A stretch of DNA of 64,000 nt from an uncultured Eubacteriales bacterium. Lineage in GTDB: Bacteria > Bacillota > Clostridia > Christensenellales > Aristaeellaceae. How positions within the stretch are numbered: position 1 is the stretch's first letter; every line of letters begins with the position of its first letter. Below, piece after piece: positions 1 through 64,000 of this stretch. Location of the stretch: NCBI GenBank assembly GCA_902799465.1, contig CADCAS010000003.1:1-64000 (forward strand), given 5' to 3'. The translations under genes and the position numbers were made by a program. Under the pieces are notes generated by a model. The model was not told the origin of the DNA, did no database searches, and worked only from the letters and a program-made list of their open reading frames with translations.

Positions 1-141
1 TACTTGAATCCATGTTACGATGTAGCGCCGTATACCTGACCGGTATGTACGGTGCAACGGGAGGGGCGAGGGCTATGGCACTCCCTCTACCCTATTATGG
101 GCATGATATAAAGAGCGGGGGAGCCAGCGCTCCACGCGCGC

Positions 142-594
142 TCAGCGTCTCCTGAACGTCTCCTTGATGGCGCAGAGCTTGTCCGCGACGCACACGATGG
201 CGCCCTCCAGCGTCCGGGGCGGGGAGAGGGTGAGGGGGAACATGTGGTGGCGGATGATGTCGCGCTCCCGGTCGGTGAGGGCGAAGTCCCGGTCGGCGTT
301 TTTCAGCGCGGCCTTCGGGTGGTAGAATCCGTGCATCGGCCGTTCGGGGTCGGGGACGTGCCAGTCGTAGAGGAAGTAGTCGTGCAGCAGCGCGCCCCGC
401 ACCAGCGCGTCCTCGTCCACCTTGAAGGGCAGACGCCGCGCCAGCTTCAGCGCCAGCGACGCCACGTCCACGCTATGGGCGTAGACGCTGGTGCTGCCGT
501 GCTGCTTGTACGCCCGAAGCTGCGCCAGCCGTCCCCGCCGCTCCAGATGCCGGGCATGCAGCGCCACCAGCCAGTCAGTCGGTTTCTGAGGCAT
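142..594 (-). CDS. HD-domain phosphohydrolase family protein
   Basis: A 150-residue soluble protein of the HD metal-dependent phosphohydrolase superfamily. The metal-binding pattern is visible: His40 in YAHS, the His71-Asp72 doublet in GALLHDYF, and a later HH pair in RDIIRHHMF. The segment ending VCVADKLCAIKE resembles the last conserved Asp of small HD proteins. The start ATG at 594 has a GAAAGGAT ribosome site about 9 nt upstream. The family hydrolyses phosphate esters or nucleotides, but the substrate cannot be read from the sequence. It stands alone; downstream (1-141) I see only short palindromic DNA and no gene. Confidence 0.85.
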   Translation of the reverse strand: MPQKPTDWLVALHARHLERRGRLAQLRAYKQHGSTSVYAHSVDVASLALKLARRLPFKVDEDALVRGALLHDYFLYDWHVPDPERPMHGFYHPKAALKNADRDFALTDRERDIIRHHMFPLTLSPPRTLEGAIVCVADKLCAIKETFRRR

Positions 595-644
595 GGTTCG
601 ATCCTTTCAGGGGAAATCACCTGGTATTTGCAGGGTTGAAGTTC

Positions 645-979
645 AATGGAGAATTGAAAATGGAGAATGGAAAATGGCGGTGCAAATCCTGCGGATTTGT
701 TTGATTAAAAACGATCAGAGAGGCTGTTACGCTGGTTCACGGTGATTATAATCAAAGAAATCCGCGTATCTATTCAGTTCTGCTGTGATAAGTGGAGATT
801 GTACAAGGCAACGGGGAACGACCTCTCAGTCACCGACTTCGTCGGCGACAGCTCCCCTGAAAGAGAGGTCGTCCCCCGCAGCCTGCCAAATCTCTGTTTG
901 TCACAGGACTGAACAGTAACAAATCCGCAAGGATTTCCACATACATTCTCCATTCTCCATTTTCCATTCTCAATTCATT
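645..979. repeat. Family A palindromic element with 7-nt repeat arms, copy A1 (contains a family B copy)
   Basis: The left arm (645-677) is built of AATGGAG/AATGGAA units and the right arm (944-979) carries the reverse complement, CATTCTC/CATTTTC units. Just inside the arms is a second inverted pair, CAAATCCTGCGGATTTG against CAAATCCGCAAGGATTT. A complete family B element sits in the middle. It fills most of the gap between the HD gene and the tRNA; no coding potential is seen here. Confidence 0.85.
766..920 (-). repeat. Family B element, copy B1
   Basis: It begins GTATCTATTCAGTTCTGC and ends CAGGACTGAACAGTAAC, which form an imperfect terminal inverted repeat. The inside holds ACGACCTCTCAGTC and its inverse GAGAGGTCGT, plus a GTCGCCGACGAAGTCGG-type hairpin. 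Near-identical to the copy at 63391-63577 but in the opposite orientation. Nested inside family A copy A1. Confidence 0.85.
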
Positions 980-1029
980 ATAGGTATATCGCATCGCCGT
1001 GTCAACCCAAAGATTTACATTTCAGAGTA

Positions 1030-1058
1030 TTGACAAAACCGGCGGGGGATAGTATAAT
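1030..1058 (+). promoter_or_regulatory. Consensus sigma-A promoter of tRNA-Val
   Basis: A perfect -35 TTGACA (1030-1035), a 17-nt spacer and a perfect -10 TATAAT (1053-1058). The tRNA begins 14 nt after the -10 box, as expected for a strong stable-RNA promoter. Confidence 0.9.
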
Positions 1059-1071
1059 AACATCTGCGTTC

Positions 1072-1148
1072 GGGGTTATAGCTCAGTTGGTCAGAGCGTT
1101 ACGTTGACATCGTAAAGGTCGATGGTTCGAGCCCATTTAACCCCACCA
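1072..1148 (+). tRNA. tRNA-Val (anticodon GAC)
   Basis: The cloverleaf folds fully. The acceptor stem is GGGGTTA (1072-1078) with TAACCCC (1138-1144). The D stem is GCTC/GAGC. The anticodon stem TTACG/CGTAA closes a 7-nt loop TTGACAT with anticodon GAC at 1106-1108. The T stem GATGG/CCATT carries the loop TTCGAGC. The CCA end is encoded (1146-1148). A single-gene unit with its own promoter and a downstream hairpin. Confidence 0.95.
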
Positions 1149-1178
1149 AAGCGGCTGCCTCGATGAGGCAGCCGCTTT
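1148..1178 (+). terminator. Hairpin terminator after tRNA-Val
   Basis: A perfect 14-bp stem, AAAGCGGCTGCCTC with GAGGCAGCCGCTTT, and a 3-nt loop, starting at the CCA end of the tRNA. The 3' side ends in only three T residues, so it is a strong hairpin with a short tail. Confidence 0.75.
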
Positions 1179-1345
1179 ACAATGTATTAACAGAAATGTG
1201 ACAAGCCTCGGGCGGCGGTGAGGCGCTTTCGACGGCGGTGCATCCGCGAAATGAGAGAAATGTGAAGGACTGTCACACACGGGTAAAATAATGGTGGTAT
1301 CCAGTAAATAAAGCGTCTTTTTATAGAAATTTTTGGTTAACCCCC

Positions 1346-1374
1346 TTGCGGTAACCGGGGTTTTGCTATATAAT
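1346..1374 (+). promoter_or_regulatory. Promoter of the cps phospho-regulation operon
   Basis: A TTGCGG (1346-1351), 17 nt, TATAAT (1369-1374) pair lies about 130 nt before the cpsB start. An inverted pair AACCCC (1339-1344) / GGGGTT (1357-1362) overlaps the -35 box and could be an operator. The rest of the 1179-1506 gap shows no gene. Confidence 0.65.
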
Positions 1375-1506
1375 GTGTGTGTTTGGTGAATGCATGTAAA
1401 GTTTTGTAATGCGCCAAATGTGACAAAAACATGATTTCGATGCGACTGGACCGTGACTTCTTTTGGACAGCCTCCAGCCGGACGGGGTACGGGTTTGAAG
1501 AGAGAA

Positions 1507-2229
1507 ATGCCAACCATAGTCGATATGCACTGCCATGTGCTGCCGGGCGTGGACGACGGTCCGGCCACGATGGAGGACTCCGTCGCCATCCTCAGGGAGG
1601 CCGCCCGCCAGGGCCTGAGCGGCATGATCGTCACGCCGCACTACCATCCGGGCCGCTACATGGTGGAGGCCGAGCGCAATCTCGAGACGCTGCAGGCGGT
1701 GCGGGAGGAGCTCAAGCGGCAGAAGATCGACCTGACCCTCTATCCCGGCCAGGAGTGCTACTACTACAGCGGCCTGGTGCGGGAGCTGGACGCGGGCAAG
1801 GTACTCACCATGAACGGCACCAACTACGTGCTGGTGGAGTTTGAGCCCAGCGTGCTCTACAACGTGATCCAGCACGCCATGCGGGAACTTTTTTCCAACG
1901 GCTACCGTCCAATCGTGGCGCACTACGAGCGCTACCGCTGCTTGAACGGCAGGGAGGACCGCCTGGAGGAGCTTCGCAGCCACGGCGCGATGCTCCAGAT
2001 GAACTTCGACCGGCTGCTGGACAAGGAAGGCATCTTCCGCCGCAATCCCTGGCGCAGACAGCTGAGGGAGGGGTTCGTGGATTTCCTGGGCAGCGACACC
2101 CACGGCATGGGCTTCCGCCCGCTGCACGCGCAGCAGGCGGTGGAATGGATGCTCGACGAGGTGGACCCCGAGCTGACCCACGTCATCCTCGAGCGCAATC
2201 TGCGGCTGCTCACGGAGGACGCCGACTGA
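1507..2229 (+). CDS. cpsB: CpsB/YwqE-type PHP-domain tyrosine phosphatase
   Basis: A 240-residue PHP-fold metal-dependent phosphatase of the CpsB/CapC family, which removes phosphate from the C-terminal tyrosines of CpsD-type kinases. The N-terminal metal motif DMHCHVLPGVDDGP (residues 5-18) is canonical, followed by TPHYHPG and, near the end, GSDTHGMGFRP. I chose the ATG at 1507 because the PHP motif begins at once and GAAGAGAG lies just upstream; an in-frame ATG at 1453 would add 18 unrelated residues. It is the first gene of an operon with cpsC, cpsD and an LCP gene, which fits a phosphorylation cycle controlling polysaccharide chain length or export. Confidence 0.92.
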   Translation: MPTIVDMHCHVLPGVDDGPATMEDSVAILREAARQGLSGMIVTPHYHPGRYMVEAERNLETLQAVREELKRQKIDLTLYPGQECYYYSGLVRELDAGKVLTMNGTNYVLVEFEPSVLYNVIQHAMRELFSNGYRPIVAHYERYRCLNGREDRLEELRSHGAMLQMNFDRLLDKEGIFRRNPWRRQLREGFVDFLGSDTHGMGFRPLHAQQAVEWMLDEVDPELTHVILERNLRLLTEDAD

Positions 2230-2262
2230 CAATATATACACGACTGGAGAGTGCTTTGACGC

Positions 2263-3003
2263 ATGGAGGAGAAGAGGACCGCGGCCCAATACAACGGCAT
2301 CATACCCGCGGAGCATAAGCCCCTGAATCAGGATGACGCTGTAGAGATCGACCTTTTAGAGGTTTTTTTCACGCTGCTGCACAGCTGGAAAGCCCTTCTG
2401 ATGGCCTGCCTCATCGGGGCGACGCTGATGGGCCTCTATCACACCTACATGGTGACCCCCACCTATCAGGCCAGCACCGAGCTCTACATCACCAACACCG
2501 ATTCGATGATCTCGCTGCAGGATCTGCAGATCGGCGCCGCGCTGACGGATGACTATCAGAACATCATCACCAGCCGCGCCGTGCTGAACCAGGTCATCGA
2601 GGATCTCCAGCTGGACAGCGATTACAAGCAGCTGGGCAAGCTGGTAAAGGTCTCCAACCCCTCCGGCACCCACATCATCCACACCACCGTGACCACCACC
2701 GACCTGGCCCTGAGCCGGGATATCGCCAACGACCTGCTGAACGTGTCCATCGACCGTATCTATCAGATCGTCGGCACCAGCGAGCCCACCATCATCGACT
2801 ACTCCGAAGCCGAGGCGGTGGAGGAGGTCACCCCGGGCATCCTCAAATACATGGCCATCGGCGGCCTGGTGGGCATACTGATCGTGGCGGCCTTCATCGT
2901 CATCAAGATGATGATGGACAACACCATCCACTCCGACGACGACGTGGAAAAATACCTGCAGCTGCCCGTGCTGGCGGCCGTACCCTACTTCAAGGAAAAC
3001 TGA
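2263..3003 (+). CDS. cpsC: CpsC/Wzz-type chain-length determinant (kinase adaptor)
   Basis: A 246-residue membrane protein with the Wzz layout: a short cytoplasmic N-terminus, a first membrane helix around residues 36-56, an extracellular domain rich in polar residues, and a second helix around residues 198-220. The extracellular part starts with the family-typical TYQASTELYITN. In Gram-positive bacteria this adaptor binds and activates the separate CpsD kinase encoded next. It lacks the fused ATPase of proteobacterial Wzc, as expected here. It begins 33 nt after cpsB and ends 29 nt before cpsD, so the three are likely co-transcribed. Confidence 0.9.
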   Translation: MEEKRTAAQYNGIIPAEHKPLNQDDAVEIDLLEVFFTLLHSWKALLMACLIGATLMGLYHTYMVTPTYQASTELYITNTDSMISLQDLQIGAALTDDYQNIITSRAVLNQVIEDLQLDSDYKQLGKLVKVSNPSGTHIIHTTVTTTDLALSRDIANDLLNVSIDRIYQIVGTSEPTIIDYSEAEAVEEVTPGILKYMAIGGLVGILIVAAFIVIKMMMDNTIHSDDDVEKYLQLPVLAAVPYFKEN

Positions 3004-3032
3004 CGAGCTGATCGAGAAGGAGAAAGCGATCC

Positions 3033-3827
3033 ATGCCCAATGATTTTATGGAGGCTGAAAACCTGGAGCCTGTGGAGCGGGAACCCAAGCGGGTCGCCCT
3101 CAAGATTCAGGACGTCCCCTTCCAGGTCAACGAGGCCATCAACACGCTGCGCGGCAACATCCAGCTCAGCGGCTACAATATAAAGGTCATCGGCGTCACC
3201 AGCGCCCTGAAGCACGAGGGCAAGTCCTCGGTATCCTTCCGGCTGGCCAAGAGCTTCGCCGCGCTGGGCAAAAAGACCCTCTACATCGACTGCGACATCC
3301 GCAACAGCCACACCATGGGGCGCTACAACGTCCGCAAGAAGGTCAAGGGGCTGACGGAGTTTCTGGTGGGCGAGGTCCCGCTGGAGGAGGTCGTCTATCT
3401 GACCTCCGAGGAGAACCTCAGCATCATCTTCACCGGGGCTGTGGCCCCCAACCCCAGCGAGCTGTTCTCCGGCGACCGATTCAAGAATATGCTTGCGAAG
3501 GTTCGGGAGGATTTCGACTACGTCATCGTGGACACTGCGCCGGTGAACGCCGTGATCGACGGCGTGCTCATCGCCAGGGAGTGCGACGGCACCGTGCTGG
3601 TGGTGGAGAGCGGCGCTACGGACCGCATCCAGACCCAGCGCGCCAAGCAGCAGCTGGAATACGCCGGCGTCAAGCTCTTGGGCGCGGTGCTCAACAAGCT
3701 GGGCTCCCGCAAGAGCGGCTATGGCTACGGTTACGGCTATGGTTATGGCTACGGCTACGGTTACGGCTATGGCTACGGTGAGGACAAGGAAGACGGCGGG
3801 AAGAAGAAGCGCAGGAAAAAGGACTGA
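3033..3827 (+). CDS. cpsD: CpsD-type bacterial tyrosine kinase with (Tyr-Gly)10 tail
   Basis: A 264-residue BY-kinase. Walker A is seen at residues 57-66 (SALKHEGKSS), the Walker A' motif TLYIDCDIRNS near residue 84, and Walker B in DYVIVDTAPVNA. The C-terminus is unusual: ten tyrosines alternate with glycine (residues 230-248), followed by a basic end, GGKKKRRKKD. BY-kinases normally carry a tyrosine cluster that is autophosphorylated, but not such a regular one. The kinase pairs with CpsC and is reset by CpsB. The ribosome site is GAGAAGGAGAAAG. Confidence 0.93.
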   Translation: MPNDFMEAENLEPVEREPKRVALKIQDVPFQVNEAINTLRGNIQLSGYNIKVIGVTSALKHEGKSSVSFRLAKSFAALGKKTLYIDCDIRNSHTMGRYNVRKKVKGLTEFLVGEVPLEEVVYLTSEENLSIIFTGAVAPNPSELFSGDRFKNMLAKVREDFDYVIVDTAPVNAVIDGVLIARECDGTVLVVESGATDRIQTQRAKQQLEYAGVKLLGAVLNKLGSRKSGYGYGYGYGYGYGYGYGYGYGEDKEDGGKKKRRKKD

Positions 3828-3850
3828 ACTGTTGCGGGTGGTGAATAAGC

Positions 3851-4951
3851 ATGTCTGAGAACCGGGATGAACGGGGCGGTCGCGAAGCGGGCGCCGAGCA
3901 TCACCACCGTAAGCGCAAAAGCATCTGGCGCAGGTTTAAGCACAAGGTCAAGCGCACCCTGTACCGCAAGAAGTGGCTGATCCCCATCACGCTGATCTCC
4001 CTGGTGCTGCTGGTGAGCGCGGGGCTCTTCCTGCGCGGCCAGATCGTCGGCATGGCCGGCAGCAGGGTCAGCGCCGCCAAGCAGATGAACGTGGGCAGCG
4101 GCTACCGCAATATCACCTACAAGGGGAAGGAATACCGCTACAATTCCCGGATCACGTCCGTGCTGTACGTGGGCGTGGACTCCGAGGGCGAGCTCAAGAC
4201 AAATGACCACTTCGGCGCGGGCGCGAGTGCTGACAGCATCTCCTTGGTGGTGATGGATGAGTTCCATCGCAAGATGACCATCATCGCCATCAACCGCAAT
4301 ACGATCTGCAAGATACACCGCTATGGCCGCTTTGGCCACGACTTTGGCGAGTTCGTGGATCAGCTGTGCCTGTCCTTCGCCTATGGCGATAACGGACCCA
4401 TGTCCTGCTGGAATCTGCGCAACTCGGTCTCACAGATCATGTACGGCATCCCCATCAACGAGTACGTGATCACCAACCGCTCCTCTCTGCCGGAGATCAT
4501 GCGGGTGCTCGGAAACATCACCGTGACGGTGCCCAACAACGATCTGGCAGACAAGGGCTTCATTGAAGGCGAAACCGCCATCATCAATGGGAGCAATGTC
4601 GAGACCTTCGTGCGCTCCCGCGATACGAAAGTCGAGTTTTCCAACGTGGGCCGCATGGAGCGCCAGAAGGCGTTCATCAACGGCGCCATGGAGACCATCA
4701 CGGAGTTGCTCGATCTGAGGCCCAACGAGGTGTGGCGCAAGATTGAGGCCGCGGAGTACTGCGTGCAGACCAATATCACGCGCAGCCGCTATCTGGATCT
4801 GACAAAGGCGATTTCCAACGCAGTCTATACGGACGACAGCTATTACGTGGTCGACGGCAAGAGCGTGGCCGGCCCGCTGTGGGACGAGTTCTACGTCGAC
4901 AACGAAAAGTTGCTCGACAAGATCGTGGAGATTTTCTACATAGAGAAATAG
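3851..4951 (+). CDS. LytR-CpsA-Psr (LCP) family protein
   Basis: A 366-residue membrane-anchored protein. A highly basic cytoplasmic N-terminus is followed by a helix around residues 40-60, then an LCP domain outside the cell. LCP hallmarks are ITSVLYVGVDS, ADSISLVVMD, and VRSRDTKVEFSNVGRMERQ, which carries the conserved Arg residues that bind pyrophosphate-linked lipid. The usual PRDT motif reads NRNT (in AINRNT), so a conserved Asp is Asn. LCP enzymes transfer undecaprenyl-linked glycopolymers to the cell wall; this one probably attaches the polymer controlled by the upstream kinase set. Confidence 0.88.
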   Translation: MSENRDERGGREAGAEHHHRKRKSIWRRFKHKVKRTLYRKKWLIPITLISLVLLVSAGLFLRGQIVGMAGSRVSAAKQMNVGSGYRNITYKGKEYRYNSRITSVLYVGVDSEGELKTNDHFGAGASADSISLVVMDEFHRKMTIIAINRNTICKIHRYGRFGHDFGEFVDQLCLSFAYGDNGPMSCWNLRNSVSQIMYGIPINEYVITNRSSLPEIMRVLGNITVTVPNNDLADKGFIEGETAIINGSNVETFVRSRDTKVEFSNVGRMERQKAFINGAMETITELLDLRPNEVWRKIEAAEYCVQTNITRSRYLDLTKAISNAVYTDDSYYVVDGKSVAGPLWDEFYVDNEKLLDKIVEIFYIEK

Positions 4952-5032
4952 CTCTGTTAAATGTGGTATCTGCGCTTCGGCGTTGATATATCGACGAATG
5001 TCGATGATTCTTTGAGAAAGGAGGAGATAACA

Positions 5033-5536
5033 ATGAAGAAGTTAATTGCGATGATCTGCGTGCTCGCTATGGTTCTGTCTCTGACCGTTAGCGCTTTCGC
5101 CGCTGTCAGCCCCAGTGTCTATCCTTGGTGGTTGGTTGACGATGATGACGACGATAGCAGCTCTGACGACAGCTCCAGCGATAGCTCCAGCAGCAAGAAG
5201 ACTGACGCTACCGACACTGCCACTGAGGAGACCACTCCCGCGGCTGCTGAAGGTCCCGTTGTGCTTGATCCTTCCACTCTGGATCTGACCAAGTACGAGT
5301 CTATTCTGCCTGAGCCTGTTCCGGTGGAGAAGGCCGGCCTCGCGCGGGTCATTGTCCCCCAGCTCATTGGTCGTACCGATCTGGATCAGCTGCTGCTGAC
5401 CGTGACCGACGCCAACAGCAACACCGTGTACATGAACATGGGTCAGTTCGCTGACACCTTCGATGCTGCTACCGGTGCTATCACCCTGAATTTCCCCACT
5501 GCGGGTCAGTTCGACATCCTGGCTCCTATCGCCTAA
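5033..5536 (+). CDS. Small secreted protein with Asp/Ser-rich linker, function unknown
   Basis: A 167-residue protein. The start at 5033 follows a strong AAAGGAGGAG site. A clear signal peptide (MKKLIAMICVLAMVLSLTVSAFA) ends near residue 23. After SPSVYPWWLVDD comes a low-complexity Asp then Ser stretch, a Thr/Glu linker, and a C-terminal domain from about residue 85 rich in short beta-type segments. The domain is not one I recognise. Codon use favours GCT, GTT and TCT more than its neighbours, a pattern often seen in highly expressed genes. It follows the LCP gene by about 80 nt and may be an abundant exported product of the same locus. Confidence 0.8.
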   Translation: MKKLIAMICVLAMVLSLTVSAFAAVSPSVYPWWLVDDDDDDSSSDDSSSDSSSSKKTDATDTATEETTPAAAEGPVVLDPSTLDLTKYESILPEPVPVEKAGLARVIVPQLIGRTDLDQLLLTVTDANSNTVYMNMGQFADTFDAATGAITLNFPTAGQFDILAPIA

Positions 5537-5559
5537 TGGATTCAACTGTAGGGGTATTT

Positions 5560-5615
5560 CCCGGCAGGGGGCGGCAAAAGCTGTCCCCTGCTTTCCGGGA
5601 TGATGCGTTTTATTT
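5560..5615 (+). terminator. Hairpin terminator after the small secreted protein
   Basis: Stem CCCGG-CAGGGG (5560-5570) pairs with CCCCTG-CCGGG (5585-5599) with an internal bulge, followed by GCGTTTTATTT. A second near-perfect hairpin, CCCTGAGGAAAT (5619-5630) with ATTTCCTGAGGG (5649-5660), follows it directly. Confidence 0.6.
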
Positions 5616-5720
5616 GAACCCTGAGGAAATGGACCGGGCTGCCGGGGCATTTCCTGAGGGCTCAGGTTGGAGATATGCGCTCCGCACGGGGCGGAGAATG
5701 ACGTTATAGGAGTTATTGGC

Positions 5721-6146
5721 ATGGGAAAGAACAGTCAGTACCAGGAGAAGCAGAAGCCCTTCTTGACTTTTCTCTATATCGTGGTGACTCTGGCGCTGAT
5801 CGCCGCGCTGGCGGTCATGTACATGAACGACCGCAACCGCCTTACCAAGTTTGACGACATCGTGCGCGAAGCGGCCGCCGACGAGCGCAGCCTGGACATC
5901 GCCGCCCAGAAGGATGAGGAGCTGCTGAGCCTGGACGCCAACGCGATCTCCGTGCCCACCGAGGCCCCCACGGAAGCGCCCACCGAGGCGCCGACGGAGG
6001 TGCCTACCGAGGCGCCGACGGAGGCCCCCACGGAAGTCCCCTCCCTCATGGAGGAGGTCCCTACCGTTGAGCCCGTGATTGCCCTGACCACCGATGCCCT
6101 CGGCGACGCGCTGGTGGACGAATCCCTGGCCCAGGGGCTGGACTGA
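5721..6146 (+). CDS. Membrane-anchored protein with Pro-Thr-Glu-Ala repeats
   Basis: A 141-residue protein. The ATG at 5721 is preceded by TAGGAGT; an upstream in-frame ATG at 5667 has no such site. A single membrane helix spans about residues 14-34 (FLTFLYIVVTLALIAALAVM), followed by a charged stretch and then about ten PTEA/PTEV repeats (residues 77-110) typical of an extended wall-spanning stalk. No enzyme domain is visible. The function is unknown; its position behind the cps set suggests a surface or wall role. Confidence 0.78.
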   Translation: MGKNSQYQEKQKPFLTFLYIVVTLALIAALAVMYMNDRNRLTKFDDIVREAAADERSLDIAAQKDEELLSLDANAISVPTEAPTEAPTEAPTEVPTEAPTEAPTEVPSLMEEVPTVEPVIALTTDALGDALVDESLAQGLD

Positions 6147-6170
6147 CTTGTTTATGAATGGATAAGATCC

Positions 6171-6216
6171 GCGTCTGGCGCTGGAATGAATGGACAGCGT
6201 CAGGCGCTGTTTTGTT
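6171..6216 (+). terminator. Hairpin with T tract between the stalk protein and glmS
   Basis: A 13-bp stem with two G-T pairs, GCGTCTGGCGCTG (6171-6183) with CAGCGTCAGGCGC (6195-6207), followed by TGTTTTGTT. It ends about 30 nt before glmS. I see no separate glmS promoter after it, so partial read-through is possible. There is no room for a glmS ribozyme here. Confidence 0.6.
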
Positions 6217-6246
6217 AATGCGTATATTCGGAGAGGAGCGTTTGTT

Positions 6247-8115
<1,869 letters not shown>

Positions 8116-8132
8116 AGAGCGTGGCGTAGAAT

Positions 8133-8177
8133 AGCGGGCTGACGCGGTTTGAATGAACCGCGCCAGCCCGCTGTTTT
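8133..8177 (+). terminator. Rho-independent terminator of glmS
   Basis: A long hairpin, AGCGGGCTG-CGCGGTT (8133-8149) with AACCGCG-CAGCCCGCT (8156-8172), followed by GTTTTATG. Confidence 0.85.
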
Positions 8178-8282
8178 ATGCCCTGCTTTGCTCATTGTCG
8201 CATTCTCGCCCCGGCCAGCCTCTACATATTGTCATACTTTTGTGATAGAATTGAAATATAAATCGATAAAGGGGCAATATGT

Positions 8283-9407
8283 ATGCGTTTTAAGAGGATT
8301 GCGTGTCTGATACTGGCGCTGGCGCTGCTGATGGCGCTGCCGATGGACGCGATGGCGGCGCACAGGGCGTCGATCAAGCTGGGCGCAAAGCTGGGGCTGA
8401 TGTACGTGGGCGATTCGGCCCAGCTGAAGCCGCAGCTCAAGCATGTGAAGAAAGCGGACGTGGGCTTCAGCTCCTCGGACCTGACGGTGGCCACGGTGTC
8501 GGCAAGCGGGCTGGTGGAGGCGCTGGCTCCGGGCCGCGCGGTGCTGGAGGTGACCGGCGGCGGCGCCAAGGCCAAGTGCGGCGTGGTGGTGCTGCCCAAG
8601 CAGGTCAGCATGAAGGTGGGGGAGGCCGTCAGACTGCCCAACGGCACGCTGGAGCAGTACCGGTCCAAGGACCCGGCCATCGCCTCGGTGGACGACAGCG
8701 GCGTCATCACGGGCCTGAGCGCGGGCAGCACGCTGGTAGCCGTGCGCTACGGCAAGCAGCTGGCGATGGTGCAGGTGGCGGTGGAGGCCGACGGCTTCGA
8801 GGCCGCGCCGGTGGCCGCGCCCGCGGACGAGAGCAAGGTGTCCGCGCTGGACGCCGCCAAGACGGCGGACCAGATCGTGCTGGTGGAGTACACCGGCGGC
8901 AGCAACGCCCGGCTGTCCTTCCATGAGAAGATCAACGACATCTGGGTGCAGCGGCTGGAGACCTCCGCCTACGTAGGCAAAAACGGCATCGGCAAGACCA
9001 AGGAGGGGGATAAAAAGACCCCCGTCGGCACCTACAACCTGAACACGCCCTTTGGCATCAAGGCCGATCCCGGCGCGAAGCTGAGCTACACCCAGGTGAC
9101 CCAGTACCACTACTGGTGCGGCTCCTCCAAGTCCGGCTATTACAACCAGCTGGTCGATTCCCGGGAGACCGGCAGGAGCTACACCTCCTCCGACGAGCAC
9201 CTGATCGACTACAAGGGCGTGTACAACTACTGCATGTTCATCGACTACAACGCCGAGGGCAAGGCGGGGAAGGGCAGCTGCATCTTCCTCCACTGCAAGG
9301 GCAAGAACGCCTACACCGCCGGGTGCGTGGCCATCGACGAGGCCAGCATGAAGCAGATCATCCAGTGGGCGGGCCCCAACACCAAGATCGTGATTCAGAA
9401 GGCGTGA
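8283..9407 (+). CDS. Secreted L,D-transpeptidase (YkuD) with two Ig-like BIG2 repeats
   Basis: A 374-residue exported protein. A signal peptide (residues 1-25, ending AMAA) is followed by two bacterial Ig-like BIG2 repeats (about residues 28-95 and 96-165; FSSSDLTVATVSASGLVEAL and YRSKDPAIASVDDSGVITGL mark them), a linker, and a YkuD catalytic domain (about residues 195-374). The active-site motif reads HCKGKNAYTAGCVAI with the nucleophilic Cys in AGCVA. Such enzymes make 3-3 cross-links in peptidoglycan or attach proteins to it; the Ig repeats probably bind wall or matrix. The aldo/keto reductase starts 23 nt downstream. Confidence 0.9.
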   Translation: MRFKRIACLILALALLMALPMDAMAAHRASIKLGAKLGLMYVGDSAQLKPQLKHVKKADVGFSSSDLTVATVSASGLVEALAPGRAVLEVTGGGAKAKCGVVVLPKQVSMKVGEAVRLPNGTLEQYRSKDPAIASVDDSGVITGLSAGSTLVAVRYGKQLAMVQVAVEADGFEAAPVAAPADESKVSALDAAKTADQIVLVEYTGGSNARLSFHEKINDIWVQRLETSAYVGKNGIGKTKEGDKKTPVGTYNLNTPFGIKADPGAKLSYTQVTQYHYWCGSSKSGYYNQLVDSRETGRSYTSSDEHLIDYKGVYNYCMFIDYNAEGKAGKGSCIFLHCKGKNAYTAGCVAIDEASMKQIIQWAGPNTKIVIQKA

Positions 9408-9430
9408 GCGCCTTGCCGGGAGGTTCAGGT

Positions 9431-10429
9431 ATGGAATACGGACGGATCGAATCGGTGTCGAAGCCCATCTCGCGGGTGGTGTTCGGCACGGCGACGCCGA
9501 CGCTGTTCAACGCCTTTCGCTCGGTCTACGGCGAGGCGGCGGACTTCGACGCGCGGCTCTCGGCGGCCTTTCAACTGCTGGACGACATGTACGCCGAGGG
9601 CGTGAACTGCTTCGACTGCGCGGACCACTACGGCGAGGAGCCGCTGGGCGAGTGGCTGGAGGCCCGGGGCCTGCGGGACAAGGTGGTGATCCTGGCCAAG
9701 GGCGCGCACCACAACCGCTGGCGCAAACGCGTGACGGACTTCGACATCCTCCACGACGTGCACAACTCCCTGGCGAAGCTCAAGACCGACCACCTGGACC
9801 TGTACCTGCTGCACCGGGACGACCCGGAGGCCGCGGTGGGCCCGCTGGTGGACGCGCTGAACCGCTGCCGGGACGAGGGCAAGATCGGCGTGTTCGGCGG
9901 CAGCAACTGGACCATCCCCCGCATCGAGGCGGCCAACGACTACGCCCTGAAGCACGGCCTGCAGCCCTTCACCGTGTCCAGCCCCAACTTTGGCCTGGCC
10001 GACCAGGTGACGGACCTGTGGGGCGGCGGCTGCGTGACCATCTCCGGTCCCGCCAACCGGGAGGCCCGGCGCTGGTATGCCGAGCACCGCATGCCGGTGT
10101 TCGCCTATTCCGCCATGGGCCGGGGACTGTTCTCGGGCCGGGTGAAGAGCGACGACCCCGATACCGCGACGCGATACATGGACGAGTTCGGCATCAGGGG
10201 CTACGTCTGCCCGGAGAACCTCGAGCGCCTGCGCCGCTGCGAGCAGCTGGCCGCGGAGAAGGGCCTCACCGTGCCGCAGATCGCCATGGCCTGGATCTTC
10301 AACCAGCGTGCCCTGGACGTCTACGCCCTCACCAGCCCCACCAAACGCGACCACATGCGCACCAACGCCCAGGCCAGCGCCATCGCGCTGACCGAAGCCG
10401 AGTGCAGGTGGCTGGATCTGGAGGGATAG
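9431..10429 (+). CDS. Aldo/keto reductase family protein
   Basis: A 332-residue TIM-barrel oxidoreductase. The AKR tetrad is visible: Asp in NCFDCADHYGEE (Tyr beside it), Lys in VVILAKGAHH, and His in LYLLHRDDP. The C-terminal half has SNWTIPRIEAA, AYSAMGRGLFSGR and LTSPTKRDHM, which line the NADPH site. A GGGAGG ribosome site precedes ATG 9431. The family reduces carbonyls with NADPH; the substrate is unknown. It is likely co-transcribed with the preceding L,D-transpeptidase, though a functional link is not obvious. Confidence 0.9.
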   Translation: MEYGRIESVSKPISRVVFGTATPTLFNAFRSVYGEAADFDARLSAAFQLLDDMYAEGVNCFDCADHYGEEPLGEWLEARGLRDKVVILAKGAHHNRWRKRVTDFDILHDVHNSLAKLKTDHLDLYLLHRDDPEAAVGPLVDALNRCRDEGKIGVFGGSNWTIPRIEAANDYALKHGLQPFTVSSPNFGLADQVTDLWGGGCVTISGPANREARRWYAEHRMPVFAYSAMGRGLFSGRVKSDDPDTATRYMDEFGIRGYVCPENLERLRRCEQLAAEKGLTVPQIAMAWIFNQRALDVYALTSPTKRDHMRTNAQASAIALTEAECRWLDLEG

Positions 10430-10539
10430 AGCGGGGGAAGCTGATTCCGCAGAGATGGAATGAGAGCGGGGAGTTGCGGTGCAATCCCTTAGGGATTTGT
10501 TCTGATCGGATAAGCGCCTGGTTCCGTCATGAGAAATAA

Positions 10540-10672
10540 GGAACGACCTCTCAGTCAGCCTGGCGGCTGACAGCTCCCCTGAAAGGGGAGCCATGGCTGA
10601 CGTGCTTCGTTCCTCTTGGCTCCCCTTCCAGGGGAGCTGTCGCCGATAGAGTCGGCGACTGAGAGGTCGTTA
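10540..10672. repeat. Family B element core, copy B2
   Basis: It begins GGAACGACCTCTCAGTC and ends GACTGAGAGGTCGTTACC, an inverted pair. Between them are the hairpins GTCAGCCTGGCGGCTGAC and GGCTCCCCTTCCAGGGGAGC and the sequence GTCGCCGATAGAGTCGGCGAC. The outer terminal repeats of the full element are not recognisable here. This lies in the 10430-10924 gap, which otherwise holds only the greA promoter and leader. Confidence 0.8.
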
Positions 10673-10790
10673 CCCTTTACCTTCAAATGTCGATTTCCAC
10701 TTCCACGCTCCACACCTCGAACTCGGCTTATTGCGTGCTGTGACCCACACTCAAAATAACCTATTCTTAACCCTTGCCTCCCGCCCAATC

Positions 10791-10819
10791 TTGACTTTTT
10801 CCCCGGGAACAGGTATAAT
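10791..10819 (+). promoter_or_regulatory. Promoter of greA-lysS
   Basis: TTGACT (10791-10796), a 17-nt spacer and TATAAT (10814-10819). Transcription would start near 10826, giving a leader of about 100 nt that begins almost exactly at a large hairpin. Confidence 0.85.
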
Positions 10820-10828
10820 AAGAAACGA

Positions 10829-10877
10829 CCGAATAAGCGAGACACTGCCGTTTGAGGTAGTGTTATTGTTTATTCGG
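10829..10877 (+). promoter_or_regulatory. Long hairpin in the greA leader
   Basis: The outer stem CCGAATAA (10829-10836) pairs with TTATTCGG (10870-10877), and the inner stem CACTGCC (10843-10849) with GGTAGTG (10856-10862, one G-T pair), separated by a 6-nt internal loop on each side. It lies right after the predicted transcription start and has no T tract, so it is more likely a 5' stabiliser or control element than a terminator. Confidence 0.55.
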
Positions 10878-10924
10878 CTATATTGCGTTATAACCATACC
10901 AACCAACCCGGGAGGCAATCAATC

Positions 10925-11419
10925 ATGGCAGACACGAGGATTCTTACATTTACAGATAAGAAAAAGCTGGAGGAACAGCTTGAGGCGCTGAACATCGAGC
11001 GCAAGAAGGTGGCGGAGGAGATCCAGATCGCCCGCGGCTTCGGCGATTTGAGCGAGAACGCGGAGTACGACGCCGCCAAGGCCAAGGAGGCAGAGGTGTA
11101 CGGCAACATCGCCCGCATTGAGACCGAGCTGCGCACGGCCACCTTCGTGGACGACAGCGTGGTGAACACCGATACCGCCGCCCTGGGCACCGTGGTGCGG
11201 GTCATGGACCTGACCTACGACGAGGAGGACGAGTACACCCTGGTGGGCTTCACCGAGGCGGACCCCGCCAAGCTGTTCATCTCCAATGAGTCGCCCATCG
11301 GCAAGGCCCTGTGCGACACCGACGGCAAGGGCACCGGCGCCCGCGTGGGCGACGTGGTGGAGGCCAACACCCCCGGCGGCGTCATCAAGCTGAAGGTGCT
11401 GTCCATTCGCAAGAGATAA
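10925..11419 (+). CDS. greA: Transcription elongation factor GreA
   Basis: A 164-residue GreA, which enters the secondary channel of RNA polymerase and stimulates cleavage of backtracked RNA. The N-terminal coiled coil (about residues 10-75) carries the conserved acidic tip ARGFGDLSENAEYDAAK with the Asp and Glu that hold the catalytic metal. The C-terminal FKBP-like domain ends with ANTPGGVIKLKVLSI. ATG 10925 follows CGGGAGGCAAT. lysS starts 23 nt downstream, a common greA-lysS pairing in Firmicutes. Confidence 0.96.
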   Translation: MADTRILTFTDKKKLEEQLEALNIERKKVAEEIQIARGFGDLSENAEYDAAKAKEAEVYGNIARIETELRTATFVDDSVVNTDTAALGTVVRVMDLTYDEEDEYTLVGFTEADPAKLFISNESPIGKALCDTDGKGTGARVGDVVEANTPGGVIKLKVLSIRKR

Positions 11420-11442
11420 CCATCGAGAGGAGCATACGATAC

Positions 11443-12927
11443 ATGGCCCAGACCTACCAGGTCCCCGCCGGGTTCACCGAGCAGGACACCATCCGGCTGA
11501 ACAAGCTCAACGCCCTGATCGAGCAGGGCCGCAATCCCTACGAGATCACCACCTACGACCGCACCCACACCTCCGGCCAGATCATCGGCGGCTATGAGGC
11601 GCTGGAGGACCAGACCGTGCGCGTGGCCGGCCGCATCCTGGGCAAGCACATCATGGGCAAGGCCAGCTTTGCCCGCATCCAGGACCCCGACGGCACCCTT
11701 CAGATCTACGTGAAGCGGGACGACGTGGGGGAGGAGCCCTACAAGGACTTCAAGGCCCTGGACATCGGCGACATCGTCGGCGTCACGGGCAGGGTGTTCA
11801 AGACCAAGACCGGCGAGATCTCCGTCCACGCGGCCGAGATCGTGCTGCTGACCAAGAGCCTGCATCCGCTGCCGGAGAAGTTCCACGGCCTCACCGATAC
11901 CGATACCCGCTATCGCCAGCGCTACGTGGACCTGATCGTCAATCCCGAGGTGAAGGACACCTTCGTCAAGCGCAGCCGCATCCTGCGGGAGCTGCGCGCC
12001 TTCCTGGACGGCCGGGGCTATCTGGAGGTGGACACCCCCATCCTCACTCCCTTTGAGATCGGCGCGGCGGCCAAGCCCTTCTACACCCACCACAATTCCC
12101 TGGACATGGACATGGTGCTGCGCATCGAGACGGAGCTGTATCTGAAGCGCCTGATCGTCGGCGGCCTGGACCGGGTCTACGAGGTGGGCCGCATCTTCCG
12201 CAACGAGGGCATGGACACCAAGCACAACCCTGAGTTCACCACCATAGAGCTGTACGAGGCCTACACCGACTTCCACGGCATGATGGACCTGGTGGAGGAC
12301 ATGATGAAGACCGTGACCCGGAAGGTCTGCGGCTCGCTGGTGATCCCCTATCAGGGCAATGACATCGACATCGGCCACTGGGAGCGGCTGACCATGATCG
12401 ACGCCGTGAAGAAGTACTCCGGCGTGGACTTCCGCGACTGGCAGACCGACGAGGACGCCATCGCCGCCGCCAAGGCCCACCACGTGGAGCTGCCCGAGGT
12501 GCCCACCAAGGGCGCCATACTGGCCGAGTTCTTCGACGCCTTCGTGGAGGACAAGCTGATCCAGCCCACCTTCATCTACGATTACCCCGTGGAGATCAGC
12601 CCCCTGGCCAAGCGCAAGCCCGACGACCCCGCCTTCACCGAGCGCTTCGAGTACTTCATCAACGCCACCGAGTTCGGCAACGCCTTCTCCGAGCTCAACG
12701 ATCCCCTGGACCAGCGCGCGCGCTTCGAGCGCCAGGTGGCCGAGCGCAAGGCCCTCAATCCCGAGAGCCGCGCCCAGGTGGATTACGACTACGTCAACGC
12801 CCTGGAGTACGGCATGCCCCCCACCGGCGGCCTCGGCTTCGGCATCGATCGCCTGGTGATGCTGCTCACCAATTCCGATTCCATCCGCGACGTGCTGCTG
12901 TTCCCCACGATGAAGCCTCTGGACTGA
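11443..12927 (+). CDS. lysS: Lysyl-tRNA synthetase (class II)
   Basis: A 494-residue class II LysRS that charges tRNA-Lys. It has an N-terminal OB-fold anticodon-binding domain (about residues 55-170) and a class II catalytic core with motif 2 RIFRNEGMDTKHNPEFT and motif 3 GGLGFGIDRLVMLLT. The C-terminus SIRDVLLFPTMKP is typical. ATG 11443 follows GAGAGGAGC. Co-transcribed with greA; a terminator follows. Confidence 0.97.
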   Translation: MAQTYQVPAGFTEQDTIRLNKLNALIEQGRNPYEITTYDRTHTSGQIIGGYEALEDQTVRVAGRILGKHIMGKASFARIQDPDGTLQIYVKRDDVGEEPYKDFKALDIGDIVGVTGRVFKTKTGEISVHAAEIVLLTKSLHPLPEKFHGLTDTDTRYRQRYVDLIVNPEVKDTFVKRSRILRELRAFLDGRGYLEVDTPILTPFEIGAAAKPFYTHHNSLDMDMVLRIETELYLKRLIVGGLDRVYEVGRIFRNEGMDTKHNPEFTTIELYEAYTDFHGMMDLVEDMMKTVTRKVCGSLVIPYQGNDIDIGHWERLTMIDAVKKYSGVDFRDWQTDEDAIAAAKAHHVELPEVPTKGAILAEFFDAFVEDKLIQPTFIYDYPVEISPLAKRKPDDPAFTERFEYFINATEFGNAFSELNDPLDQRARFERQVAERKALNPESRAQVDYDYVNALEYGMPPTGGLGFGIDRLVMLLTNSDSIRDVLLFPTMKPLD

Positions 12928-12972
12928 CTTTGGCATTCGGAATCCATGGATATCTATCCGGGCCAATCCGGC

Positions 12973-13007
12973 AAAAAGGACTCGATCTCAAGGATCGGGT
13001 CCTTTTT
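12973..13007 (+). terminator. Rho-independent terminator of greA-lysS
   Basis: AAAAAGGACTCGATC (12973-12987) pairs with GATCGGGTCCTTTTT (12993-13007) with one G-T pair. The T run is the 3' side of the stem; the A-rich 5' side could also serve the opposing gene. Confidence 0.85.
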
Positions 13008-13072
13008 GCGTGGGATTTGCTTCGGTTGCTCCGCCCTTTCCGGCGCGCATCGGCGGCAGGAGGTGGGCTTCT

Positions 13073-13708
13073 TCACTTCGCCAGAGCCACGCCCATTTCG
13101 AAGGCTCGGATGCGCTCCTGGGGGAATACGTTCTCGTGGCGGCGCTGTTTTGCCTCCGGGTCGAACAGCGTCCAGGGGCAGTCGGTCTTGCCGTAGTCCT
13201 TCAGCTGGAGCGTGTCGCCGCTGACCAGGACCTCGGTGGGGCCGACGAAGCGGGAGAGGGTCTGCTGATAGCTTCGAAGAAGTCCCAGATAGCTGGTGTC
13301 CGGGGCGTTGCTGGTCATGATCAGCAGCACCGGGATGGAGCGCGGGTTGCAGCAGGGCGTCTCGACGTTGTAGGTCAGGTTCTGGAAGATCAGGCGCTCG
13401 TACAGCGCCCGGAAGGAGGCCGTCAGCTCCGACAGGTAATTGGGGGAGCCGATGATCAGCCCGTCCGACGCCCGAATGGCGTCCAGCACCGGGGTCAGCC
13501 CGTCCCGACAGACGCAGCGGCCCTTGTTCTTCTCCCGCTTGCAGCCAAAGCAGGAGATGCAGCCGGTGTACTTCTCCAATCGGAACAGGTCGAACCGCTC
13601 GATGGCTGCCCCGGCGGACTCCGCCCCCCTGGCCGCCTCGGTGATCAGCGTGTCCGTGTTCCAGCCCTTCCTGGGGCCCGCATTTATGGCGACGATGCGC
13701 TTGCTCAT
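13073..13708 (-). CDS. Flavodoxin-fold NAD(P)H-dependent FMN reductase / iron-sulfur flavoprotein
   Basis: A 211-residue flavodoxin-like protein. The N-terminal phosphate-binding loop reads AINAGPRKGWNTDTL. A Cys-rich CISCFGCKREKNKGRCVC segment (about residues 49-66) resembles the cluster or zinc motif of archaeal and clostridial iron-sulfur flavoproteins. GSPNYLSELTASFRALYERL is the second FMN contact. The ribosome site GAGAGGAGC precedes ATG 13708. It probably passes electrons to an unknown acceptor in anaerobic metabolism. It is transcribed alone, convergent with lysS. Confidence 0.85.
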   Translation of the reverse strand: MSKRIVAINAGPRKGWNTDTLITEAARGAESAGAAIERFDLFRLEKYTGCISCFGCKREKNKGRCVCRDGLTPVLDAIRASDGLIIGSPNYLSELTASFRALYERLIFQNLTYNVETPCCNPRSIPVLLIMTSNAPDTSYLGLLRSYQQTLSRFVGPTEVLVSGDTLQLKDYGKTDCPWTLFDPEAKQRRHENVFPQERIRAFEMGVALAK

Positions 13709-13778
13709 ATGATGTGCTCCTCTCTGCGGGATGCGGTCTCCAGCGCCTTGCAGGGCTTGAGAGCCTTTCCCGCGGTCC

Positions 13779-13807
13779 TTTACAATGCGGCGCTTATCAT
13801 CTATACT
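13779..13807 (+). promoter_or_regulatory. Promoter of the GNAT acetyltransferase gene
   Basis: TTTACA (13779-13784), 17 nt, TATACT (13802-13807), about 60 nt before the start codon. The 13709-13866 gap also has to hold the divergent promoter of the flavoprotein, which I could not place. Confidence 0.75.
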
Positions 13808-13866
13808 ATAAGGGACGGCGGGCTATTTGTCAATGACGCGCCGCACAGATCAGACAGGAGGAAGCG

Positions 13867-14313
13867 ATGGTAGAACTCAGAGCGATCACGGAGGAGAACT
13901 TCATGGAGGCCTTCAATCTCAGGCTCGCGCCGGGACAGGAGGCGTTCGTCTCGCACCCGATTCGCAGCCTGGCGCAGGCCTATGTCTACAGGGACCAGTG
14001 CCAGCCCTTCGGCATCTACGCGGAGGGGCGGATGGTCGGGTACGTCATGGTGATCTACGACTGCGACGTGCCCGAGTACGACATCTGGCACATGATGATC
14101 GACGCCTCCGCGCAGGGGCGCGGCTACGGCGGCGCGGCGCTGGACGAGGTCATCCGATACATCCGGACCAAGCCCTTCGGCGACTCGGGGCGGGTCGCCC
14201 TGACCTGCAACAGGGACAATGCCGCGGCCCAAAGGCTCTACACATGCAAGGGCTTCGCCGCCACGGGAAACGGAGACGAGGACGAGATAGAGATGGCGAT
14301 GAACGTCGATTGA
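13867..14313 (+). CDS. GNAT family N-acetyltransferase
   Basis: A 148-residue single-domain acetyltransferase. The acetyl-CoA binding motif A is seen in IWHMMIDASAQGRGYGGAALDEVI (conserved Q/R-G-x-G with GRGYGG), and motif B in TCNRDNAAAQRLYTCKGF. The arrangement is closest to spermidine/diamine acetyltransferase-like GNATs, but the substrate cannot be assigned. The ribosome site is AGGAGGAAGCG. It ends at the bidirectional hairpin shared with purL. Confidence 0.88.
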   Translation: MVELRAITEENFMEAFNLRLAPGQEAFVSHPIRSLAQAYVYRDQCQPFGIYAEGRMVGYVMVIYDCDVPEYDIWHMMIDASAQGRGYGGAALDEVIRYIRTKPFGDSGRVALTCNRDNAAAQRLYTCKGFAATGNGDEDEIEMAMNVD

Positions 14314-14320
14314 CACAAAA

Positions 14321-14347
14321 CGCCCCGGTCCGAATCGGACCGGGGCG
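14321..14347 (-). terminator. Terminator of the pur operon
   Basis: A perfect 12-bp stem, CGCCCCGGTCCG with CGGACCGGGGCG, and a 3-nt loop. Read on the minus strand it is followed by TTTTGTG, so it ends the pur transcript just after purL. It lies 7 nt past the convergent acetyltransferase gene and may stop both. Confidence 0.88.
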
Positions 14348-14357
14348 TCGCTGTGGA

Positions 14358-17300
14358 TCAGCGGTAGTAGTCCACCGCGCCGCGGAACATGCCGTTGTCG
14401 TAATTGCCGGGGACGTTCTTGTAGAGGTCCACGTTGAAGCCCACGCGCTCGGAGTGGGCCATCTTGCCGAAGACCCTGCCGTCGGGGGAGGTGATGCCCT
14501 CGATGGCCTGGCAGGAGCCGTTGGGATTGAACAGGATGTCCATGGTGGGGTCGCCGTTCAGGTCGCAATACTGAGTGGCGATCTGGCCGTTTTCAGCCAG
14601 CCTGGCGATGAAGTCGTCGGAGGCGATGAACTTGCCCTCGCCGTGGGAGATGGGGGCCATGTAGACCTCGCCGGGGTTCGTGTGCATCAGCCACGGGCTC
14701 TTGTTGGACGCGATGCGGGTGGAGACCAGGCGGGACTGGTGGCGTCCGATGTCGTTGAAGGTCAGCGTGGCCTCCACGCACTGGTCGGCCTCGCGGATCT
14801 CGCCGTAGGGCACCAGGCCCAGCTTGATCAGCGCCTGGAAGCCGTTGCAGATGCCGCCCATCAGGCCGTCGCGCTGGTTCAGCAGCTCATGCACCCGGTC
14901 GCGAATGACGGGATTGCGGAAGAACGCCGCGATGAACTTGCCGGAGCCGTCCGGCTCGTCGCCGCCGGAGAAGCCGCCGGGGATGAACACGATCTGGCTC
15001 TGGGCGATCTTGTCGGCAAAGGCCTCGGCGGACTCGGCGACGGCCTGCGCGGACAGGTTGCGGATGACCATGACCTCCGGCTCCGCCCCCGCCTTGATGA
15101 AGGCCCGGGCGGTGTCGTATTCGCAGTTGGTGCCGGGGAACACGGGAATCAGCACCCGGGGCTTGGCCACCTTGATGGCGGGCGCGACGCGCTTGTCCGC
15201 GCTGTAATTGAAGGCCTTAGGGGCGCTGTAGGTCTTTTTGACGGTGGCGGGGAACACCTCGTTCAGCCTGCCCTCGTACAGCGCCTCCAGCGCGTCGGCG
15301 GGGATGCTGACATTACCGCAGGCAAAGACCCGCTCCGCCGTGGTCTCGCCGATCACGTCCGCGCCGTCAGCCGCGTATTCCACCAGGAAGCTGCCGTAAA
15401 CGGGGGTGAACAGGTCCACGCCCTCGCGGAAGGTCACGCCGAAGCCCTCGCCCAGGGCCATGCGGAACGCCGCGGAGGCCGCGCCCCCCTTGCCCACCGC
15501 CCAGGCGGCAAGTATGGAGCCATCCTTGAGGCCAGCGTCCACCCTGGCAAACAGCGCCTTCTGGCTTGCGGGTTCAGGCGTGCCGTTTTCGCGGTAGTCC
15601 GGCTTCAGCCAGCCGATCTTCGAACCGGCCTTCTTGAATACGCCGGACTTGAGATTTCCCGCCGGGCACACGCCCACGGCGAAGGATACCAGCGTGGGCG
15701 GCACGTGGATATCCTCAAAGGAGCCGGACATGCTGTCCTTGCCGCCGATGGCCGCGCAGCCGAAATCCATCTGCGCGTCCAGCGCGCCCAGCAGCGCCGA
15801 AAGGGGCTTGCCCCAGGCGGTCTCGGAGTTCATGCGCTCAAAGTATTCCTGGAAGGTCAGGTGCACGTTTTCGGTGCCGCTGCCCACGGCCACCAGCTTG
15901 GCGATGGAATCCACCACCGCAAGGTACGCGCCGCGATACGGGCTCTTTTCGCTGATAGCCGGATCGAAGCCGTAGGCCATGACGGATGCGGTGTCGCTCT
16001 CGCCGCCCTCCACGGGCACGCGGGAGGCCATCGCCTGGGCGGGCGTCAGCTGGCGGCTGCCGCCGAAGGGCATCAGCAGGGAGGACGCGCCGTTGGTGCT
16101 GTCGAACCGCTCGGCCAGGCCCCGCTGGGAGCAGGTGTTCAGATCCGACACGGCGGCCTTCATGCCCTCGTCGAAGTCCATGATATGGGCGGCCTGCCGC
16201 TTCTCCTGGGCCTTCACGACCACGTCGGTGTGCTTGGGCGCGCCGTTGGAATTGAGGAATTCGCGGGCCACGTCCACGATGGTCCTGCCGTTCCAGTGCA
16301 TCACCAGGCGGGGGGATTCGGTGACCTTCGCCACCACGGTGGATTCCAGGTTCTCGGTATCGGCCAGAGCGCGGAAAGCGTCCACGTCCTCGGGGGCGAG
16401 CACCACGGCCATGCGCTCCTGAGATTCGGAGATGGCCAGCTCCGTGCCGTCCAGACCCTCGTACTTGCGGGGGACCTTGTTGAGGTCGATGTCCAGGCCG
16501 TCGGCCAGCTCGCCGATGGCCACGCTCACGCCGCCCGCGCCGAAGTCGTTGCAGCGCTTGATCATCCTGACGGCCTCGGGGTTGCGGAACAGCCTTTGCA
16601 GCTTGCGCTCCTCGGGCGCGTTGCCCTTCTGGACCTCCGCGCCGCAGGTCTCAAGGGAGGCCTCGGTGTGGGCCTTGGAGGAGCCGGTCGCGCCGCCGCA
16701 GCCGTCGCGGCCGGTGCGGCCGCCCAGCAGAATCACGATGTCGCCGGGGGCGGGCACCTCGCGCCGCACCTGGTTCGCCGGGGCCGCGCCCACCACCGCA
16801 CCGATCTCCATGCGCTTGGCGGCGTAGCCGTCGTGATAGATCTCCTCGACCAAACCCGTGGCCAGGCCGATCTGGTTGCCGTATGAGGAATAGCCCGCCG
16901 CGGCGGTGGTGACCAGCTGCCGCTGGGGCAGCTTGCCCCGGATGGTGGCCTCCACGGGCCGGGTGGGGTCTGCCGCGCCGGTCACGCGCATGGCCTGATA
17001 GACGTAGCCGCGCCCGGACAGCGGGTCGCGGATCGCGCCGCCGATACAGGTGGCCGCGCCGCCGAAGGGCTCGATCTCGGTGGGGTGATTGTGGGTCTCG
17101 TTTTTGAAGAGCAGCAGCCACTTCTGCTTCTCGCCGTGCACGTCCACGTCCATACGAATGGTGCAGGCGTTGATCTCGTCGCTCTCATCGAGGTCGGTGA
17201 GGACGCCGCGCTGCTTCAACACCTTCGCGCCGATGGTGGCGATGTCCATCAGGCACACGGGCTTGGTGCGACCCAACTCGTCCCGCAGGCCGAGGTAGCG

Positions 17301-18038
17301 CTTATACGCCGCCTCGACGTCCGCATCCTCGAAGGTCACCTCGCCCAGCTCGGTCAGGAACGTGGTGTGGCGGCAGTGATCGGACCAGTAGGTGTCGATC
17401 ATGCGAATTTCGGTCAGGGTGGGGTCGCGGCGCTCGGATTTGAAGTATTCCTGGCAGAAGGCGATGTCCGCGGCGTCCATGGCGAGGCCGTACTTTTTGA
17501 TGAAGTCCTTCAGCTCCTCCGCAGAATAGCCGATGAAGCCCGTCAGGGTCTCCACGGTCTCCGGGATGGCGAAGTTGGTCCTGAGGGTCTCGACGGGGGA
17601 GAGGGAAGCCTCGCGGCGCTCCACGGGGTTGATGACGTGGTGCTTCACGGCGGCGATGTCGGCCTCGGTCAGGTCGCCCTCCAGGATGTACACCGTGGCG
17701 GTGCGCACGTCGGGGCGCTCCACCTGCTCCAGCAGCTGGATGCACTGGGCCGCGGAGTCCGCCCGCTGGTCGAACTGCCCGGGCAGGTATTCGGCGGCGA
17801 AGACCGCGCCGGTATACTCGGGCAGCTCCCGGGTCACGGTGTCCACCATCGGCTCGGAGAACACGTTGGGGACGGCCTTCTCAAACAGGTCGGCGTCCAG
17901 GTTCTCCACGTCGTAGCGGTTCAGGATGCGCACGCCGGTGAGGCCGCGGATGCCCAGGAAGGAGGTCAGCTCCGAAAACAGCGCGGCGGCCTCGTGGTCG
18001 AAGCCGGGCTTTTTTTCAACGTATACGCGATAGACCAT
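14358..18038 (-). CDS. purL: Phosphoribosylformylglycinamidine synthase, single-chain
   Basis: A 1226-residue large-type PurL combining the synthase and glutaminase parts in one chain; many Bacilli instead use PurL, PurQ and PurS as separate proteins. It converts FGAR to FGAM with ATP and glutamine. The PurS-like N-terminus (about residues 1-150) leads into two AIRS-type halves; HNHPTEIEPFGGAATCIGG marks the ATP site. The C-terminal GATase domain (from about residue 965) has FPGTNCEYDTA, a catalytic Cys in GGICNGFQALIKLG, and a late His in PISHGEGKF. It is the last gene of the operon, 3 nt after purD. Confidence 0.97.
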   Translation of the reverse strand: MVYRVYVEKKPGFDHEAAALFSELTSFLGIRGLTGVRILNRYDVENLDADLFEKAVPNVFSEPMVDTVTRELPEYTGAVFAAEYLPGQFDQRADSAAQCIQLLEQVERPDVRTATVYILEGDLTEADIAAVKHHVINPVERREASLSPVETLRTNFAIPETVETLTGFIGYSAEELKDFIKKYGLAMDAADIAFCQEYFKSERRDPTLTEIRMIDTYWSDHCRHTTFLTELGEVTFEDADVEAAYKRYLGLRDELGRTKPVCLMDIATIGAKVLKQRGVLTDLDESDEINACTIRMDVDVHGEKQKWLLLFKNETHNHPTEIEPFGGAATCIGGAIRDPLSGRGYVYQAMRVTGAADPTRPVEATIRGKLPQRQLVTTAAAGYSSYGNQIGLATGLVEEIYHDGYAAKRMEIGAVVGAAPANQVRREVPAPGDIVILLGGRTGRDGCGGATGSSKAHTEASLETCGAEVQKGNAPEERKLQRLFRNPEAVRMIKRCNDFGAGGVSVAIGELADGLDIDLNKVPRKYEGLDGTELAISESQERMAVVLAPEDVDAFRALADTENLESTVVAKVTESPRLVMHWNGRTIVDVAREFLNSNGAPKHTDVVVKAQEKRQAAHIMDFDEGMKAAVSDLNTCSQRGLAERFDSTNGASSLLMPFGGSRQLTPAQAMASRVPVEGGESDTASVMAYGFDPAISEKSPYRGAYLAVVDSIAKLVAVGSGTENVHLTFQEYFERMNSETAWGKPLSALLGALDAQMDFGCAAIGGKDSMSGSFEDIHVPPTLVSFAVGVCPAGNLKSGVFKKAGSKIGWLKPDYRENGTPEPASQKALFARVDAGLKDGSILAAWAVGKGGAASAAFRMALGEGFGVTFREGVDLFTPVYGSFLVEYAADGADVIGETTAERVFACGNVSIPADALEALYEGRLNEVFPATVKKTYSAPKAFNYSADKRVAPAIKVAKPRVLIPVFPGTNCEYDTARAFIKAGAEPEVMVIRNLSAQAVAESAEAFADKIAQSQIVFIPGGFSGGDEPDGSGKFIAAFFRNPVIRDRVHELLNQRDGLMGGICNGFQALIKLGLVPYGEIREADQCVEATLTFNDIGRHQSRLVSTRIASNKSPWLMHTNPGEVYMAPISHGEGKFIASDDFIARLAENGQIATQYCDLNGDPTMDILFNPNGSCQAIEGITSPDGRVFGKMAHSERVGFNVDLYKNVPGNYDNGMFRGAVDYYR

Positions 18039-18041
18039 AGG

Positions 18042-19325
<1,284 letters not shown>

Positions 19326-19396
19326 ATGCTCTGCCTCGCTTTTATGGGGTGGGTGAATAAATAAACTCAATAATCCTGATAAAGATATGAGCTTTG

Positions 19397-19527
19397 AATT
19401 AGGAATTGGGAATGAGGAATTAGGAATTATGAATGGCTTGGCTGCGTAGAGGCGGCGATGCGCCGCCCCTTCGGGGTACGCGGCAGCTATTTTCAATTCC
19501 TAATTCCTAATTCCCAATTCCTAATTC
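19397..19527. repeat. Family A palindromic element, copy A2, inside the pur operon
   Basis: The left arm (19397-19434) has TTAGGAA/TTGGGAA heptamers and the right arm (19495-19527) is its inverse, with one mismatch in about 33 positions and the odd GGGAAT unit in the mirrored place. The core carries GGCTTGGCTGCG, the self-complementary GGCGGCGATGCGCCGCC and CGCGGCAGC. It lies between purH and purD, so it is transcribed as part of the operon and would fold into a very long hairpin. Confidence 0.85.
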
Positions 19528-19538
19528 TCTCAAATCCG

Positions 19539-20729
19539 TCAATGATGGAACAGCCTTATGCCGGTGAAGGCCATGGCCATGCCGTACTCGTCGCACTTGG
19601 CGATGACCAGGTCGTCGCGGATGGAGCCGCCGGGCTCGGCGATGCAGGTGACGCCGCTTCTCTTGGCGCGCTCGATGTTGTCGGGGAAGGGGAAGAAGGC
19701 GTCGGAGCCCAGGGCCACGTCGGTGACGGTGTCCAGGTAGGCCCGCTTTTCCTCCCGGGTCAGCGGTTCGGGGCGGGTGGTGAACAGGCTCTGCCACTTG
19801 CCGTCGTCCAGCACGTCCTGCCAGTCCTCGGAGATGTACACGTCGATGGCGTTGTCCCGCTCGGGACGGCCCACGGTGTCCTTGAAGGGCAGATTCAGCA
19901 CCTTTTCGTGCTGCCTGAGATGCCAGTTGTCGGCCTTGCCGCCGGCCAGACGGGTGCAGTGGATGCGGCTCTGCTGGCCCGCGCCCACGCCGATGGCCTG
20001 GCCATCCTTGACGTAGCAGACGGAGTTGGACTGAGTGTACTTGAGGGTGATGAGGGAGATCAGCAGGTCGCGCTTCTGGGCCTCGGTGAGGGTCTTGTTG
20101 GCGGTGACCACGTTGGCAATCATGTTATCGTCGATGGGCAGCGACTGGCGGCCCTGCTCGAAGGTGATGCCGAACACCTGCTTGCGCTCGATCTCGGCGG
20201 GCACGTAGTCGGGGTCGATCCTGATGACGTTGTAGCCGCCCTTGCGCTTGGACTTCAGCACCTCAAGCGCGTCGTCGTCATAGCCGGGGGCGATGACGCC
20301 GTCGGACACCTCGTGCTGGATCAGCTTCGCCGTGGCCAGGTCGCACACGTCGGACAGGGCGATGAAGTCGCCGAAGGAGGACATGCGGTCCGCGCCGCGG
20401 GCCCGGGCATAGGCGCAGGCCAGGGGGGAAAGCTCCATGTCCGCGGGCACGAAGTAGATTTTGCGCAGCACGTCCGTCAGCGGCAGGCCGATGGCCGCGC
20501 CGGCGGGGCTGACGTGCTTGAAGGACGCCGCGGCGGGGACGCCGGTGGCCTTCTTGAGCTCGGTGACCAGCTGCCAGCTGTTCAGGGCGTCCAGGAAGTT
20601 GATGTAGCCGGGACGGCCGTTGAGCACCTCCAGGGGCAGCTCGCTCTGGCTGCCGTGGGCGCTCATGAAGATGCGGGAGGGCTTCTGGTTGGGGTTGCAG
20701 CCGTACTTCAACTGGATCTCGCGTGCCAT
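19539..20729 (-). CDS. purH: AICAR transformylase, stand-alone (formyltransferase half of PurH)
   Basis: A 396-residue protein covering only the AICAR formyltransferase part of PurH. It transfers a formyl group from 10-formyl-THF to AICAR. It starts MAREIQLKYGCNPNQKPSRI, which corresponds to the beginning of the AICARFT domain (LRYGxNPHQ in classical PurH). The catalytic Lys-His pair is present in SFKHVSPAGAA, and the substrate loops KYTQSNSVCYVKDGQ and GAGQQSRIHCTRLA are intact. The MGS-like IMP cyclohydrolase domain of classical PurH is absent; its role is taken by the gene immediately upstream. Confidence 0.93.
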   Translation of the reverse strand: MAREIQLKYGCNPNQKPSRIFMSAHGSQSELPLEVLNGRPGYINFLDALNSWQLVTELKKATGVPAAASFKHVSPAGAAIGLPLTDVLRKIYFVPADMELSPLACAYARARGADRMSSFGDFIALSDVCDLATAKLIQHEVSDGVIAPGYDDDALEVLKSKRKGGYNVIRIDPDYVPAEIERKQVFGITFEQGRQSLPIDDNMIANVVTANKTLTEAQKRDLLISLITLKYTQSNSVCYVKDGQAIGVGAGQQSRIHCTRLAGGKADNWHLRQHEKVLNLPFKDTVGRPERDNAIDVYISEDWQDVLDDGKWQSLFTTRPEPLTREEKRAYLDTVTDVALGSDAFFPFPDNIERAKRSGVTCIAEPGGSIRDDLVIAKCDEYGMAMAFTGIRLFHH

Positions 20730-20741
20730 ATGCAGTCCTCC

Positions 20742-21452
20742 TTAGACGTTGCGGTTGATGATGACGGCGTCGCTTGCGCCGGTCTTGAGGTCGCGGGTCA
20801 TGACCCACAGGGAGACGCGGTTGTCGGCGTTCAGGCCGTCCCAGAGCGCGTCCGCGATTTCCTGCGCGCTGCCGTTGCCCACGGCCACGGTTTCGGGATC
20901 GCCGGTGAAGGACGGTATGGGATTGCCGTCGCACTGATAGGTGTGCAGGAAGTAGCCCGTGCCCGCCGCGACCTTCTCATACTCCCAGAAGACGCGGTGA
21001 CAGCAGGAGCCCTCGGCGTCCCCGGCGCGCAGGATGCCCATGTCCAGGCGGAAGTCGCCCTCGCCGAAGGTGGCCATGGCGCTGACGCGGGGGGTGAAAT
21101 TGGGGGCGTCCGGCTCAAATTCCCGGGTGCGCAGCGCCTTGATGAAGGACGCACCGTTGCGCACGAAATCGTAGATGGTGTCGGTCTGGTCGCCGTTGGT
21201 GACGATCAGCTTGTCGTCGGTTTCGCGCACCGGCCAGTAGATGATCAGGCTGGGGTCCACCATCTGGGAGGGATCGAAGGCCTCGGTGCGAATGCCGCCG
21301 TGGTCCTCCACGAACACGCGGTTGCGGCTGTTCACGCTGCGGCCCATGATGAAGTACGCCAGAACGGCCTTCTCGCCGTCTTCGGACTTGCCGACGATGA
21401 TGCCGCGGCCCGGATAGGTGGTGGCGCCGACGGCCTGTGCCATGGTATTCAT
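20742..21452 (-). CDS. purO: IMP cyclohydrolase, PurO-type
   Basis: A 236-residue protein of the archaeal-type IMP cyclohydrolase family (PurO), which closes the ring of FAICAR to IMP. Family-like features are the start GATTYPGRGIIVGKSEDG, then YFIMGRSVNSRNRVF and YFLHTYQCDGNPIPSFTG. I chose ATG 21452 because GGAGAAAG lies about 8 nt upstream and the start overlaps the purN stop by 4 nt (ATGA). It ends 12 nt before the stand-alone AICAR transformylase, so the two last steps of purine synthesis are encoded by adjacent genes rather than one fused gene. Confidence 0.9.
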   Translation of the reverse strand: MNTMAQAVGATTYPGRGIIVGKSEDGEKAVLAYFIMGRSVNSRNRVFVEDHGGIRTEAFDPSQMVDPSLIIYWPVRETDDKLIVTNGDQTDTIYDFVRNGASFIKALRTREFEPDAPNFTPRVSAMATFGEGDFRLDMGILRAGDAEGSCCHRVFWEYEKVAAGTGYFLHTYQCDGNPIPSFTGDPETVAVGNGSAQEIADALWDGLNADNRVSLWVMTRDLKTGASDAVIINRNV

Positions 21453-22042
21453 TGCTCTTTCTCCATTCTGATTCGGTTCGCTACGGTCTGCGCCGCCCGG
21501 GGCAGCAGTATCCATTCGGCCTGCTCCATGACCCGGCGCTGGAGGGTCTCGGGGGTGTCGTCCTCCCGGATTTCAACGGCCTTCTGGCAGATGATCCTGC
21601 CGCCGTCGGGGATCTCGTTGACATAGTGCACCGTCGCGCCGGTGACCTTGACGCCGTATTTCAGCGCGGCCTCGTGGACGTGCAGCCCGTAGAAGCCCTC
21701 GCCGCAGAAGGACGGGATCAGCGACGGGTGGATGTTGATGATGCGGTCCGGGTAGAGGGACACGAAGTTCTTGGACAGTATGGCCATGAACCCGGCCAGG
21801 ATGATCATTTCGATGTCGTGCGCGCGCAGCGCCTCGATGAGCTTGCCCTCCATGCCGGGCTTGACGCAGACGGCGGTCTCTATGCCCGCCTTGCGCGCGC
21901 GGGTGAGGGCGTAGGCGTCGGGGTTGTTGGAGACGACCAGAACGATCTCGCCGTCGGGGAGCTCGCCCCGTTTTTCGGCGTCGATCAGGGCCTGTAGATT
22001 GGTGCCGCCCCCGGAGACCAGCACCGCGATGCGCGTCTTCAT
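21449..22042 (-). CDS. purN: Phosphoribosylglycinamide formyltransferase
   Basis: A 197-residue GAR transformylase that uses 10-formyl-THF. The N-terminal nucleotide loop is [14 protein letters not shown], and the catalytic Asn-His pair is in [10 protein letters not shown]. The Asp of the formyl-transfer triad falls in [12 protein letters not shown], which replaces the more usual EGVDTGPII form. The start at 22042 overlaps the purM stop by 4 nt and the stop overlaps the purO start by 4 nt, which implies coupled translation. Confidence 0.95.
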
Positions 22043-23082
22043 AGCAGCCTGACCCTCTCGTCGCTCTCGATGACCTCGCCGATGATCCGGGCGTCCTCGC
22101 CGCAGGCGTTGAGGACGCGCACGGCCTCGTCCGCCTGCTCCGCGGGGACGGTCAGGCACATGCCGATGCCCATGTTGAAGGTGTTGTACATGTCGCGCTC
22201 GGGGATGTTCCCGGCGCGGGCGATGCGGTCGAACAGGGGGGAGGTGTCCAGGGTGTTCAGCCGGATCTGCGCGGTCAGGCCGTCGGGCAGGCTCCGCGGG
22301 ATGTTCTCATAGAAGCCGCCGCCGGTGATGTGGCTCACGGCCTTGACCTTCACGGTCTCGGCCAGCTTCAGGACGGGCTTGACGTAGATGCGGGTGGGCT
22401 TCAGGAGCGCCTCGCCCAGGGTCATGCCCAGGTCGTCGCAATAGGCGTCCAGGCCGCCCTTCTCCACGTCGAACACCTTCCGCACCAGCGAAAAGCCGTT
22501 GGAGTGGACGCCGGAGGACCTGAGGCCGATCAGCGCGTCGCCCGCCTGCACGGTGTCGGGCTCGAAGATTTTGGCCTTGTCCACCACGCCCACGGAGAAG
22601 CCTGCCAGGTCGTATTCATCCTCGGGATAGAAGCCGGGCATCTCGGCGGTCTCGCCGCCGATCAGCGCGCAGCCCGCCTGGACGCAGCCCTCGGCCACGC
22701 CGGAGACGATTTGGGCAATCTTCTCGGGGACGTTCCTGCCGCAGGCGATGTAGTCCAGGAAGATCAGGGGCTTCGCGCCGCAGCAGACGATGTCGTTGAC
22801 GCACATGGCCACGCAGTCGATGCCCACGGTGTCGTGCTTGTCCATCAGGAAGGCCAGCTTCAGCTTGGTGCCCACGCCGTCGGTGCCGGACACCAGCACG
22901 GGGCGGGTGAGGCCGGTCATGTCCAGCTCAAACAGCCCGCCGAAGCCGCCGATGCCCGAGACCACGCCGGGAATGGCGGTGCGGGCGATGTGCTGCTTCA
23001 TCAGTTCCACCGCGCGATAGCCCGCGGTGATGTCCACCCCCGCCGCGGCGTAGCTGGCGGAGTGGGATTTATTGTGATCCAT
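22039..23082 (-). CDS. purM: Phosphoribosylformylglycinamidine cyclo-ligase
   Basis: A 347-residue AIR synthetase that closes the imidazole ring of FGAM using ATP. The family start is [56 protein letters not shown] and [14 protein letters not shown] are signature segments, and [14 protein letters not shown] appears in the C-terminal half. A full-length, ordinary member. Followed by purN with a 4-nt overlap and preceded by purC at 21 nt. Confidence 0.97.
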
Positions 23083-23103
23083 CGTATCGTTCCCCTCCGG
23101 TCC

Positions 23104-23814
23104 TTACTTGCCCATCAGCCTGCGCATGACCTCGTTGTAGGCGTCCTCGACGCCGCCGAGGTCGCGGCGGAAGCGGTCCTTGTCCAGCTTTTCGCCGGTG
23201 TCCTTGTCCCAGAAGCGGCAGGTGTCGGGGGAGATCTCGTCGGCCAGCACGATGGTGCCGTCGGGCAGGCGGCCAAACTCCAGCTTGAAGTCCACCAGGG
23301 TGATGTTCAGCTTGAGGAAGTAGGCCTTGAGCACGTCGTTGATCCTGAAGGCGTAGCGCTCGATGGTGTCGATCTCCTCGGGGGTGGCCAGCTTGAGGGC
23401 CAGCGCGTGGTAGCGGTTGAGCAGGGGATCGCCCAGGTCGTCGTTCTTATAGGAGAACTCGATGGTGGGCTGATCGAACACGATGCCTTCCTCCACGCCG
23501 TAGTGCTTGGCGAAGGAGCCGGCGGAGATGTTGCGGATGATGACCTCCAGCGGCACGATGGAGACCTTCTTCACCAGGGTGTCCCGGTCAGACAGCTCCT
23601 TGACGAAGTGGGTGGGCACGCCTTCCTGCTCCAGCATCTGCATCAGCATGTTGCTCATGCGGTTGTTGATGACGCCCTTGCCCGCGATGGTGCCCTTCTT
23701 GAGGCCGTTGAAGGCGGTGGCGTCGTCCTTGTAGGACACGATGTACAGGTTCTCGTCGGCGGTCGCGTAGACCTTCTTGGCCTTGCCCTCGTAGAGCTGC
23801 TGCAGCTTTTCCAT
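23104..23814 (-). CDS. purC: SAICAR synthase
   Basis: A 236-residue phosphoribosylaminoimidazole-succinocarboxamide synthase, which adds aspartate to CAIR. The start MEKLQQLYEGKAKKVYAT is typical of the Firmicute type. The two family signatures LEVIIRNISAGSFAKHYG and LVDFKLEFGRLPDGTIVLAD are present. ATG 23814 follows a GGAGGAAAA site. Confidence 0.97.
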   Translation of the reverse strand: MEKLQQLYEGKAKKVYATADENLYIVSYKDDATAFNGLKKGTIAGKGVINNRMSNMLMQMLEQEGVPTHFVKELSDRDTLVKKVSIVPLEVIIRNISAGSFAKHYGVEEGIVFDQPTIEFSYKNDDLGDPLLNRYHALALKLATPEEIDTIERYAFRINDVLKAYFLKLNITLVDFKLEFGRLPDGTIVLADEISPDTCRFWDKDTGEKLDKDRFRRDLGGVEDAYNEVMRRLMGK

Positions 23815-23853
23815 GGTGGTTTTCCTCCTGAAACGTAGTCTGAATAGTGGGGA

Positions 23854-24351
23854 TCAAAGGTTGCTGTATTCCTCGGAGATGGCCCGGTCCTTGGCCTCGA
23901 CCTTCGCGGTCTGGGCGGCGCGGTAGTCGGCCAGGCGGGCCGTGAGCCCATCGTCGGACAGGGCGATGATCTGCGCCGCCAGCAGGGCCGCGTTCACCGC
24001 GCCGTCGATGGCCACCGTGGCCACCGGCATGCCCGAGGGCATCTGCACCGTGGACAGGAGCGCGTCCAGGCCGTCCAGCGTCGAGGACTTCATCGGCACG
24101 CCGATGACCGGCAGAAGCGTGTTCGCCGCCATGGCACCCGCCAGGTGCGCGGCCTTGCCCGCCGCCGCGATGATCGCGCCGTAGCCCTCCGACTGCGCCG
24201 ACTGCGCGAACCGCGCCGCCGCCTCCGGGGTACGATGGGCCGAGAGGATCCGCACCGCGTAGGGGATCTCCAGGGCCTTCAGGGTGTCCATCGCGCCCTG
24301 CATGACCTTCAGGTCGCTGTCGCTGCCCATGATGATGGCTGCTTTCTTCAT
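23854..24351 (-). CDS. purE: N5-carboxyaminoimidazole ribonucleotide mutase
   Basis: A 165-residue PurE, the first gene of the operon. The active-site loop [15 protein letters not shown] and [14 protein letters not shown] are canonical, as is [25 protein letters not shown] 24351 follows GGAGGGGCG; an in-frame ATG at 24387 lacks such a site and would fall in the predicted leader. No purK is present in the window, so either purK is elsewhere or the enzyme works on CAIR directly; class cannot be decided from length alone. purF is also missing here. Confidence 0.96.
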
Positions 24352-24398
24352 ATCGCCCCTCCAAGCCGCCGGACTGTGCCGGCTCAAATGATGGCTTA

Positions 24399-24427
24399 AG
24401 TATACCGGCGCTATATTATATCTGCAA
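24399..24427 (-). promoter_or_regulatory. Predicted promoter of the pur operon
   Basis: Read on the minus strand: TTGCAG (24427-24422), 17 nt, TATACT (24404-24399). Transcription would start near 24392, leaving a 40-nt leader, too short for a purine riboswitch. A TATAAT inside the spacer is an alternative -10 but lacks a good -35. Confidence 0.6.
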
Positions 24428-24429
24428 TC

Positions 24430-24473
24430 AATTCCGAATATTTAACTATGTTGTTTTCCGAACGTTCGGGTTT
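24430..24473. promoter_or_regulatory. Pair of PurR boxes upstream of the pur promoter
   Basis: AATTCCGAATATT (24430-24442, plus strand) matches 12 of 13 positions of the Bacillus PurBox AWWWCCGAACWWT. AAACCCGAACGTT (24473-24461, minus strand) matches 11 of 13; its core is the palindrome CCGAACGTTCGG. The boxes face each other, 18 nt apart, just upstream of the -35 box, the same geometry as the pur operon of B. subtilis. This predicts repression by a PRPP-sensing PurR encoded elsewhere. Confidence 0.75.
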
Positions 24474-24476
24474 TTA

Positions 24477-24660
24477 GGGAGTAGGGAGTAGGCAGTAGGG
24501 AGTAGGGGGATGCGCGGGGGCAGATTGGATGAGGGAACAGGGAACAGGGAACAGGGAACAGGGAACAGGGAACAGGGAACAGGAATACCGGCTGCCGCGT
24601 TCCCGGTAGGGGCGGCGATGCGCCGCCCGCCAGGTCGTACCTGTCGTTTCGGTATGAGTG
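24477..24660. repeat. Family A half-element, copy A3 (two heptamer arrays)
   Basis: Array 24477-24509 repeats GGGAGTA; array 24533-24584 holds seven exact copies of GGGAACA. Then come GGCTGCCGCG, GGCGGCGATGCGCCGCC and a stretch ending TTTCGGTAT, which match the core of other copies. No right arm is found. This fills most of the gap between purE and the DUF308 gene. Confidence 0.8.
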
Positions 24661-24754
24661 ATTTATCTGATTTCAACTCTCCACTTTTTGATGAACTTTA
24701 ATTTGCTGGTAAAGAGAAAGGGGATGGGCAACGAAGCCGCCCTCATGCTGCCAC

Positions 24755-24783
24755 TTGACAAGCGTTTATTATCGTGTTATAAA
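24755..24783 (+). promoter_or_regulatory. Promoter of the DUF308 membrane protein gene
   Basis: TTGACA (24755-24760), 17 nt, TATAAA (24778-24783), followed by an AGGGGGGCGG ribosome site before ATG 24807. Confidence 0.85.
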
Positions 24784-24806
24784 TGTAACACAGGGGGGCG
24801 GTACAT

Positions 24807-25307
24807 ATGAAGAAGCTGATCAGGCGTTTGAAGAACGATTATCTGGTGTACGCTCTGGCGGTGTTCGGGGTGGCACTGGTGTTTTTTCCGCACTACATCG
24901 TGCGGGGGGTACCCTACCTGATGGGTGTGGGGCTGATCGTGTACGGGGTCTGCAACCTCTATACGATCCTCTCCGCCGGGGACAGGGAGGCGCATCCGGG
25001 CGCGCAGATCGTGCACATCGCGGTGGGCCTGGTGGCGCTGATCTTGCGGGAAGACGCCACGGTGATGCTGGGCGTTATCTGGGCCTGGCTGGTGCTTCAC
25101 GAGGTGGCCGAGGAGGTGGACGAATACTACCACACCCGGGAGCTGCACGTGCTGCGCATGCTCTGGGCCGCCGTGTCGCTGGTGCTGGCCGTCATGCTGA
25201 TGCACAATCCCGCCCACCACTTCGTGTTCCACATGCGCATACTCGGCCTCGAGACTCTGGTCATGGCGTTCCTCCGCATTAGGGATGGAAGGATGGAGGA
25301 GGCGTGA
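24807..25307 (+). CDS. HdeD/DUF308-like membrane protein
   Basis: A 166-residue integral membrane protein with about six hydrophobic segments (for example YLVYALAVFGVALVFFPHYI, GVPYLMGVGLIVYGVCNLY, IVHIAVGLVALIL, VMLGVIWAWLVLHEVAEEV). The repeated short-helix layout and small size resemble the HdeD/DUF308 group of small membrane proteins, whose function is mostly unknown. A basic N-terminus (MKKLIRRLKND) suggests the N-terminus is inside. It is transcribed alone from a strong promoter. Confidence 0.75.
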   Translation: MKKLIRRLKNDYLVYALAVFGVALVFFPHYIVRGVPYLMGVGLIVYGVCNLYTILSAGDREAHPGAQIVHIAVGLVALILREDATVMLGVIWAWLVLHEVAEEVDEYYHTRELHVLRMLWAAVSLVLAVMLMHNPAHHFVFHMRILGLETLVMAFLRIRDGRMEEA

Positions 25308-25361
25308 GCCGAGGGAAATCGCGCAATTCTTGGTGAGTGCTCCTGACCGGATCGATCTGCC

Positions 25362-25821
25362 GGGGAAAGGGAAAAGGCAACAGGGAAAAGGGAAAAGGAT
25401 TAGCAGGGACACGTCGGGGCGGCGATGCGCCGCCCGCCATGAAACACGGTATCTATTCAGTCCTGCTGTGATAAATGGAGGTTTGCCTGGTAGAATTAGG
25501 AATTAGAAATTAGGAATGAATAGTGGCTGCCGCGCACGCTTTAGGGGCGGCCACTGGCCGCCCGCCATATACCGAAACAATGCGTACTGCCTGACGGGCG
25601 GCGCATGGCCGCCACTTCGCAGCCAAGCCATTTGTAATTCCTAATTCCTCATTCCTAATTTCTCATTCGACAAATCCCAATTCTCCGAAGGACTGAACAG
25701 TTACGAAACACGTATCGTTTCGGTATATGGCGGGTGACACACCTGCCGCCCCTGCTGCGCGCGGCAGCCGCTATTCCTTTTCCCTTTTCCCTGTTGCCTT
25801 TTCCCTTTTTTATCTTTTCCC
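25362..25821. repeat. Family A element A4 with other elements nested inside
   Basis: The left arm (25362-25399) and right arm (25771-25821) are GGGAAAA / TTTTCCC arrays. A 31-nt part of the left arm (25369-25399) is the exact reverse complement of 25775-25805, including an irregular GGCAACAGGG unit. Inside lie the two ends of a family B element (25449-25487 and 25690-25704), and inside those a second family A element. The whole 25308-25828 gap is explained by these elements; no gene is present. Confidence 0.85.
25494..25669. repeat. Family A element A5, nested inside A4
   Basis: The arms are TTAGGAA heptamers (25494-25520) and TTCCTAA/TTCCTCA heptamers (25635-25669). The boundaries read AGTGGCTGCCGCGC on the left and CGCAGCCAAGCC on the right, the reverse order of A2 and A9, so this copy is inverted relative to those. 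The core has GGGCGGCCACTGGCCGCCC and GGGCGGCGCATGGCCGCC. Confidence 0.85.
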
Positions 25822-25828
25822 GTCTGCG

Positions 25829-28096
25829 TCAGTGATTCCGATAGTAATTGATCAGACACCCGTCGGCGATGATCTGGCGTTCGGGTTCGGTGAGGGGGCC
25901 GGTGGCGACGGGGAAGGGGGTGACCCGTCCGTCGGGCGCGACGGCGTAGGCGGTGATGGAATCGCGGTTCTCCAGCACGGCCTGGCGCACGCCGGGGACG
26001 AACACCCAGTCGCCCAGCGCAAACACCGAGGGGTCCTCCACCAGGAAGGGCACCATGCCCCAGTTGATGCAGTTGGAGCGGTAGCGCTTGGTGGCGTACT
26101 GCCTGGCGAAGTTGGCGCTGCCGCCCATGACGCGCTGGCAGGACGCGGCCTGCTCCCGCGCGGAGCCGTCGCCGGGCATGTTGGCGAAGATGGCGGAGCC
26201 GATGTCGGTATTTTCAGGGTCGGCGCTGAGGCCGGCCTTCTTAAGCGCGGCGTAGACGTCCTTGACCTCCTCGGGCAGGGTCCCGTCCCCGCGGCGGTCG
26301 CGCTCGATCTGGCGGACAGCCTTGCTGCGGCCCACATAGCCGGGATCGCGGCGGGACAGGGCGAACTCGCTCAGGCGCTCGGGGTTGGAGCGATAGGCGG
26401 AGGTCTCGCCGGAGGGGATCAGCTCGTCGGTGGTGGTCACCGGGTCGGTGATGTAGCTGCACACCTTCACCAGCAGGTCGTCGGTCAGCGCGGGCTGTTC
26501 GGGCCAGTCCTTGATGTTGGGCCCGAATATCAGCGGGTGGTCGGGCTCGGGACGGCCCCAGCCGTCGTAGACCCGCTTGGCGTAGATGCCCGCGTCGTAG
26601 TGGTATTCAGGCTGGGTGTATTCGATGTCCAGGTCGGTGGCGGGGGTCAGTTTGCCGCCGTGGATGGCCGTGGCCGCGATGGAGCGCGCGTCCATCAGCG
26701 CCACCGTGCTCATCTGGCCTTCGTTGGGCTTGGAGCCCTCGCGGTTGGGGAAGTTGCGGGTGGTGTGGCGGATGGAGAACTCGCCGTTGGCGGGGGTATC
26801 GCCCGCGCCGAAGCAGGGGCCGCAGAAGCATTCCCGCATCAGCGCGCCCGCGGAAATCAGGTCGGTGGCCCGTCCGTTCTTGATGAGCTCGGCCAGCGCG
26901 GGCATGGAGCCGGGATAGATGGACAGCGAGAACGCGCCGTTGCCGATGCTCTGGCCGCGCAGGATGTCCGCCGCGGCGCAGATGTTGTCGAAGGTGCCGC
27001 CGGCGCAGCCCGCGATCTCGCCCTGCTCCACCCAGATGCCGCCGTCGTGGTACTTGGACTCGATCTCCAGCTTCGCGCCGCGCAGCTGCCGGTTCGCCGC
27101 CTCCTGGACCTCGTGGAGGATGTCGCGGGGGTTCTCCAGCAGCTGACGTATGGTGTAGGTGTTGGAGGGGTGCATGGGCATGGCGATGGTACACTCGACG
27201 GTGGACAGATCAATGGATATACAGCCGTCGTACCAGGTCACGTCCGCGGGCTTCAATTCCCTGTACGCCTCGGGGCGCCCGTGGAGGGCCAGGTAGTCCT
27301 TCGTCCGCTGGTCGGTGACCCAGATGGAGGACCAGCAGGTGGTCTCGGTGGTCATCACGTCCACGGCGTTGCGGTACTCCATGGGCAGGCCGGCCACGCC
27401 GGGGCCCACGAACTCCATGACCTTGTTCTTCACGTAGCCGTTCTTGTACACCGCGCCGCAGATGGACAGCGCCACGTCGTGGGGGCCGACGCCGGGCTTC
27501 GGCGACCCGGTGAGATACACCGCCACCACCTGGGGCCGGGCAAAATCGTAGGTGCGGCCCACCAGCTGCTTGGCCAGCTCGCCGCCGCCCTCGCCCACGG
27601 CCATGGTGCCGATGGCGCCGTAGCGGGTGTGGGAGTCTGAGCCCAGGATCATGCGGCCGCAGCCCGCCATGGCTTCGCGGTTGTAGGAGTGGATGTTGGC
27701 CAGGTTGGCGGGGACGTAGATGCCGCCGTAGCGGTGGGCGCAGGACAGGGCGAACTTGTGGTCGTCCTCGTTGATGGTGCCGCCCACGGCGCACAGGCTG
27801 TTGTGACAGTTGGTCAGCGCGTAGGGCAGCGGGAACGCCTGCATGCCCGAGGCGCGGGCGGTCTGTATGATGCCCACATAGGTGATGTCATGGCTGGTCA
27901 TGGAGTCGAACTTCAGCCGCAGGTCCTCCATGTCCTCCGCGGTGTTGTGGGCCTTGAGGATGCCGTAGGCGATGGTGCCGCGCGCGGCCTCGGCCTGCTC
28001 CACCGGCCTGCCCGCCTTCTGCGCCGCCTCCACCGCGTCCACACAGATCGTATCCCCGTTCACCAGATACACGCCCGTATCGTACAACCTGATCAT
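25829..28096 (-). CDS. Aconitase-family hydratase (YbhJ-like)
   Basis: A 755-residue iron-sulfur hydratase of the aconitase superfamily, close in length and style to E. coli YbhJ. The [4Fe-4S] ligands can be placed: Cys in EIAGCAGGTFDNICAAADIL and the pair in CFCGPCFGAGD. The substrate motif after it reads RNFPNREGSKPNEGQ, matching the nRNFxGRxG motif of aconitases. ILGSDSHTRYGAIGTMAVGEGG is the other family signature. The C-terminal swivelling domain lies after about residue 580. Its substrate is uncertain: citrate/isocitrate or another hydroxy acid. Stop codon lies 8 nt from the arm of A4. Confidence 0.85.
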   Translation of the reverse strand: MIRLYDTGVYLVNGDTICVDAVEAAQKAGRPVEQAEAARGTIAYGILKAHNTAEDMEDLRLKFDSMTSHDITYVGIIQTARASGMQAFPLPYALTNCHNSLCAVGGTINEDDHKFALSCAHRYGGIYVPANLANIHSYNREAMAGCGRMILGSDSHTRYGAIGTMAVGEGGGELAKQLVGRTYDFARPQVVAVYLTGSPKPGVGPHDVALSICGAVYKNGYVKNKVMEFVGPGVAGLPMEYRNAVDVMTTETTCWSSIWVTDQRTKDYLALHGRPEAYRELKPADVTWYDGCISIDLSTVECTIAMPMHPSNTYTIRQLLENPRDILHEVQEAANRQLRGAKLEIESKYHDGGIWVEQGEIAGCAGGTFDNICAAADILRGQSIGNGAFSLSIYPGSMPALAELIKNGRATDLISAGALMRECFCGPCFGAGDTPANGEFSIRHTTRNFPNREGSKPNEGQMSTVALMDARSIAATAIHGGKLTPATDLDIEYTQPEYHYDAGIYAKRVYDGWGRPEPDHPLIFGPNIKDWPEQPALTDDLLVKVCSYITDPVTTTDELIPSGETSAYRSNPERLSEFALSRRDPGYVGRSKAVRQIERDRRGDGTLPEEVKDVYAALKKAGLSADPENTDIGSAIFANMPGDGSAREQAASCQRVMGGSANFARQYATKRYRSNCINWGMVPFLVEDPSVFALGDWVFVPGVRQAVLENRDSITAYAVAPDGRVTPFPVATGPLTEPERQIIADGCLINYYRNH

Positions 28097-28173
28097 TGGT
28101 GCTTCACTCCTTGTCGTTCGCGCCGCGGAACGCTGGCCGCGGGCCGTCTGGAGTATAGTTTAGCACAATTTAT

Positions 28174-28235
28174 GGGAAAAGGGAATAGGGCTGTCGTAAA
28201 AAGGGAGTAGGGAGTAGGGAGTAGGGAGTAGGGGA
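28174..28235. repeat. Family A fragment, copy A6
   Basis: A short GGGAAAA array (28174-28190) is followed by about four GGGAGTA units (28203-28233). No right arm. The rest of the 28097-28447 gap holds a GTGGGCAG/CTGCCCAC hairpin near 28355 and a TATAAT at about 28392 with no clear -35. Confidence 0.7.
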
Positions 28236-28447
28236 GGACGGCAATAGTCGGGCGTCCGATTGGGATGAAGAGCGTCGAGTATCCTTGGAATATCCGCCGA
28301 CGCATGGGTTCACCGTTTTGCTATACAATTTCATTTCATGCGTGAGCCGTGAAGTGGGCAGGCTGCCCACCCGGAAGGGGGCGCGGTTTGGTATAATTGG
28401 GGTGCGGCGACAGAGGCCGACATCAGGATGACATGGGAGGCGTGGAC

Positions 28448-29140
28448 ATGAAGAAGAGGTTGCTTCAGGCGTTTGCCTGCGCGCTGCTGGCGGCGGTCAT
28501 CGCGCTGCCGGGAGCCCTGGCGCTGGAGAAGGCCAACACACAGAAGGAGCTGACCTACGGCGGCATCGAATGGTACATCGACTACGGCGGGCTGGCGGAC
28601 ACGCTGGCGGGCACGGCGCTCGATTCGGGCAGCATTGACCGGGAGGACAACTTCGGCTCGGGTTCGTTCTACGCGCCGGACTGGATCTCGGTGCTGACCG
28701 GGACCACCTACATCAGCGACGGCGACAAGGACTGCGGCGGCTCGCTCAAGCTCGACACCCACAGGGCGAAGCTGAGCGTCGCCAAGCACGAGCTGCTGGA
28801 GGCGGAGTTCTACTTCATGTGGAATCCCGAAACCGGGGCTGTGGAGGACTACACGGCCGAGGGCGCGACGCAGTATTACATGGCGCGTTTGCTGCTGAAG
28901 AACGGCTGGTCCAACAGTGAACAGCATTTCAAGGATTTTGTCAGCGACCTCAGGGGAAGCTACGGCTTTGACGTCTACTCCGAGGTGGGCGGCGCGTTCC
29001 ACAACGTGGAATACGACTACTGGGTGGACCCGGACGGCGCGGTGATGGGCGTATCCAATACCGGCGGCGGCATCACGATGGCGATCATGGCGCCCGGCGC
29101 GGGGGATAAGCTGGCGAAGATCAAGAAGCTGGTGAGATAG
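28448..29140 (+). CDS. Secreted protein of unknown function
   Basis: A 230-residue exported protein. ATG 28448 follows GGGAGGCGTG; the in-frame upstream ATG at 28397 would precede the natural signal peptide. The signal peptide (MKKRLLQAFACALLAAVIAL) ends near residue 26 (ALA). The mature part has repeated Tyr/Trp/Gly-rich segments (YGGIEWYIDYGGLADTL, EYDYWVDPDGAVMGVSN) and no motif I recognise. It is not rich in low-complexity sequence, so it is likely a folded extracellular domain. It is flanked by family A repeats on both sides. Confidence 0.72.
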   Translation: MKKRLLQAFACALLAAVIALPGALALEKANTQKELTYGGIEWYIDYGGLADTLAGTALDSGSIDREDNFGSGSFYAPDWISVLTGTTYISDGDKDCGGSLKLDTHRAKLSVAKHELLEAEFYFMWNPETGAVEDYTAEGATQYYMARLLLKNGWSNSEQHFKDFVSDLRGSYGFDVYSEVGGAFHNVEYDYWVDPDGAVMGVSNTGGGITMAIMAPGAGDKLAKIKKLVR

Positions 29141-29149
29141 GGAGAACCA

Positions 29150-29253
29150 GGGAAAAGGGAAAAGGAATGGCCCGGGCACGACGGGGCGTCGTCCTGATTG
29201 TGTGCGCGGCAGCCGCTATTCCTTTTCCCTTTTTTTCTTTTCCCTTTTCCCTC
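29150..29253. repeat. Family A element, copy A7 (compact)
   Basis: The left arm GGGAAAA (29150-29167) and right arm TTTTCCC (29218-29253) enclose only about 50 nt, ending GCGCGGCAGCCGCTATT, the same right boundary as copy A4. It lies between the secreted-protein gene and lepA. Confidence 0.8.
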
Positions 29254-29300
29254 GCCCCTCCCAATTACGACCGAATCGCGACCAAATCTTGGCTGTGTGC

Positions 29301-29329
29301 TTGAATTGTTAACAGGGAATCAGTATTAT
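29301..29329 (+). promoter_or_regulatory. Predicted promoter of lepA
   Basis: TTGAAT (29301-29306), 17 nt, TATTAT (29324-29329). An overlapping TATAAT (29329-29334) is an alternative -10 but has no -35 at a suitable distance. Confidence 0.55.
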
Positions 29330-29366
29330 ATAATCTGTAAAATTGTGTCACGGAGGGGTTTGCGTT

Positions 29367-31172
29367 TTGAAGTACGATCAGAGCCGCATCCGCAATTTCT
29401 GCATCATCGCCCACATCGACCACGGCAAGTCCACACTGGCGGACCGCATACTGGAAAAGACGGGCGTCATGCAGCTGCGGGACATGACCGACCAGGTGCT
29501 GGATTCCATGGAGCTGGAGCGGGAGCGCGGCATCACCATCAAATCAAAGGCCGTGCGCATGCCCTATACCGCGAAGGACGGCAGGGAGTACGTGCTGAAC
29601 CTGATCGACACCCCCGGCCACGTGGACTTTACCTATGAGGTCTCCCGGGCGCTGGCGGCCTGCGAGGGCGCGATTCTGGTGGTGGACGCCAGCCAGGGCA
29701 TCGAGGCCCAGACGCTGGCCAACGTGTACATGGCGCTGGAGCACGATCTGGAGATCCTCCCCGTGATCAACAAGATCGACCTGCCCTCGGCCCAGCCCGA
29801 GGTGGTCAAGGGCGAGATCGAGGACGAGATCGGCATCGACTGCGAGGGCGCGCCGCTGGTGTCGGCCAAGCAGGGCATCGGCATCGAGGACGTGCTGGAG
29901 GACGTGGTCATGAAGGTGCCCGCGCCCGAGGACGATGTGGACGCCCCCCTGCAGGCGCTGATCTTTGATTCCTACTATGATAACTACCGCGGCGCCATCT
30001 CCTCCGTGCGGCTCAAGGCCGGGCGGGTGAAGGTGGGGGACCGCATCCGCATGATGGCCGGCAACCGCGAGTTCGACGTCACCGAGGTGGGCACCTATCT
30101 CCCCCTGGGCTACAGCCCCAAGGACGAGCTGTGCGCCGGGGAGGTGGGCTACATCGCCGCCTCCATCAAGGACATCGCCGACATCCACGTGGGCGACACC
30201 ATCACGCTGGCCGCGAACCCCGCCGCCCAGCCGCTGCCGGGCTACAAGCCGGTGCTGCCGATGGTGTACTGCGGCATCTATCCCGCCGACGGCGCGGACT
30301 ACGAGAGCCTGCGGGACGCGCTGGAAAAGCTGCGCCTGAACGACGCGGCGCTGTCCTACGAGCCGGAGACCTCCGTGGCCCTGGGCTACGGCTTCCGCTG
30401 CGGCTTCCTGGGGCTTCTCCACATGGAGATCATCCAGGAGCGCCTGGAGCGGGAGTTCGACCTGGATCTGGTCACCACCGCGCCCAGCGTGGTCTACAAG
30501 GTGGTCAAGACCGACGGCACGGTGCAGATGATCGACAACCCCACCAACCTGCCGCCGGTGCAGGAGATCGACTGGATGGAGGAGCCCTGCGTGGACGCGC
30601 AGGTCATCACGCCCCAGGATTACGTGGGCGCGATCATGGAGCTTTGCCAGGACAAGCGCGGCACCTTCAAGGACATGAAGTACATCGAGGGCAACCGCGT
30701 GCTGCTGAATTACGATCTGCCGCTGAACGAGGTCATCTACGACTTCTTCGACCAGCTCAAGTCCCGCACCCGCGGCTACGCCTCCTTCGACTATGAGCTA
30801 AAGGGCTACGTGCGCAGCGATCTGGTGAAGCTGGACATGCTCTTAAACGGCGAGCAGTGCGACGCGCTGTCCATCATCGTGCACCGGGACCGGGCCTATC
30901 CCCGGGGACGCTCCATCGCCGAGAAATTGAAGGAGGCCATCCCGCGGCAGCTGTTTGAGATCCCCATCCAGGCGGCCATCGGCGGCAAGGTCATCGCGCG
31001 CGAGACCGTCAAGGCCCTGCGCAAGGACGTGCTGGCCAAGTGCTACGGCGGCGACATCTCCCGAAAGAAGAAGCTGCTGGAGAAGCAGAAGGAGGGCAAG
31101 AAGCGCATGCGCCAGGTGGGCAGCGTGGCCGTTCCCTCCGAGGCGTTCATGGCCGTTTTGAAGATGGATTGA
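29367..31172 (+). CDS. lepA: Elongation factor 4 (LepA), GTPase
   Basis: A 601-residue translational GTPase that acts on stalled or misassembled ribosomes. The start is a TTG at 29367, placed by GGAGGGG 8 nt upstream and by the family start [29 protein letters not shown] motifs are AHIDHGKST (P-loop), RGITI (switch I), DTPGHVDF and NKIDL. The C-terminal LepA-specific domain ends [23 protein letters not shown], as in E. coli. hemW starts 5 nt downstream, a common lepA-hemW pairing. Confidence 0.97.
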
Positions 31173-31177
31173 GTCCT

Positions 31178-32308
31178 ATGTGTAAGCCGCTGTCACTGTA
31201 TTTTCACGTCCCCTTCTGCGTCCGGAAGTGCGCCTATTGTGACTTCGCGTCCTGGCCCGGGCGGGAGGGGGACTGGCGGCGCTATTTTGAGGCGCTGGAA
31301 AACGAGCTGAAAGATTGGTCGGAAATAACAGACTTCGGTCGGTTATCCGACCATTATTGCGTTCAGACGGCCTTTATCGGCGGGGGCACGCCCACGCTGG
31401 CCCCTGCGGAGGTCCTGTGTACAATAACAGACCAAAGTCGGGTACTGTTCCCTTTTGCGGAGGATGCCGAGATCACCATCGAGGGCAATCCCGGCACGCT
31501 GACCCCGGAGAAGCTGGCGATCTACCGAAGCGCCGGGATCAACCGCCTGTCGCTGGGGGCGCAGAGCTTCGACGACGGTCTGCTGGAAAGCCTGGGCCGC
31601 ATCCACGACGCGCGTCAGATCGGCGAGGCGGTGCGCATGGCCAGGGACGCCGGGTTTGAAAACATCAACCTCGATCTGATGTACGCCCTGCCGGGGCAGA
31701 CCATGGACCAGTGGATCGACACATTGAACGCCGCGACGGCGCTGGGCGTGGAGCACATCTCCGCCTATAGCCTGATCGTGGAGGAGGGCACGCCCATGGC
31801 GGCGCGGGTGGCCAAGGGCGAGGCCGTGCTGCCCGACGAGGACGCGGTCAACGCCATGCAGCGCGCCGCCATCGACCTCCTGGCCCGGGCGGGCTACGGG
31901 CGCTACGAGATCTCCAACTACGCCAAACCGGGGTTTGAATGCCGCCATAACCTGGTCTACTGGCGGCGGGGCGACTATCTGGGACTGGGCTGCGCGGCCC
32001 ATTCGATGCTGCAAAACTGCCGGTTCCACAACCCGGAGAACCTGGACGATTACCTGGCGGGCGGGCGGCGGCCGGACAGACAGCGGCTGGACGCCCGGGA
32101 CATATTGGAGGAGACGGTGATGCTGGGCACGCGGACGACGCAGGGAATAGACTTCGGTCTGTTTTCAGGCACCGACCCCGCCCGGCTAAAACGCCTGATC
32201 CAGGCGGACCTGATTGCGATTGAGAACGGCTTTCTGCGGCTGACCCGCGGCGGGCTGGAGGTACAGGACGCGGTGGTGCTTGAGCTATTGGAGGTGCTGG
32301 GATGTTGA
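31178..32308 (+). CDS. hemW: Radical SAM heme chaperone HemW
   Basis: A 376-residue radical SAM protein. The cluster motif CxxxCxxC is at Cys14, Cys18 and Cys21 (FCVRKCAYCDF); the Phe at the position where HemN has a fourth Cys supports HemW rather than coproporphyrinogen oxidase HemN. IGGGTPTLAPAEV and EGNPGTLTPEKL follow, and the C-terminal HemN domain starts near residue 285. HemW is thought to deliver heme. It overlaps the next gene by 7 nt. Three short lower-GC patches with small hairpins interrupt its otherwise GC-rich codon use. Confidence 0.9.
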   Translation: MCKPLSLYFHVPFCVRKCAYCDFASWPGREGDWRRYFEALENELKDWSEITDFGRLSDHYCVQTAFIGGGTPTLAPAEVLCTITDQSRVLFPFAEDAEITIEGNPGTLTPEKLAIYRSAGINRLSLGAQSFDDGLLESLGRIHDARQIGEAVRMARDAGFENINLDLMYALPGQTMDQWIDTLNAATALGVEHISAYSLIVEEGTPMAARVAKGEAVLPDEDAVNAMQRAAIDLLARAGYGRYEISNYAKPGFECRHNLVYWRRGDYLGLGCAAHSMLQNCRFHNPENLDDYLAGGRRPDRQRLDARDILEETVMLGTRTTQGIDFGLFSGTDPARLKRLIQADLIAIENGFLRLTRGGLEVQDAVVLELLEVLGC

Positions 32309-34131
32309 AGCGGTTGACGGTTTGGGCGATAATGCTGGCGCTGGCGCTGTGCCCGTGGACGTATGCCGAGGACGGGGATGCCGGGATCGACATATCCGGC
32401 TGGGCCTACGCCCAGGAAGCGGCGGACGTGCAGCAGGAGTGGGCGGCGCTGTACGGCGTGACGCTGGACACCTTTGACACGGCCGAGAACATCACGAAGA
32501 AGTGCAAGTTCAAGGTCTCCGAGGGCAAGCGCGACCGGCTGACCAACGGCAGGGTGGGCTCCCCCTGGACCTACGACCACTCGGAGGCCTGGGTCGGCGT
32601 GCAGCTGCCCGAGGACGTGACCCCGGGCGCCATCCGCGTGGAGTGGATGTTCGATCCCGAGGGCTTCGAGCTGGCCCAGTACGACGCGGACATGAACCCT
32701 CTGCGCACCTACACCCAGGCCGACGTTTTCCCCAGCATCTACACCGTGTTCCCGCTGGAGGCGGAGACCCGCACCATCCGGCTGAACATGACGGCCAGGG
32801 ATCAGGGGATCAGCAACCTCGCGGTGTACTCCGCGGGCATGCTCCCCGCCGACGTGCAGACCTGGCTCCCCCCGGTGGAGAAGGCCGACATGATGGCGTT
32901 CTCCACCCATCAGGACGACGAGGTCATCTTCCTGGGCGGCACCATACCGTATGCGGACGTGGTGTGCAACCGTCCCACCATCACCGTCTACATGACCAAC
33001 TGCTCCCGGGACCGCCGGCGCGAGGCGCTGGAATGCCTGTGGGAGATGGGCAGCCGCCACTATCCCGAGTTCATCAACCTGAAGGACGAGAAGGTCTCCA
33101 GCATCGAGAAGGGCGTCAAGCTCTGGGGCGGGCAGGAGAACATCCTCAAGGAGATGGTGGCCCGCATCCGCCGCTACAAGCCGGAGGTCATCGTCACCCA
33201 GGACCTGGACGGCGAGTACGGCCACAACCAGCACAAGATCATGGCCCGGGCCATGCAGCCCGCCATCGAGGCCGCCGCCGATCCCAATCAGTTCCCGGAT
33301 TCCTACAATGAATACGGCGCGTGGCAGGTCAAGAAGCTGTACCTGCATCTGTACAAGGAAAACCAGCTGCGCATGGACTGGACGAGCCCCCAGGACGCCT
33401 TTAACGGCGAATCGCTGCTGGAGGTGGCCAGGCGCGGCATGGAGAAGCACGCCTCGCAGACCAAATACTACAAGGTCAAGGACGGCGGCGAATACGACAA
33501 CGCCCTCTACGGCCTGGCGCTGACCACCGTGGGGGAGGACGTGCAGAAGAACGACTTCTTTGAGAACATCCCCTTGAGCGGCGTGGAGGAATCCGGTGAC
33601 GCCTGGGAGGATGCTCCGGCTGAAGAAACCGGCGACGCCTGGGAAGACGCTCCGGATGAGGCGGCCGGCGACGCCTGGGAATCTGCCCCCGCCGCGGCAG
33701 CGGACGACAACTGGGAGAGCGCGGAGATCGTGCCCGCCGATGAGGCCGCGCAGGCCGAATACGCCGTGCCCTCCGACGACGGCGTCAGCGAGGACGTCTT
33801 CGCCCCCGCCGCCGCGCCGCAGCCCGTGGAGGAGACCGCCCGGGAGACCGGCGGGGGCCATGGCGGGCTGGTCATAGCCCTGGCCGCGGCGGCGCTGGCC
33901 GTGGGCGGCGGCGCGTGGTTCGCGCTGAACCGTCAGACCCAGGCGAAAAAGAAGCGCCGCAAGGGAAAGCAAAAGAAGGGGAGCGCGGCGAAGGCGAAGC
34001 GGAAGCCCGCAGCCAAGGCGTCCGAGAAGTCCTCAACCAAGGCGTCCTCTAAATCCGCACCCAAGGCGTCCGCGAAGCACGCATCCGGGGCAGCTGCGAA
34101 GCCCGCGGGTAAACATTCCGCCAAAAATTAG
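32302..34131 (+). CDS. Membrane-anchored PIG-L family deacetylase with basic Lys/Ala/Ser tail
   Basis: A 609-residue exported protein. A signal peptide (residues 1-22) precedes an N-terminal beta-rich domain (to about 190) and a PIG-L/LmbE deacetylase domain (about 195-410). The zinc motif reads STHQDDE near residue 202 instead of AHPDDE, with a second metal site in DGEYGHNQHK near 306. A linker has three GDAWE-D/S-AP repeats. A membrane helix at about 521-543 is followed by a 65-residue tail of Lys, Ala and Ser. With an exported N-terminus the tail would be cytoplasmic. The substrate is probably an N-acetylated sugar or lipid at the surface. Confidence 0.85.
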   Translation: MLKRLTVWAIMLALALCPWTYAEDGDAGIDISGWAYAQEAADVQQEWAALYGVTLDTFDTAENITKKCKFKVSEGKRDRLTNGRVGSPWTYDHSEAWVGVQLPEDVTPGAIRVEWMFDPEGFELAQYDADMNPLRTYTQADVFPSIYTVFPLEAETRTIRLNMTARDQGISNLAVYSAGMLPADVQTWLPPVEKADMMAFSTHQDDEVIFLGGTIPYADVVCNRPTITVYMTNCSRDRRREALECLWEMGSRHYPEFINLKDEKVSSIEKGVKLWGGQENILKEMVARIRRYKPEVIVTQDLDGEYGHNQHKIMARAMQPAIEAAADPNQFPDSYNEYGAWQVKKLYLHLYKENQLRMDWTSPQDAFNGESLLEVARRGMEKHASQTKYYKVKDGGEYDNALYGLALTTVGEDVQKNDFFENIPLSGVEESGDAWEDAPAEETGDAWEDAPDEAAGDAWESAPAAAADDNWESAEIVPADEAAQAEYAVPSDDGVSEDVFAPAAAPQPVEETARETGGGHGGLVIALAAAALAVGGGAWFALNRQTQAKKKRRKGKQKKGSAAKAKRKPAAKASEKSSTKASSKSAPKASAKHASGAAAKPAGKHSAKN

Positions 34132-34139
34132 GAAATTGA

Positions 34140-34197
34140 CCCGGCCTGAGGGGGAAAATGTGGCTTCCCGATTGGGCCGGGCTGGCTTGTTTCCCTC
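34140..34197 (+). terminator. Candidate terminator after the PIG-L gene
   Basis: CCCGGCC (34140-34146) pairs with GGCCGGG (34175-34181), enclosing an inner GGGAA/TTCCC stem. TTGTTTCCCTCTTT follows, a moderate T-rich tract. Confidence 0.5.
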
Positions 34198-34213
34198 TTT
34201 CCGCCCCAAATGT

Positions 34214-34270
34214 CAAACCGATGTCGATTTTACGCCACGGTTTGGTAATGTATGGAGTGTATTATATTAT
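34214..34270 (+). promoter_or_regulatory. Predicted promoter and operator of the CotH operon
   Basis: TTGGTA (34242-34247), 17 nt, TATTAT (34265-34270). A 7-bp inverted repeat CAAACCG (34214-34220) / CGGTTTG (34238-34244) with 17 nt between overlaps the -35 box and looks like a protein-binding operator. Confidence 0.5.
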
Positions 34271-34346
34271 CGATATTATATATAAGATGGATGAAGTGTG
34301 ACCGCGCTCTTCGCGCGCGTTTCCATAGACCATCGGAGGCTGAGCT

Positions 34347-37300
34347 GTGAGTCAAAAGAAACCTGTTCGCAAGCAAACCGCGCCCAGGGGTCAGGGGGGC
34401 ATCCGCCTGACGACCCCGGCTGTGTTCGCGCTGGGCTGCGCGGTGACCGTGGCCATGGGCGCGATGTCGGCATTCGCGCCCACGGGCAGCACCGAGGGGA
34501 CGGACGCCCTGCGCATCAGCGAGGTCATGGCGGCCAACGCCTCGACGGTCATACTGTCCGACGGCGGCATGCCGGACTGGATCGAGGTGGAGAACATCTC
34601 CGCGGAGACGGTGGACCTGACGGGCTACGCGCTGCTGACCGAATCCAAGCCCTCCAACGCCTTCGCCTTCCCCGGCGGCAAGCTGGGCCCCGGCGAGCGG
34701 GTGGTGGTCTACTGCGACGGCAGCGGCAAATCCATGGTGGACGGCGAGTATCACGCCCCCTTCAGGCTCTCCGCCTCGGGCGAGACCATCGCCCTTCTGA
34801 ACAACCGGGGCGACGGCGTGGATCTGGTGGAGACCCCCGCCCTGGCCAAGGATCAGGTCTACTGCCGGGACGCGGCGGGAGAATGGCAGCTCAGCGACGC
34901 CGCCACCCCCGGCGCGGTGAACACAGTGGAGCGCCTGGACGCCGAGGGCGAGGAAGGCGGAGCCGTGAAGGTGGTCCCCGGCGCCGTCGAGATCTCCGAG
35001 GTCATGACCCGCAACGTCACCTTCTTCCCGGATGAAAACGGGGAGCATCCCGACTATATCGAGGTCCACAACACCACCGGTCAGCCGGTGAACCTGGAGG
35101 GCTGGGCGCTGTCCGACCAGCGATCCAAGCCCCGGCGCTTCGAGTTCCCCAGTGTGACCCTGCCTGCCAACGGCTATCTGGCGGTGCACTGCTCCGGCAT
35201 CGAGCGCAAGGCCGATCCGAGGCACCTGCACACCGGCTTCAAGCTGAACCGGGACGGCGAGGAGGTCTTTCTGACCGCCCCCAACGGCACCACCGCGTCC
35301 CACGTGAAGGTGCCCGCGCTGCTGGCGGACGAGGCCTACAGCCTCACCGAGACCGGCTGGTCCCGCTCCCAGGCCCCGTCGCCCAACCAGCCCAACGACG
35401 AAAGCGGCGCGGACGCGGCGGCGAACGCCATCCTTCAGAACAATACCCTGGGCGTCTACATCACCGAGGTGCTGGCGTCCACGAATAAATCCGACGACTG
35501 GATCGAGATCTACAACGGCTCCAATCAGGCGGTGGACCTGTCCGGCTTTGGCCTGTCTGACAACGCCGCCCGTCCCCGCAAGTGGCAGTTCCCAGGCGGC
35601 ACGGTGATCCAGCCCGGCCAGTATATGGGCGTGTTCGCCAACGGCGCCGGCACGGCCACCGACGGACGCCTGGCGACTGACTTCCGGCTCTCCGGCGAGG
35701 GCGGCTACTCGGTGACGCTGTGCGATCAGCAGGGCAACATCTTTGACCGGCTGTTCGTGCCGATGCAGTATCAGAACATCTCCTACGGGCGGACGCAGGA
35801 TCTGACCGGCGTGCGGTACTTCACCGAGCCCACCCCCGGCTCCGCCAACGTCGGCCAGGGCTACTACGGCCGCGCGCCCCAGCCGGTCTACTCGGTCAGG
35901 GGCGGCCTGTACAAGACCGGCGACGTGCTCCAGGTGGAGCTGAGCGTGCCCTCCAACTGCCGCTGCTACTACACCCTGGACTGCACCGACCCCACCCAGG
36001 CCAGCACCCCCTACACCGGCCCCATCACCGTCACGGGCACGACCATACTGCGCACCCGGGTGTACGGCGAGGGCTATATGGAGTCCGTCATGGACTCCCA
36101 GAGCTACCTCTACGATGTCAACAACGGCGACGGCACGCTGTTCGTGATGTCGCTGGTGTCCGACCCCTACAACCTGACCTCCGACGAGGCGGGCATCATG
36201 GTCAAGGGTCCCAATGCCCTGCCGGAGTACCCCTATGGCTCCATGAACAAGGGCGCGAACTTCTGGATGGACTGGGAGCGCGAGGCCCACATCGAGGTGT
36301 GGAATCCCGACGGCTCCACCATGATCTCCCAGGAATGCGGCACCAAGCTGCACGGCCAGTACAGCCGCGCTGAGAAGCAGAAGGCCTTCAAGATCATCGC
36401 CCGCAGCCAGTACGGCTCAAACCGCTTCCAGGCGTCGATATTCTCCCATCGGCCCTACACCGAGTATCAGTCCTTCCTGCTGCGCTCCTCCTCCGAGGAC
36501 GGCAACAAGACACGCTTCCGCGACGCGCTCCTTCAGCGTTTGGCCGAGGGCAGCCGCGTGATGTATCAGGAGACGGAGATCGGCGTGCTGTACATCGACG
36601 GCAAATACTGGGGCCACTACAACCTGCGCGAGCGCATCAACACCGCCTCCATCTGCCAGTTCGAGGGCTGGGAGGGCGATGAGGATTCTCTCGACCTCAT
36701 CAAGGCCAACTCCAACGTCATGCAGGGCTCCAACGAGACGATGGAGCAGCTGCTGACCTGGATCAAGGCCCACAAGAATGAGATGAACACCGACGAGGCC
36801 TACAATGTGCTGGATTCGGCCATCGACATCGAAAACTACATCCAGTACATGGCCTATGAGATGTACACCGGCAACACCGACACGCTGAACGTGAAGCGCT
36901 ACCGCAATCCCAAGAAGGACGGCAAGTGGCACTGGGTGCTGTTTGACCTCGACTGGGGCTTCCACGAGGACACCAACTCGGTGCGGCGGTGGCTGGAGCC
37001 CGGCGGCATGGGCAATATGAAGCGCACGGACAACACGCTGTTCATCGCCTGCATGAAGAACGCCCGGTTCCGCGACCGGTTCCTGACCTTCCTGGGCGAG
37101 CAGATGGCCACCACCTTCTCCACCGAACACATACTCGGCATGGTAAAGGAGTTCACCGACGCGCTGGAGCCGATCATGGCCGACCAGCTCGAACGCTGGG
37201 GACCCACCCGCGAGGAGCACGACAGCGAGGTGCGGCGGTTCACCCGATACGCCGAGTCCCGCCCGCTGCGCATGTTCCAGTTCCTCAAGGGCGCGGAGAA

Positions 37301-37391
37301 CCTGAAGCTGACCCGCGAGGAGATGGAGCGCTATTTCGGCGCGGCGATGCAGGTGCATGGCGTGACCTACGACGACATCAAGGCGGCGTAA
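34347..37391 (+). CDS. CotH-family protein kinase with three lamin-tail domains, exported
   Basis: A 1014-residue surface protein with a GTG start 12 nt after GGAGG. A membrane anchor or signal (about residues 22-42) is followed by three lamin-tail (LTD) domains (about 52-170, 208-340, 368-500), a short chitobiase/hexosaminidase C-terminal-like domain (about 508-595, YYTLDCTDPTQASTPYTGPI) and a CotH kinase domain (about 600-985). CotH motifs seen are GTKLHGQYSRAEKQKAFKI, WGHYNLRERI and a metal-site DLDWGF near residue 866. CotH proteins are atypical kinases that phosphorylate secreted or coat proteins. The three genes after it are its usual partners. Confidence 0.9.
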   Translation: MSQKKPVRKQTAPRGQGGIRLTTPAVFALGCAVTVAMGAMSAFAPTGSTEGTDALRISEVMAANASTVILSDGGMPDWIEVENISAETVDLTGYALLTESKPSNAFAFPGGKLGPGERVVVYCDGSGKSMVDGEYHAPFRLSASGETIALLNNRGDGVDLVETPALAKDQVYCRDAAGEWQLSDAATPGAVNTVERLDAEGEEGGAVKVVPGAVEISEVMTRNVTFFPDENGEHPDYIEVHNTTGQPVNLEGWALSDQRSKPRRFEFPSVTLPANGYLAVHCSGIERKADPRHLHTGFKLNRDGEEVFLTAPNGTTASHVKVPALLADEAYSLTETGWSRSQAPSPNQPNDESGADAAANAILQNNTLGVYITEVLASTNKSDDWIEIYNGSNQAVDLSGFGLSDNAARPRKWQFPGGTVIQPGQYMGVFANGAGTATDGRLATDFRLSGEGGYSVTLCDQQGNIFDRLFVPMQYQNISYGRTQDLTGVRYFTEPTPGSANVGQGYYGRAPQPVYSVRGGLYKTGDVLQVELSVPSNCRCYYTLDCTDPTQASTPYTGPITVTGTTILRTRVYGEGYMESVMDSQSYLYDVNNGDGTLFVMSLVSDPYNLTSDEAGIMVKGPNALPEYPYGSMNKGANFWMDWEREAHIEVWNPDGSTMISQECGTKLHGQYSRAEKQKAFKIIARSQYGSNRFQASIFSHRPYTEYQSFLLRSSSEDGNKTRFRDALLQRLAEGSRVMYQETEIGVLYIDGKYWGHYNLRERINTASICQFEGWEGDEDSLDLIKANSNVMQGSNETMEQLLTWIKAHKNEMNTDEAYNVLDSAIDIENYIQYMAYEMYTGNTDTLNVKRYRNPKKDGKWHWVLFDLDWGFHEDTNSVRRWLEPGGMGNMKRTDNTLFIACMKNARFRDRFLTFLGEQMATTFSTEHILGMVKEFTDALEPIMADQLERWGPTREEHDSEVRRFTRYAESRPLRMFQFLKGAENLKLTREEMERYFGAAMQVHGVTYDDIKAA

Positions 37392-37427
37392 GGGCCATGG
37401 AACGATAAACATAAAAGAAGGTTGGCT

Positions 37428-38138
37428 ATGCAGCAGAAGAGAAACGGACTGCCCGCCCGGCATGAGCTGAAGTACTTCATCAACCCGGCGGAGGTGGAGG
37501 TCCTGAGAAGCCGACTCAGGCCGGTTTTGAACCTGGACAGCCACTGCGTGGGCGGCAGACCCTATGTGATACGGTCCCTCTACTTCGACGACATCGAGGA
37601 CTCCGCCTTCGTCGACAAGCAGGCGGGCGTGATGTTCCGCGACAAGTACCGCATCCGCATCTACCGATACTCCGACAAGGAGATCTTCATGGAGCGCAAG
37701 CGGAAGCTGGGGGATCTGATCCAGAAGTCCTCGGTGCAGATCACCCGCAGGCTGTGCGATCAGATCTGCTCGGGGGACCCCACGGGACTCCAGCGCTCGT
37801 CCAACCCGCTGTTGCAGGATGTCTACGTGCAGATGCGCACGCGGCTCCTGCGGCCCAGGGTGATCGTGGATTACCAGCGGGAGGCGTACCTGCATCCCGC
37901 GGAGGACACCCGCATCACCTTCGATCTGAACCTCCACAGCGGTCTCTACAGCACCGATCTGTTCAATCCGGACCTGCCCACGGTGTGCCCCCACGACCGC
38001 AATGTGGAGATACTGGAGGTCAAGTTCAACAACTACCTCCCGGACTACGTTGCGGGGCTGCTCCACGGCATCGAGGCCGAGCGGAGCGCCGTCTCCAAGT
38101 ACATCCTGTGCCGGCGGTTCGAGCCGCTGCGCTGGTAA
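37428..38138 (+). CDS. VTC-domain polyphosphate polymerase family protein
   Basis: A 236-residue VTC domain protein, the tunnel fold that in yeast Vtc4 makes polyphosphate from ATP. The tunnel residues are visible: RHELKYF, RSLYFDD, the basic run RDKYRIRIYRYSD, FMERKRKLGD, VDYQREAY and the metal-binding Glu in ILEVKFNNYLPDY. It has no membrane helix and is predicted cytoplasmic. ATG 37428 is preceded by AAGAAGG; a TTG at 37422 would overlap that site. It sits between the CotH gene and a DUF4956 membrane protein, a recurring trio. Whether it makes polyphosphate here is an inference. Confidence 0.88.
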   Translation: MQQKRNGLPARHELKYFINPAEVEVLRSRLRPVLNLDSHCVGGRPYVIRSLYFDDIEDSAFVDKQAGVMFRDKYRIRIYRYSDKEIFMERKRKLGDLIQKSSVQITRRLCDQICSGDPTGLQRSSNPLLQDVYVQMRTRLLRPRVIVDYQREAYLHPAEDTRITFDLNLHSGLYSTDLFNPDLPTVCPHDRNVEILEVKFNNYLPDYVAGLLHGIEAERSAVSKYILCRRFEPLRW

Positions 38139-38208
38139 CAGACCATCGCCGACCGGAGTCGGCATAAACAATACAGCAACCCAAAAGCATAAATTAGGAG
38201 GAATCCCC

Positions 38209-38868
38209 ATGAACAGTGTCGTCGCCAATTTGTTCAGCTCACAGACCATCTCGCCCGCGTCCTTCCCGGTCATACTGCTCTCCATGGTGCTGGCGCTCCT
38301 GGCGGGGGTGTTCATCGCCTGGATCTATAGAAGGAACTACCGCGGCGTGATGTATTCCAACAACTTCGCGCTGACGCTCATCATGATGACGCTGATCACC
38401 TGCCCCGTGGTCATGTGTATCCGCGAATCCATCCAGCTGTCCATGGGCATGGTGGGCGCGCTGTCCATCGTGCGCTTCCGCACCGCCGTGAAGGACCCGC
38501 TGGACACCGCCTATATGTTCTGGGCGCTGACCATGGGCATCCTGCTGGGCGCGGGCCAGTTCTTCCTGACCGCCTGCGCGGTGGTGGGCATCGGCCTGCT
38601 GCTGACGCTGATCGTGCACATCCAGTCCAAGGGCACCAATTCCTTCCTGCTGGTCGTGCGCATGGGCGAGGAAGCCGAGCGGGCCACCAACCAGCTGGTC
38701 AACGGCCTGAAGCTCCAGCAGCTCAAGTCCAAGACCGTCACCGCCGCGGGCGTCGAGGCCACCTACGAGGTGCGCGTGGACAAGCCCGACGCGCTGCTGA
38801 ACAAGCTGCGCAACATCCCCGGCGTCCACGACGCCACGCTGGTCTCCTATCAGGGCGAGGCCGTCTAA
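38209..38868 (+). CDS. DUF4956 membrane protein
   Basis: A 219-residue membrane protein. Helices are seen around residues 18-38, 48-68, and 98-142, followed by a cytoplasmic C-terminal domain of about 75 residues with a ferredoxin-like pattern. The conserved DUF4956 core SMGMVGALSIVRFRTAVKDP is intact. The start follows TAGGAGGAAT. Its partner is the VTC-domain protein upstream; the pair may form a membrane complex. Function unproven. Confidence 0.88.
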   Translation: MNSVVANLFSSQTISPASFPVILLSMVLALLAGVFIAWIYRRNYRGVMYSNNFALTLIMMTLITCPVVMCIRESIQLSMGMVGALSIVRFRTAVKDPLDTAYMFWALTMGILLGAGQFFLTACAVVGIGLLLTLIVHIQSKGTNSFLLVVRMGEEAERATNQLVNGLKLQQLKSKTVTAAGVEATYEVRVDKPDALLNKLRNIPGVHDATLVSYQGEAV

Positions 38869-38911
38869 TAATATAGTAAGAACACACTCCATGATATAGG
38901 GGGTCTCCAGT

Positions 38912-40222
38912 TTGAGCGAATACAACAGGGGCGGTCAGTCCCGGGGCCAGGGCGGTCAAAGGCAGCCCTCCCGGTTCGGCACGGCGCAGCCCCGTTTCAC
39001 TCCCCAGGGCCGGCCGCAGGGGAATCCGCCTCGGCGCGCACCGCAGGGGAGGGCCCCGACCCGGCAGGGGAACTTTTCCAGGCCGGGGGCCGTCCAAAGA
39101 CCAACCCCCCAGCGCACCGCGCCGCCCGGACAGGCCAGACCGAGGTCTGATTCCGGCGAAAGGCTGGTGCCGAAGGGCTTCTGGCCGCTGGCGGCGGTGT
39201 GCGCGGGCATACTGGCGGCGGGCCTGCTGTTGCAGGGCTTCATGCCGGACGGCTTCCCGCTGACCACGGCGCAGGAGGCCTCGCCCCGGAAGGTGCAGAT
39301 GGTGACCGAGATCCACAGCCACGGCCCGCTGCGCATCAACGAGATCATGACCTCCAACGGCGGCGCGCTGGGCGACGAGAGCGGCGCGACCCCCGACTGG
39401 GTGGAGATCGCCAACGTGGGCCAGAGCGCGGTGAACCTCAAGGGCTACGTGCTGGCCCGCAACTCCAAGGCCGGCAACGTGTTCGTGTTCCCGGACATGC
39501 GGCTGGAGCCCGAGGGCTGCGTGATCGTCTATGCCGACAGCCAGTCCCGGCAGGAGGCGGGCGGCGAATTGCACGCGCCGTTCCGGCTGTCCTCCACGGG
39601 GGACGTGCTGATGCTGTTCAACCCGTCGGACGTGGCGGTGGACACCGTCAACATCCCGGCGCTGGCGCAGAACGCGGTCTATGTCCGCACCGGCGCGGAG
39701 ACCTGGGAGGTCACGAGCATGCCCACCCCCGGCGAGCTGAACACCGAGGAGAACTACCGGGCGCTGACCACCGTCACCGGCGACAGCCCGGTTAAGCTCC
39801 AGGAGATCATGTCCTCCAGCGCCAGCTACGCCCCGGATGAAAACGGCGTGTGCCACGACTACATCATCCTGAGAAACGCCACCGGCGACGCGGTGGACCT
39901 CGGCGGCTGGTATCTGTCGGACACGCCCACGCTGCCGCGGCTGTGGCGCTTCCCCCAGGGCACGGTGATTCCCGGCGGCGGCACGCTGACGGTGCACTGC
40001 TCGGGGCTGAACCGCACCGACAATGTAGATCACCTGCACACCAACTTCAAGCTCTCCAGCGAGGGCGAGCAGGTGACCCTGTCCGACGCCTCGGGCCGCC
40101 CGAGGGATCAGGTGACGTTCGATCTGCTCAAGACCGACACCGCCATCGTGCGGGCCTCGGACGGCAGCTGGTCGGTGGGGACCCCCACGGCGGAGAAGGG
40201 CCAGACGCAGACCTTACAATAA
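38912..40222 (+). CDS. Type II membrane protein with two lamin-tail domains
   Basis: A 436-residue protein with a TTG start at 38912 after ATAGGGGG. The first 85 residues are Arg, Gln, Pro and Gly rich and predicted cytoplasmic. One membrane helix (about residues 89-109, FWPLAAVCAGILAAGLLLQGF) is followed by two LTD domains outside (about 138-240 and 285-410), marked by LRINEIMTSNGG and VKLQEIMSSSAS and by HLHTNFKLSSEGEQVTL. The LTD domains closely resemble those of the CotH kinase, so the two proteins may bind the same ligand. No catalytic domain. Confidence 0.85.
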   Translation: MSEYNRGGQSRGQGGQRQPSRFGTAQPRFTPQGRPQGNPPRRAPQGRAPTRQGNFSRPGAVQRPTPQRTAPPGQARPRSDSGERLVPKGFWPLAAVCAGILAAGLLLQGFMPDGFPLTTAQEASPRKVQMVTEIHSHGPLRINEIMTSNGGALGDESGATPDWVEIANVGQSAVNLKGYVLARNSKAGNVFVFPDMRLEPEGCVIVYADSQSRQEAGGELHAPFRLSSTGDVLMLFNPSDVAVDTVNIPALAQNAVYVRTGAETWEVTSMPTPGELNTEENYRALTTVTGDSPVKLQEIMSSSASYAPDENGVCHDYIILRNATGDAVDLGGWYLSDTPTLPRLWRFPQGTVIPGGGTLTVHCSGLNRTDNVDHLHTNFKLSSEGEQVTLSDASGRPRDQVTFDLLKTDTAIVRASDGSWSVGTPTAEKGQTQTLQ

Positions 40223-40237
40223 AAACAATAAAGGTGA

Positions 40238-40472
40238 CTATTCAGTCGCCCAGGGATGACTCCCTCAGTCAGCCTGCGGCTGACAGCTCCCTCAACTCCC
40301 TCAGTCAGCCTCCGGCTGACAGCTCCCTCGGAGAGGGAGCCTGGACGGGAGCCTGGACGGGAGCCTGGACGGGAGCCTGGACGGGAGCTTGAACGAGACC
40401 CCAAAAGCCTCCCTCTTTGAGGGAGGTGGCCCGCGAAGCGGGTCGGAAGGAGTCCCCGACTGAACAGTTACC
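40238..40472 (+). repeat. Family B element, copy B4, with a 12-bp tandem repeat
   Basis: It starts CTATTCAGTCGCC and ends GACTGAACAGTTACC. Inside are two GTCAGCCTGCGGCTGAC-type hairpins, four exact GGGAGCCTGGAC repeats plus one variant (40335-40394), and the GAGGGAGG / GCCCGCGAAGCGGGT hairpins. Positions 40401-40471 are the reverse complement of 54606-54676 with two mismatches. It fills most of the 40223-40542 gap; no promoter for the giant gene is evident. Confidence 0.85.
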
Positions 40473-40542
40473 AATAAAGGCATATAAACAGAGTTCCTAA
40501 GACAGCAAAAGGACCGAACGTCACAAATTGGAGGGAACAACC

Positions 40543-43500
40543 ATGAAGGGCAATCGTCGCAAGCACAGCCAGTTCGGGAGAGCATGGCTCTCACTGCTGG
40601 TGATCGTCGCCATGCTGACCCCGATGTTCTCGGCCATCTCCCTGGCGGAGGAGGACGAGATCATGTCGGACGCGGTGGCCGCGAGTTACGAGGCGGAGGA
40701 GACGGAGGACGAGTCCGAGGCCAACGCCGAACCCGACGCCGAGGATACTTCGGACGACTGGGAGGAGCCTTCCGGGGAATATGAGTCCCAGGAGGAGGAA
40801 GCCCCCGAGGCCGCATCCGCGGAGGAATCCCAGGAGGAGCCCGAGGGCGAATCCGGCGAGACGGAGAGCTCCGAGCCCGAGGCTGAGCCCTGGCAGGAGG
40901 AGACCCCCGAGGAGCAGGGCGACGTGGAGCTGATTCCCGAGGAGGAGCAGCAGAAGAGCGCCGAACCCGCCGGGGAGGAAGCCCAGCAGCCCGAGCCGAA
41001 CGCGGACGCGGCGGTGATCGTGGCCGTGGCGACCCCCGAGGACGCCGTGCGCGAGGTGGCGGCGAAGCCCTCCAGGGGCGATTTCGCGGCCAGCCTGCCC
41101 GAAACGCTGTCCGCCACGCTGTCAGACGGAACACAGACTTTGGTCGGTGTTTCCTGGAGCTGTGACGACTACAAAGCCGACTACGGTCTGTTTACCTTCC
41201 GGGCGACCCTTGCCGACGCCGATTACCGGCTGGGCGAGGGCGTGAAGCTGCCCGACGTGAAGCTGTACGTGCAATATATATCGGAAGCGCAGTCTTCGCC
41301 CATCGTCTACGCCGACACCGAAAAGCCCGCGCGGCACGCCGAGGACGTGGCCGGGGAGCTGGGCTGGCCGGACCGCGTGCGGGTGACCGTGCAGGGCGTG
41401 GAGGCCGTGGAGCAGTATGTGAACGTCCGCTGGACCTGCCGTGACTATGACCGGCGAGACGCGGGCGTGTTCGAGTTTGCCGCGGAGCTGGACGGCGTGG
41501 ATTACATACTGGGCAAGGGCGTGAAGCTGCCCACCGCCAGGCTGATCGTGGCGCACGACGACCAGTTTGATTTGAAGGTCAACGAGGATATGACCCTGAC
41601 CATCACCGGCTGGAACGCCACCCACGGCGACCTGGTGGTGCCCAAGACCCTGTGCGACCTGCCCGTGACCGCCATCGGGGACCGGGCCTTCGCGGGGCAC
41701 GATCACATGAACTCCGCGACGCTCAACGACGGCCTTCTGTCCATCGGCCACAAGATCTTCAAGGATTGCGAATACCTCATGTTCGTGGAGCTTCCCGATT
41801 CCCTCCTGGAAGCCGAGGACGACGCCTTTGACGGCGCCTCCGACGACATGGCGCTGATCCTGAACGTCAAGGGTGACACCACCCTGGAGAAGCCCGACAC
41901 CTTCAAGGGCGAGGGCCAACGCATCCGCCTGCCCCGGGCCGTGGACTCCATCGTGGTGGAGAAGGACGGCTGGCTGACCGTGGATTGCGATTACACGCTG
42001 GAGGCCGAGAGCCTGCTGGGTCTGTCCGTCATGCGCGAAGGCACGCTGGAGCTGCTCGACGGCAACACCCTCACCAACAAATCCTTCATCAATGTGGAGG
42101 GCGATTTCTACAACAGCGGCGCGGTCTACGGCTGCTACAGCGAAAGCACCCTCTCCGGCCACATCCCCGGCTACATCACCGAGCACACCGGCGACGAGGT
42201 GTGCAAGGTCTGCGGCGAGGAGATCCCCCGGGAGGCCGAGGAGACCGCCCAGGAGAGCATCGAGGAAAACGCTGAGGAAACCACCGAGGAAAATACCGAG
42301 GAAATCGTAGAGGAAACCGCGGATGAAGCCACCGAGCCGGCAAACGACGGCGCGGTGACCGTGACGTACCTCAACGAGGACGGCGAGCCTGTGGAGAGCG
42401 AGACCGAGGAGGCCATGCTGGCCGACGCGGACAAGCCCTCTAAGAACCTTACCATCAACTACTCGAGGACCCGTCTGTCCAAGACCTTTGACGGCACGGA
42501 CAAGGCCAGCGTAGTGCTGTTGGAGTTCACAATTGACGAATCCACCCTCATGCCCGAGGACGTGGGCAAGGTGGTCATTCACAGCGTCAGCGCGAAGTAC
42601 GATAGCTATGCGGCGGGCAGCCGAAAGGTGACCATCAGCTTTGAGCTGGACCAGCCCGAAGCGAGCTGCAACTACATCGCGGAGGACATGGTCATCGACG
42701 GCACTATCAATCCCGCATCTTATTCCAGCGTGGATTTCCACATTGCCGATCAGGATTACACCGGCTACGCCATTACCCCCAAGCTCCACATCAAGTATAA
42801 GGATTATACTCTGGTGGAGGGCTATGACTACGACATCAACAAGCTGACCAACAACATCCGCATTGGCAACAAGACCGCGGAGATGATTGTGGACTTCAAG
42901 GGCAATTTCACGACGGGCCAGCGCACCGAGAAATTCAGCATCATCAACAAGACCGATCCCCGCAAGCTGGAGATCAAGTACGTGGGTGAGAACCCGCCCA
43001 GCAAGATCTATGACGGCAATAAGGACTGCGATTTGCTGCCCGCCGCCTTTGAGATCACGCCCTACACCATTGCGGACGATGACCAGGGCAAGATCAAGAT
43101 CGCCAAGGTGAACGCGACCTATGACAGCGAGAAGGTCGGCACCAAACGCGTCGTGACCTGCGAGTTCATGATGGACACTTCGGAGGCGAATCCCGATCAT
43201 AACTACACCGTGGACGCCGTGACCATCTCAAAGTCCTCCATCACCGCGGTGGACATCTCCGACTTCAATATCGGTCCCTTTGAGGATCAGGAGTACAGCG
43301 GCGAGGCCATCAAGCCTCTGGGCGACCTGAATTACGACGGCATGCCCATGACCGAGGGCACCGACTACACCGTCGAATACACTGATAACATCTATGTCGG
43401 AGAGGCCACCATCACCATCACCGGCAAGGGCTCCTACACCGGCACGAAGGTGGTGCACTTCAATATCGTGCCCTGCGATATCGACACCTTTGGAAAAATC

Positions 43501-46500
43501 GACCCCATCCCGGATCAGGAGTACACCGGGTCGGCCATTACGCCGAAGATCACCGTCAAGGATAACCAGAAGGTCCTGACCGAGGGCACGCACTACACCG
43601 TGGCCTATTCCAACAATGTCAACGCGGGTGAAGCCACCGTGACCGTCAGTGGCATCAAGGATTACAAGGGAACCAAGACGGCCACCTTCAAGATCGTTAA
43701 TCCTGCTGATACCCGTACCGACATCTCTACCGCCACCATCGACGCCATCCCCGACCAGAATTACACCGGGTCGGCAATTACGCCCAATGTGGTGGTAAAG
43801 GTGGGCGAGAATACGCTGACCAAGGACACCGATTACACGGTCGCCTATGAGAACAATACTGAGGTCGGCACCGCAACGGTGACTGTCAACGGCACCGGCA
43901 GCTACATGGGCACAAAGACCGCCACCTTTAAGATTGTCAAGTCCGGCATCGACACCGGCGAGTGGGTGGGGGAGACGAACGACGACGGCACCGTGACCAT
44001 CGTGGGCTGGAACGGCACCGGCACCGAGGTGACCGTGCCCGCCACCTACGAGGGCAAGCCCGTGCGCGCCATCGCGGAGTACACCTTCGACAGCCCGACG
44101 CTCAAGAAGGTCACCCTGCCCGACGGCCTGACCACACTGGGCAACGACGTGTTCGCCGGGTGCACCACTCTGGAGGAGATCAGCCTGCCCGACAGCCTGG
44201 TCAACGTGGACGACGGCTCCTTTGACGAGGTGCCCGCCGCCGCCGAGATGACCCTGCGGGTCAGCGGCACGACCACCCTCAACGCCGAAAACGCCTACAC
44301 CCACGGCGGCACGAAGGTCACCCTGCCCAACCGCATCGCCAACATCGAGGTGGGCGGCAGCGGCGCGCTGACCATCGACTGCGACTACACCGTGGAGAAC
44401 GACGGCGAGAATCCCAACCACCTGACTGTCGCCACCGGCGGCACCGCCACCCTGAACAGCGGCAAGGAGCTGATCAACAAGGGCGAGCTGACCGTCAACG
44501 GCACCTTCAACAACAACGGCGCGGTGTACAGCTGCTATTCCGGGTCCACCGTGACCGGCAACGTCCCCGGCACCTACAAGGCCAAGGGCGACCACACCGA
44601 CGATAACAGCGACAACATCTGCGACAAGTGCGGCGAGGACTGCTCCGGCCGCGAGCAGGTGGCGCTCACCGTCACCCTCAAGGACAGCGCCAGGAGCAAG
44701 CTGACCAAGGTCTATGACCGCAATGTGCAGACCACGCTGGGCGTGGACGACTTCACCGTCTCCGGCGCGCGCGGCAGCGATACCGTGACCCTCAGCCGCG
44801 TCAACGCCACCTTCGACGACGCCGCCGCCGGCAACAGCCGCAAGGTCAACGTGATCTTCACGCTGGATCAGGCGACCACCAACACCTACCTCTATACCGC
44901 GGAGAAGCAGTCCCTGGACGGCGTCATCACGCAGAAGGACATCACCAACGCCACGGACATCGAGGTCACCTATACCGGCGGCAAGGTCGCGGTGAAGCAC
45001 GGCTATACGCCTATGGTCGAGACCACCGACTACAAAGCCACGGTGAGCACCACCTCCACCGGGACCACCGTGACCGTCACCGGCGCGGGCAACTACACCG
45101 GCAGCCTGACCAAGACCTTTGGCACCGGCGACCACAAGCTGACCGTGACATGCAACAAGAAGCCCACCAAGGTCTACGACGGCACCACGGCCATCACCCT
45201 GAGCGCCTCCGACTTCACGCTCAGCGGCGTGGACCCCGCCGACACCAGCAAGGTGGCCATCCAGAGCGTCACCGGCACCTATGACAACGCCAACGTGGGC
45301 ACCAACCACACCGTGACCGCGAAGATCACGCTGAGCCAGAACGGCGCGACCTACAACTACACCGTGGACGACCTGCCCATCACCGGCTGCGCCATCACCC
45401 AGCTGCCCATCACCGACTCCATCGTCACCGTGGACAAGATCGCGGATCAGGCCTACGACGGCAACAAGAAGGAGCCTGCCGTGACCGTGAAGGTCAACGG
45501 CACCACCGTGAGCAGCGACAACTACACGCTGACCTACTCCAACAACATCAACGTGGGCACCGCCAAGGTCACCATCACCGGCAAGGGCAACCTGTCGGGC
45601 AGCCGCGATGTGGAGTTCAACATCACCGGCTCCGGCAAGACCAACAAGGCCGTGACCATCACCCTCATCAGCGGCCACGAACCCAAGAAGACCTACGACG
45701 GCACCGCCAACTGCGGCGTGTATGACTCCAACAAGGTCTACAGCCCGCTGCTCAAGACCTCTGACTTCAACATCAGCGGCGTGGAGTCCGGCGACACCGT
45801 CCAGATCTCCGAGGACTACCTCAAGACGCTGAAGTTCGACAAGAAGGACGCGGGCGACCGCACCGTGGCGGTGAACTTCACCGGCCACATCGCCTTCACC
45901 TCCAGCAAGTACAACTACACCGTGGCCAGCGGGTCCGTCACGTCCATCAAGGGCACCATCACCCCCAAGACGCTGACCATCACCCCCACCGCGGGGCAGA
46001 GCAAGGTCTACGGCGCGGCTGATCCCTCCTACTACAAGGGCAGCGTGGCCGGCCTGCTCTCCGGCGACACCGTCACCGGCAAGATCGGCCGTGAGACCGG
46101 CGAGGACGTCAAGACCTACAAGTACACCGCGGGCACACTGTCCGCCGGGACGAACTACACCGTCACCGTCAAGGACGAGACCTTCGCCATCACCGCCAAG
46201 CCCATCAACGCCACCGACATCACCGTGGCCGCCATCAGCAACCAGAACTACACCGGCTCGCCGCTGACGCCCGGCGTGACCATCAAGTACGGCACCCGGA
46301 CGCTGACCAGCGGCACCGACTACACGCTGAGCTACTCCAACAACACCAACGCGGGCACCGCCACCGTGACCATCACCGGCAAGGGCAATTACAGCGGCAC
46401 CCGCACCACCAGCTTCCGCATCATCCGGACCAGCTCCAGCAGCAGCTCCGGCAGCTCCGGCAGCAGCTCCAGCAGCTCCAGCAGCTACGGCGGAAGCAGC

Positions 46501-49266
46501 AGTGGAAGTTCCAACAGCTATGACGATACCACCGGCAATGACGTAAAAACGCCTGATACAGGAAAGATTATTAATGCTGGAACAGACAGAGAGGTTGTTG
46601 CTGAAAGCATTGATCCTAAGGAATTTAATGGATCAAAATTGAAGCCTGAAATTACGCTCAAAGATGGTGACTATATCCTGCAAGAAGGAGTTGACTATAA
46701 CGTAGAATATGGTAATAATACCGATTCTGGTGAAGGAACTGTTGAGGTTACTGCCATAGAACCGTTCTATAAAGGCTCTATGACGTTACACTTCACAATC
46801 AAACACATGCCAATTGATTCCGAAAAAATTACAGTTGCGGATTTAGGGACATTCAAGTATACAGGAGAGGAGATTAGGCCTAAGCTGACAATAACTGCAA
46901 ATCTCTCAGACGAATCAAAGGAACTTGAACACAATGTGGATTATACTACTGAATTTAGGAATAATACTGAAATAGGGCAGGCAACAATTGTAATCAAGGG
47001 TAAAGGCAATTATGAAGGTGAAAAGGTAGTTCATTTTGAAATAGCGCCCGATGGGGAAGTAGTTACAGAAGAAGAACCAGAAAATGAGGAGTATCCCGAG
47101 ATGCGCGGCGAGCTGATCCTCCAGCTGGACGACGAGGAGACCGGCGAGATCCGCGAGGTGCCCGTGGGCTACATCCTCTTTGGCGAGGACAACCGCCCGC
47201 GCCCCTTCGAGTACGAGACCGAGGAGATCGAGATGCCCGAGGAGGAGACCACCGACGAGGAGGCCGAGGAGGCCGCTGACGACGAGACCGCCGACGAGGA
47301 TGCCGACGAGACCGCCGCGGATGAGACCGCGGACGAGGCCGATCCGGACGCGGCTTCCGATGAAATCACCGGGGACGAGGCCGCCGATGAGACCGTGGAC
47401 GCGGAGGAGGAAGAGCCCGCCAAGCTGCGGCTGACCATCATGCCTCTGTCCCGCAAGGACGAAAACGGCGTGGCCATCAACCTGGAAAGCGACATGGCCC
47501 GCGAGGATTACGAATTGCAGCACCTGCGGCTGACCCCCAGCCAGATCGAGGTGCTGGAGACCGAGAACTTCGCCGAGCTGGTCTATCAGCTGGAGAACGC
47601 CGAGCTGCGCGTGAAGCTGGAGGACCTGACCGACGAGATCAACTTGAATCCCCAGACGGCTGAAAACGACGAGGAGTGGGGCGACGGCACCGAACCCGCC
47701 GAGGCCGAAGGGGAGACCGAGGCCACCGACGAGACCGCCGAGGAGACCGAGGACACCGCCGAGGCAACCGCCGACGAGACCGCTGACGAGACCGGGGACG
47801 CCGAGGACGGCGACCTGATCGAGGAGGTCGAGGAGGAGCCGGAGGAGCCCGTGGACGAGGCCGACGGACTGTCCATCGCGCCGGAGCTGGTGCAGGTGGA
47901 TACCTACGTGTTCACCATCGACCAGGTCAAGCCCGAGCAGCTGTCCGACCGCGAGAGCGAGGCCATCAAGCCGCTGGCGTCCCTGCTGCCCATGTACCGC
48001 GTGGACATCAGCGCCGTGAACGGACCGCTCGAGGCCATACTGGACGACGGCGAGACCGAGGAGGAGGGCATCGAGCCCGCGGCCGAACCGGCCACCACCA
48101 TCGACGATATCAAGCCCGAGCCCGAGACCACGTTCTATCCCGTGCTGGGTCTGCTGGACAAGGCGGAGTTCAGGGTCAACAGCGATATGACCCTGCCCAA
48201 GCACCTGATCCCCGAGGACGCCGAGACCGTGAACGAGGCGGGCGAGGAGATCGACCCCGCCATCACCAACGAGCTGCCCGAGGGCGCGCAGCTGCTGTTC
48301 GTCGCGAGCGACGAGGAGGTTGCCGACGAGGAGGCCGTGGCCTTCTATCCCGTCAAGGCCGTGGACATGAGCGCCGAGGCGGACGAGGAATTCGAGGACC
48401 TGGACGAGGAAGCCGGGGACGAGGAATTCATCGAGGACGACGTGCTCGACGAATCCGACGAGGAATTTGAAGCGGCCGACGAAACCGACGAGGCATTCGA
48501 GGAGACCGACGAGGCCGAGGCCGCCGACGAGACCGAAGAAACCGAGGTGACTGAGGCGACCGAAGAAACCGAGGCTGCCGACGAGACCGAGGGGACCGAA
48601 GAAACTGAGGCGACCGAAGAAGCCGAGGCAACTGACGAAACCGAAGAAACTGAGGAAACCGAGGCAGCCGAGGAGACCGAGGAAGCGCCCGCGGTGACCG
48701 CCGAGTACGTGATCAACGACGAGGCCAACACCGCCGCCACCGACTACGCGCGCGTGCTGCCCGACAAGAGCGGCCTGTACACCCTGGTGGTGGAGCTGCC
48801 CGAGGAGGAGGAGGCGCCCGCCGAGGCGCTGAGCCTCAACGGCACGCCCGATGCCGAGGCCCCCGCCGCTGAGACGCCCGCCGAGACGGCGGAAACCCAG
48901 GCCCCCGCCGCGCCCCAGGCCACGCCCGAGCCCGCGCCGCAGGTCGTGGAGGATCCCAATCCGATGTACGCCTACAGCCGCAGGTCCAACGCCGGCGATC
49001 AGTACTGGCTGATCAACACCCAGGCCAAGACCGTGGAGTACTTCCGCGAGGACACCAACACCTATCAGATCGGCGACTATACCGGCAGTCTGATGAGCGG
49101 CATGCTGGTGACCTTCCGCAGCCCGGTGACCTCCACCACCACCATCAAGCTGAAGTTCCAGCAGACCTACAAGTTCGCCCTGATGGACGACAACGGGTCG
49201 GAGCTGCTGATGGAGGAGGATGACGTGGCCAGCGTGGAGTCGATCATGAGCACCAAGCGGCACTGA
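40543..49266 (+). CDS. Giant exported repeat protein (Ig-like, LRR_5, YDG/MBG-type modules)
   Basis: A 2907-residue exported protein. The signal peptide (1-36) is followed by a Glu/Ser/Pro stretch, two Ig-like modules (about 174-340), a BspA-type LRR_5 region (about 350-560), then modules of two alternating kinds: KxYDGT (six, the last an MBG-type KVYGAADPS) and the GxDYTVxYxNN type (about eight), with a second LRR_5 region near 1145-1365. A Ser-rich linker (about 1965-1995) precedes a C-terminal half dominated by Glu/Asp/Thr runs. The last 100 residues are shared with the next gene. No LPXTG motif is seen. It is probably an adhesin or matrix protein. Confidence 0.88.
46530..47090 (+). other. 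AT-rich island inside the giant gene (two extra repeat modules)
   Basis: Codon use changes sharply from GC-ending to A/T-ending codons at about 46530 and back at about 47090. The segment codes for two GxDYxxxYxNN modules (residues about 1996-2183). In the paralogous next gene the Ser/Gly linker runs straight into the EYP...GYILFGEDN segment with no such modules, so this looks like an in-frame insertion of foreign repeat DNA. Confidence 0.8.
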
Positions 49267-49282
49267 TAAACCAATGACCCGG

Positions 49283-49301
49283 AGCCGGCCGCGCGCCGGC
49301 T
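49283..49301 (+). other. Hairpin between the two large surface genes
   Basis: AGCCGGC (49283-49289) pairs with GCCGGCT (49295-49301). There is no T tract, so it is probably not a full terminator; the second gene has its own GGGGAGGAAAC ribosome site and may be co-transcribed. Confidence 0.45.
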
Positions 49302-49362
49302 TCGGATATCGAAACCACAGGACCGAGCGCGAAACCAAGTTCGTTTCGGGGAGGAAACATTC

Positions 49363-52300
49363 ATGAGAGGCAATCAACGCAAGCGCAGGACGGTTTTCAG
49401 CTGGCTTTCACTGCTGATCGTCGCGGCGATGGTCGTGCCGATGTTCTCCGCCATTGCCCTGGCCGAGGAGGCCCAGGCGGCGGTGGAGGAGATCGAGTTT
49501 GAACTGGCCGGCGACGACACCGGGGAGCCGGAGGAGCCGGAAATGGAGGCCGAGGCTGAGGACGGCGACGCGATACTCGCCGAGTATTTCGCGGCCGCGG
49601 AGGCCGCCACCGCGCCCGATTCCGGCACCGGCATCCAGGAGGAGCTGGTCATCTACGATTTCGAGGAGCCGGAGAAGCCCTATTATGAGTTGAGCTCCAA
49701 GCCCTCCCTGGCCGAGGCGCGCGCCAGTTTGCCCGCCACCCTCACCGCGCTGCTGTCCAACGGCGAGCGGGAGGAGGTGCCCGTCACCTGGACCACCGAC
49801 GAGGACACCTACGCCGAGGAGGATTACGGCGAGTTCATCTTCACCGCCGAGCTGGGCAAGGGCGCGAAGTACGCCCTGGACGACGACGAGTTTGAAATGC
49901 CCTATGTGTCGGTGTACGTGCTCTACGTCAGCGACATCCAGATCGACGGCGAGGACACCTATGTGGTGTCGGAAAAGCCCGCGCCCACCGACGCGGAGTG
50001 CGCCGACATCCTGGGCTTCCCGGTGACGGCCACCATCACCCTGGAGGGCTACGACACCACCGAGAAGCGCGTCCCCATCGCGTGGGTCTGCGACGAATAC
50101 GACGAGGAGGACGAGGGCGACTTCTACTTCTACGCCGGGTTTGACACCGATGTGGACTACCTGCTGGAGTCCACCGTGGACCTGCCGGTGATCCTGCTGT
50201 CCGTGATCACCAGCGAGGACTTTACCTTCTCCGTGAATCCCGACGGCATGACGGTCACCGTCACCGGCTGGAAGAAATCCGGCGACACGCTGCATGTGCC
50301 CGATTACATCGGCGACGCGCAGGTGACCGCCATCGCGGATTACGCCTTCGCCGGCCATGACGAGCTGCTGGACGTTCAGGTGCCCGGCGGCGTCGAGCGC
50401 ATGGGCAGCGGCGTGTTTGACGGCTGCACCGGCCTGCGCTGGGCCGAACTGCCCGATTCGCTGACCGGGGTCGGCAGCAATCTGTTCGACGAGGCGGTGC
50501 TGGACGAGCTGGCCCTGACCCTCGCCGTCTACGACGCCACCACCCTCACCGCGCCCGACACCTACAAGCGCGGCGACGACACCGTGAAGCTGCCCCGCGC
50601 GATCAGCTCCCTCAAGGTCAATGCCTACGGCAATCTGACCGTGGACACCGACTTCACCGTGGAGATCAGCGACAACTTCAATACCATCGACGTCCAGCCC
50701 TTCGGCATACTGACGCTCAACGAGGGCAGGAAGCTCGTCAACCTGAACAACATCACCGTGGGCGGCACCTTCAACAACAACGGCACCGTCTACGGCTGCT
50801 ACTCCGAGAGCACGCTGGACGGCAGCATCGCGAACTACGTCACCACCCACACCGATCTGGACATCGACGGCGTCTGCGACATCTGCGGCGAGGCCTTCGG
50901 CAAGACCGAGCGCCAGCTGACCGTGACCCTCCGGGACGGCCTGCTGCCCCTGACCAAGGCCTACGACGGCGGGCTGGGGGAGACCACCCTGACCGCGGCG
51001 GATTTCACCCTCCAGAACGTGGCCGAAGAGGACGCGGGCAAGGTGAGCATCGCCAGGATCACCGCCACCTATGACAAGCCCGACGTGGGCGCGGACCGCA
51101 AGGTCACCGTGCAGTTTACGCTGAACCAGGATTCCGAGAACTACAACTACAAGCTGGCCAGCGTGACCTACGAGGGCAGCATCACCGCCAAGGACATCTC
51201 CGACGCGGACATCGCCGTGCAGGACATCGCCGACATGCTCCACACCGGCGAGGAGCTGGAGCCCGAGATCACTGTGAAGCGCGGGAGCAAGGCCCTGGAG
51301 GAGGGCGTGGACTACTCCGTGGAGTACGCCGACAACGTCAAGGTCGGCACCGCGAAGGTCACCGTCAAGGGCATCGGCGGCTACACCGGCACCGTGGAAA
51401 AGACCTTTAAGATCCTGGCCGAAAAGGAAAAGCGCGCGCTGGCCGTGAAGCTCAAGGACGGCGTGAAGCTGAGCAAGGTCTACGACGGCTCCTCCGCCGC
51501 GCCGCTGACGCTGACGGACTTCACCCTGGACACCGCCAAGGTGGCCGAGGGCGACACCGTGGAGCTGACCGCCATCACAGCCAGCTATGACAGCGCCGAT
51601 GTGGGCGAGACCAGGCCCATCACCGTGAAGTTCACCCTCAAGCAGAGCGATTCCGTCTACGACTACACCCTCGCGGACCTGACCCTGGACAAGGGCGCCA
51701 TCACGGCCCGCAACATCACCGAGGCCACCGTCAATCCCGCCTCCATCGCCGACCAGAAGCACACCGGCTCCGCCGTCAAGCCCGAGGTCACCCTGACCTA
51801 CGGCAGCAAGACCCTGGCCGAGGGCCGCGACTACACCGTCACCTACGCCAACAACACCAAGGCCGGCACCGCCACCATGACCATCACCGGCAAGGGCAAC
51901 TTCAACGGCGCGAAGGACATGAAGTTCCGCATCGTGGACAAGGACAAGTCCAAGCGCGCGCTGACCGTGGAGCTCATCAGCGGCTACGAGCCTTCCAAGC
52001 TCTACGACAAGACCACCGCCGTCAACATGAAGCCGTCCTGGTTCACCCTCGAGAACGTGGCCGACGGCGACACCGTGAAGATCACCGCCGTCAAGGCCGC
52101 CTTCGACACCGCAGCGGTGGGAGAGGAGAAGCAGGTCAAGATCAGCTTCGAGCTGAGCCAGTCCTCCACCCAGTACAACTACACCGTGGAGCCCATCACC
52201 GTCGAGGGCACCATCCTGCCGCGCCCGCTGACCATCATCCCCGCCAAGGGGCAGAGCAAGGTGTACGGCACGAAGGATCCCACCCACTTCAAGGGCACCG

Positions 52301-54486
52301 TGCGCGGCCTGCTGGAGGGCGACACCATCACCGGCAGCTTAAGCCGCGAGGGCGCGGGCGAGGAGGACGGCGAGGACGCCGGGAAGTATGAATACACCCT
52401 GGGCACCCTCAAGGCCGCCGCCTACTATGAGATGCCCGAGGAGCTGGAGAGCGAAGAGGTATTCACCATCACCCAGAAGCCCCTCACCGCCACCGACGTC
52501 ACCGTGACCCTGGACAAGACCGAGTACACCCTGGACGACGACGAGGTGGAGCCTGAGATCACCGTCAAGTACGGCACCATCACCCTCGAGGAGGATGACG
52601 ACTACACCGTCACCTTCGAGAACAACAAGAAGGTGGGCACCGGCACCGCCATCATCACCGCCCACAAGGACGAAAAGACCGGCGCTTACGACGGCAACTA
52701 CACCGGCACCCGTTCCGTGACCTTCAAGATCAAGAAGGGCTCCTCCTCCGGCGGACATTCCGGCGGCAGCTCCGACGATGACGACGAGGAGGAGGACGAG
52801 GAGATCGAGTATCCCACCAACGAGGAGGGCTTCCTGATGCTATCCGTAGGCGATAAGGAGGTCCCGACAGGTTACATCCTGTTTGGCGAGGACAACTATA
52901 CCCGTCCCTTCGACCAGGAATACCTCGATTCCGATTACACGCCCGATCCCGCGCATGAGTATCTGCCCGAGGAGCTGGGCGAGGATGGCGAGCCCCTGCC
53001 GTATCAGGATCTGGTCATCCAGCCCAGGGCCATGATGGACCCCGAGGGCAACGTGATCTCCATGACCGATGAGCTGGACGAGGGCCGCGAACGCTACGAG
53101 CTGGTGCACCTGCGGCTGACGCCCATACAGATCTCCCTCCTCAAGCTGAACCACATCGTGAATCTGGTCTATCAGATCGAAAACGTGAGCATGCGCGTGC
53201 CGCTGGCCGAGCTGACGGACGAGGTCGACCTGACCCGCTTCCTGGATGAGGAAGCGCAGCAGGAAAGCGCCTACGCCGACGAGGAGGAGCATTGGGAGGA
53301 CGAGGAGACCGAAGAAGAAGAGTCTGACGACGCGGATGAGGACGCGGAGGAGGACGAGGAAGAGGCGAAGGAGGCCGGCGACAAGAGCATCGCGCCGCCC
53401 GTGGCCCAGGTGAAGAATTACGTGTTCACCATCGACCAGGTGGAGCGGGACGCCCTCACCGAGCGGGAGAAGACCGCGCTGAAGAACCGCGCCTCCCTGG
53501 TGCCCATGTACCGCGTGGACCTGAGCGCCGTGGACGGCGAGCTCGAGGCCTACCTGACCCGGACCGGCAATTCCGCCGATACCGCCAGCGTCGTGGAGCC
53601 CCCCGTGGGCGGCCCCGGGGAGCCCCGGAAGCCTCTGCCCAACTTCTACAGCATGCTCGAGGTGTTCCCCAGCGTGGAGCTGCGGATCAACGAGCTCTTC
53701 ACGACCCCCGACGACTACGACGCGGAGACCGGGAAGTTCTACAGCGAGGAAGAGGAAGAAGAGGAAGAGGAAACCGAGGACGACGAAGAATCGGAGACCG
53801 ACGAGGAGATGACCGAGGACGAGGAGATGATCGGGGACGCGGACGAGGAGGAGACCGAAGAGGATACCCCCGTGCTCGACCCCGACGCCCTGCCCCCCAC
53901 GGCCCAGACCCTGATCGTGTCCAACGATGAAAAGCTGACCGACGAGGACGCCATCCGCACCATGGACCCCGACTACGTCTACGAGGACGAGAACGGCGAC
54001 AGCTTCGCCAGGTTCATGCCCGACACGAGCGGCCTGTACACCATCGTCATGAAGGTCCCTTCCACCGGCGATGAAGAGGAAGAAGCGGAGGATGAGATCG
54101 AGGACGAGGCCGACGCGGAGGACGACGCCGAGGAGGCGGAGACCGCCGAGCCCGCAGAGGCTGAGCCCGAGGAGGACGAGGCCCTGCTGTACGCCTACAC
54201 CCGCCGCTCCAATGAGGGCAGCCAGTATTGGCTGATCGACACCGAGGCCAAGACCGTGGAGTTCTACCGGGCCGATACCGACGAATACGACATCGGCGAC
54301 TACACCGGGAGCCTGATCAGCGGCATGCTGGTCACCTTCCGCAATTCCGGCGAGACCACGACCATCGAGCTGAAGTTCCCCCAGACCTACAAGTTCGCCA
54401 CCATGGACGACAATGGCACCCCGCTGCTGATGGAGCAGGCGGAGATCCCCGACGTGGAATCCGCACTCCAGCCGCACAGGGGGTAA
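49363..54486 (+). CDS. Large exported repeat protein, paralog of the upstream giant
   Basis: A 1707-residue exported protein with the same order of parts as its neighbour. The signal peptide (1-34) leads to an acidic stretch, two Ig-like modules (about 113-285), a BspA-type LRR_5 region (about 286-510), three KxYDxx modules, three GxDYTVxYxNN-type modules, and an MBG-type module (KVYGTKDPTHFKG). A Ser/Gly/Asp linker (about 1125-1150) and an acidic C-terminal region follow. The final ~90 residues ([38 protein letters not shown]) match the first protein closely. No LPXTG anchor. A tandem duplication with divergence in repeat number is the simplest origin. Confidence 0.88.
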   Translation: MRGNQRKRRTVFSWLSLLIVAAMVVPMFSAIALAEEAQAAVEEIEFELAGDDTGEPEEPEMEAEAEDGDAILAEYFAAAEAATAPDSGTGIQEELVIYDFEEPEKPYYELSSKPSLAEARASLPATLTALLSNGEREEVPVTWTTDEDTYAEEDYGEFIFTAELGKGAKYALDDDEFEMPYVSVYVLYVSDIQIDGEDTYVVSEKPAPTDAECADILGFPVTATITLEGYDTTEKRVPIAWVCDEYDEEDEGDFYFYAGFDTDVDYLLESTVDLPVILLSVITSEDFTFSVNPDGMTVTVTGWKKSGDTLHVPDYIGDAQVTAIADYAFAGHDELLDVQVPGGVERMGSGVFDGCTGLRWAELPDSLTGVGSNLFDEAVLDELALTLAVYDATTLTAPDTYKRGDDTVKLPRAISSLKVNAYGNLTVDTDFTVEISDNFNTIDVQPFGILTLNEGRKLVNLNNITVGGTFNNNGTVYGCYSESTLDGSIANYVTTHTDLDIDGVCDICGEAFGKTERQLTVTLRDGLLPLTKAYDGGLGETTLTAADFTLQNVAEEDAGKVSIARITATYDKPDVGADRKVTVQFTLNQDSENYNYKLASVTYEGSITAKDISDADIAVQDIADMLHTGEELEPEITVKRGSKALEEGVDYSVEYADNVKVGTAKVTVKGIGGYTGTVEKTFKILAEKEKRALAVKLKDGVKLSKVYDGSSAAPLTLTDFTLDTAKVAEGDTVELTAITASYDSADVGETRPITVKFTLKQSDSVYDYTLADLTLDKGAITARNITEATVNPASIADQKHTGSAVKPEVTLTYGSKTLAEGRDYTVTYANNTKAGTATMTITGKGNFNGAKDMKFRIVDKDKSKRALTVELISGYEPSKLYDKTTAVNMKPSWFTLENVADGDTVKITAVKAAFDTAAVGEEKQVKISFELSQSSTQYNYTVEPITVEGTILPRPLTIIPAKGQSKVYGTKDPTHFKGTVRGLLEGDTITGSLSREGAGEEDGEDAGKYEYTLGTLKAAAYYEMPEELESEEVFTITQKPLTATDVTVTLDKTEYTLDDDEVEPEITVKYGTITLEEDDDYTVTFENNKKVGTGTAIITAHKDEKTGAYDGNYTGTRSVTFKIKKGSSSGGHSGGSSDDDDEEEDEEIEYPTNEEGFLMLSVGDKEVPTGYILFGEDNYTRPFDQEYLDSDYTPDPAHEYLPEELGEDGEPLPYQDLVIQPRAMMDPEGNVISMTDELDEGRERYELVHLRLTPIQISLLKLNHIVNLVYQIENVSMRVPLAELTDEVDLTRFLDEEAQQESAYADEEEHWEDEETEEEESDDADEDAEEDEEEAKEAGDKSIAPPVAQVKNYVFTIDQVERDALTEREKTALKNRASLVPMYRVDLSAVDGELEAYLTRTGNSADTASVVEPPVGGPGEPRKPLPNFYSMLEVFPSVELRINELFTTPDDYDAETGKFYSEEEEEEEEETEDDEESETDEEMTEDEEMIGDADEEETEEDTPVLDPDALPPTAQTLIVSNDEKLTDEDAIRTMDPDYVYEDENGDSFARFMPDTSGLYTIVMKVPSTGDEEEEAEDEIEDEADAEDDAEEAETAEPAEAEPEEDEALLYAYTRRSNEGSQYWLIDTEAKTVEFYRADTDEYDIGDYTGSLISGMLVTFRNSGETTTIELKFPQTYKFATMDDNGTPLLMEQAEIPDVESALQPHRG

Positions 54487-54527
54487 AAGCAAAGGCCCTA
54501 CCGCGAAAGCGGCGGGGCCTTTGCTTT
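54486..54527 (+). terminator. Terminator of the large surface genes
   Basis: AAAGCAAAGGCCC and CCGC (54486-54504) pair with GCGG and GGGCCTTTGCTTT (54509-54527) across a GAAA loop. The 3' side ends TTTGCTTT and overlaps the left arm of repeat copy A8. Confidence 0.85.
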
Positions 54528-54528
54528 A

Positions 54529-54867
54529 GGGAAAAGGGAAAAGGGATAGACCGGTTGCATAGGGGCGGCGATGCGCCGTCCGCCGGAAATACGTATTGTT
54601 CCGGTGTAACAGTTCAGTCGTGGACTCCTTCCGACCCGCTTCGCGGGCCACCTCCCTCAAAGAGGGAGGCTTTTGGCTGCTGAAAAACGGCATCCGCTCT
54701 AATAGGCCACGTTCAGGCTCCCTCTCCGAGGGAGCTGGCTGGCCGATAGGCCAGACTGAGGGAGTCATCCCGGGGCAATTGAATAGTTGCCGGTATACAC
54801 CATAAAAAGCCGCTGTCCGTTCACATGCGTGAGCGGGGCAGCGGCTTCTCCTTTTCCCTTTTCCCTG
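54529..54867. repeat. Family A element, copy A8, enclosing a family B copy
   Basis: The left arm GGGAAAA (54529-54547) and right arm TTTTCCC (54849-54867) enclose GGCGGCGATGCGCCGTCC, then the family B copy, then GGGGCAGCGGCTTCTCC. It fills the 54528-54870 gap between convergent genes. Confidence 0.8.
54606..54790 (-). repeat. Family B element, copy B5
   Basis: It starts GTAACAGTTCAGTCG and ends CAATTGAATAGTTGCC, with CACCTCCCTCAAAGAGGGAGG and GGCTCCCTCTCCGAGGGAGC hairpins. Its first 71 nt are the near-perfect reverse complement of 40401-40471. It is therefore opposite in orientation to B4 on the other side of the two large surface genes. Confidence 0.85.
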
Positions 54868-54870
54868 ATT

Positions 54871-55617
54871 TCACTGCTCTGGCGCCTGGACGGTCACCGC
54901 CTGTCCCTGTCCCTGCATCGCGGGAGGCTGGACCAGCACGGCGAAGAGCCAGAACAGGGCGGCGCAGACCAGGGCCATCACCAGCACCAGCACGCGGTAG
55001 ATCACCTGGGAGAGGCGATGGGCGGGGGGCTGGAGCCCGGAGGCCTCGGCCTCGAAGGCGCGGTAGACGGCGGCGGGCGGGGGAACACCCTGGCGCGCGG
55101 CCAGCTGCAGGGTCATGGCGCGGTGGATGTGGGCCTCGGCGCGACCGCGCTGTCCGCCGGGCAGGGCGCGGCGCACCCGGTTCAGATAGCGGTTCAGCGC
55201 GCTGCGGATCATGCCGACGGACATGCCGGTGATCACGGAGATGCGCCCGGGGGAGAGTCCCACGCCGTGGCGCAGCATAAGCGCCCGCTGGGTCTCCGCG
55301 TCCTCCCGGGCGGCCTGGCGGATGGCGGGGTCGTCGGACAGGTCGGCGTCGAAGCCCGGCCAGTCGATCTCGGCGCTGCCGCCATCCTCCTTGAGCAGCC
55401 GCAGCGCCTCCTCCCGGACCGCGCCCCGCAGCTTCTCCTTGAAGCCCATGCCGCCCTCTGCGCGGTCGGCCCAGGCGTCCACCAGCGCCCCGCGCAGGGC
55501 GCTCTCTGCCAGGGCGTAGCTGCCGCAGATGGCGTAGGCGGTGTTGAACAGCTCGGGATAGAGGGGCTCGGCCCGCTTGAACCAGGCGCGAAGGGCCTGG
55601 GCAGTCTGTTCGCTCAT
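54871..55617 (-). CDS. ECF-sigma-like protein with a C-terminal membrane helix
   Basis: A 248-residue protein. The N-terminal half resembles a sigma-70 family region 2 (FNTAYAICGSYALAESALRGAL), and about residues 119-150 (LSPGRISVITGMSVGMIRSALNRYLNRVRRAL) resemble the helix-turn-helix of region 4. A membrane helix (about 208-232, VLVLVMALVCAALFWLFAVLV) and a short Gln/Pro tail follow. This layout, sigma-like domains plus a membrane tail, is unusual: it could be a membrane-held transcription factor or a degenerate sigma. The start overlaps the upstream kinase stop by 4 nt. Confidence in the sigma assignment is moderate. Confidence 0.6.
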   Translation of the reverse strand: MSEQTAQALRAWFKRAEPLYPELFNTAYAICGSYALAESALRGALVDAWADRAEGGMGFKEKLRGAVREEALRLLKEDGGSAEIDWPGFDADLSDDPAIRQAAREDAETQRALMLRHGVGLSPGRISVITGMSVGMIRSALNRYLNRVRRALPGGQRGRAEAHIHRAMTLQLAARQGVPPPAAVYRAFEAEASGLQPPAHRLSQVIYRVLVLVMALVCAALFWLFAVLVQPPAMQGQGQAVTVQAPEQ

Positions 55618-57134
55618 GCGTTAAAATCCAGTGCCGCGATGCGGTCGTTCAGCGGGCGCAGGCGCTCGTAGATGTCGGCGTAGATGGGGTAGACCTGGCG
55701 GTAGACGGCCTGCCACTGGGGGTTGACCGGGTGGGTGGAGCGGGTGGTGACCATGCTGGCGGCGTCGGTGTAGTCGCTGAACAGACCCACGCCCACGCCT
55801 GCCGCGATGGCCGCGCCCAGGGAGGTGGCCTCGTCGGGGTTGCGGTGCACCTGGATGGTCACCCCGTAGATGGAGGCCAGCATGTCCGGCCACAGTCCGC
55901 TGCGCGCGCCGCCGCCGATGAGCATCATGCTGTGGGCGGGCGCGCCGCACTCCACCATGACCTCCAGGCAGCTGTTCAGCGCGAAGGCCACGCCCTCGTA
56001 CAGCGCCCGTGCGATGTGCCGCTGGCCGTGGTACAGCGAGAAGCCCATCAGACAGCCCTTGGTGTTGGCGTCCCAATAGGGGGTGCGCCAGCCCATCAGC
56101 GTGGGCAGGAAGAGCACGCCCTCCGCGCCGGGGCCGACCTGCCGGGCCAGGTTCTCCACCAGCGACACGTCGGACCACTGGTCGCCCCCGCCCAGCAGCG
56201 TCCGGATGCCCCAGTCGAAGGCGGACCCGGAGCACTGCACCGTGCCGCAGACGTGGTAGTCCTCGCCGTTCATGTCGACCCAGTTGAAGATGCGGGCCTT
56301 GGGGTCCAGCAGCGGGTGGTCGCTGAGCTGGCACACCCAGGCGCTGGAGCCCATGTTGGTGTAGGCGCTGCCCGCCTGGGCCACGCCCGCGCCGCGGGTG
56401 GCGCAGGCGCCATCGCCGCCGCCTATGGCCACCGGGGTGCCGGTGATCAGCCCGGTCTGGCGGTAGACCTCGCGGGTGATCTTGCCCCGCACGTCGTGCC
56501 CCTTCAAAAGCGTGGGCATGGTGGCGGGGTCCACGTCCAGCTCCTGCAAGAGCGCGTCCGCCCAGGCGCGCTTGTTGATGTCCAGGGCGCTGGTCAGCGA
56601 GGCGTCGGAATAGTCGGTGTAGCCCCAGCGGCCCGTGAGACTGCCGTACAGGTAGTCCTTGATGTTCAGATACCAGCGGGCGCGGCGGTACACCTCGGGC
56701 TTGTTTTCCTTGAGCCACAGGATCTTCGGCAGGGTGTAGTGGGTGTCGGGCCGGTTGCCGGTCATCTTATAGAATTCCTCGAAGCTGATATGACGGAGGA
56801 TCTCCTCCACCTGCTTCTCGCTGCGGCCGTCGGAGTGGATGATGTTGGGGTACAGCGCCTTGCCCGCGGCGTCCACGGGGATGCAGCCGTCCATGGTGCC
56901 CGACAGGCCGATGCAGGCGATGCGCGTGGCGCTGACCTGCTTGAGCAGCTCGCGGATGCCGTCGTACATGGCCCGCAGGATGACCTCCGGGTCCTGCTCC
57001 GCCCAGTTGGGATGGGGGTATTGGGTGGAATAGTCCCGCCGCACCGAGCACAGCGCTTCGCCCTTCGGCGTGAAGATGGTGCATTTACAGCCGGTGGTGC
57101 CCGTGTCGCAGGTCAGGATCAGGTCTTTTTCCAT
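55614..57134 (-). CDS. FGGY-family carbohydrate kinase (xylulokinase-like)
   Basis: A 506-residue sugar kinase of the FGGY/ASKHA fold. The N-terminal phosphate loop is CDTGTTGCKCTIF, the catalytic Asp lies in IGGGDGACATRGAG, and the C-terminal ATP site is MMLIGGGARSGLWPDMLA. The substrate is probably a pentulose such as xylulose, but gluconate or another polyol is possible; no sugar-uptake or isomerase genes are nearby to decide. It lies 8 nt after the small membrane-protein gene and overlaps the sigma-like gene by 4 nt. Confidence 0.9.
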   Translation of the reverse strand: MEKDLILTCDTGTTGCKCTIFTPKGEALCSVRRDYSTQYPHPNWAEQDPEVILRAMYDGIRELLKQVSATRIACIGLSGTMDGCIPVDAAGKALYPNIIHSDGRSEKQVEEILRHISFEEFYKMTGNRPDTHYTLPKILWLKENKPEVYRRARWYLNIKDYLYGSLTGRWGYTDYSDASLTSALDINKRAWADALLQELDVDPATMPTLLKGHDVRGKITREVYRQTGLITGTPVAIGGGDGACATRGAGVAQAGSAYTNMGSSAWVCQLSDHPLLDPKARIFNWVDMNGEDYHVCGTVQCSGSAFDWGIRTLLGGGDQWSDVSLVENLARQVGPGAEGVLFLPTLMGWRTPYWDANTKGCLMGFSLYHGQRHIARALYEGVAFALNSCLEVMVECGAPAHSMMLIGGGARSGLWPDMLASIYGVTIQVHRNPDEATSLGAAIAAGVGVGLFSDYTDAASMVTTRSTHPVNPQWQAVYRQVYPIYADIYERLRPLNDRIAALDFNA

Positions 57135-57142
57135 GCTTTCGC

Positions 57143-57505
57143 CTACTTTCTATGCTTTGTCTGATTGTAGACCTCGCCCGCCGCCGCGCCGACGAGGGAG
57201 ACGAGGGCGCACACGAGCGCCGCGCCCGCCGGCGGGGCGTAGCCCCAGACGGCCCGGTTCGCGAGGTACAGGCACACCGGCGGCGGCAGCCACGCGGCGT
57301 AGTTCAACAGCCCCCGGCGCACGGCGCGAAAGGCCGACCAGGCCCCCGCCAGGGGCATCATAACCCAGAGGGTCAGCGCGCCGACGACGGGTCCCAGGCC
57401 CTGGCACAGCGCCGTCGCCGCCGCGGCAATCAGCGCCACAGCCAGCTGTATCGCCAGCGCCTTCGGCCAACGAAGGGGCGTGGAGGTTCGTTTTTGTGAT
57501 TTCAT
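57143..57505 (-). CDS. Small membrane protein of unknown function
   Basis: A 120-residue protein with about four hydrophobic segments (ALAIQLAVALIAAAATALC, VVGALTLWVMMPLAGAWSAF, LLNYAAWLPPPVCLYLA, GAALVCALVSLVGAAAGEV). The N-terminus is basic (MKSQKRTS). No motif I recognise. The ATG at 57505 has no ribosome site and falls only 7 nt after a TATAAT box, so translation may begin at the very 5' end of the mRNA. An in-frame ATG at 57532 lies upstream of that box and is less likely. First gene of a three-gene operon. Confidence 0.7.
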   Translation of the reverse strand: MKSQKRTSTPLRWPKALAIQLAVALIAAAATALCQGLGPVVGALTLWVMMPLAGAWSAFRAVRRGLLNYAAWLPPPVCLYLANRAVWGYAPPAGAALVCALVSLVGAAAGEVYNQTKHRK

Positions 57506-57512
57506 ACACAAT

Positions 57513-57540
57513 ATTATAACAGTTTTATACACAAAATCAA
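57513..57540 (-). promoter_or_regulatory. Promoter of the small membrane protein-FGGY-sigma-like operon
   Basis: Minus strand: TTGATT (57540-57535), 16 nt, TATAAT (57518-57513). Transcription should start at about 57507-57505, that is, at or next to the ATG at 57505. Confidence 0.7.
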
Positions 57541-57676
57541 CTACTAATAGACACTATAAACTACAAATGGATAATTCAAAATTGGCCGGGTTGGGGATAA
57601 ACTTGTAAGCGTTATGGAATGATGAATACAGGCCGTCGGCGCGCGCCGGGGGACCTGCCTTGAGAGGAGGACGCAC

Positions 57677-57994
57677 ATGAATTACGCCGAATTGGGACGC
57701 AGGGTCAGGCAGCAGCGCACGGAGCGCGGCATGACCCAGGAGGATCTGGCGGAGAAGTCCGGCATCTCCTGTTCCTTCGTGGGACACATCGAGCGCGGCG
57801 AGAAGAAATTCAGCATCGGAACGCTGGTGAACCTGTGCAACGCCCTGGGCACAGCGCCCAATTACCTGTTGCAGGATTCCCTGGACGCGGAGGTGCTCAA
57901 CAGCTCCGTGGACGTGGGCAAGGAGAACAAGGCCCTGTTCGACGGCATGGTCGCCCTGGTCCACGAATACAACCAGCGCGTCAAGAACTATTGA
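57677..57994 (+). CDS. XRE-family transcriptional regulator
   Basis: A 105-residue protein with a Cro/C1-type helix-turn-helix (about residues 5-62): LGRRVRQQRTERGMTQEDLAEKSGISCSFVGHIERGEKKF. The C-terminal 40 residues are too short for a ligand domain and may mediate dimerisation. The ribosome site is GAGAGGAGGACGC. It is the only helix-turn-helix regulator in the window; its target is unknown. A terminator follows. Confidence 0.88.
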   Translation: MNYAELGRRVRQQRTERGMTQEDLAEKSGISCSFVGHIERGEKKFSIGTLVNLCNALGTAPNYLLQDSLDAEVLNSSVDVGKENKALFDGMVALVHEYNQRVKNY

Positions 57995-58002
57995 TAGCTT
58001 AT

Positions 58003-58033
58003 CCCGCATACCCCGCGCGTATGCGGGTTTTAT
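58003..58033 (+). terminator. Terminator of the XRE regulator gene
   Basis: CCCGCATAC (58003-58011) pairs with GTATGCGGG (58019-58027) over a 7-nt loop, then TTTTAT. Confidence 0.88.
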
Positions 58034-58096
58034 ACGATGCGTGCGGTGTTACCATTCAGCTAATGCGATAAGCTGGGATTTGACGGAGATAATGAA

Positions 58097-58327
58097 GAAT
58101 TAGGAATGAGGAATTAGGAATTATAAATGGTTCGGCTGCGCAGGGGTGACGATACGCCGCCCGCCAGGCAATACGTATTGTTTCGATATACGGCGGGTAG
58201 CCATTGACCGTTCCTACAACGCGCGGCAGCTGCTATTCATTCCTAATTCCCAATTCCTAATTCCCAATTCCTAATTCCCAATTCCTAATTCCCAATTCCT
58301 AATTCCTAATTCCCAATTCCTAATTCT
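58097..58327. repeat. Family A element, copy A9
   Basis: The left arm (58097-58124) has TTAGGAA units; the right arm (58239-58327) has about twelve TTCCTAA/TTCCCAA heptamers, the longest array in the window. Boundaries read GGTTCGGCTGCGC and GCGCGGCAGCTGCTATT. The core contains CGCCGCCCGCCAGGCAATACG. It fills most of the 57995-58510 gap upstream of the fhs promoter. Confidence 0.85.
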
Positions 58328-58402
58328 CCCCGTCAAATCCCAATATGAAGAGTGATGGTAACCGTGCGGTCACATTTTATGTCATAATTTCCATATTATT
58401 TA

Positions 58403-58431
58403 TTGACAGATTTGAATAATGATGATATACT
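58403..58431 (+). promoter_or_regulatory. Promoter of fhs-fchA-folD
   Basis: TTGACA (58403-58408), a 17-nt spacer and TATACT (58426-58431), about 80 nt before fhs. I see no THF or ZTP riboswitch motif in the leader. Confidence 0.88.
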
Positions 58432-58510
58432 GTTTTCTGGTCAACGGCGCTGTCGACGAGTAAGCTTGAGTCTGCGGCGGCGGTGAATATAATGCAGGAG
58501 GAGATATATC

Positions 58511-60271
58511 ATGCTTGATCCGACCATCTACAAGGATTGGCAAATCGCGGAGGATGCTGAGAAGCGGCTGCCTCCCGTGGACTATTTCCGTGAGAAGCTG
58601 GGCCTGCTGCCCGAGGAGATCATCCCCTACGGCAAGACCCCGAAGCTCGACTTCATCAAGATCATGAACCGCCTGAAGGACAAGCCCGACGGCAAGTTCA
58701 TCGAAGTCACCGCCATCACCCCCACCCCCCTGGGCGAGGGCAAATCCACCGTCTCTCTGGGCCTGATCGAGGGCCTGGCGAAGATCGGCAAGAACGTCGG
58801 CGGCGCGCTGCGTCAGCCCTCCGGCGGCCCCACCATGAACGTCAAAGGCACCGCGGCCGGCGGCGGCAACGCCCTGCTGATGCCCATGACCGAGTTCTCC
58901 CTCGGCCTGACCGGCGACATCAACGACATCATGAACGCCCACAACCTGGCCATGGTGGCGCTGAACGCCCGCATGCAGCATGAGCGCAACTACACCGACG
59001 AGGAGATGGCCAAGCACAACATGGGCCGTCGCCTGGACATCGACCCCAAGCGCATCGAGATGGGCTGGGTGCTGGACTTCTGCGCCCAGGGTCTTCGCAA
59101 CATCATCATGGGCATCGGCGGCAACAAGGACGGCTATCTGATGGAGTCCAAGTTCGGCATCGCCGTGGGTTCCGAGCTGATGGCGATCCTGGCCGTGGCC
59201 AGGGATCTTAAGGACCTGCGCGAGCGCATCGGCAAGATCGTGGTGGCCTACAGCCGCTCCGGCGAGCCCGTGACCTGCGAGGATCTGGAGGTTGCCGGCG
59301 CGATGACCGCGTGGATGCGCAACACCATCAACCCCACCATGTGCTACACCGTCGAGCATCAGCCCGTGCTGATCCACGCCGGCCCCTTCGCCAACATCGC
59401 CATCGGCCAGTCCTCCGTCATCGCCGACAGGCTGGCGCTGAAGCTGTTCGACTATCACGTCACCGAGTCCGGCTTCGCCGCGGACATCGGCTTTGAGAAG
59501 TTCTGGAACGTCAAGACCCGCCTGTCCGGCCTGACCCCGAACGTCTCCGTCATCGTCGCCACCATCCGTGCTCTGAAGATGCACGGCGGCGGACCCAAGG
59601 TCTCTCCCGGCCGTCCCCTGCCCGTGGAGTACACCGAGGAGAACCTCGAGCTGGTCGAGAAGGGCTGCGAGAACCTGTTCCATCACGTCAACACCGTGCT
59701 GAAGTCTGGCATCGTGCCCGTGGTGTGCATCAACCAGTTCTACACCGACACCGACAACGAGATCAAGCTGGTCAAGCGCCTGTGCGCCGAGCGCGGCGTG
59801 CGCTGCGCCCAGTCCAACCACTGGCGCTACGGCGGCGAAGGCGCCGTGGAGCTGGCCCAGGTGGTCGTCGAGGCCTGCGAGCAGAAGCCCGAGATCAAGT
59901 TCCTGTATGACCTGGATATGCCGCTGCGGCAGCGCGTCGAGCTGATCGCCAAGGAAGTCTACGGCGCGGACGGCGTCGATTGGGCGCCCCTGGCCATCGA
60001 GAAGGCCAAGCGCTTCGAGAGCGATCCCAAGTACGCCGACTACTGCACCATGATGGTCAAGACCCATCTGTCCCTGTCCCACGACCCGACCCTCAAGGGC
60101 GTGCCGAAGGGCTGGCGTCTGCCCATCCGCGACATCCTGGAGTACGGCGGAGCCAAGTTCCTGTGCCCCATGGCCGGCACCATCTCCATGATGCCCGGCA
60201 CCGCCTCCGACCCGGCTTATCGCCGCGTGGATGTGGACACCGAGACCGGCAAGGTCAGCGGCCTGTTCTGA
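58511..60271 (+). CDS. fhs: Formate--tetrahydrofolate ligase
   Basis: A 586-residue enzyme that makes 10-formyl-THF from formate, THF and ATP. The P-loop reads [15 protein letters not shown] (Ser where most members have Thr). [29 protein letters not shown] and the C-terminal ending [24 protein letters not shown] are family features. About 30 residues longer than the usual ~556, with the additional length in the N-terminal part before the P-loop. ATG 58511 follows CAGGAGGAGATATA. It is the first of three co-directional folate genes. Confidence 0.95.
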
Positions 60272-60339
60272 TCGACATCATATAAAAGGATATGGGTGGC
60301 AGCAATGTCACCCATATTTCCAGTAAAGGAGATAAGCAA

Positions 60340-60963
60340 ATGGCAGTTGATTTCACTCAGAATTCTTGCCGTGAATTTGTGGAGGTCCTGGCCTCCAACG
60401 CCCCCGTCCCGGGCGGCGGCGGCGCGGCGGCGCTGGTGGGCGCCATCGGCACGGCGCTGGGCAATATGGTGGGCAGCCTGACCGTGGGCAAGAAAAAGTA
60501 TGCCGACGTGGAGGCCGAGATCATCGCCCTCAAGGCCAGGTGCGACGATTTGCAGAGGCAGCTTCTGGACCAGGTGCCCGCCGACGCCGAGGGCTTCGAG
60601 CCGCTGGCCAGGGCCTACGGCATCCCCAAGGACGATCCCAACCGCGACAAGGTGCTGGAGGAGGCCACCCTCGTGGCCTGCAAGGTGCCCATGCGCATCA
60701 TGGAGCTGTGCTGCGAGGCCATCGAGGCCATCGCGGTGTTCGCCGCCAAGGGCTCCCGCCTGGCGGTGTCCGACGCGGGCTGCGGCGCGGTGTGCTGCAA
60801 GGCGGCGCTCCAGTCGGCGTCCCTGAACGTGTTCATCAACACCAAGTCCCTAAAGAACCGCGAGGCCGCCGAGGCGCTGAATCAAAAGGCCAACGGCATG
60901 CTCGACAGGTACTGCGCCATGGCGGACGAGATCTTCGCGGGCGTGCGCAAGAATTTCTTCTGA
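60340..60963 (+). CDS. fchA: Methenyl-THF cyclohydrolase / formimino-THF cyclodeaminase family
   Basis: A 207-residue protein of the cyclodeaminase (FTCD C-terminal) family, called FchA in clostridia, which interconverts 10-formyl-THF and 5,10-methenyl-THF (or acts on formimino-THF). The signature APVPGGGGAAALVGAIGTAL (about residues 20-40) and the mid-protein SDAGCGAVCCKAAL are present. The start follows AAAGGAGATAAG. Gene order fhs-fchA-folD points to the cyclohydrolase role in the one-carbon pathway. Confidence 0.88.
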   Translation: MAVDFTQNSCREFVEVLASNAPVPGGGGAAALVGAIGTALGNMVGSLTVGKKKYADVEAEIIALKARCDDLQRQLLDQVPADAEGFEPLARAYGIPKDDPNRDKVLEEATLVACKVPMRIMELCCEAIEAIAVFAAKGSRLAVSDAGCGAVCCKAALQSASLNVFINTKSLKNREAAEALNQKANGMLDRYCAMADEIFAGVRKNFF

Positions 60964-61008
60964 ACTTTCGGAATGGCTGAACAGGCCTGCGGGGGACTCG
61001 AATCGCCA

Positions 61009-61041
61009 TTCCTGTTCCCTGTTCCCTGTTCCCTGTTCCCT
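61009..61041. repeat. Family A half-element, copy A10, inside the folate operon
   Basis: Four TTCCCTG heptamers in a row with a leading TTCCTG, ending immediately before the folD ribosome site (ACGGAGG). This is a lone right-type arm lying in the fchA-folD gap and ending about 18 nt before the folD start. Confidence 0.75.
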
Positions 61042-61058
61042 CTACGGAGGTATAATAT

Positions 61059-61943
61059 ATGGCAAAGCTTTTACTGGGCAAGGAAGTCACCGCCGCGCTG
61101 AACGCAAAGCTCCAGGCGCGGGTGGCGGCGCTGAAGGAAAAGGGCGTGACCCCGAAGCTGGGCATTGTGCGCTGCGGCGAGAACCCGTCGGACCTGTCCT
61201 ATGAGAAGGGCGCGACGGCCCGCGCGGAGCTGATCGGCGTGGAGGTCGAGAAGTTCGTGCTGCCCGAGGACGTGACCAAGGAAGCCCTGATCGACCAGAT
61301 CAAGGCCATCAACGCCGATGATTCCATCCACGGCGTGCTGATGTTCCGGCCCCTGCCCAAGCACCTCAAGGCGGACCAGGACGAGATCTGCAACACCCTC
61401 GATCCCGCCAAGGACGTGGACTGCATGACCGACCTGAGCAACGCGGGCGTGTTCGAGGGCCGCAAGGACCTGGGCTTCCCGCCCTGCACCCCCCAGGCGT
61501 GCATGGAGATCCTGGACTACTACGGCATCGACTGCAAGGGCAAGAAGGCCGTCGTGATCGGCCGCAGCCTGGTGGTGGGCAAGCCCGCCGCCATGATGCT
61601 GATGGGCAAGAACGCCACCGTCACCGTGTGCCACACCCGCACCGTGGACGTGCCTAAGGAGGCCCGCGAGGCGGACATCCTGGTGTCCTCCGCCGGCGTG
61701 CTGAAGAGCCTGACCAAGGATTACGTGAAGCCCGGCCAGATCGTCATCGACGTCTCCATCAACTGGGACCCCGAGAAGATCAACTCCAAGGGCGGCAAGG
61801 GCGCCATCGCGGGCGACGCCGTGTTTGAGGAGGTCGAGCCCATCGTGGACGCCATCACCCCGGTTCCCGGCGGCGTGGGCTCCGTCACCACCTCCGTGCT
61901 CATCGGCCACGTGGTCGAGGCCGCGGAGCGCAAAAACGCATAA
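61059..61943 (+). CDS. folD: Methylene-THF dehydrogenase, FolD family, probably lacking cyclohydrolase activity
   Basis: A 294-residue FolD-fold protein. The NADP Rossmann region reads VVIGRSLVVGKPAAMML and the C-terminal signature ITPVPGGVGSVTTSVLI is intact. In the folate site, Tyr48 and Asp121 match the E. coli catalytic Tyr and Asp. The position of the essential Lys (E. coli Lys54/human Lys56) is Ala52, and the Gln position in the VQLPLP motif is Phe96 (reads MFRPLP). These two are needed for the cyclohydrolase step, not for hydride transfer. With fchA directly upstream, it is probably a dehydrogenase only. Confidence 0.9.
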   Translation: MAKLLLGKEVTAALNAKLQARVAALKEKGVTPKLGIVRCGENPSDLSYEKGATARAELIGVEVEKFVLPEDVTKEALIDQIKAINADDSIHGVLMFRPLPKHLKADQDEICNTLDPAKDVDCMTDLSNAGVFEGRKDLGFPPCTPQACMEILDYYGIDCKGKKAVVIGRSLVVGKPAAMMLMGKNATVTVCHTRTVDVPKEAREADILVSSAGVLKSLTKDYVKPGQIVIDVSINWDPEKINSKGGKGAIAGDAVFEEVEPIVDAITPVPGGVGSVTTSVLIGHVVEAAERKNA

Positions 61944-61959
61944 ACCCATACCGCAAAAT

Positions 61960-61992
61960 AGCCGCCCGTCGACAGTCCAGGCGGGCGGCTTT
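61960..61992 (+). terminator. Candidate terminator after folD
   Basis: AGCCGCCCG (61960-61968) pairs with CGGGCGGCT (61982-61990). The T tract after it is short (TTTG). Confidence 0.6.
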
Positions 61993-62024
61993 GCCATCTG
62001 TAGACCCAAGGGGGAGTGTATACC

Positions 62025-63335
62025 ATGGAAGCGATACGCAAGATGGAAACGGGCAAGGTCCTGCGGGCGTTGATGTGCCTGTTCAGCCTGGCCTTCCTGA
62101 TCGGGGCGGTGCTGGCCCCCGACCTGCCGGAGATCTTCACCGGCTTCGGCCGCATCTGCACCCTGCCGGCGCAGCTGACCAAGGACTACTTCAAGCCGGA
62201 GCTGGGTAGCATCTCCGGTTCGCTGCTGAACTACTTTCTGCTGAGCGCGGTGTGCTGCGCGCTGATGTTCCTGCCCGGGGCGAAGATCACCGGCGGCACG
62301 GTGCTGGCCTATTTCCTGACCGTCGGGTTCGCCTCCTACGGCATGAACCTCTTAAACATCATCCCGCTGATGCTGGGCGTGGCGGTGTACTCGCTGATCA
62401 AGAAGCAGCCCTTCGGCAAGAATCTGAACTTCTTCATGTTCTCCACGGCCATCGCACCGCTGATCACCCATGTGCTGTTCTACTATCCCGTGGTGGGCGA
62501 CACCCCGCACCTGACCTTTGTGGGCGTTCTGCTGGCGCTGATCGTCGGCGTGGTGTTCGGCTGCGCCATGCCCGCGCTGTGCGCCCATTCCCCGGGGTTC
62601 CACAAGGGCTATGACCTGTACAACGCCGGTCCTGCGGCGGGCTTTCTGTGCTTTTTGATCTACGCGGTGCTGTACAAGACCGCGGGTGTCGAGGCCCCGC
62701 CCATCACCGCCGACCTGGGCGACGGCAACTGGATGTTCGTGAACATCTTCTGCATCGTCACCTTCGGCCTGTGCGTGGTCTTCGGCGTCATGCTGGGCGG
62801 CGCGAAGGACTACGGCAAGCTGTTCACCGATTCCGGGTACAAGAGCGACTTCACCGCCAAGTACTCCACCGGCGCGAACATCATGAACGTGGGCATCTAC
62901 GGCCTGTTCATCGTGCTGTACTACAACCTCATCGGCGCGAAGTTCACCGGCCCCACCATGGGCGCGATCTTCTGCATGCTGTGCTGCTGCTGCAACGGCG
63001 CGACCCCGCTGAACGTGTTCCCGATCATGATCGGCTATGTCATCATGGGCCTGCTGAACAGGGCGGGCGTCACCGCCTTCGCCGTCAACGCCCAGGCCAT
63101 CGTGGTGGGCCTGTGCTTCGCCAGCGGCCTCGCGCCCATCTCCGGCGAGTACGGCATCGTGGCGGGCATCGTGGCCGGCATGCTCCACTACTGCCTGGTC
63201 ACCAGCGTCCCCGCCATCCACGGCGGCTTCAACCTCTACAACGGCGGCTTCACCGCGGGCATCGTCTGCTTCCTGTTCGTGCCCATCCTGGAGCACTACT
63301 TCAAGTCCAAGCGACAGCGCAGGGGTGAGGGTTGA
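62025..63335 (+). CDS. DUF1576 membrane protein
   Basis: A 436-residue polytopic membrane protein with about ten to twelve predicted helices. The repeated motifs GYDLYNAGPAAGFLCFLIY and FNLYNGGFTAGIVCFLFVP suggest an internal duplication, and AIFCMLCCCCNGATPLN is an unusual Cys cluster in a predicted loop. This matches the DUF1576 family known mainly from Firmicutes; its substrate or function is unknown, though transport is a reasonable guess. The ribosome site is AAGGGGGAG. Confidence 0.8.
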   Translation: MEAIRKMETGKVLRALMCLFSLAFLIGAVLAPDLPEIFTGFGRICTLPAQLTKDYFKPELGSISGSLLNYFLLSAVCCALMFLPGAKITGGTVLAYFLTVGFASYGMNLLNIIPLMLGVAVYSLIKKQPFGKNLNFFMFSTAIAPLITHVLFYYPVVGDTPHLTFVGVLLALIVGVVFGCAMPALCAHSPGFHKGYDLYNAGPAAGFLCFLIYAVLYKTAGVEAPPITADLGDGNWMFVNIFCIVTFGLCVVFGVMLGGAKDYGKLFTDSGYKSDFTAKYSTGANIMNVGIYGLFIVLYYNLIGAKFTGPTMGAIFCMLCCCCNGATPLNVFPIMIGYVIMGLLNRAGVTAFAVNAQAIVVGLCFASGLAPISGEYGIVAGIVAGMLHYCLVTSVPAIHGGFNLYNGGFTAGIVCFLFVPILEHYFKSKRQRRGEG

Positions 63336-63390
63336 ACGGGACGAAATGATGCAGTCCTGATGGGATAGATTTGGATTTATTGAATTAGGA

Positions 63391-63577
63391 GTAACTGTTC
63401 AGTCCTGTGACAAACAGAGATTTGGCAGGCTGCGGGGGACGACCTCTCAGTCAGCCTAACGGCTGACAGCTCCCCTGGAAGGGGAGCCGAGCTGTCGCCG
63501 ACGAAGTCGGTGACTGAGAGGTCGTTCCCAGTTGCCTCGGACAATCTCCACTTATCACAGCAGAACTGAATAGATAC
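63391..63577 (+). repeat. Family B element, copy B6
   Basis: It starts GTAACTGTTCAGTCC and ends CAGAACTGAATAGATAC, the most complete copy. The inside has ACGACCTCTCAGTCAGCC, an AGCTCCCCTGGAAGGGGAGC hairpin and GTCGCCGACGAAGTCGG. It is the reverse orientation of B1. With A11 it fills the 63336-63761 gap. Confidence 0.85.
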
Positions 63578-63578
63578 A

Positions 63579-63700
63579 ATTAGGAATTAAGAATGAGGAA
63601 TTAGGAATTGAATGGCCTGGTAGCCTATGCGGTAAACGCGGCAGCCACTATTTAATTCCTAATTCCTAATTCCTAATTCCTAATTCCCAATTCCTAATTG
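63579..63700. repeat. Family A element, copy A11, abutting B6
   Basis: Left arm (63579-63613) TTAGGAA/TTAAGAA heptamers, right arm (63652-63700) about seven TTCCTAA/TTCCCAA heptamers. Boundaries GGCCTGGTAGCC and CGCGGCAGCCACTATT. It starts 2 nt after the end of B6. Confidence 0.85.
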
Positions 63701-63727
63701 TATTTAGGACCGTACAACTGCCTTCTG

Positions 63728-63762
63728 ACACCTGACAGGACATGCGCCTGTCGGGTGTTTTT
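63728..63762 (+). terminator. Hairpin next to the aminotransferase stop codon
   Basis: ACACCTGACAGG (63728-63739) pairs with CCTGTCGGGTGT (63747-63758, one G-T pair), followed on the plus strand by TTTT. On the minus strand it has no T tract, so it may terminate plus-strand read-through as well as lie after the aminotransferase. Confidence 0.55.
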
Positions 63763-64000
63763 CAATGGGTCAGCTGCCGCACGGCATCCATGAAGCCCTC
63801 GATCTCCTCGAAGGTCGTGGAGGGGCCGACGCTGGCGCGGACGGCGCCTCGGGTAAGGGTGCCGAGGAAGCGGTGCGCGCCGGGGGCGCAGTGCAGGCTG
63901 CCGCGCACGGCGTAGCCCTTCCGGGCCAGGGCGTCCGCCGCCTGCGCGGAGGGGAGGTCGCCCAGATTGAATGCCACGATCCCCGCCCGGGCGGCCTCCT
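63762..64000 (-). CDS. Class V aminotransferase (cysteine-desulfurase-like), C-terminal part
   Basis: The 3' end of a gene cut by the window edge; about 79 residues are visible. The segment YAVRGSLHCAPGAHRFLGT with GAVRASVGPSTTFEEIEGFM matches the C-terminus of SufS/CsdA-like PLP enzymes, where the Cys in LHCAPxAH is the region of the persulfide loop or its neighbour. Cofactor Lys and N-terminus are outside the window, so whether it is a true desulfurase cannot be decided. Confidence 0.78.
   Translation of the reverse strand, partial: EAARAGIVAFNLGDLPSAQAADALARKGYAVRGSLHCAPGAHRFLGTLTRGAVRASVGPSTTFEEIEGFMDAVRQLTH

Follow-up and report, generated by a model that had tools for sequence, protein, structure and literature searches.

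A division of labour between a dehydrogenase, FolD, and a separate cyclohydrolase, FchA, is not new: clostridia and acetogens have long offered examples of it. In Clostridium perfringens, FolD is said to be a monofunctional dehydrogenase and FchA the cyclohydrolase, a result credited to Aluri et al. in 2016. The proteins studied in that work were C. perfringens FolD, FchA and Fhs (Aluri et al. 2016, doi 10.1099/mic.0.000209; cited in PMC7219735 and PMC11559097). The three are described as separate proteins there, as they are in the DNA described here. Acetobacterium woodii and Clostridium formicoaceticum also have a separate dehydrogenase and cyclohydrolase, M. thermoacetica has a bifunctional enzyme (PMC9124964), and fhs, fchA and folD are clustered in A. 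woodii (PMC3315566). The present locus resembles these acetogens in its two predicted monofunctional enzymes for the Wood-Ljungdahl methyl branch, and its genome also encodes AcsB and MTHFR; it may differ in cofactor, in sequence class and in the metF/metV arrangement, the next gene here being DUF1576.

Yeast MTD1 (PDB 1edz) is described as a monofunctional NAD-dependent dehydrogenase (Barlowe & Appling 1990). It has the same fold as the FolD studied here (Z 29.4), and the catalytic Lys and Gln are replaced in both proteins, the Gln by an aromatic residue in each case (Thr57/Tyr98 in MTD1, Ala52/Phe96 in our FolD). The two differ in that they share only 22% identity in the structural alignment, in that MTD1 has Glu for Asp121, and in that no FchA partner is involved in yeast. 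The bifunctional enzymes E. coli FolD (Z 38.3) and human MTHFD1 (Z 39.3) match it in fold, in their division into two domains, and in the Tyr and Asp of the folate site, but their Lys54/Lys56 and Gln98/Gln100 are absent from our FolD.

Here we describe a fhs-fchA-folD locus in the window, that is, the whole stretch of 64,000 nucleotides from an uncultured Eubacteriales bacterium that was analysed. Judging from its residues and its relatives, the FolD encoded in the window is, with high probability, a methylene-THF dehydrogenase without cyclohydrolase activity, and the fchA gene immediately upstream would supply that step. It is the residue losses, the co-occurrence with FchA and the variability of Lys50, taken together, that make a predicted dehydrogenase-only FolD with an FchA cyclohydrolase the best reading.

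The locus and the FolD active site

The genes lie on the forward strand in the order fhs-fchA-folD, each preceded by a good ribosome-binding site. The first, fhs (58511–60271), encodes formate--tetrahydrofolate ligase (PF01268, 726 bits; NCBIfam NF010032, 1060 bits against a cut-off of 938). The second, fchA (60340–60963), encodes a putative methenyl-THF cyclohydrolase of the single-domain FTCD_C family (PF04961, 204 bits); its start was set at 60340 and not at the upstream ATG at 60292 because of the ribosome-binding site aaaggag. The third, folD (61059–61943), is an intact open reading frame of 294 amino acids with a ggaggt ribosome-binding site upstream, and encodes a methylene-THF dehydrogenase that is predicted to be a dehydrogenase only. 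The protein exceeds the Pfam cut-offs by far for both domains of the family (PF02882, 174 bits; PF00763, 106 bits), and falls below the cut-off of the curated NCBIfam equivalog for the bifunctional enzyme (257 bits against 411 for NF010770, the best among the models listed).

The protein was aligned with E. coli FolD, the reference sequence of which was matched letter for letter to PDB 1b0a, and with human MTHFD1 from the PDB. The folate-site residues are retained as Tyr48 (E. coli Tyr50, human Tyr52; codon 61200–61202) and Asp121 (E. coli Asp121, a pterin-binding residue; codon 61419–61421). The catalytic Lys (E. coli Lys54, human Lys56) is replaced by Ala52 (codon 61212–61214), so that the YxxxK lysine is absent and the segment reads Tyr48-Glu-Lys-Gly-Ala52. 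The Gln of the QLPLP motif (E. coli Gln98, human Gln100) is replaced by Phe96 (codon 61344–61346), giving FRPLP. All of these assignments had been made by eye in the sequence-only reading of this DNA, and the alignments with E. coli FolD and human MTHFD1 bear them out. Two further changes, Leu99 to Arg97 and Gly122 to Cys122, go beyond that reading.

It had also called for a structure-based alignment, and the outcome of this agrees with it. An AlphaFold2 model built with an alignment of 60 relatives (mean pLDDT 96.1, pTM 0.92) superposes on E. coli 1b0a with 282 residues aligned, a Z score of 38.3 and an rmsd of 1.3 A, which confirms a complete FolD fold, and it superposes on solved FolDs over the whole length with Z scores of 38–40. 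Tyr48 and Ala52 both lie inside a single helix (residues 43–59). Since the alignment from Tyr48 to Ala52 is gapless and falls within one helix, Ala52 corresponds in structure to the Lys. The substrate and cofactor motifs (Tyr48, Asp121, Gly168-Arg169-Ser170 and PGGVG) are retained, and among 60 aligned FolDs, Tyr48, Asp121 and Lys118-Asp119 are invariant and Arg169 and Thr195 nearly so.

In an ordinary FolD, the Lys54/Gln98 pair would handle the transfer of water and protons during the cyclohydrolase reaction. Human Gln100 mutants reportedly lose cyclohydrolase activity and keep much of the dehydrogenase activity, as Sundararajan and MacKenzie are said to have found in 2002. Human Lys56 and Gln100 are described as acting jointly, the Lys perhaps carrying a proton in the cyclohydrolase step, and folate as being bound by Tyr52 and Asp125 (PMC3368264; PMC6443876). 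In E. coli, K54N leaves cyclohydrolase activity undetectable and dehydrogenase activity at about 19%, and Q98H leaves about 8% of the dehydrogenase and about 1% of the cyclohydrolase (PMC5688156). It had been supposed, from the human enzyme, that a change of the Lys abolishes cyclohydrolase but not dehydrogenase activity; for E. coli K54N this needs qualifying, as the dehydrogenase is kept only in part in that mutant. Because both residues are lost from the window FolD, loss of the cyclohydrolase is predicted: with Ala and Phe at these positions the pocket would be incapable of cyclohydrolase chemistry, and Tyr48, Asp121 and the nucleotide domain would continue to hold folate and cofactor in place for the transfer of hydride. 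Since the same two positions matter for the dehydrogenase of E. coli, it is from conservation that we infer dehydrogenase activity in the window FolD; and since K54N and Q98H both cut that activity in E. coli, this FolD subfamily must have compensated elsewhere.

Loss of the lysine and the presence of FchA

We compared 82 FolD sequences, namely the window protein and the proteins of 81 loci, one of them the copy in its own genome and 80 of them relatives from other genomes. Ala at position 52 and Phe at position 96 are found in all 82, which excludes chance, and Tyr48 and Asp121 never vary; fchA lies immediately upstream of folD at every one of the 81 loci. Thus the lost Lys and Gln stand as they had been read, but they are no peculiarity of the window genome: the change dates back to the ancestor of a large FolD subfamily, and a recent lesion in this genome is rejected because the Ala/Phe state is subfamily-wide. 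The named sequence neighbours come from metagenome assemblies of clostridia of the rumen and gut. A plasmid search recovered two named members, Collinsella aerofaciens and Acetoanaerobium noterae, and the FolD of each has the Ala/Phe pair. The C. aerofaciens folD (4001–4855 of locus L290) begins three bases after a gene of the cyclodeaminase/cyclohydrolase family and is annotated as bifunctional.

Within the order, 60 near relatives were scored for FTCD_C, the family of FchA, and 20 FolDs were read. Each of the 28 genomes of the genus has FTCD_C, as against none of eight others of the same family and four of 24 from other families of the order. All nine FolDs without the Lys are in genomes with FTCD_C, and all 11 with both Lys and Gln are in genomes without it. 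In both traits together the genus stands apart from the rest of its family, which suggests that a bifunctional FolD has been replaced by the fchA-folD pair.

The same comparison was made in 186 genomes drawn evenly from the phylum. Every FolD copy is without Lys54 in 40 genomes, and FTCD_C is present in 39 of these; the Lys is kept and Gln98 is changed, mostly to Glu, in 29 genomes, all with FTCD_C; and at least one FolD copy with both Lys and Gln is present in 117, of which 40 have FTCD_C. In the genomes with FTCD_C, its gene adjoins folD in 24 of 39 of the class without Lys, in 22 of 29 of the Lys/Glu class and in none of 37 canonical ones. The nominal Fisher p-value for the class without Lys against the canonical class is 2e-13, and such values overstate independence because the genomes share ancestry. 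The FolD tree calls for at least five changes of the Lys (about five suffice), of which supported branches force two; an independent-pairs test of Lys loss against FchA yields three supported pairs, too few to reach significance. The link is thus numerically strong, but it recurs in a few lineages and not in many.

The window FolD groups on the tree with other sequences that have no Lys, in a clade that numbers 27 of those sampled (support 94–96), and Collinsella is among the rows nearest to it. Further losses of the Lys are placed within the Lys/Glu clade (Leu at position 54) and within a Gln54/Glu121 clade, both starred on the tree. Seven genomes have a FolD without the Lys and have no FTCD_C, and six of them own a second FolD with both Lys and Gln, in tandem in two and elsewhere in the genome in the other four. 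The sole exception, genome G208, has three FolDs, all without Lys54, and no FTCD_C was found in it; a copy may be missing from the assembly, or the genome may meet the need in another way. We think it likely that the large FolD subfamily without Lys54 and Gln98, which spans many families of the Bacillota and also Collinsella (Actinomycetota), is dehydrogenase-only throughout, and that folD and fchA move together in it as a two-gene cassette that has taken the place of the bifunctional FolD. The cyclohydrolase residues would then have disappeared on several separate occasions, always in a genome with FchA or with another FolD that is intact.

It is very unlikely that the window FolD is still bifunctional, with Lys50 or Arg97 standing in for Lys54 and FchA providing no more than extra capacity. 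Arg97 is indeed invariant in the 82 close sequences, and Arg recurs at this position in other FolDs without the Lys, but elsewhere in the clade of the window FolD the position is Ala, Ser or Cys. Lys50, which the sequence-only reading had itself raised as a possible substitute, is an unlikely one: position 50 is Lys, Arg, Asn or Ser in close relatives and Gly in other members of the clade, and the residue should point away because it lies two residues along the helix from Tyr48. Furthermore, a stand-in residue would leave the near-strict link to FchA unexplained. The division of labour that had been predicted, with Fhs, FchA and a dehydrogenase-only FolD, is strongly supported by this co-occurrence, and the pairing of such a putative dehydrogenase with FchA, as judged by residues and gene content, proves to hold as a rule throughout one entire branch of the FolD family.

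Two other arrangements were seen among these genomes. In the class that retains Lys54 and has Glu for Gln98 (ELPLP), folD mostly lies directly before the FTCD_C gene, and this class may represent a second route to a dehydrogenase-only FolD. In several Bacillota genomes two FolD genes are found near each other, mostly in tandem, one with Gln54 and Glu121 and the other with Lys54 and Gln98 (and Asp121 where it was read); by their residues, these pairs look like a split into a dehydrogenase resembling yeast MTD1 and a bifunctional or cyclohydrolase copy.

The FchA neighbour, metabolic setting and annotation

The FTCD_C neighbour could instead be a formimino-THF cyclodeaminase of histidine or purine breakdown, linked to FolD only through shared folate metabolism. 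The Pfam family spans both functions, so that membership is no proof of a cyclohydrolase, and the window FchA scores under the NCBIfam equivalog cut-off for MthfCyhylaseFchA (180 bits against 275 for NF045657). This model is nevertheless the sole NCBIfam model that the protein matches, the formiminotransferase domain PF07837 was not found in the 95%-complete genome, and the gene order fhs-fchA-folD speaks against a cyclodeaminase. A role in histidine breakdown is rejected, since PF07837 was not found in this genome, and we give the cyclodeaminase reading as a whole an even smaller chance than a FolD that is still bifunctional. Least probable of all is a FolD that has decayed or been repurposed and has neither activity, methylene-THF dehydrogenase coming from elsewhere: changes of Lys54 and Gln98 do lower the E. 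coli dehydrogenase too (PMC5688156), but folD is under purifying selection (dN/dS 0.13–0.32 against seven relatives), its substrate and cofactor motifs are conserved, it shares an operon with fhs and fchA, and a search of the assembly, some 95% complete, found no second FolD.

With a dehydrogenase-only FolD and an FchA cyclohydrolase, Fhs would join formate to THF to give 10-formyl-THF, FchA would cyclise this to 5,10-methenyl-THF, and FolD, using a nicotinamide cofactor, would reduce the product to 5,10-methylene-THF, or catalyse the reverse. The genome encodes two different acetyl-CoA synthase genes of the AcsB type (AcsB/CdhC), on separate contigs, and two genes of the MTHFR type. The fhs-fchA-folD operon most likely serves the Wood-Ljungdahl methyl branch in a rumen or gut acetogen, for which we infer the direction of flux.

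Most acetogens carry fchA and folD, and their folD is still labelled bifunctional (PMC10103890). FolD is annotated as bifunctional nearly everywhere, including in C. aerofaciens of the Ala/Phe subfamily. A literature search found no paper tying the loss of Lys54 and Gln98 to FchA, subscription papers being outside its reach. The result added here is the two-residue rule, which is useful and testable: two residues appear sufficient to pick out the FolDs that require a cyclohydrolase of their own beside them. If the rule is true, thousands of annotations as "bifunctional FolD" are wrong, and this can be read from the two residues; it would correct metabolic models of gut and rumen anaerobes, in which FchA is likely to be an essential gene. 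The FolD variants would also form a natural series of enzymes in which to follow how one active site lost one of its two reactions.

Several further features of the region were recorded. A gene for a DUF1576 membrane protein (62028–63335) comes after folD, and in most of the 80 related loci a DUF1576 gene is likewise found 3' of fchA-folD, also where the other type of Fhs is present; its fixed position suggests that the protein takes part in the transport or metabolism of one-carbon units. The fhs slot before fchA-folD in these loci is occupied by two types of Fhs, 88–99% or 41–45% identical to that of the window. A short tandem repeat, cctgttccctgttccc, lies between fchA and folD (60990–61045), and another, ttaattcctaattcc, together with a copy on the opposite strand, lies after the DUF1576 gene (63585–63710); both are possibly remnants of small mobile elements. 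Upstream, 49363–54486 encodes an acidic, repetitive protein of 1707 amino acids with a signal-like N-terminus, which is probably secreted or located at the surface.
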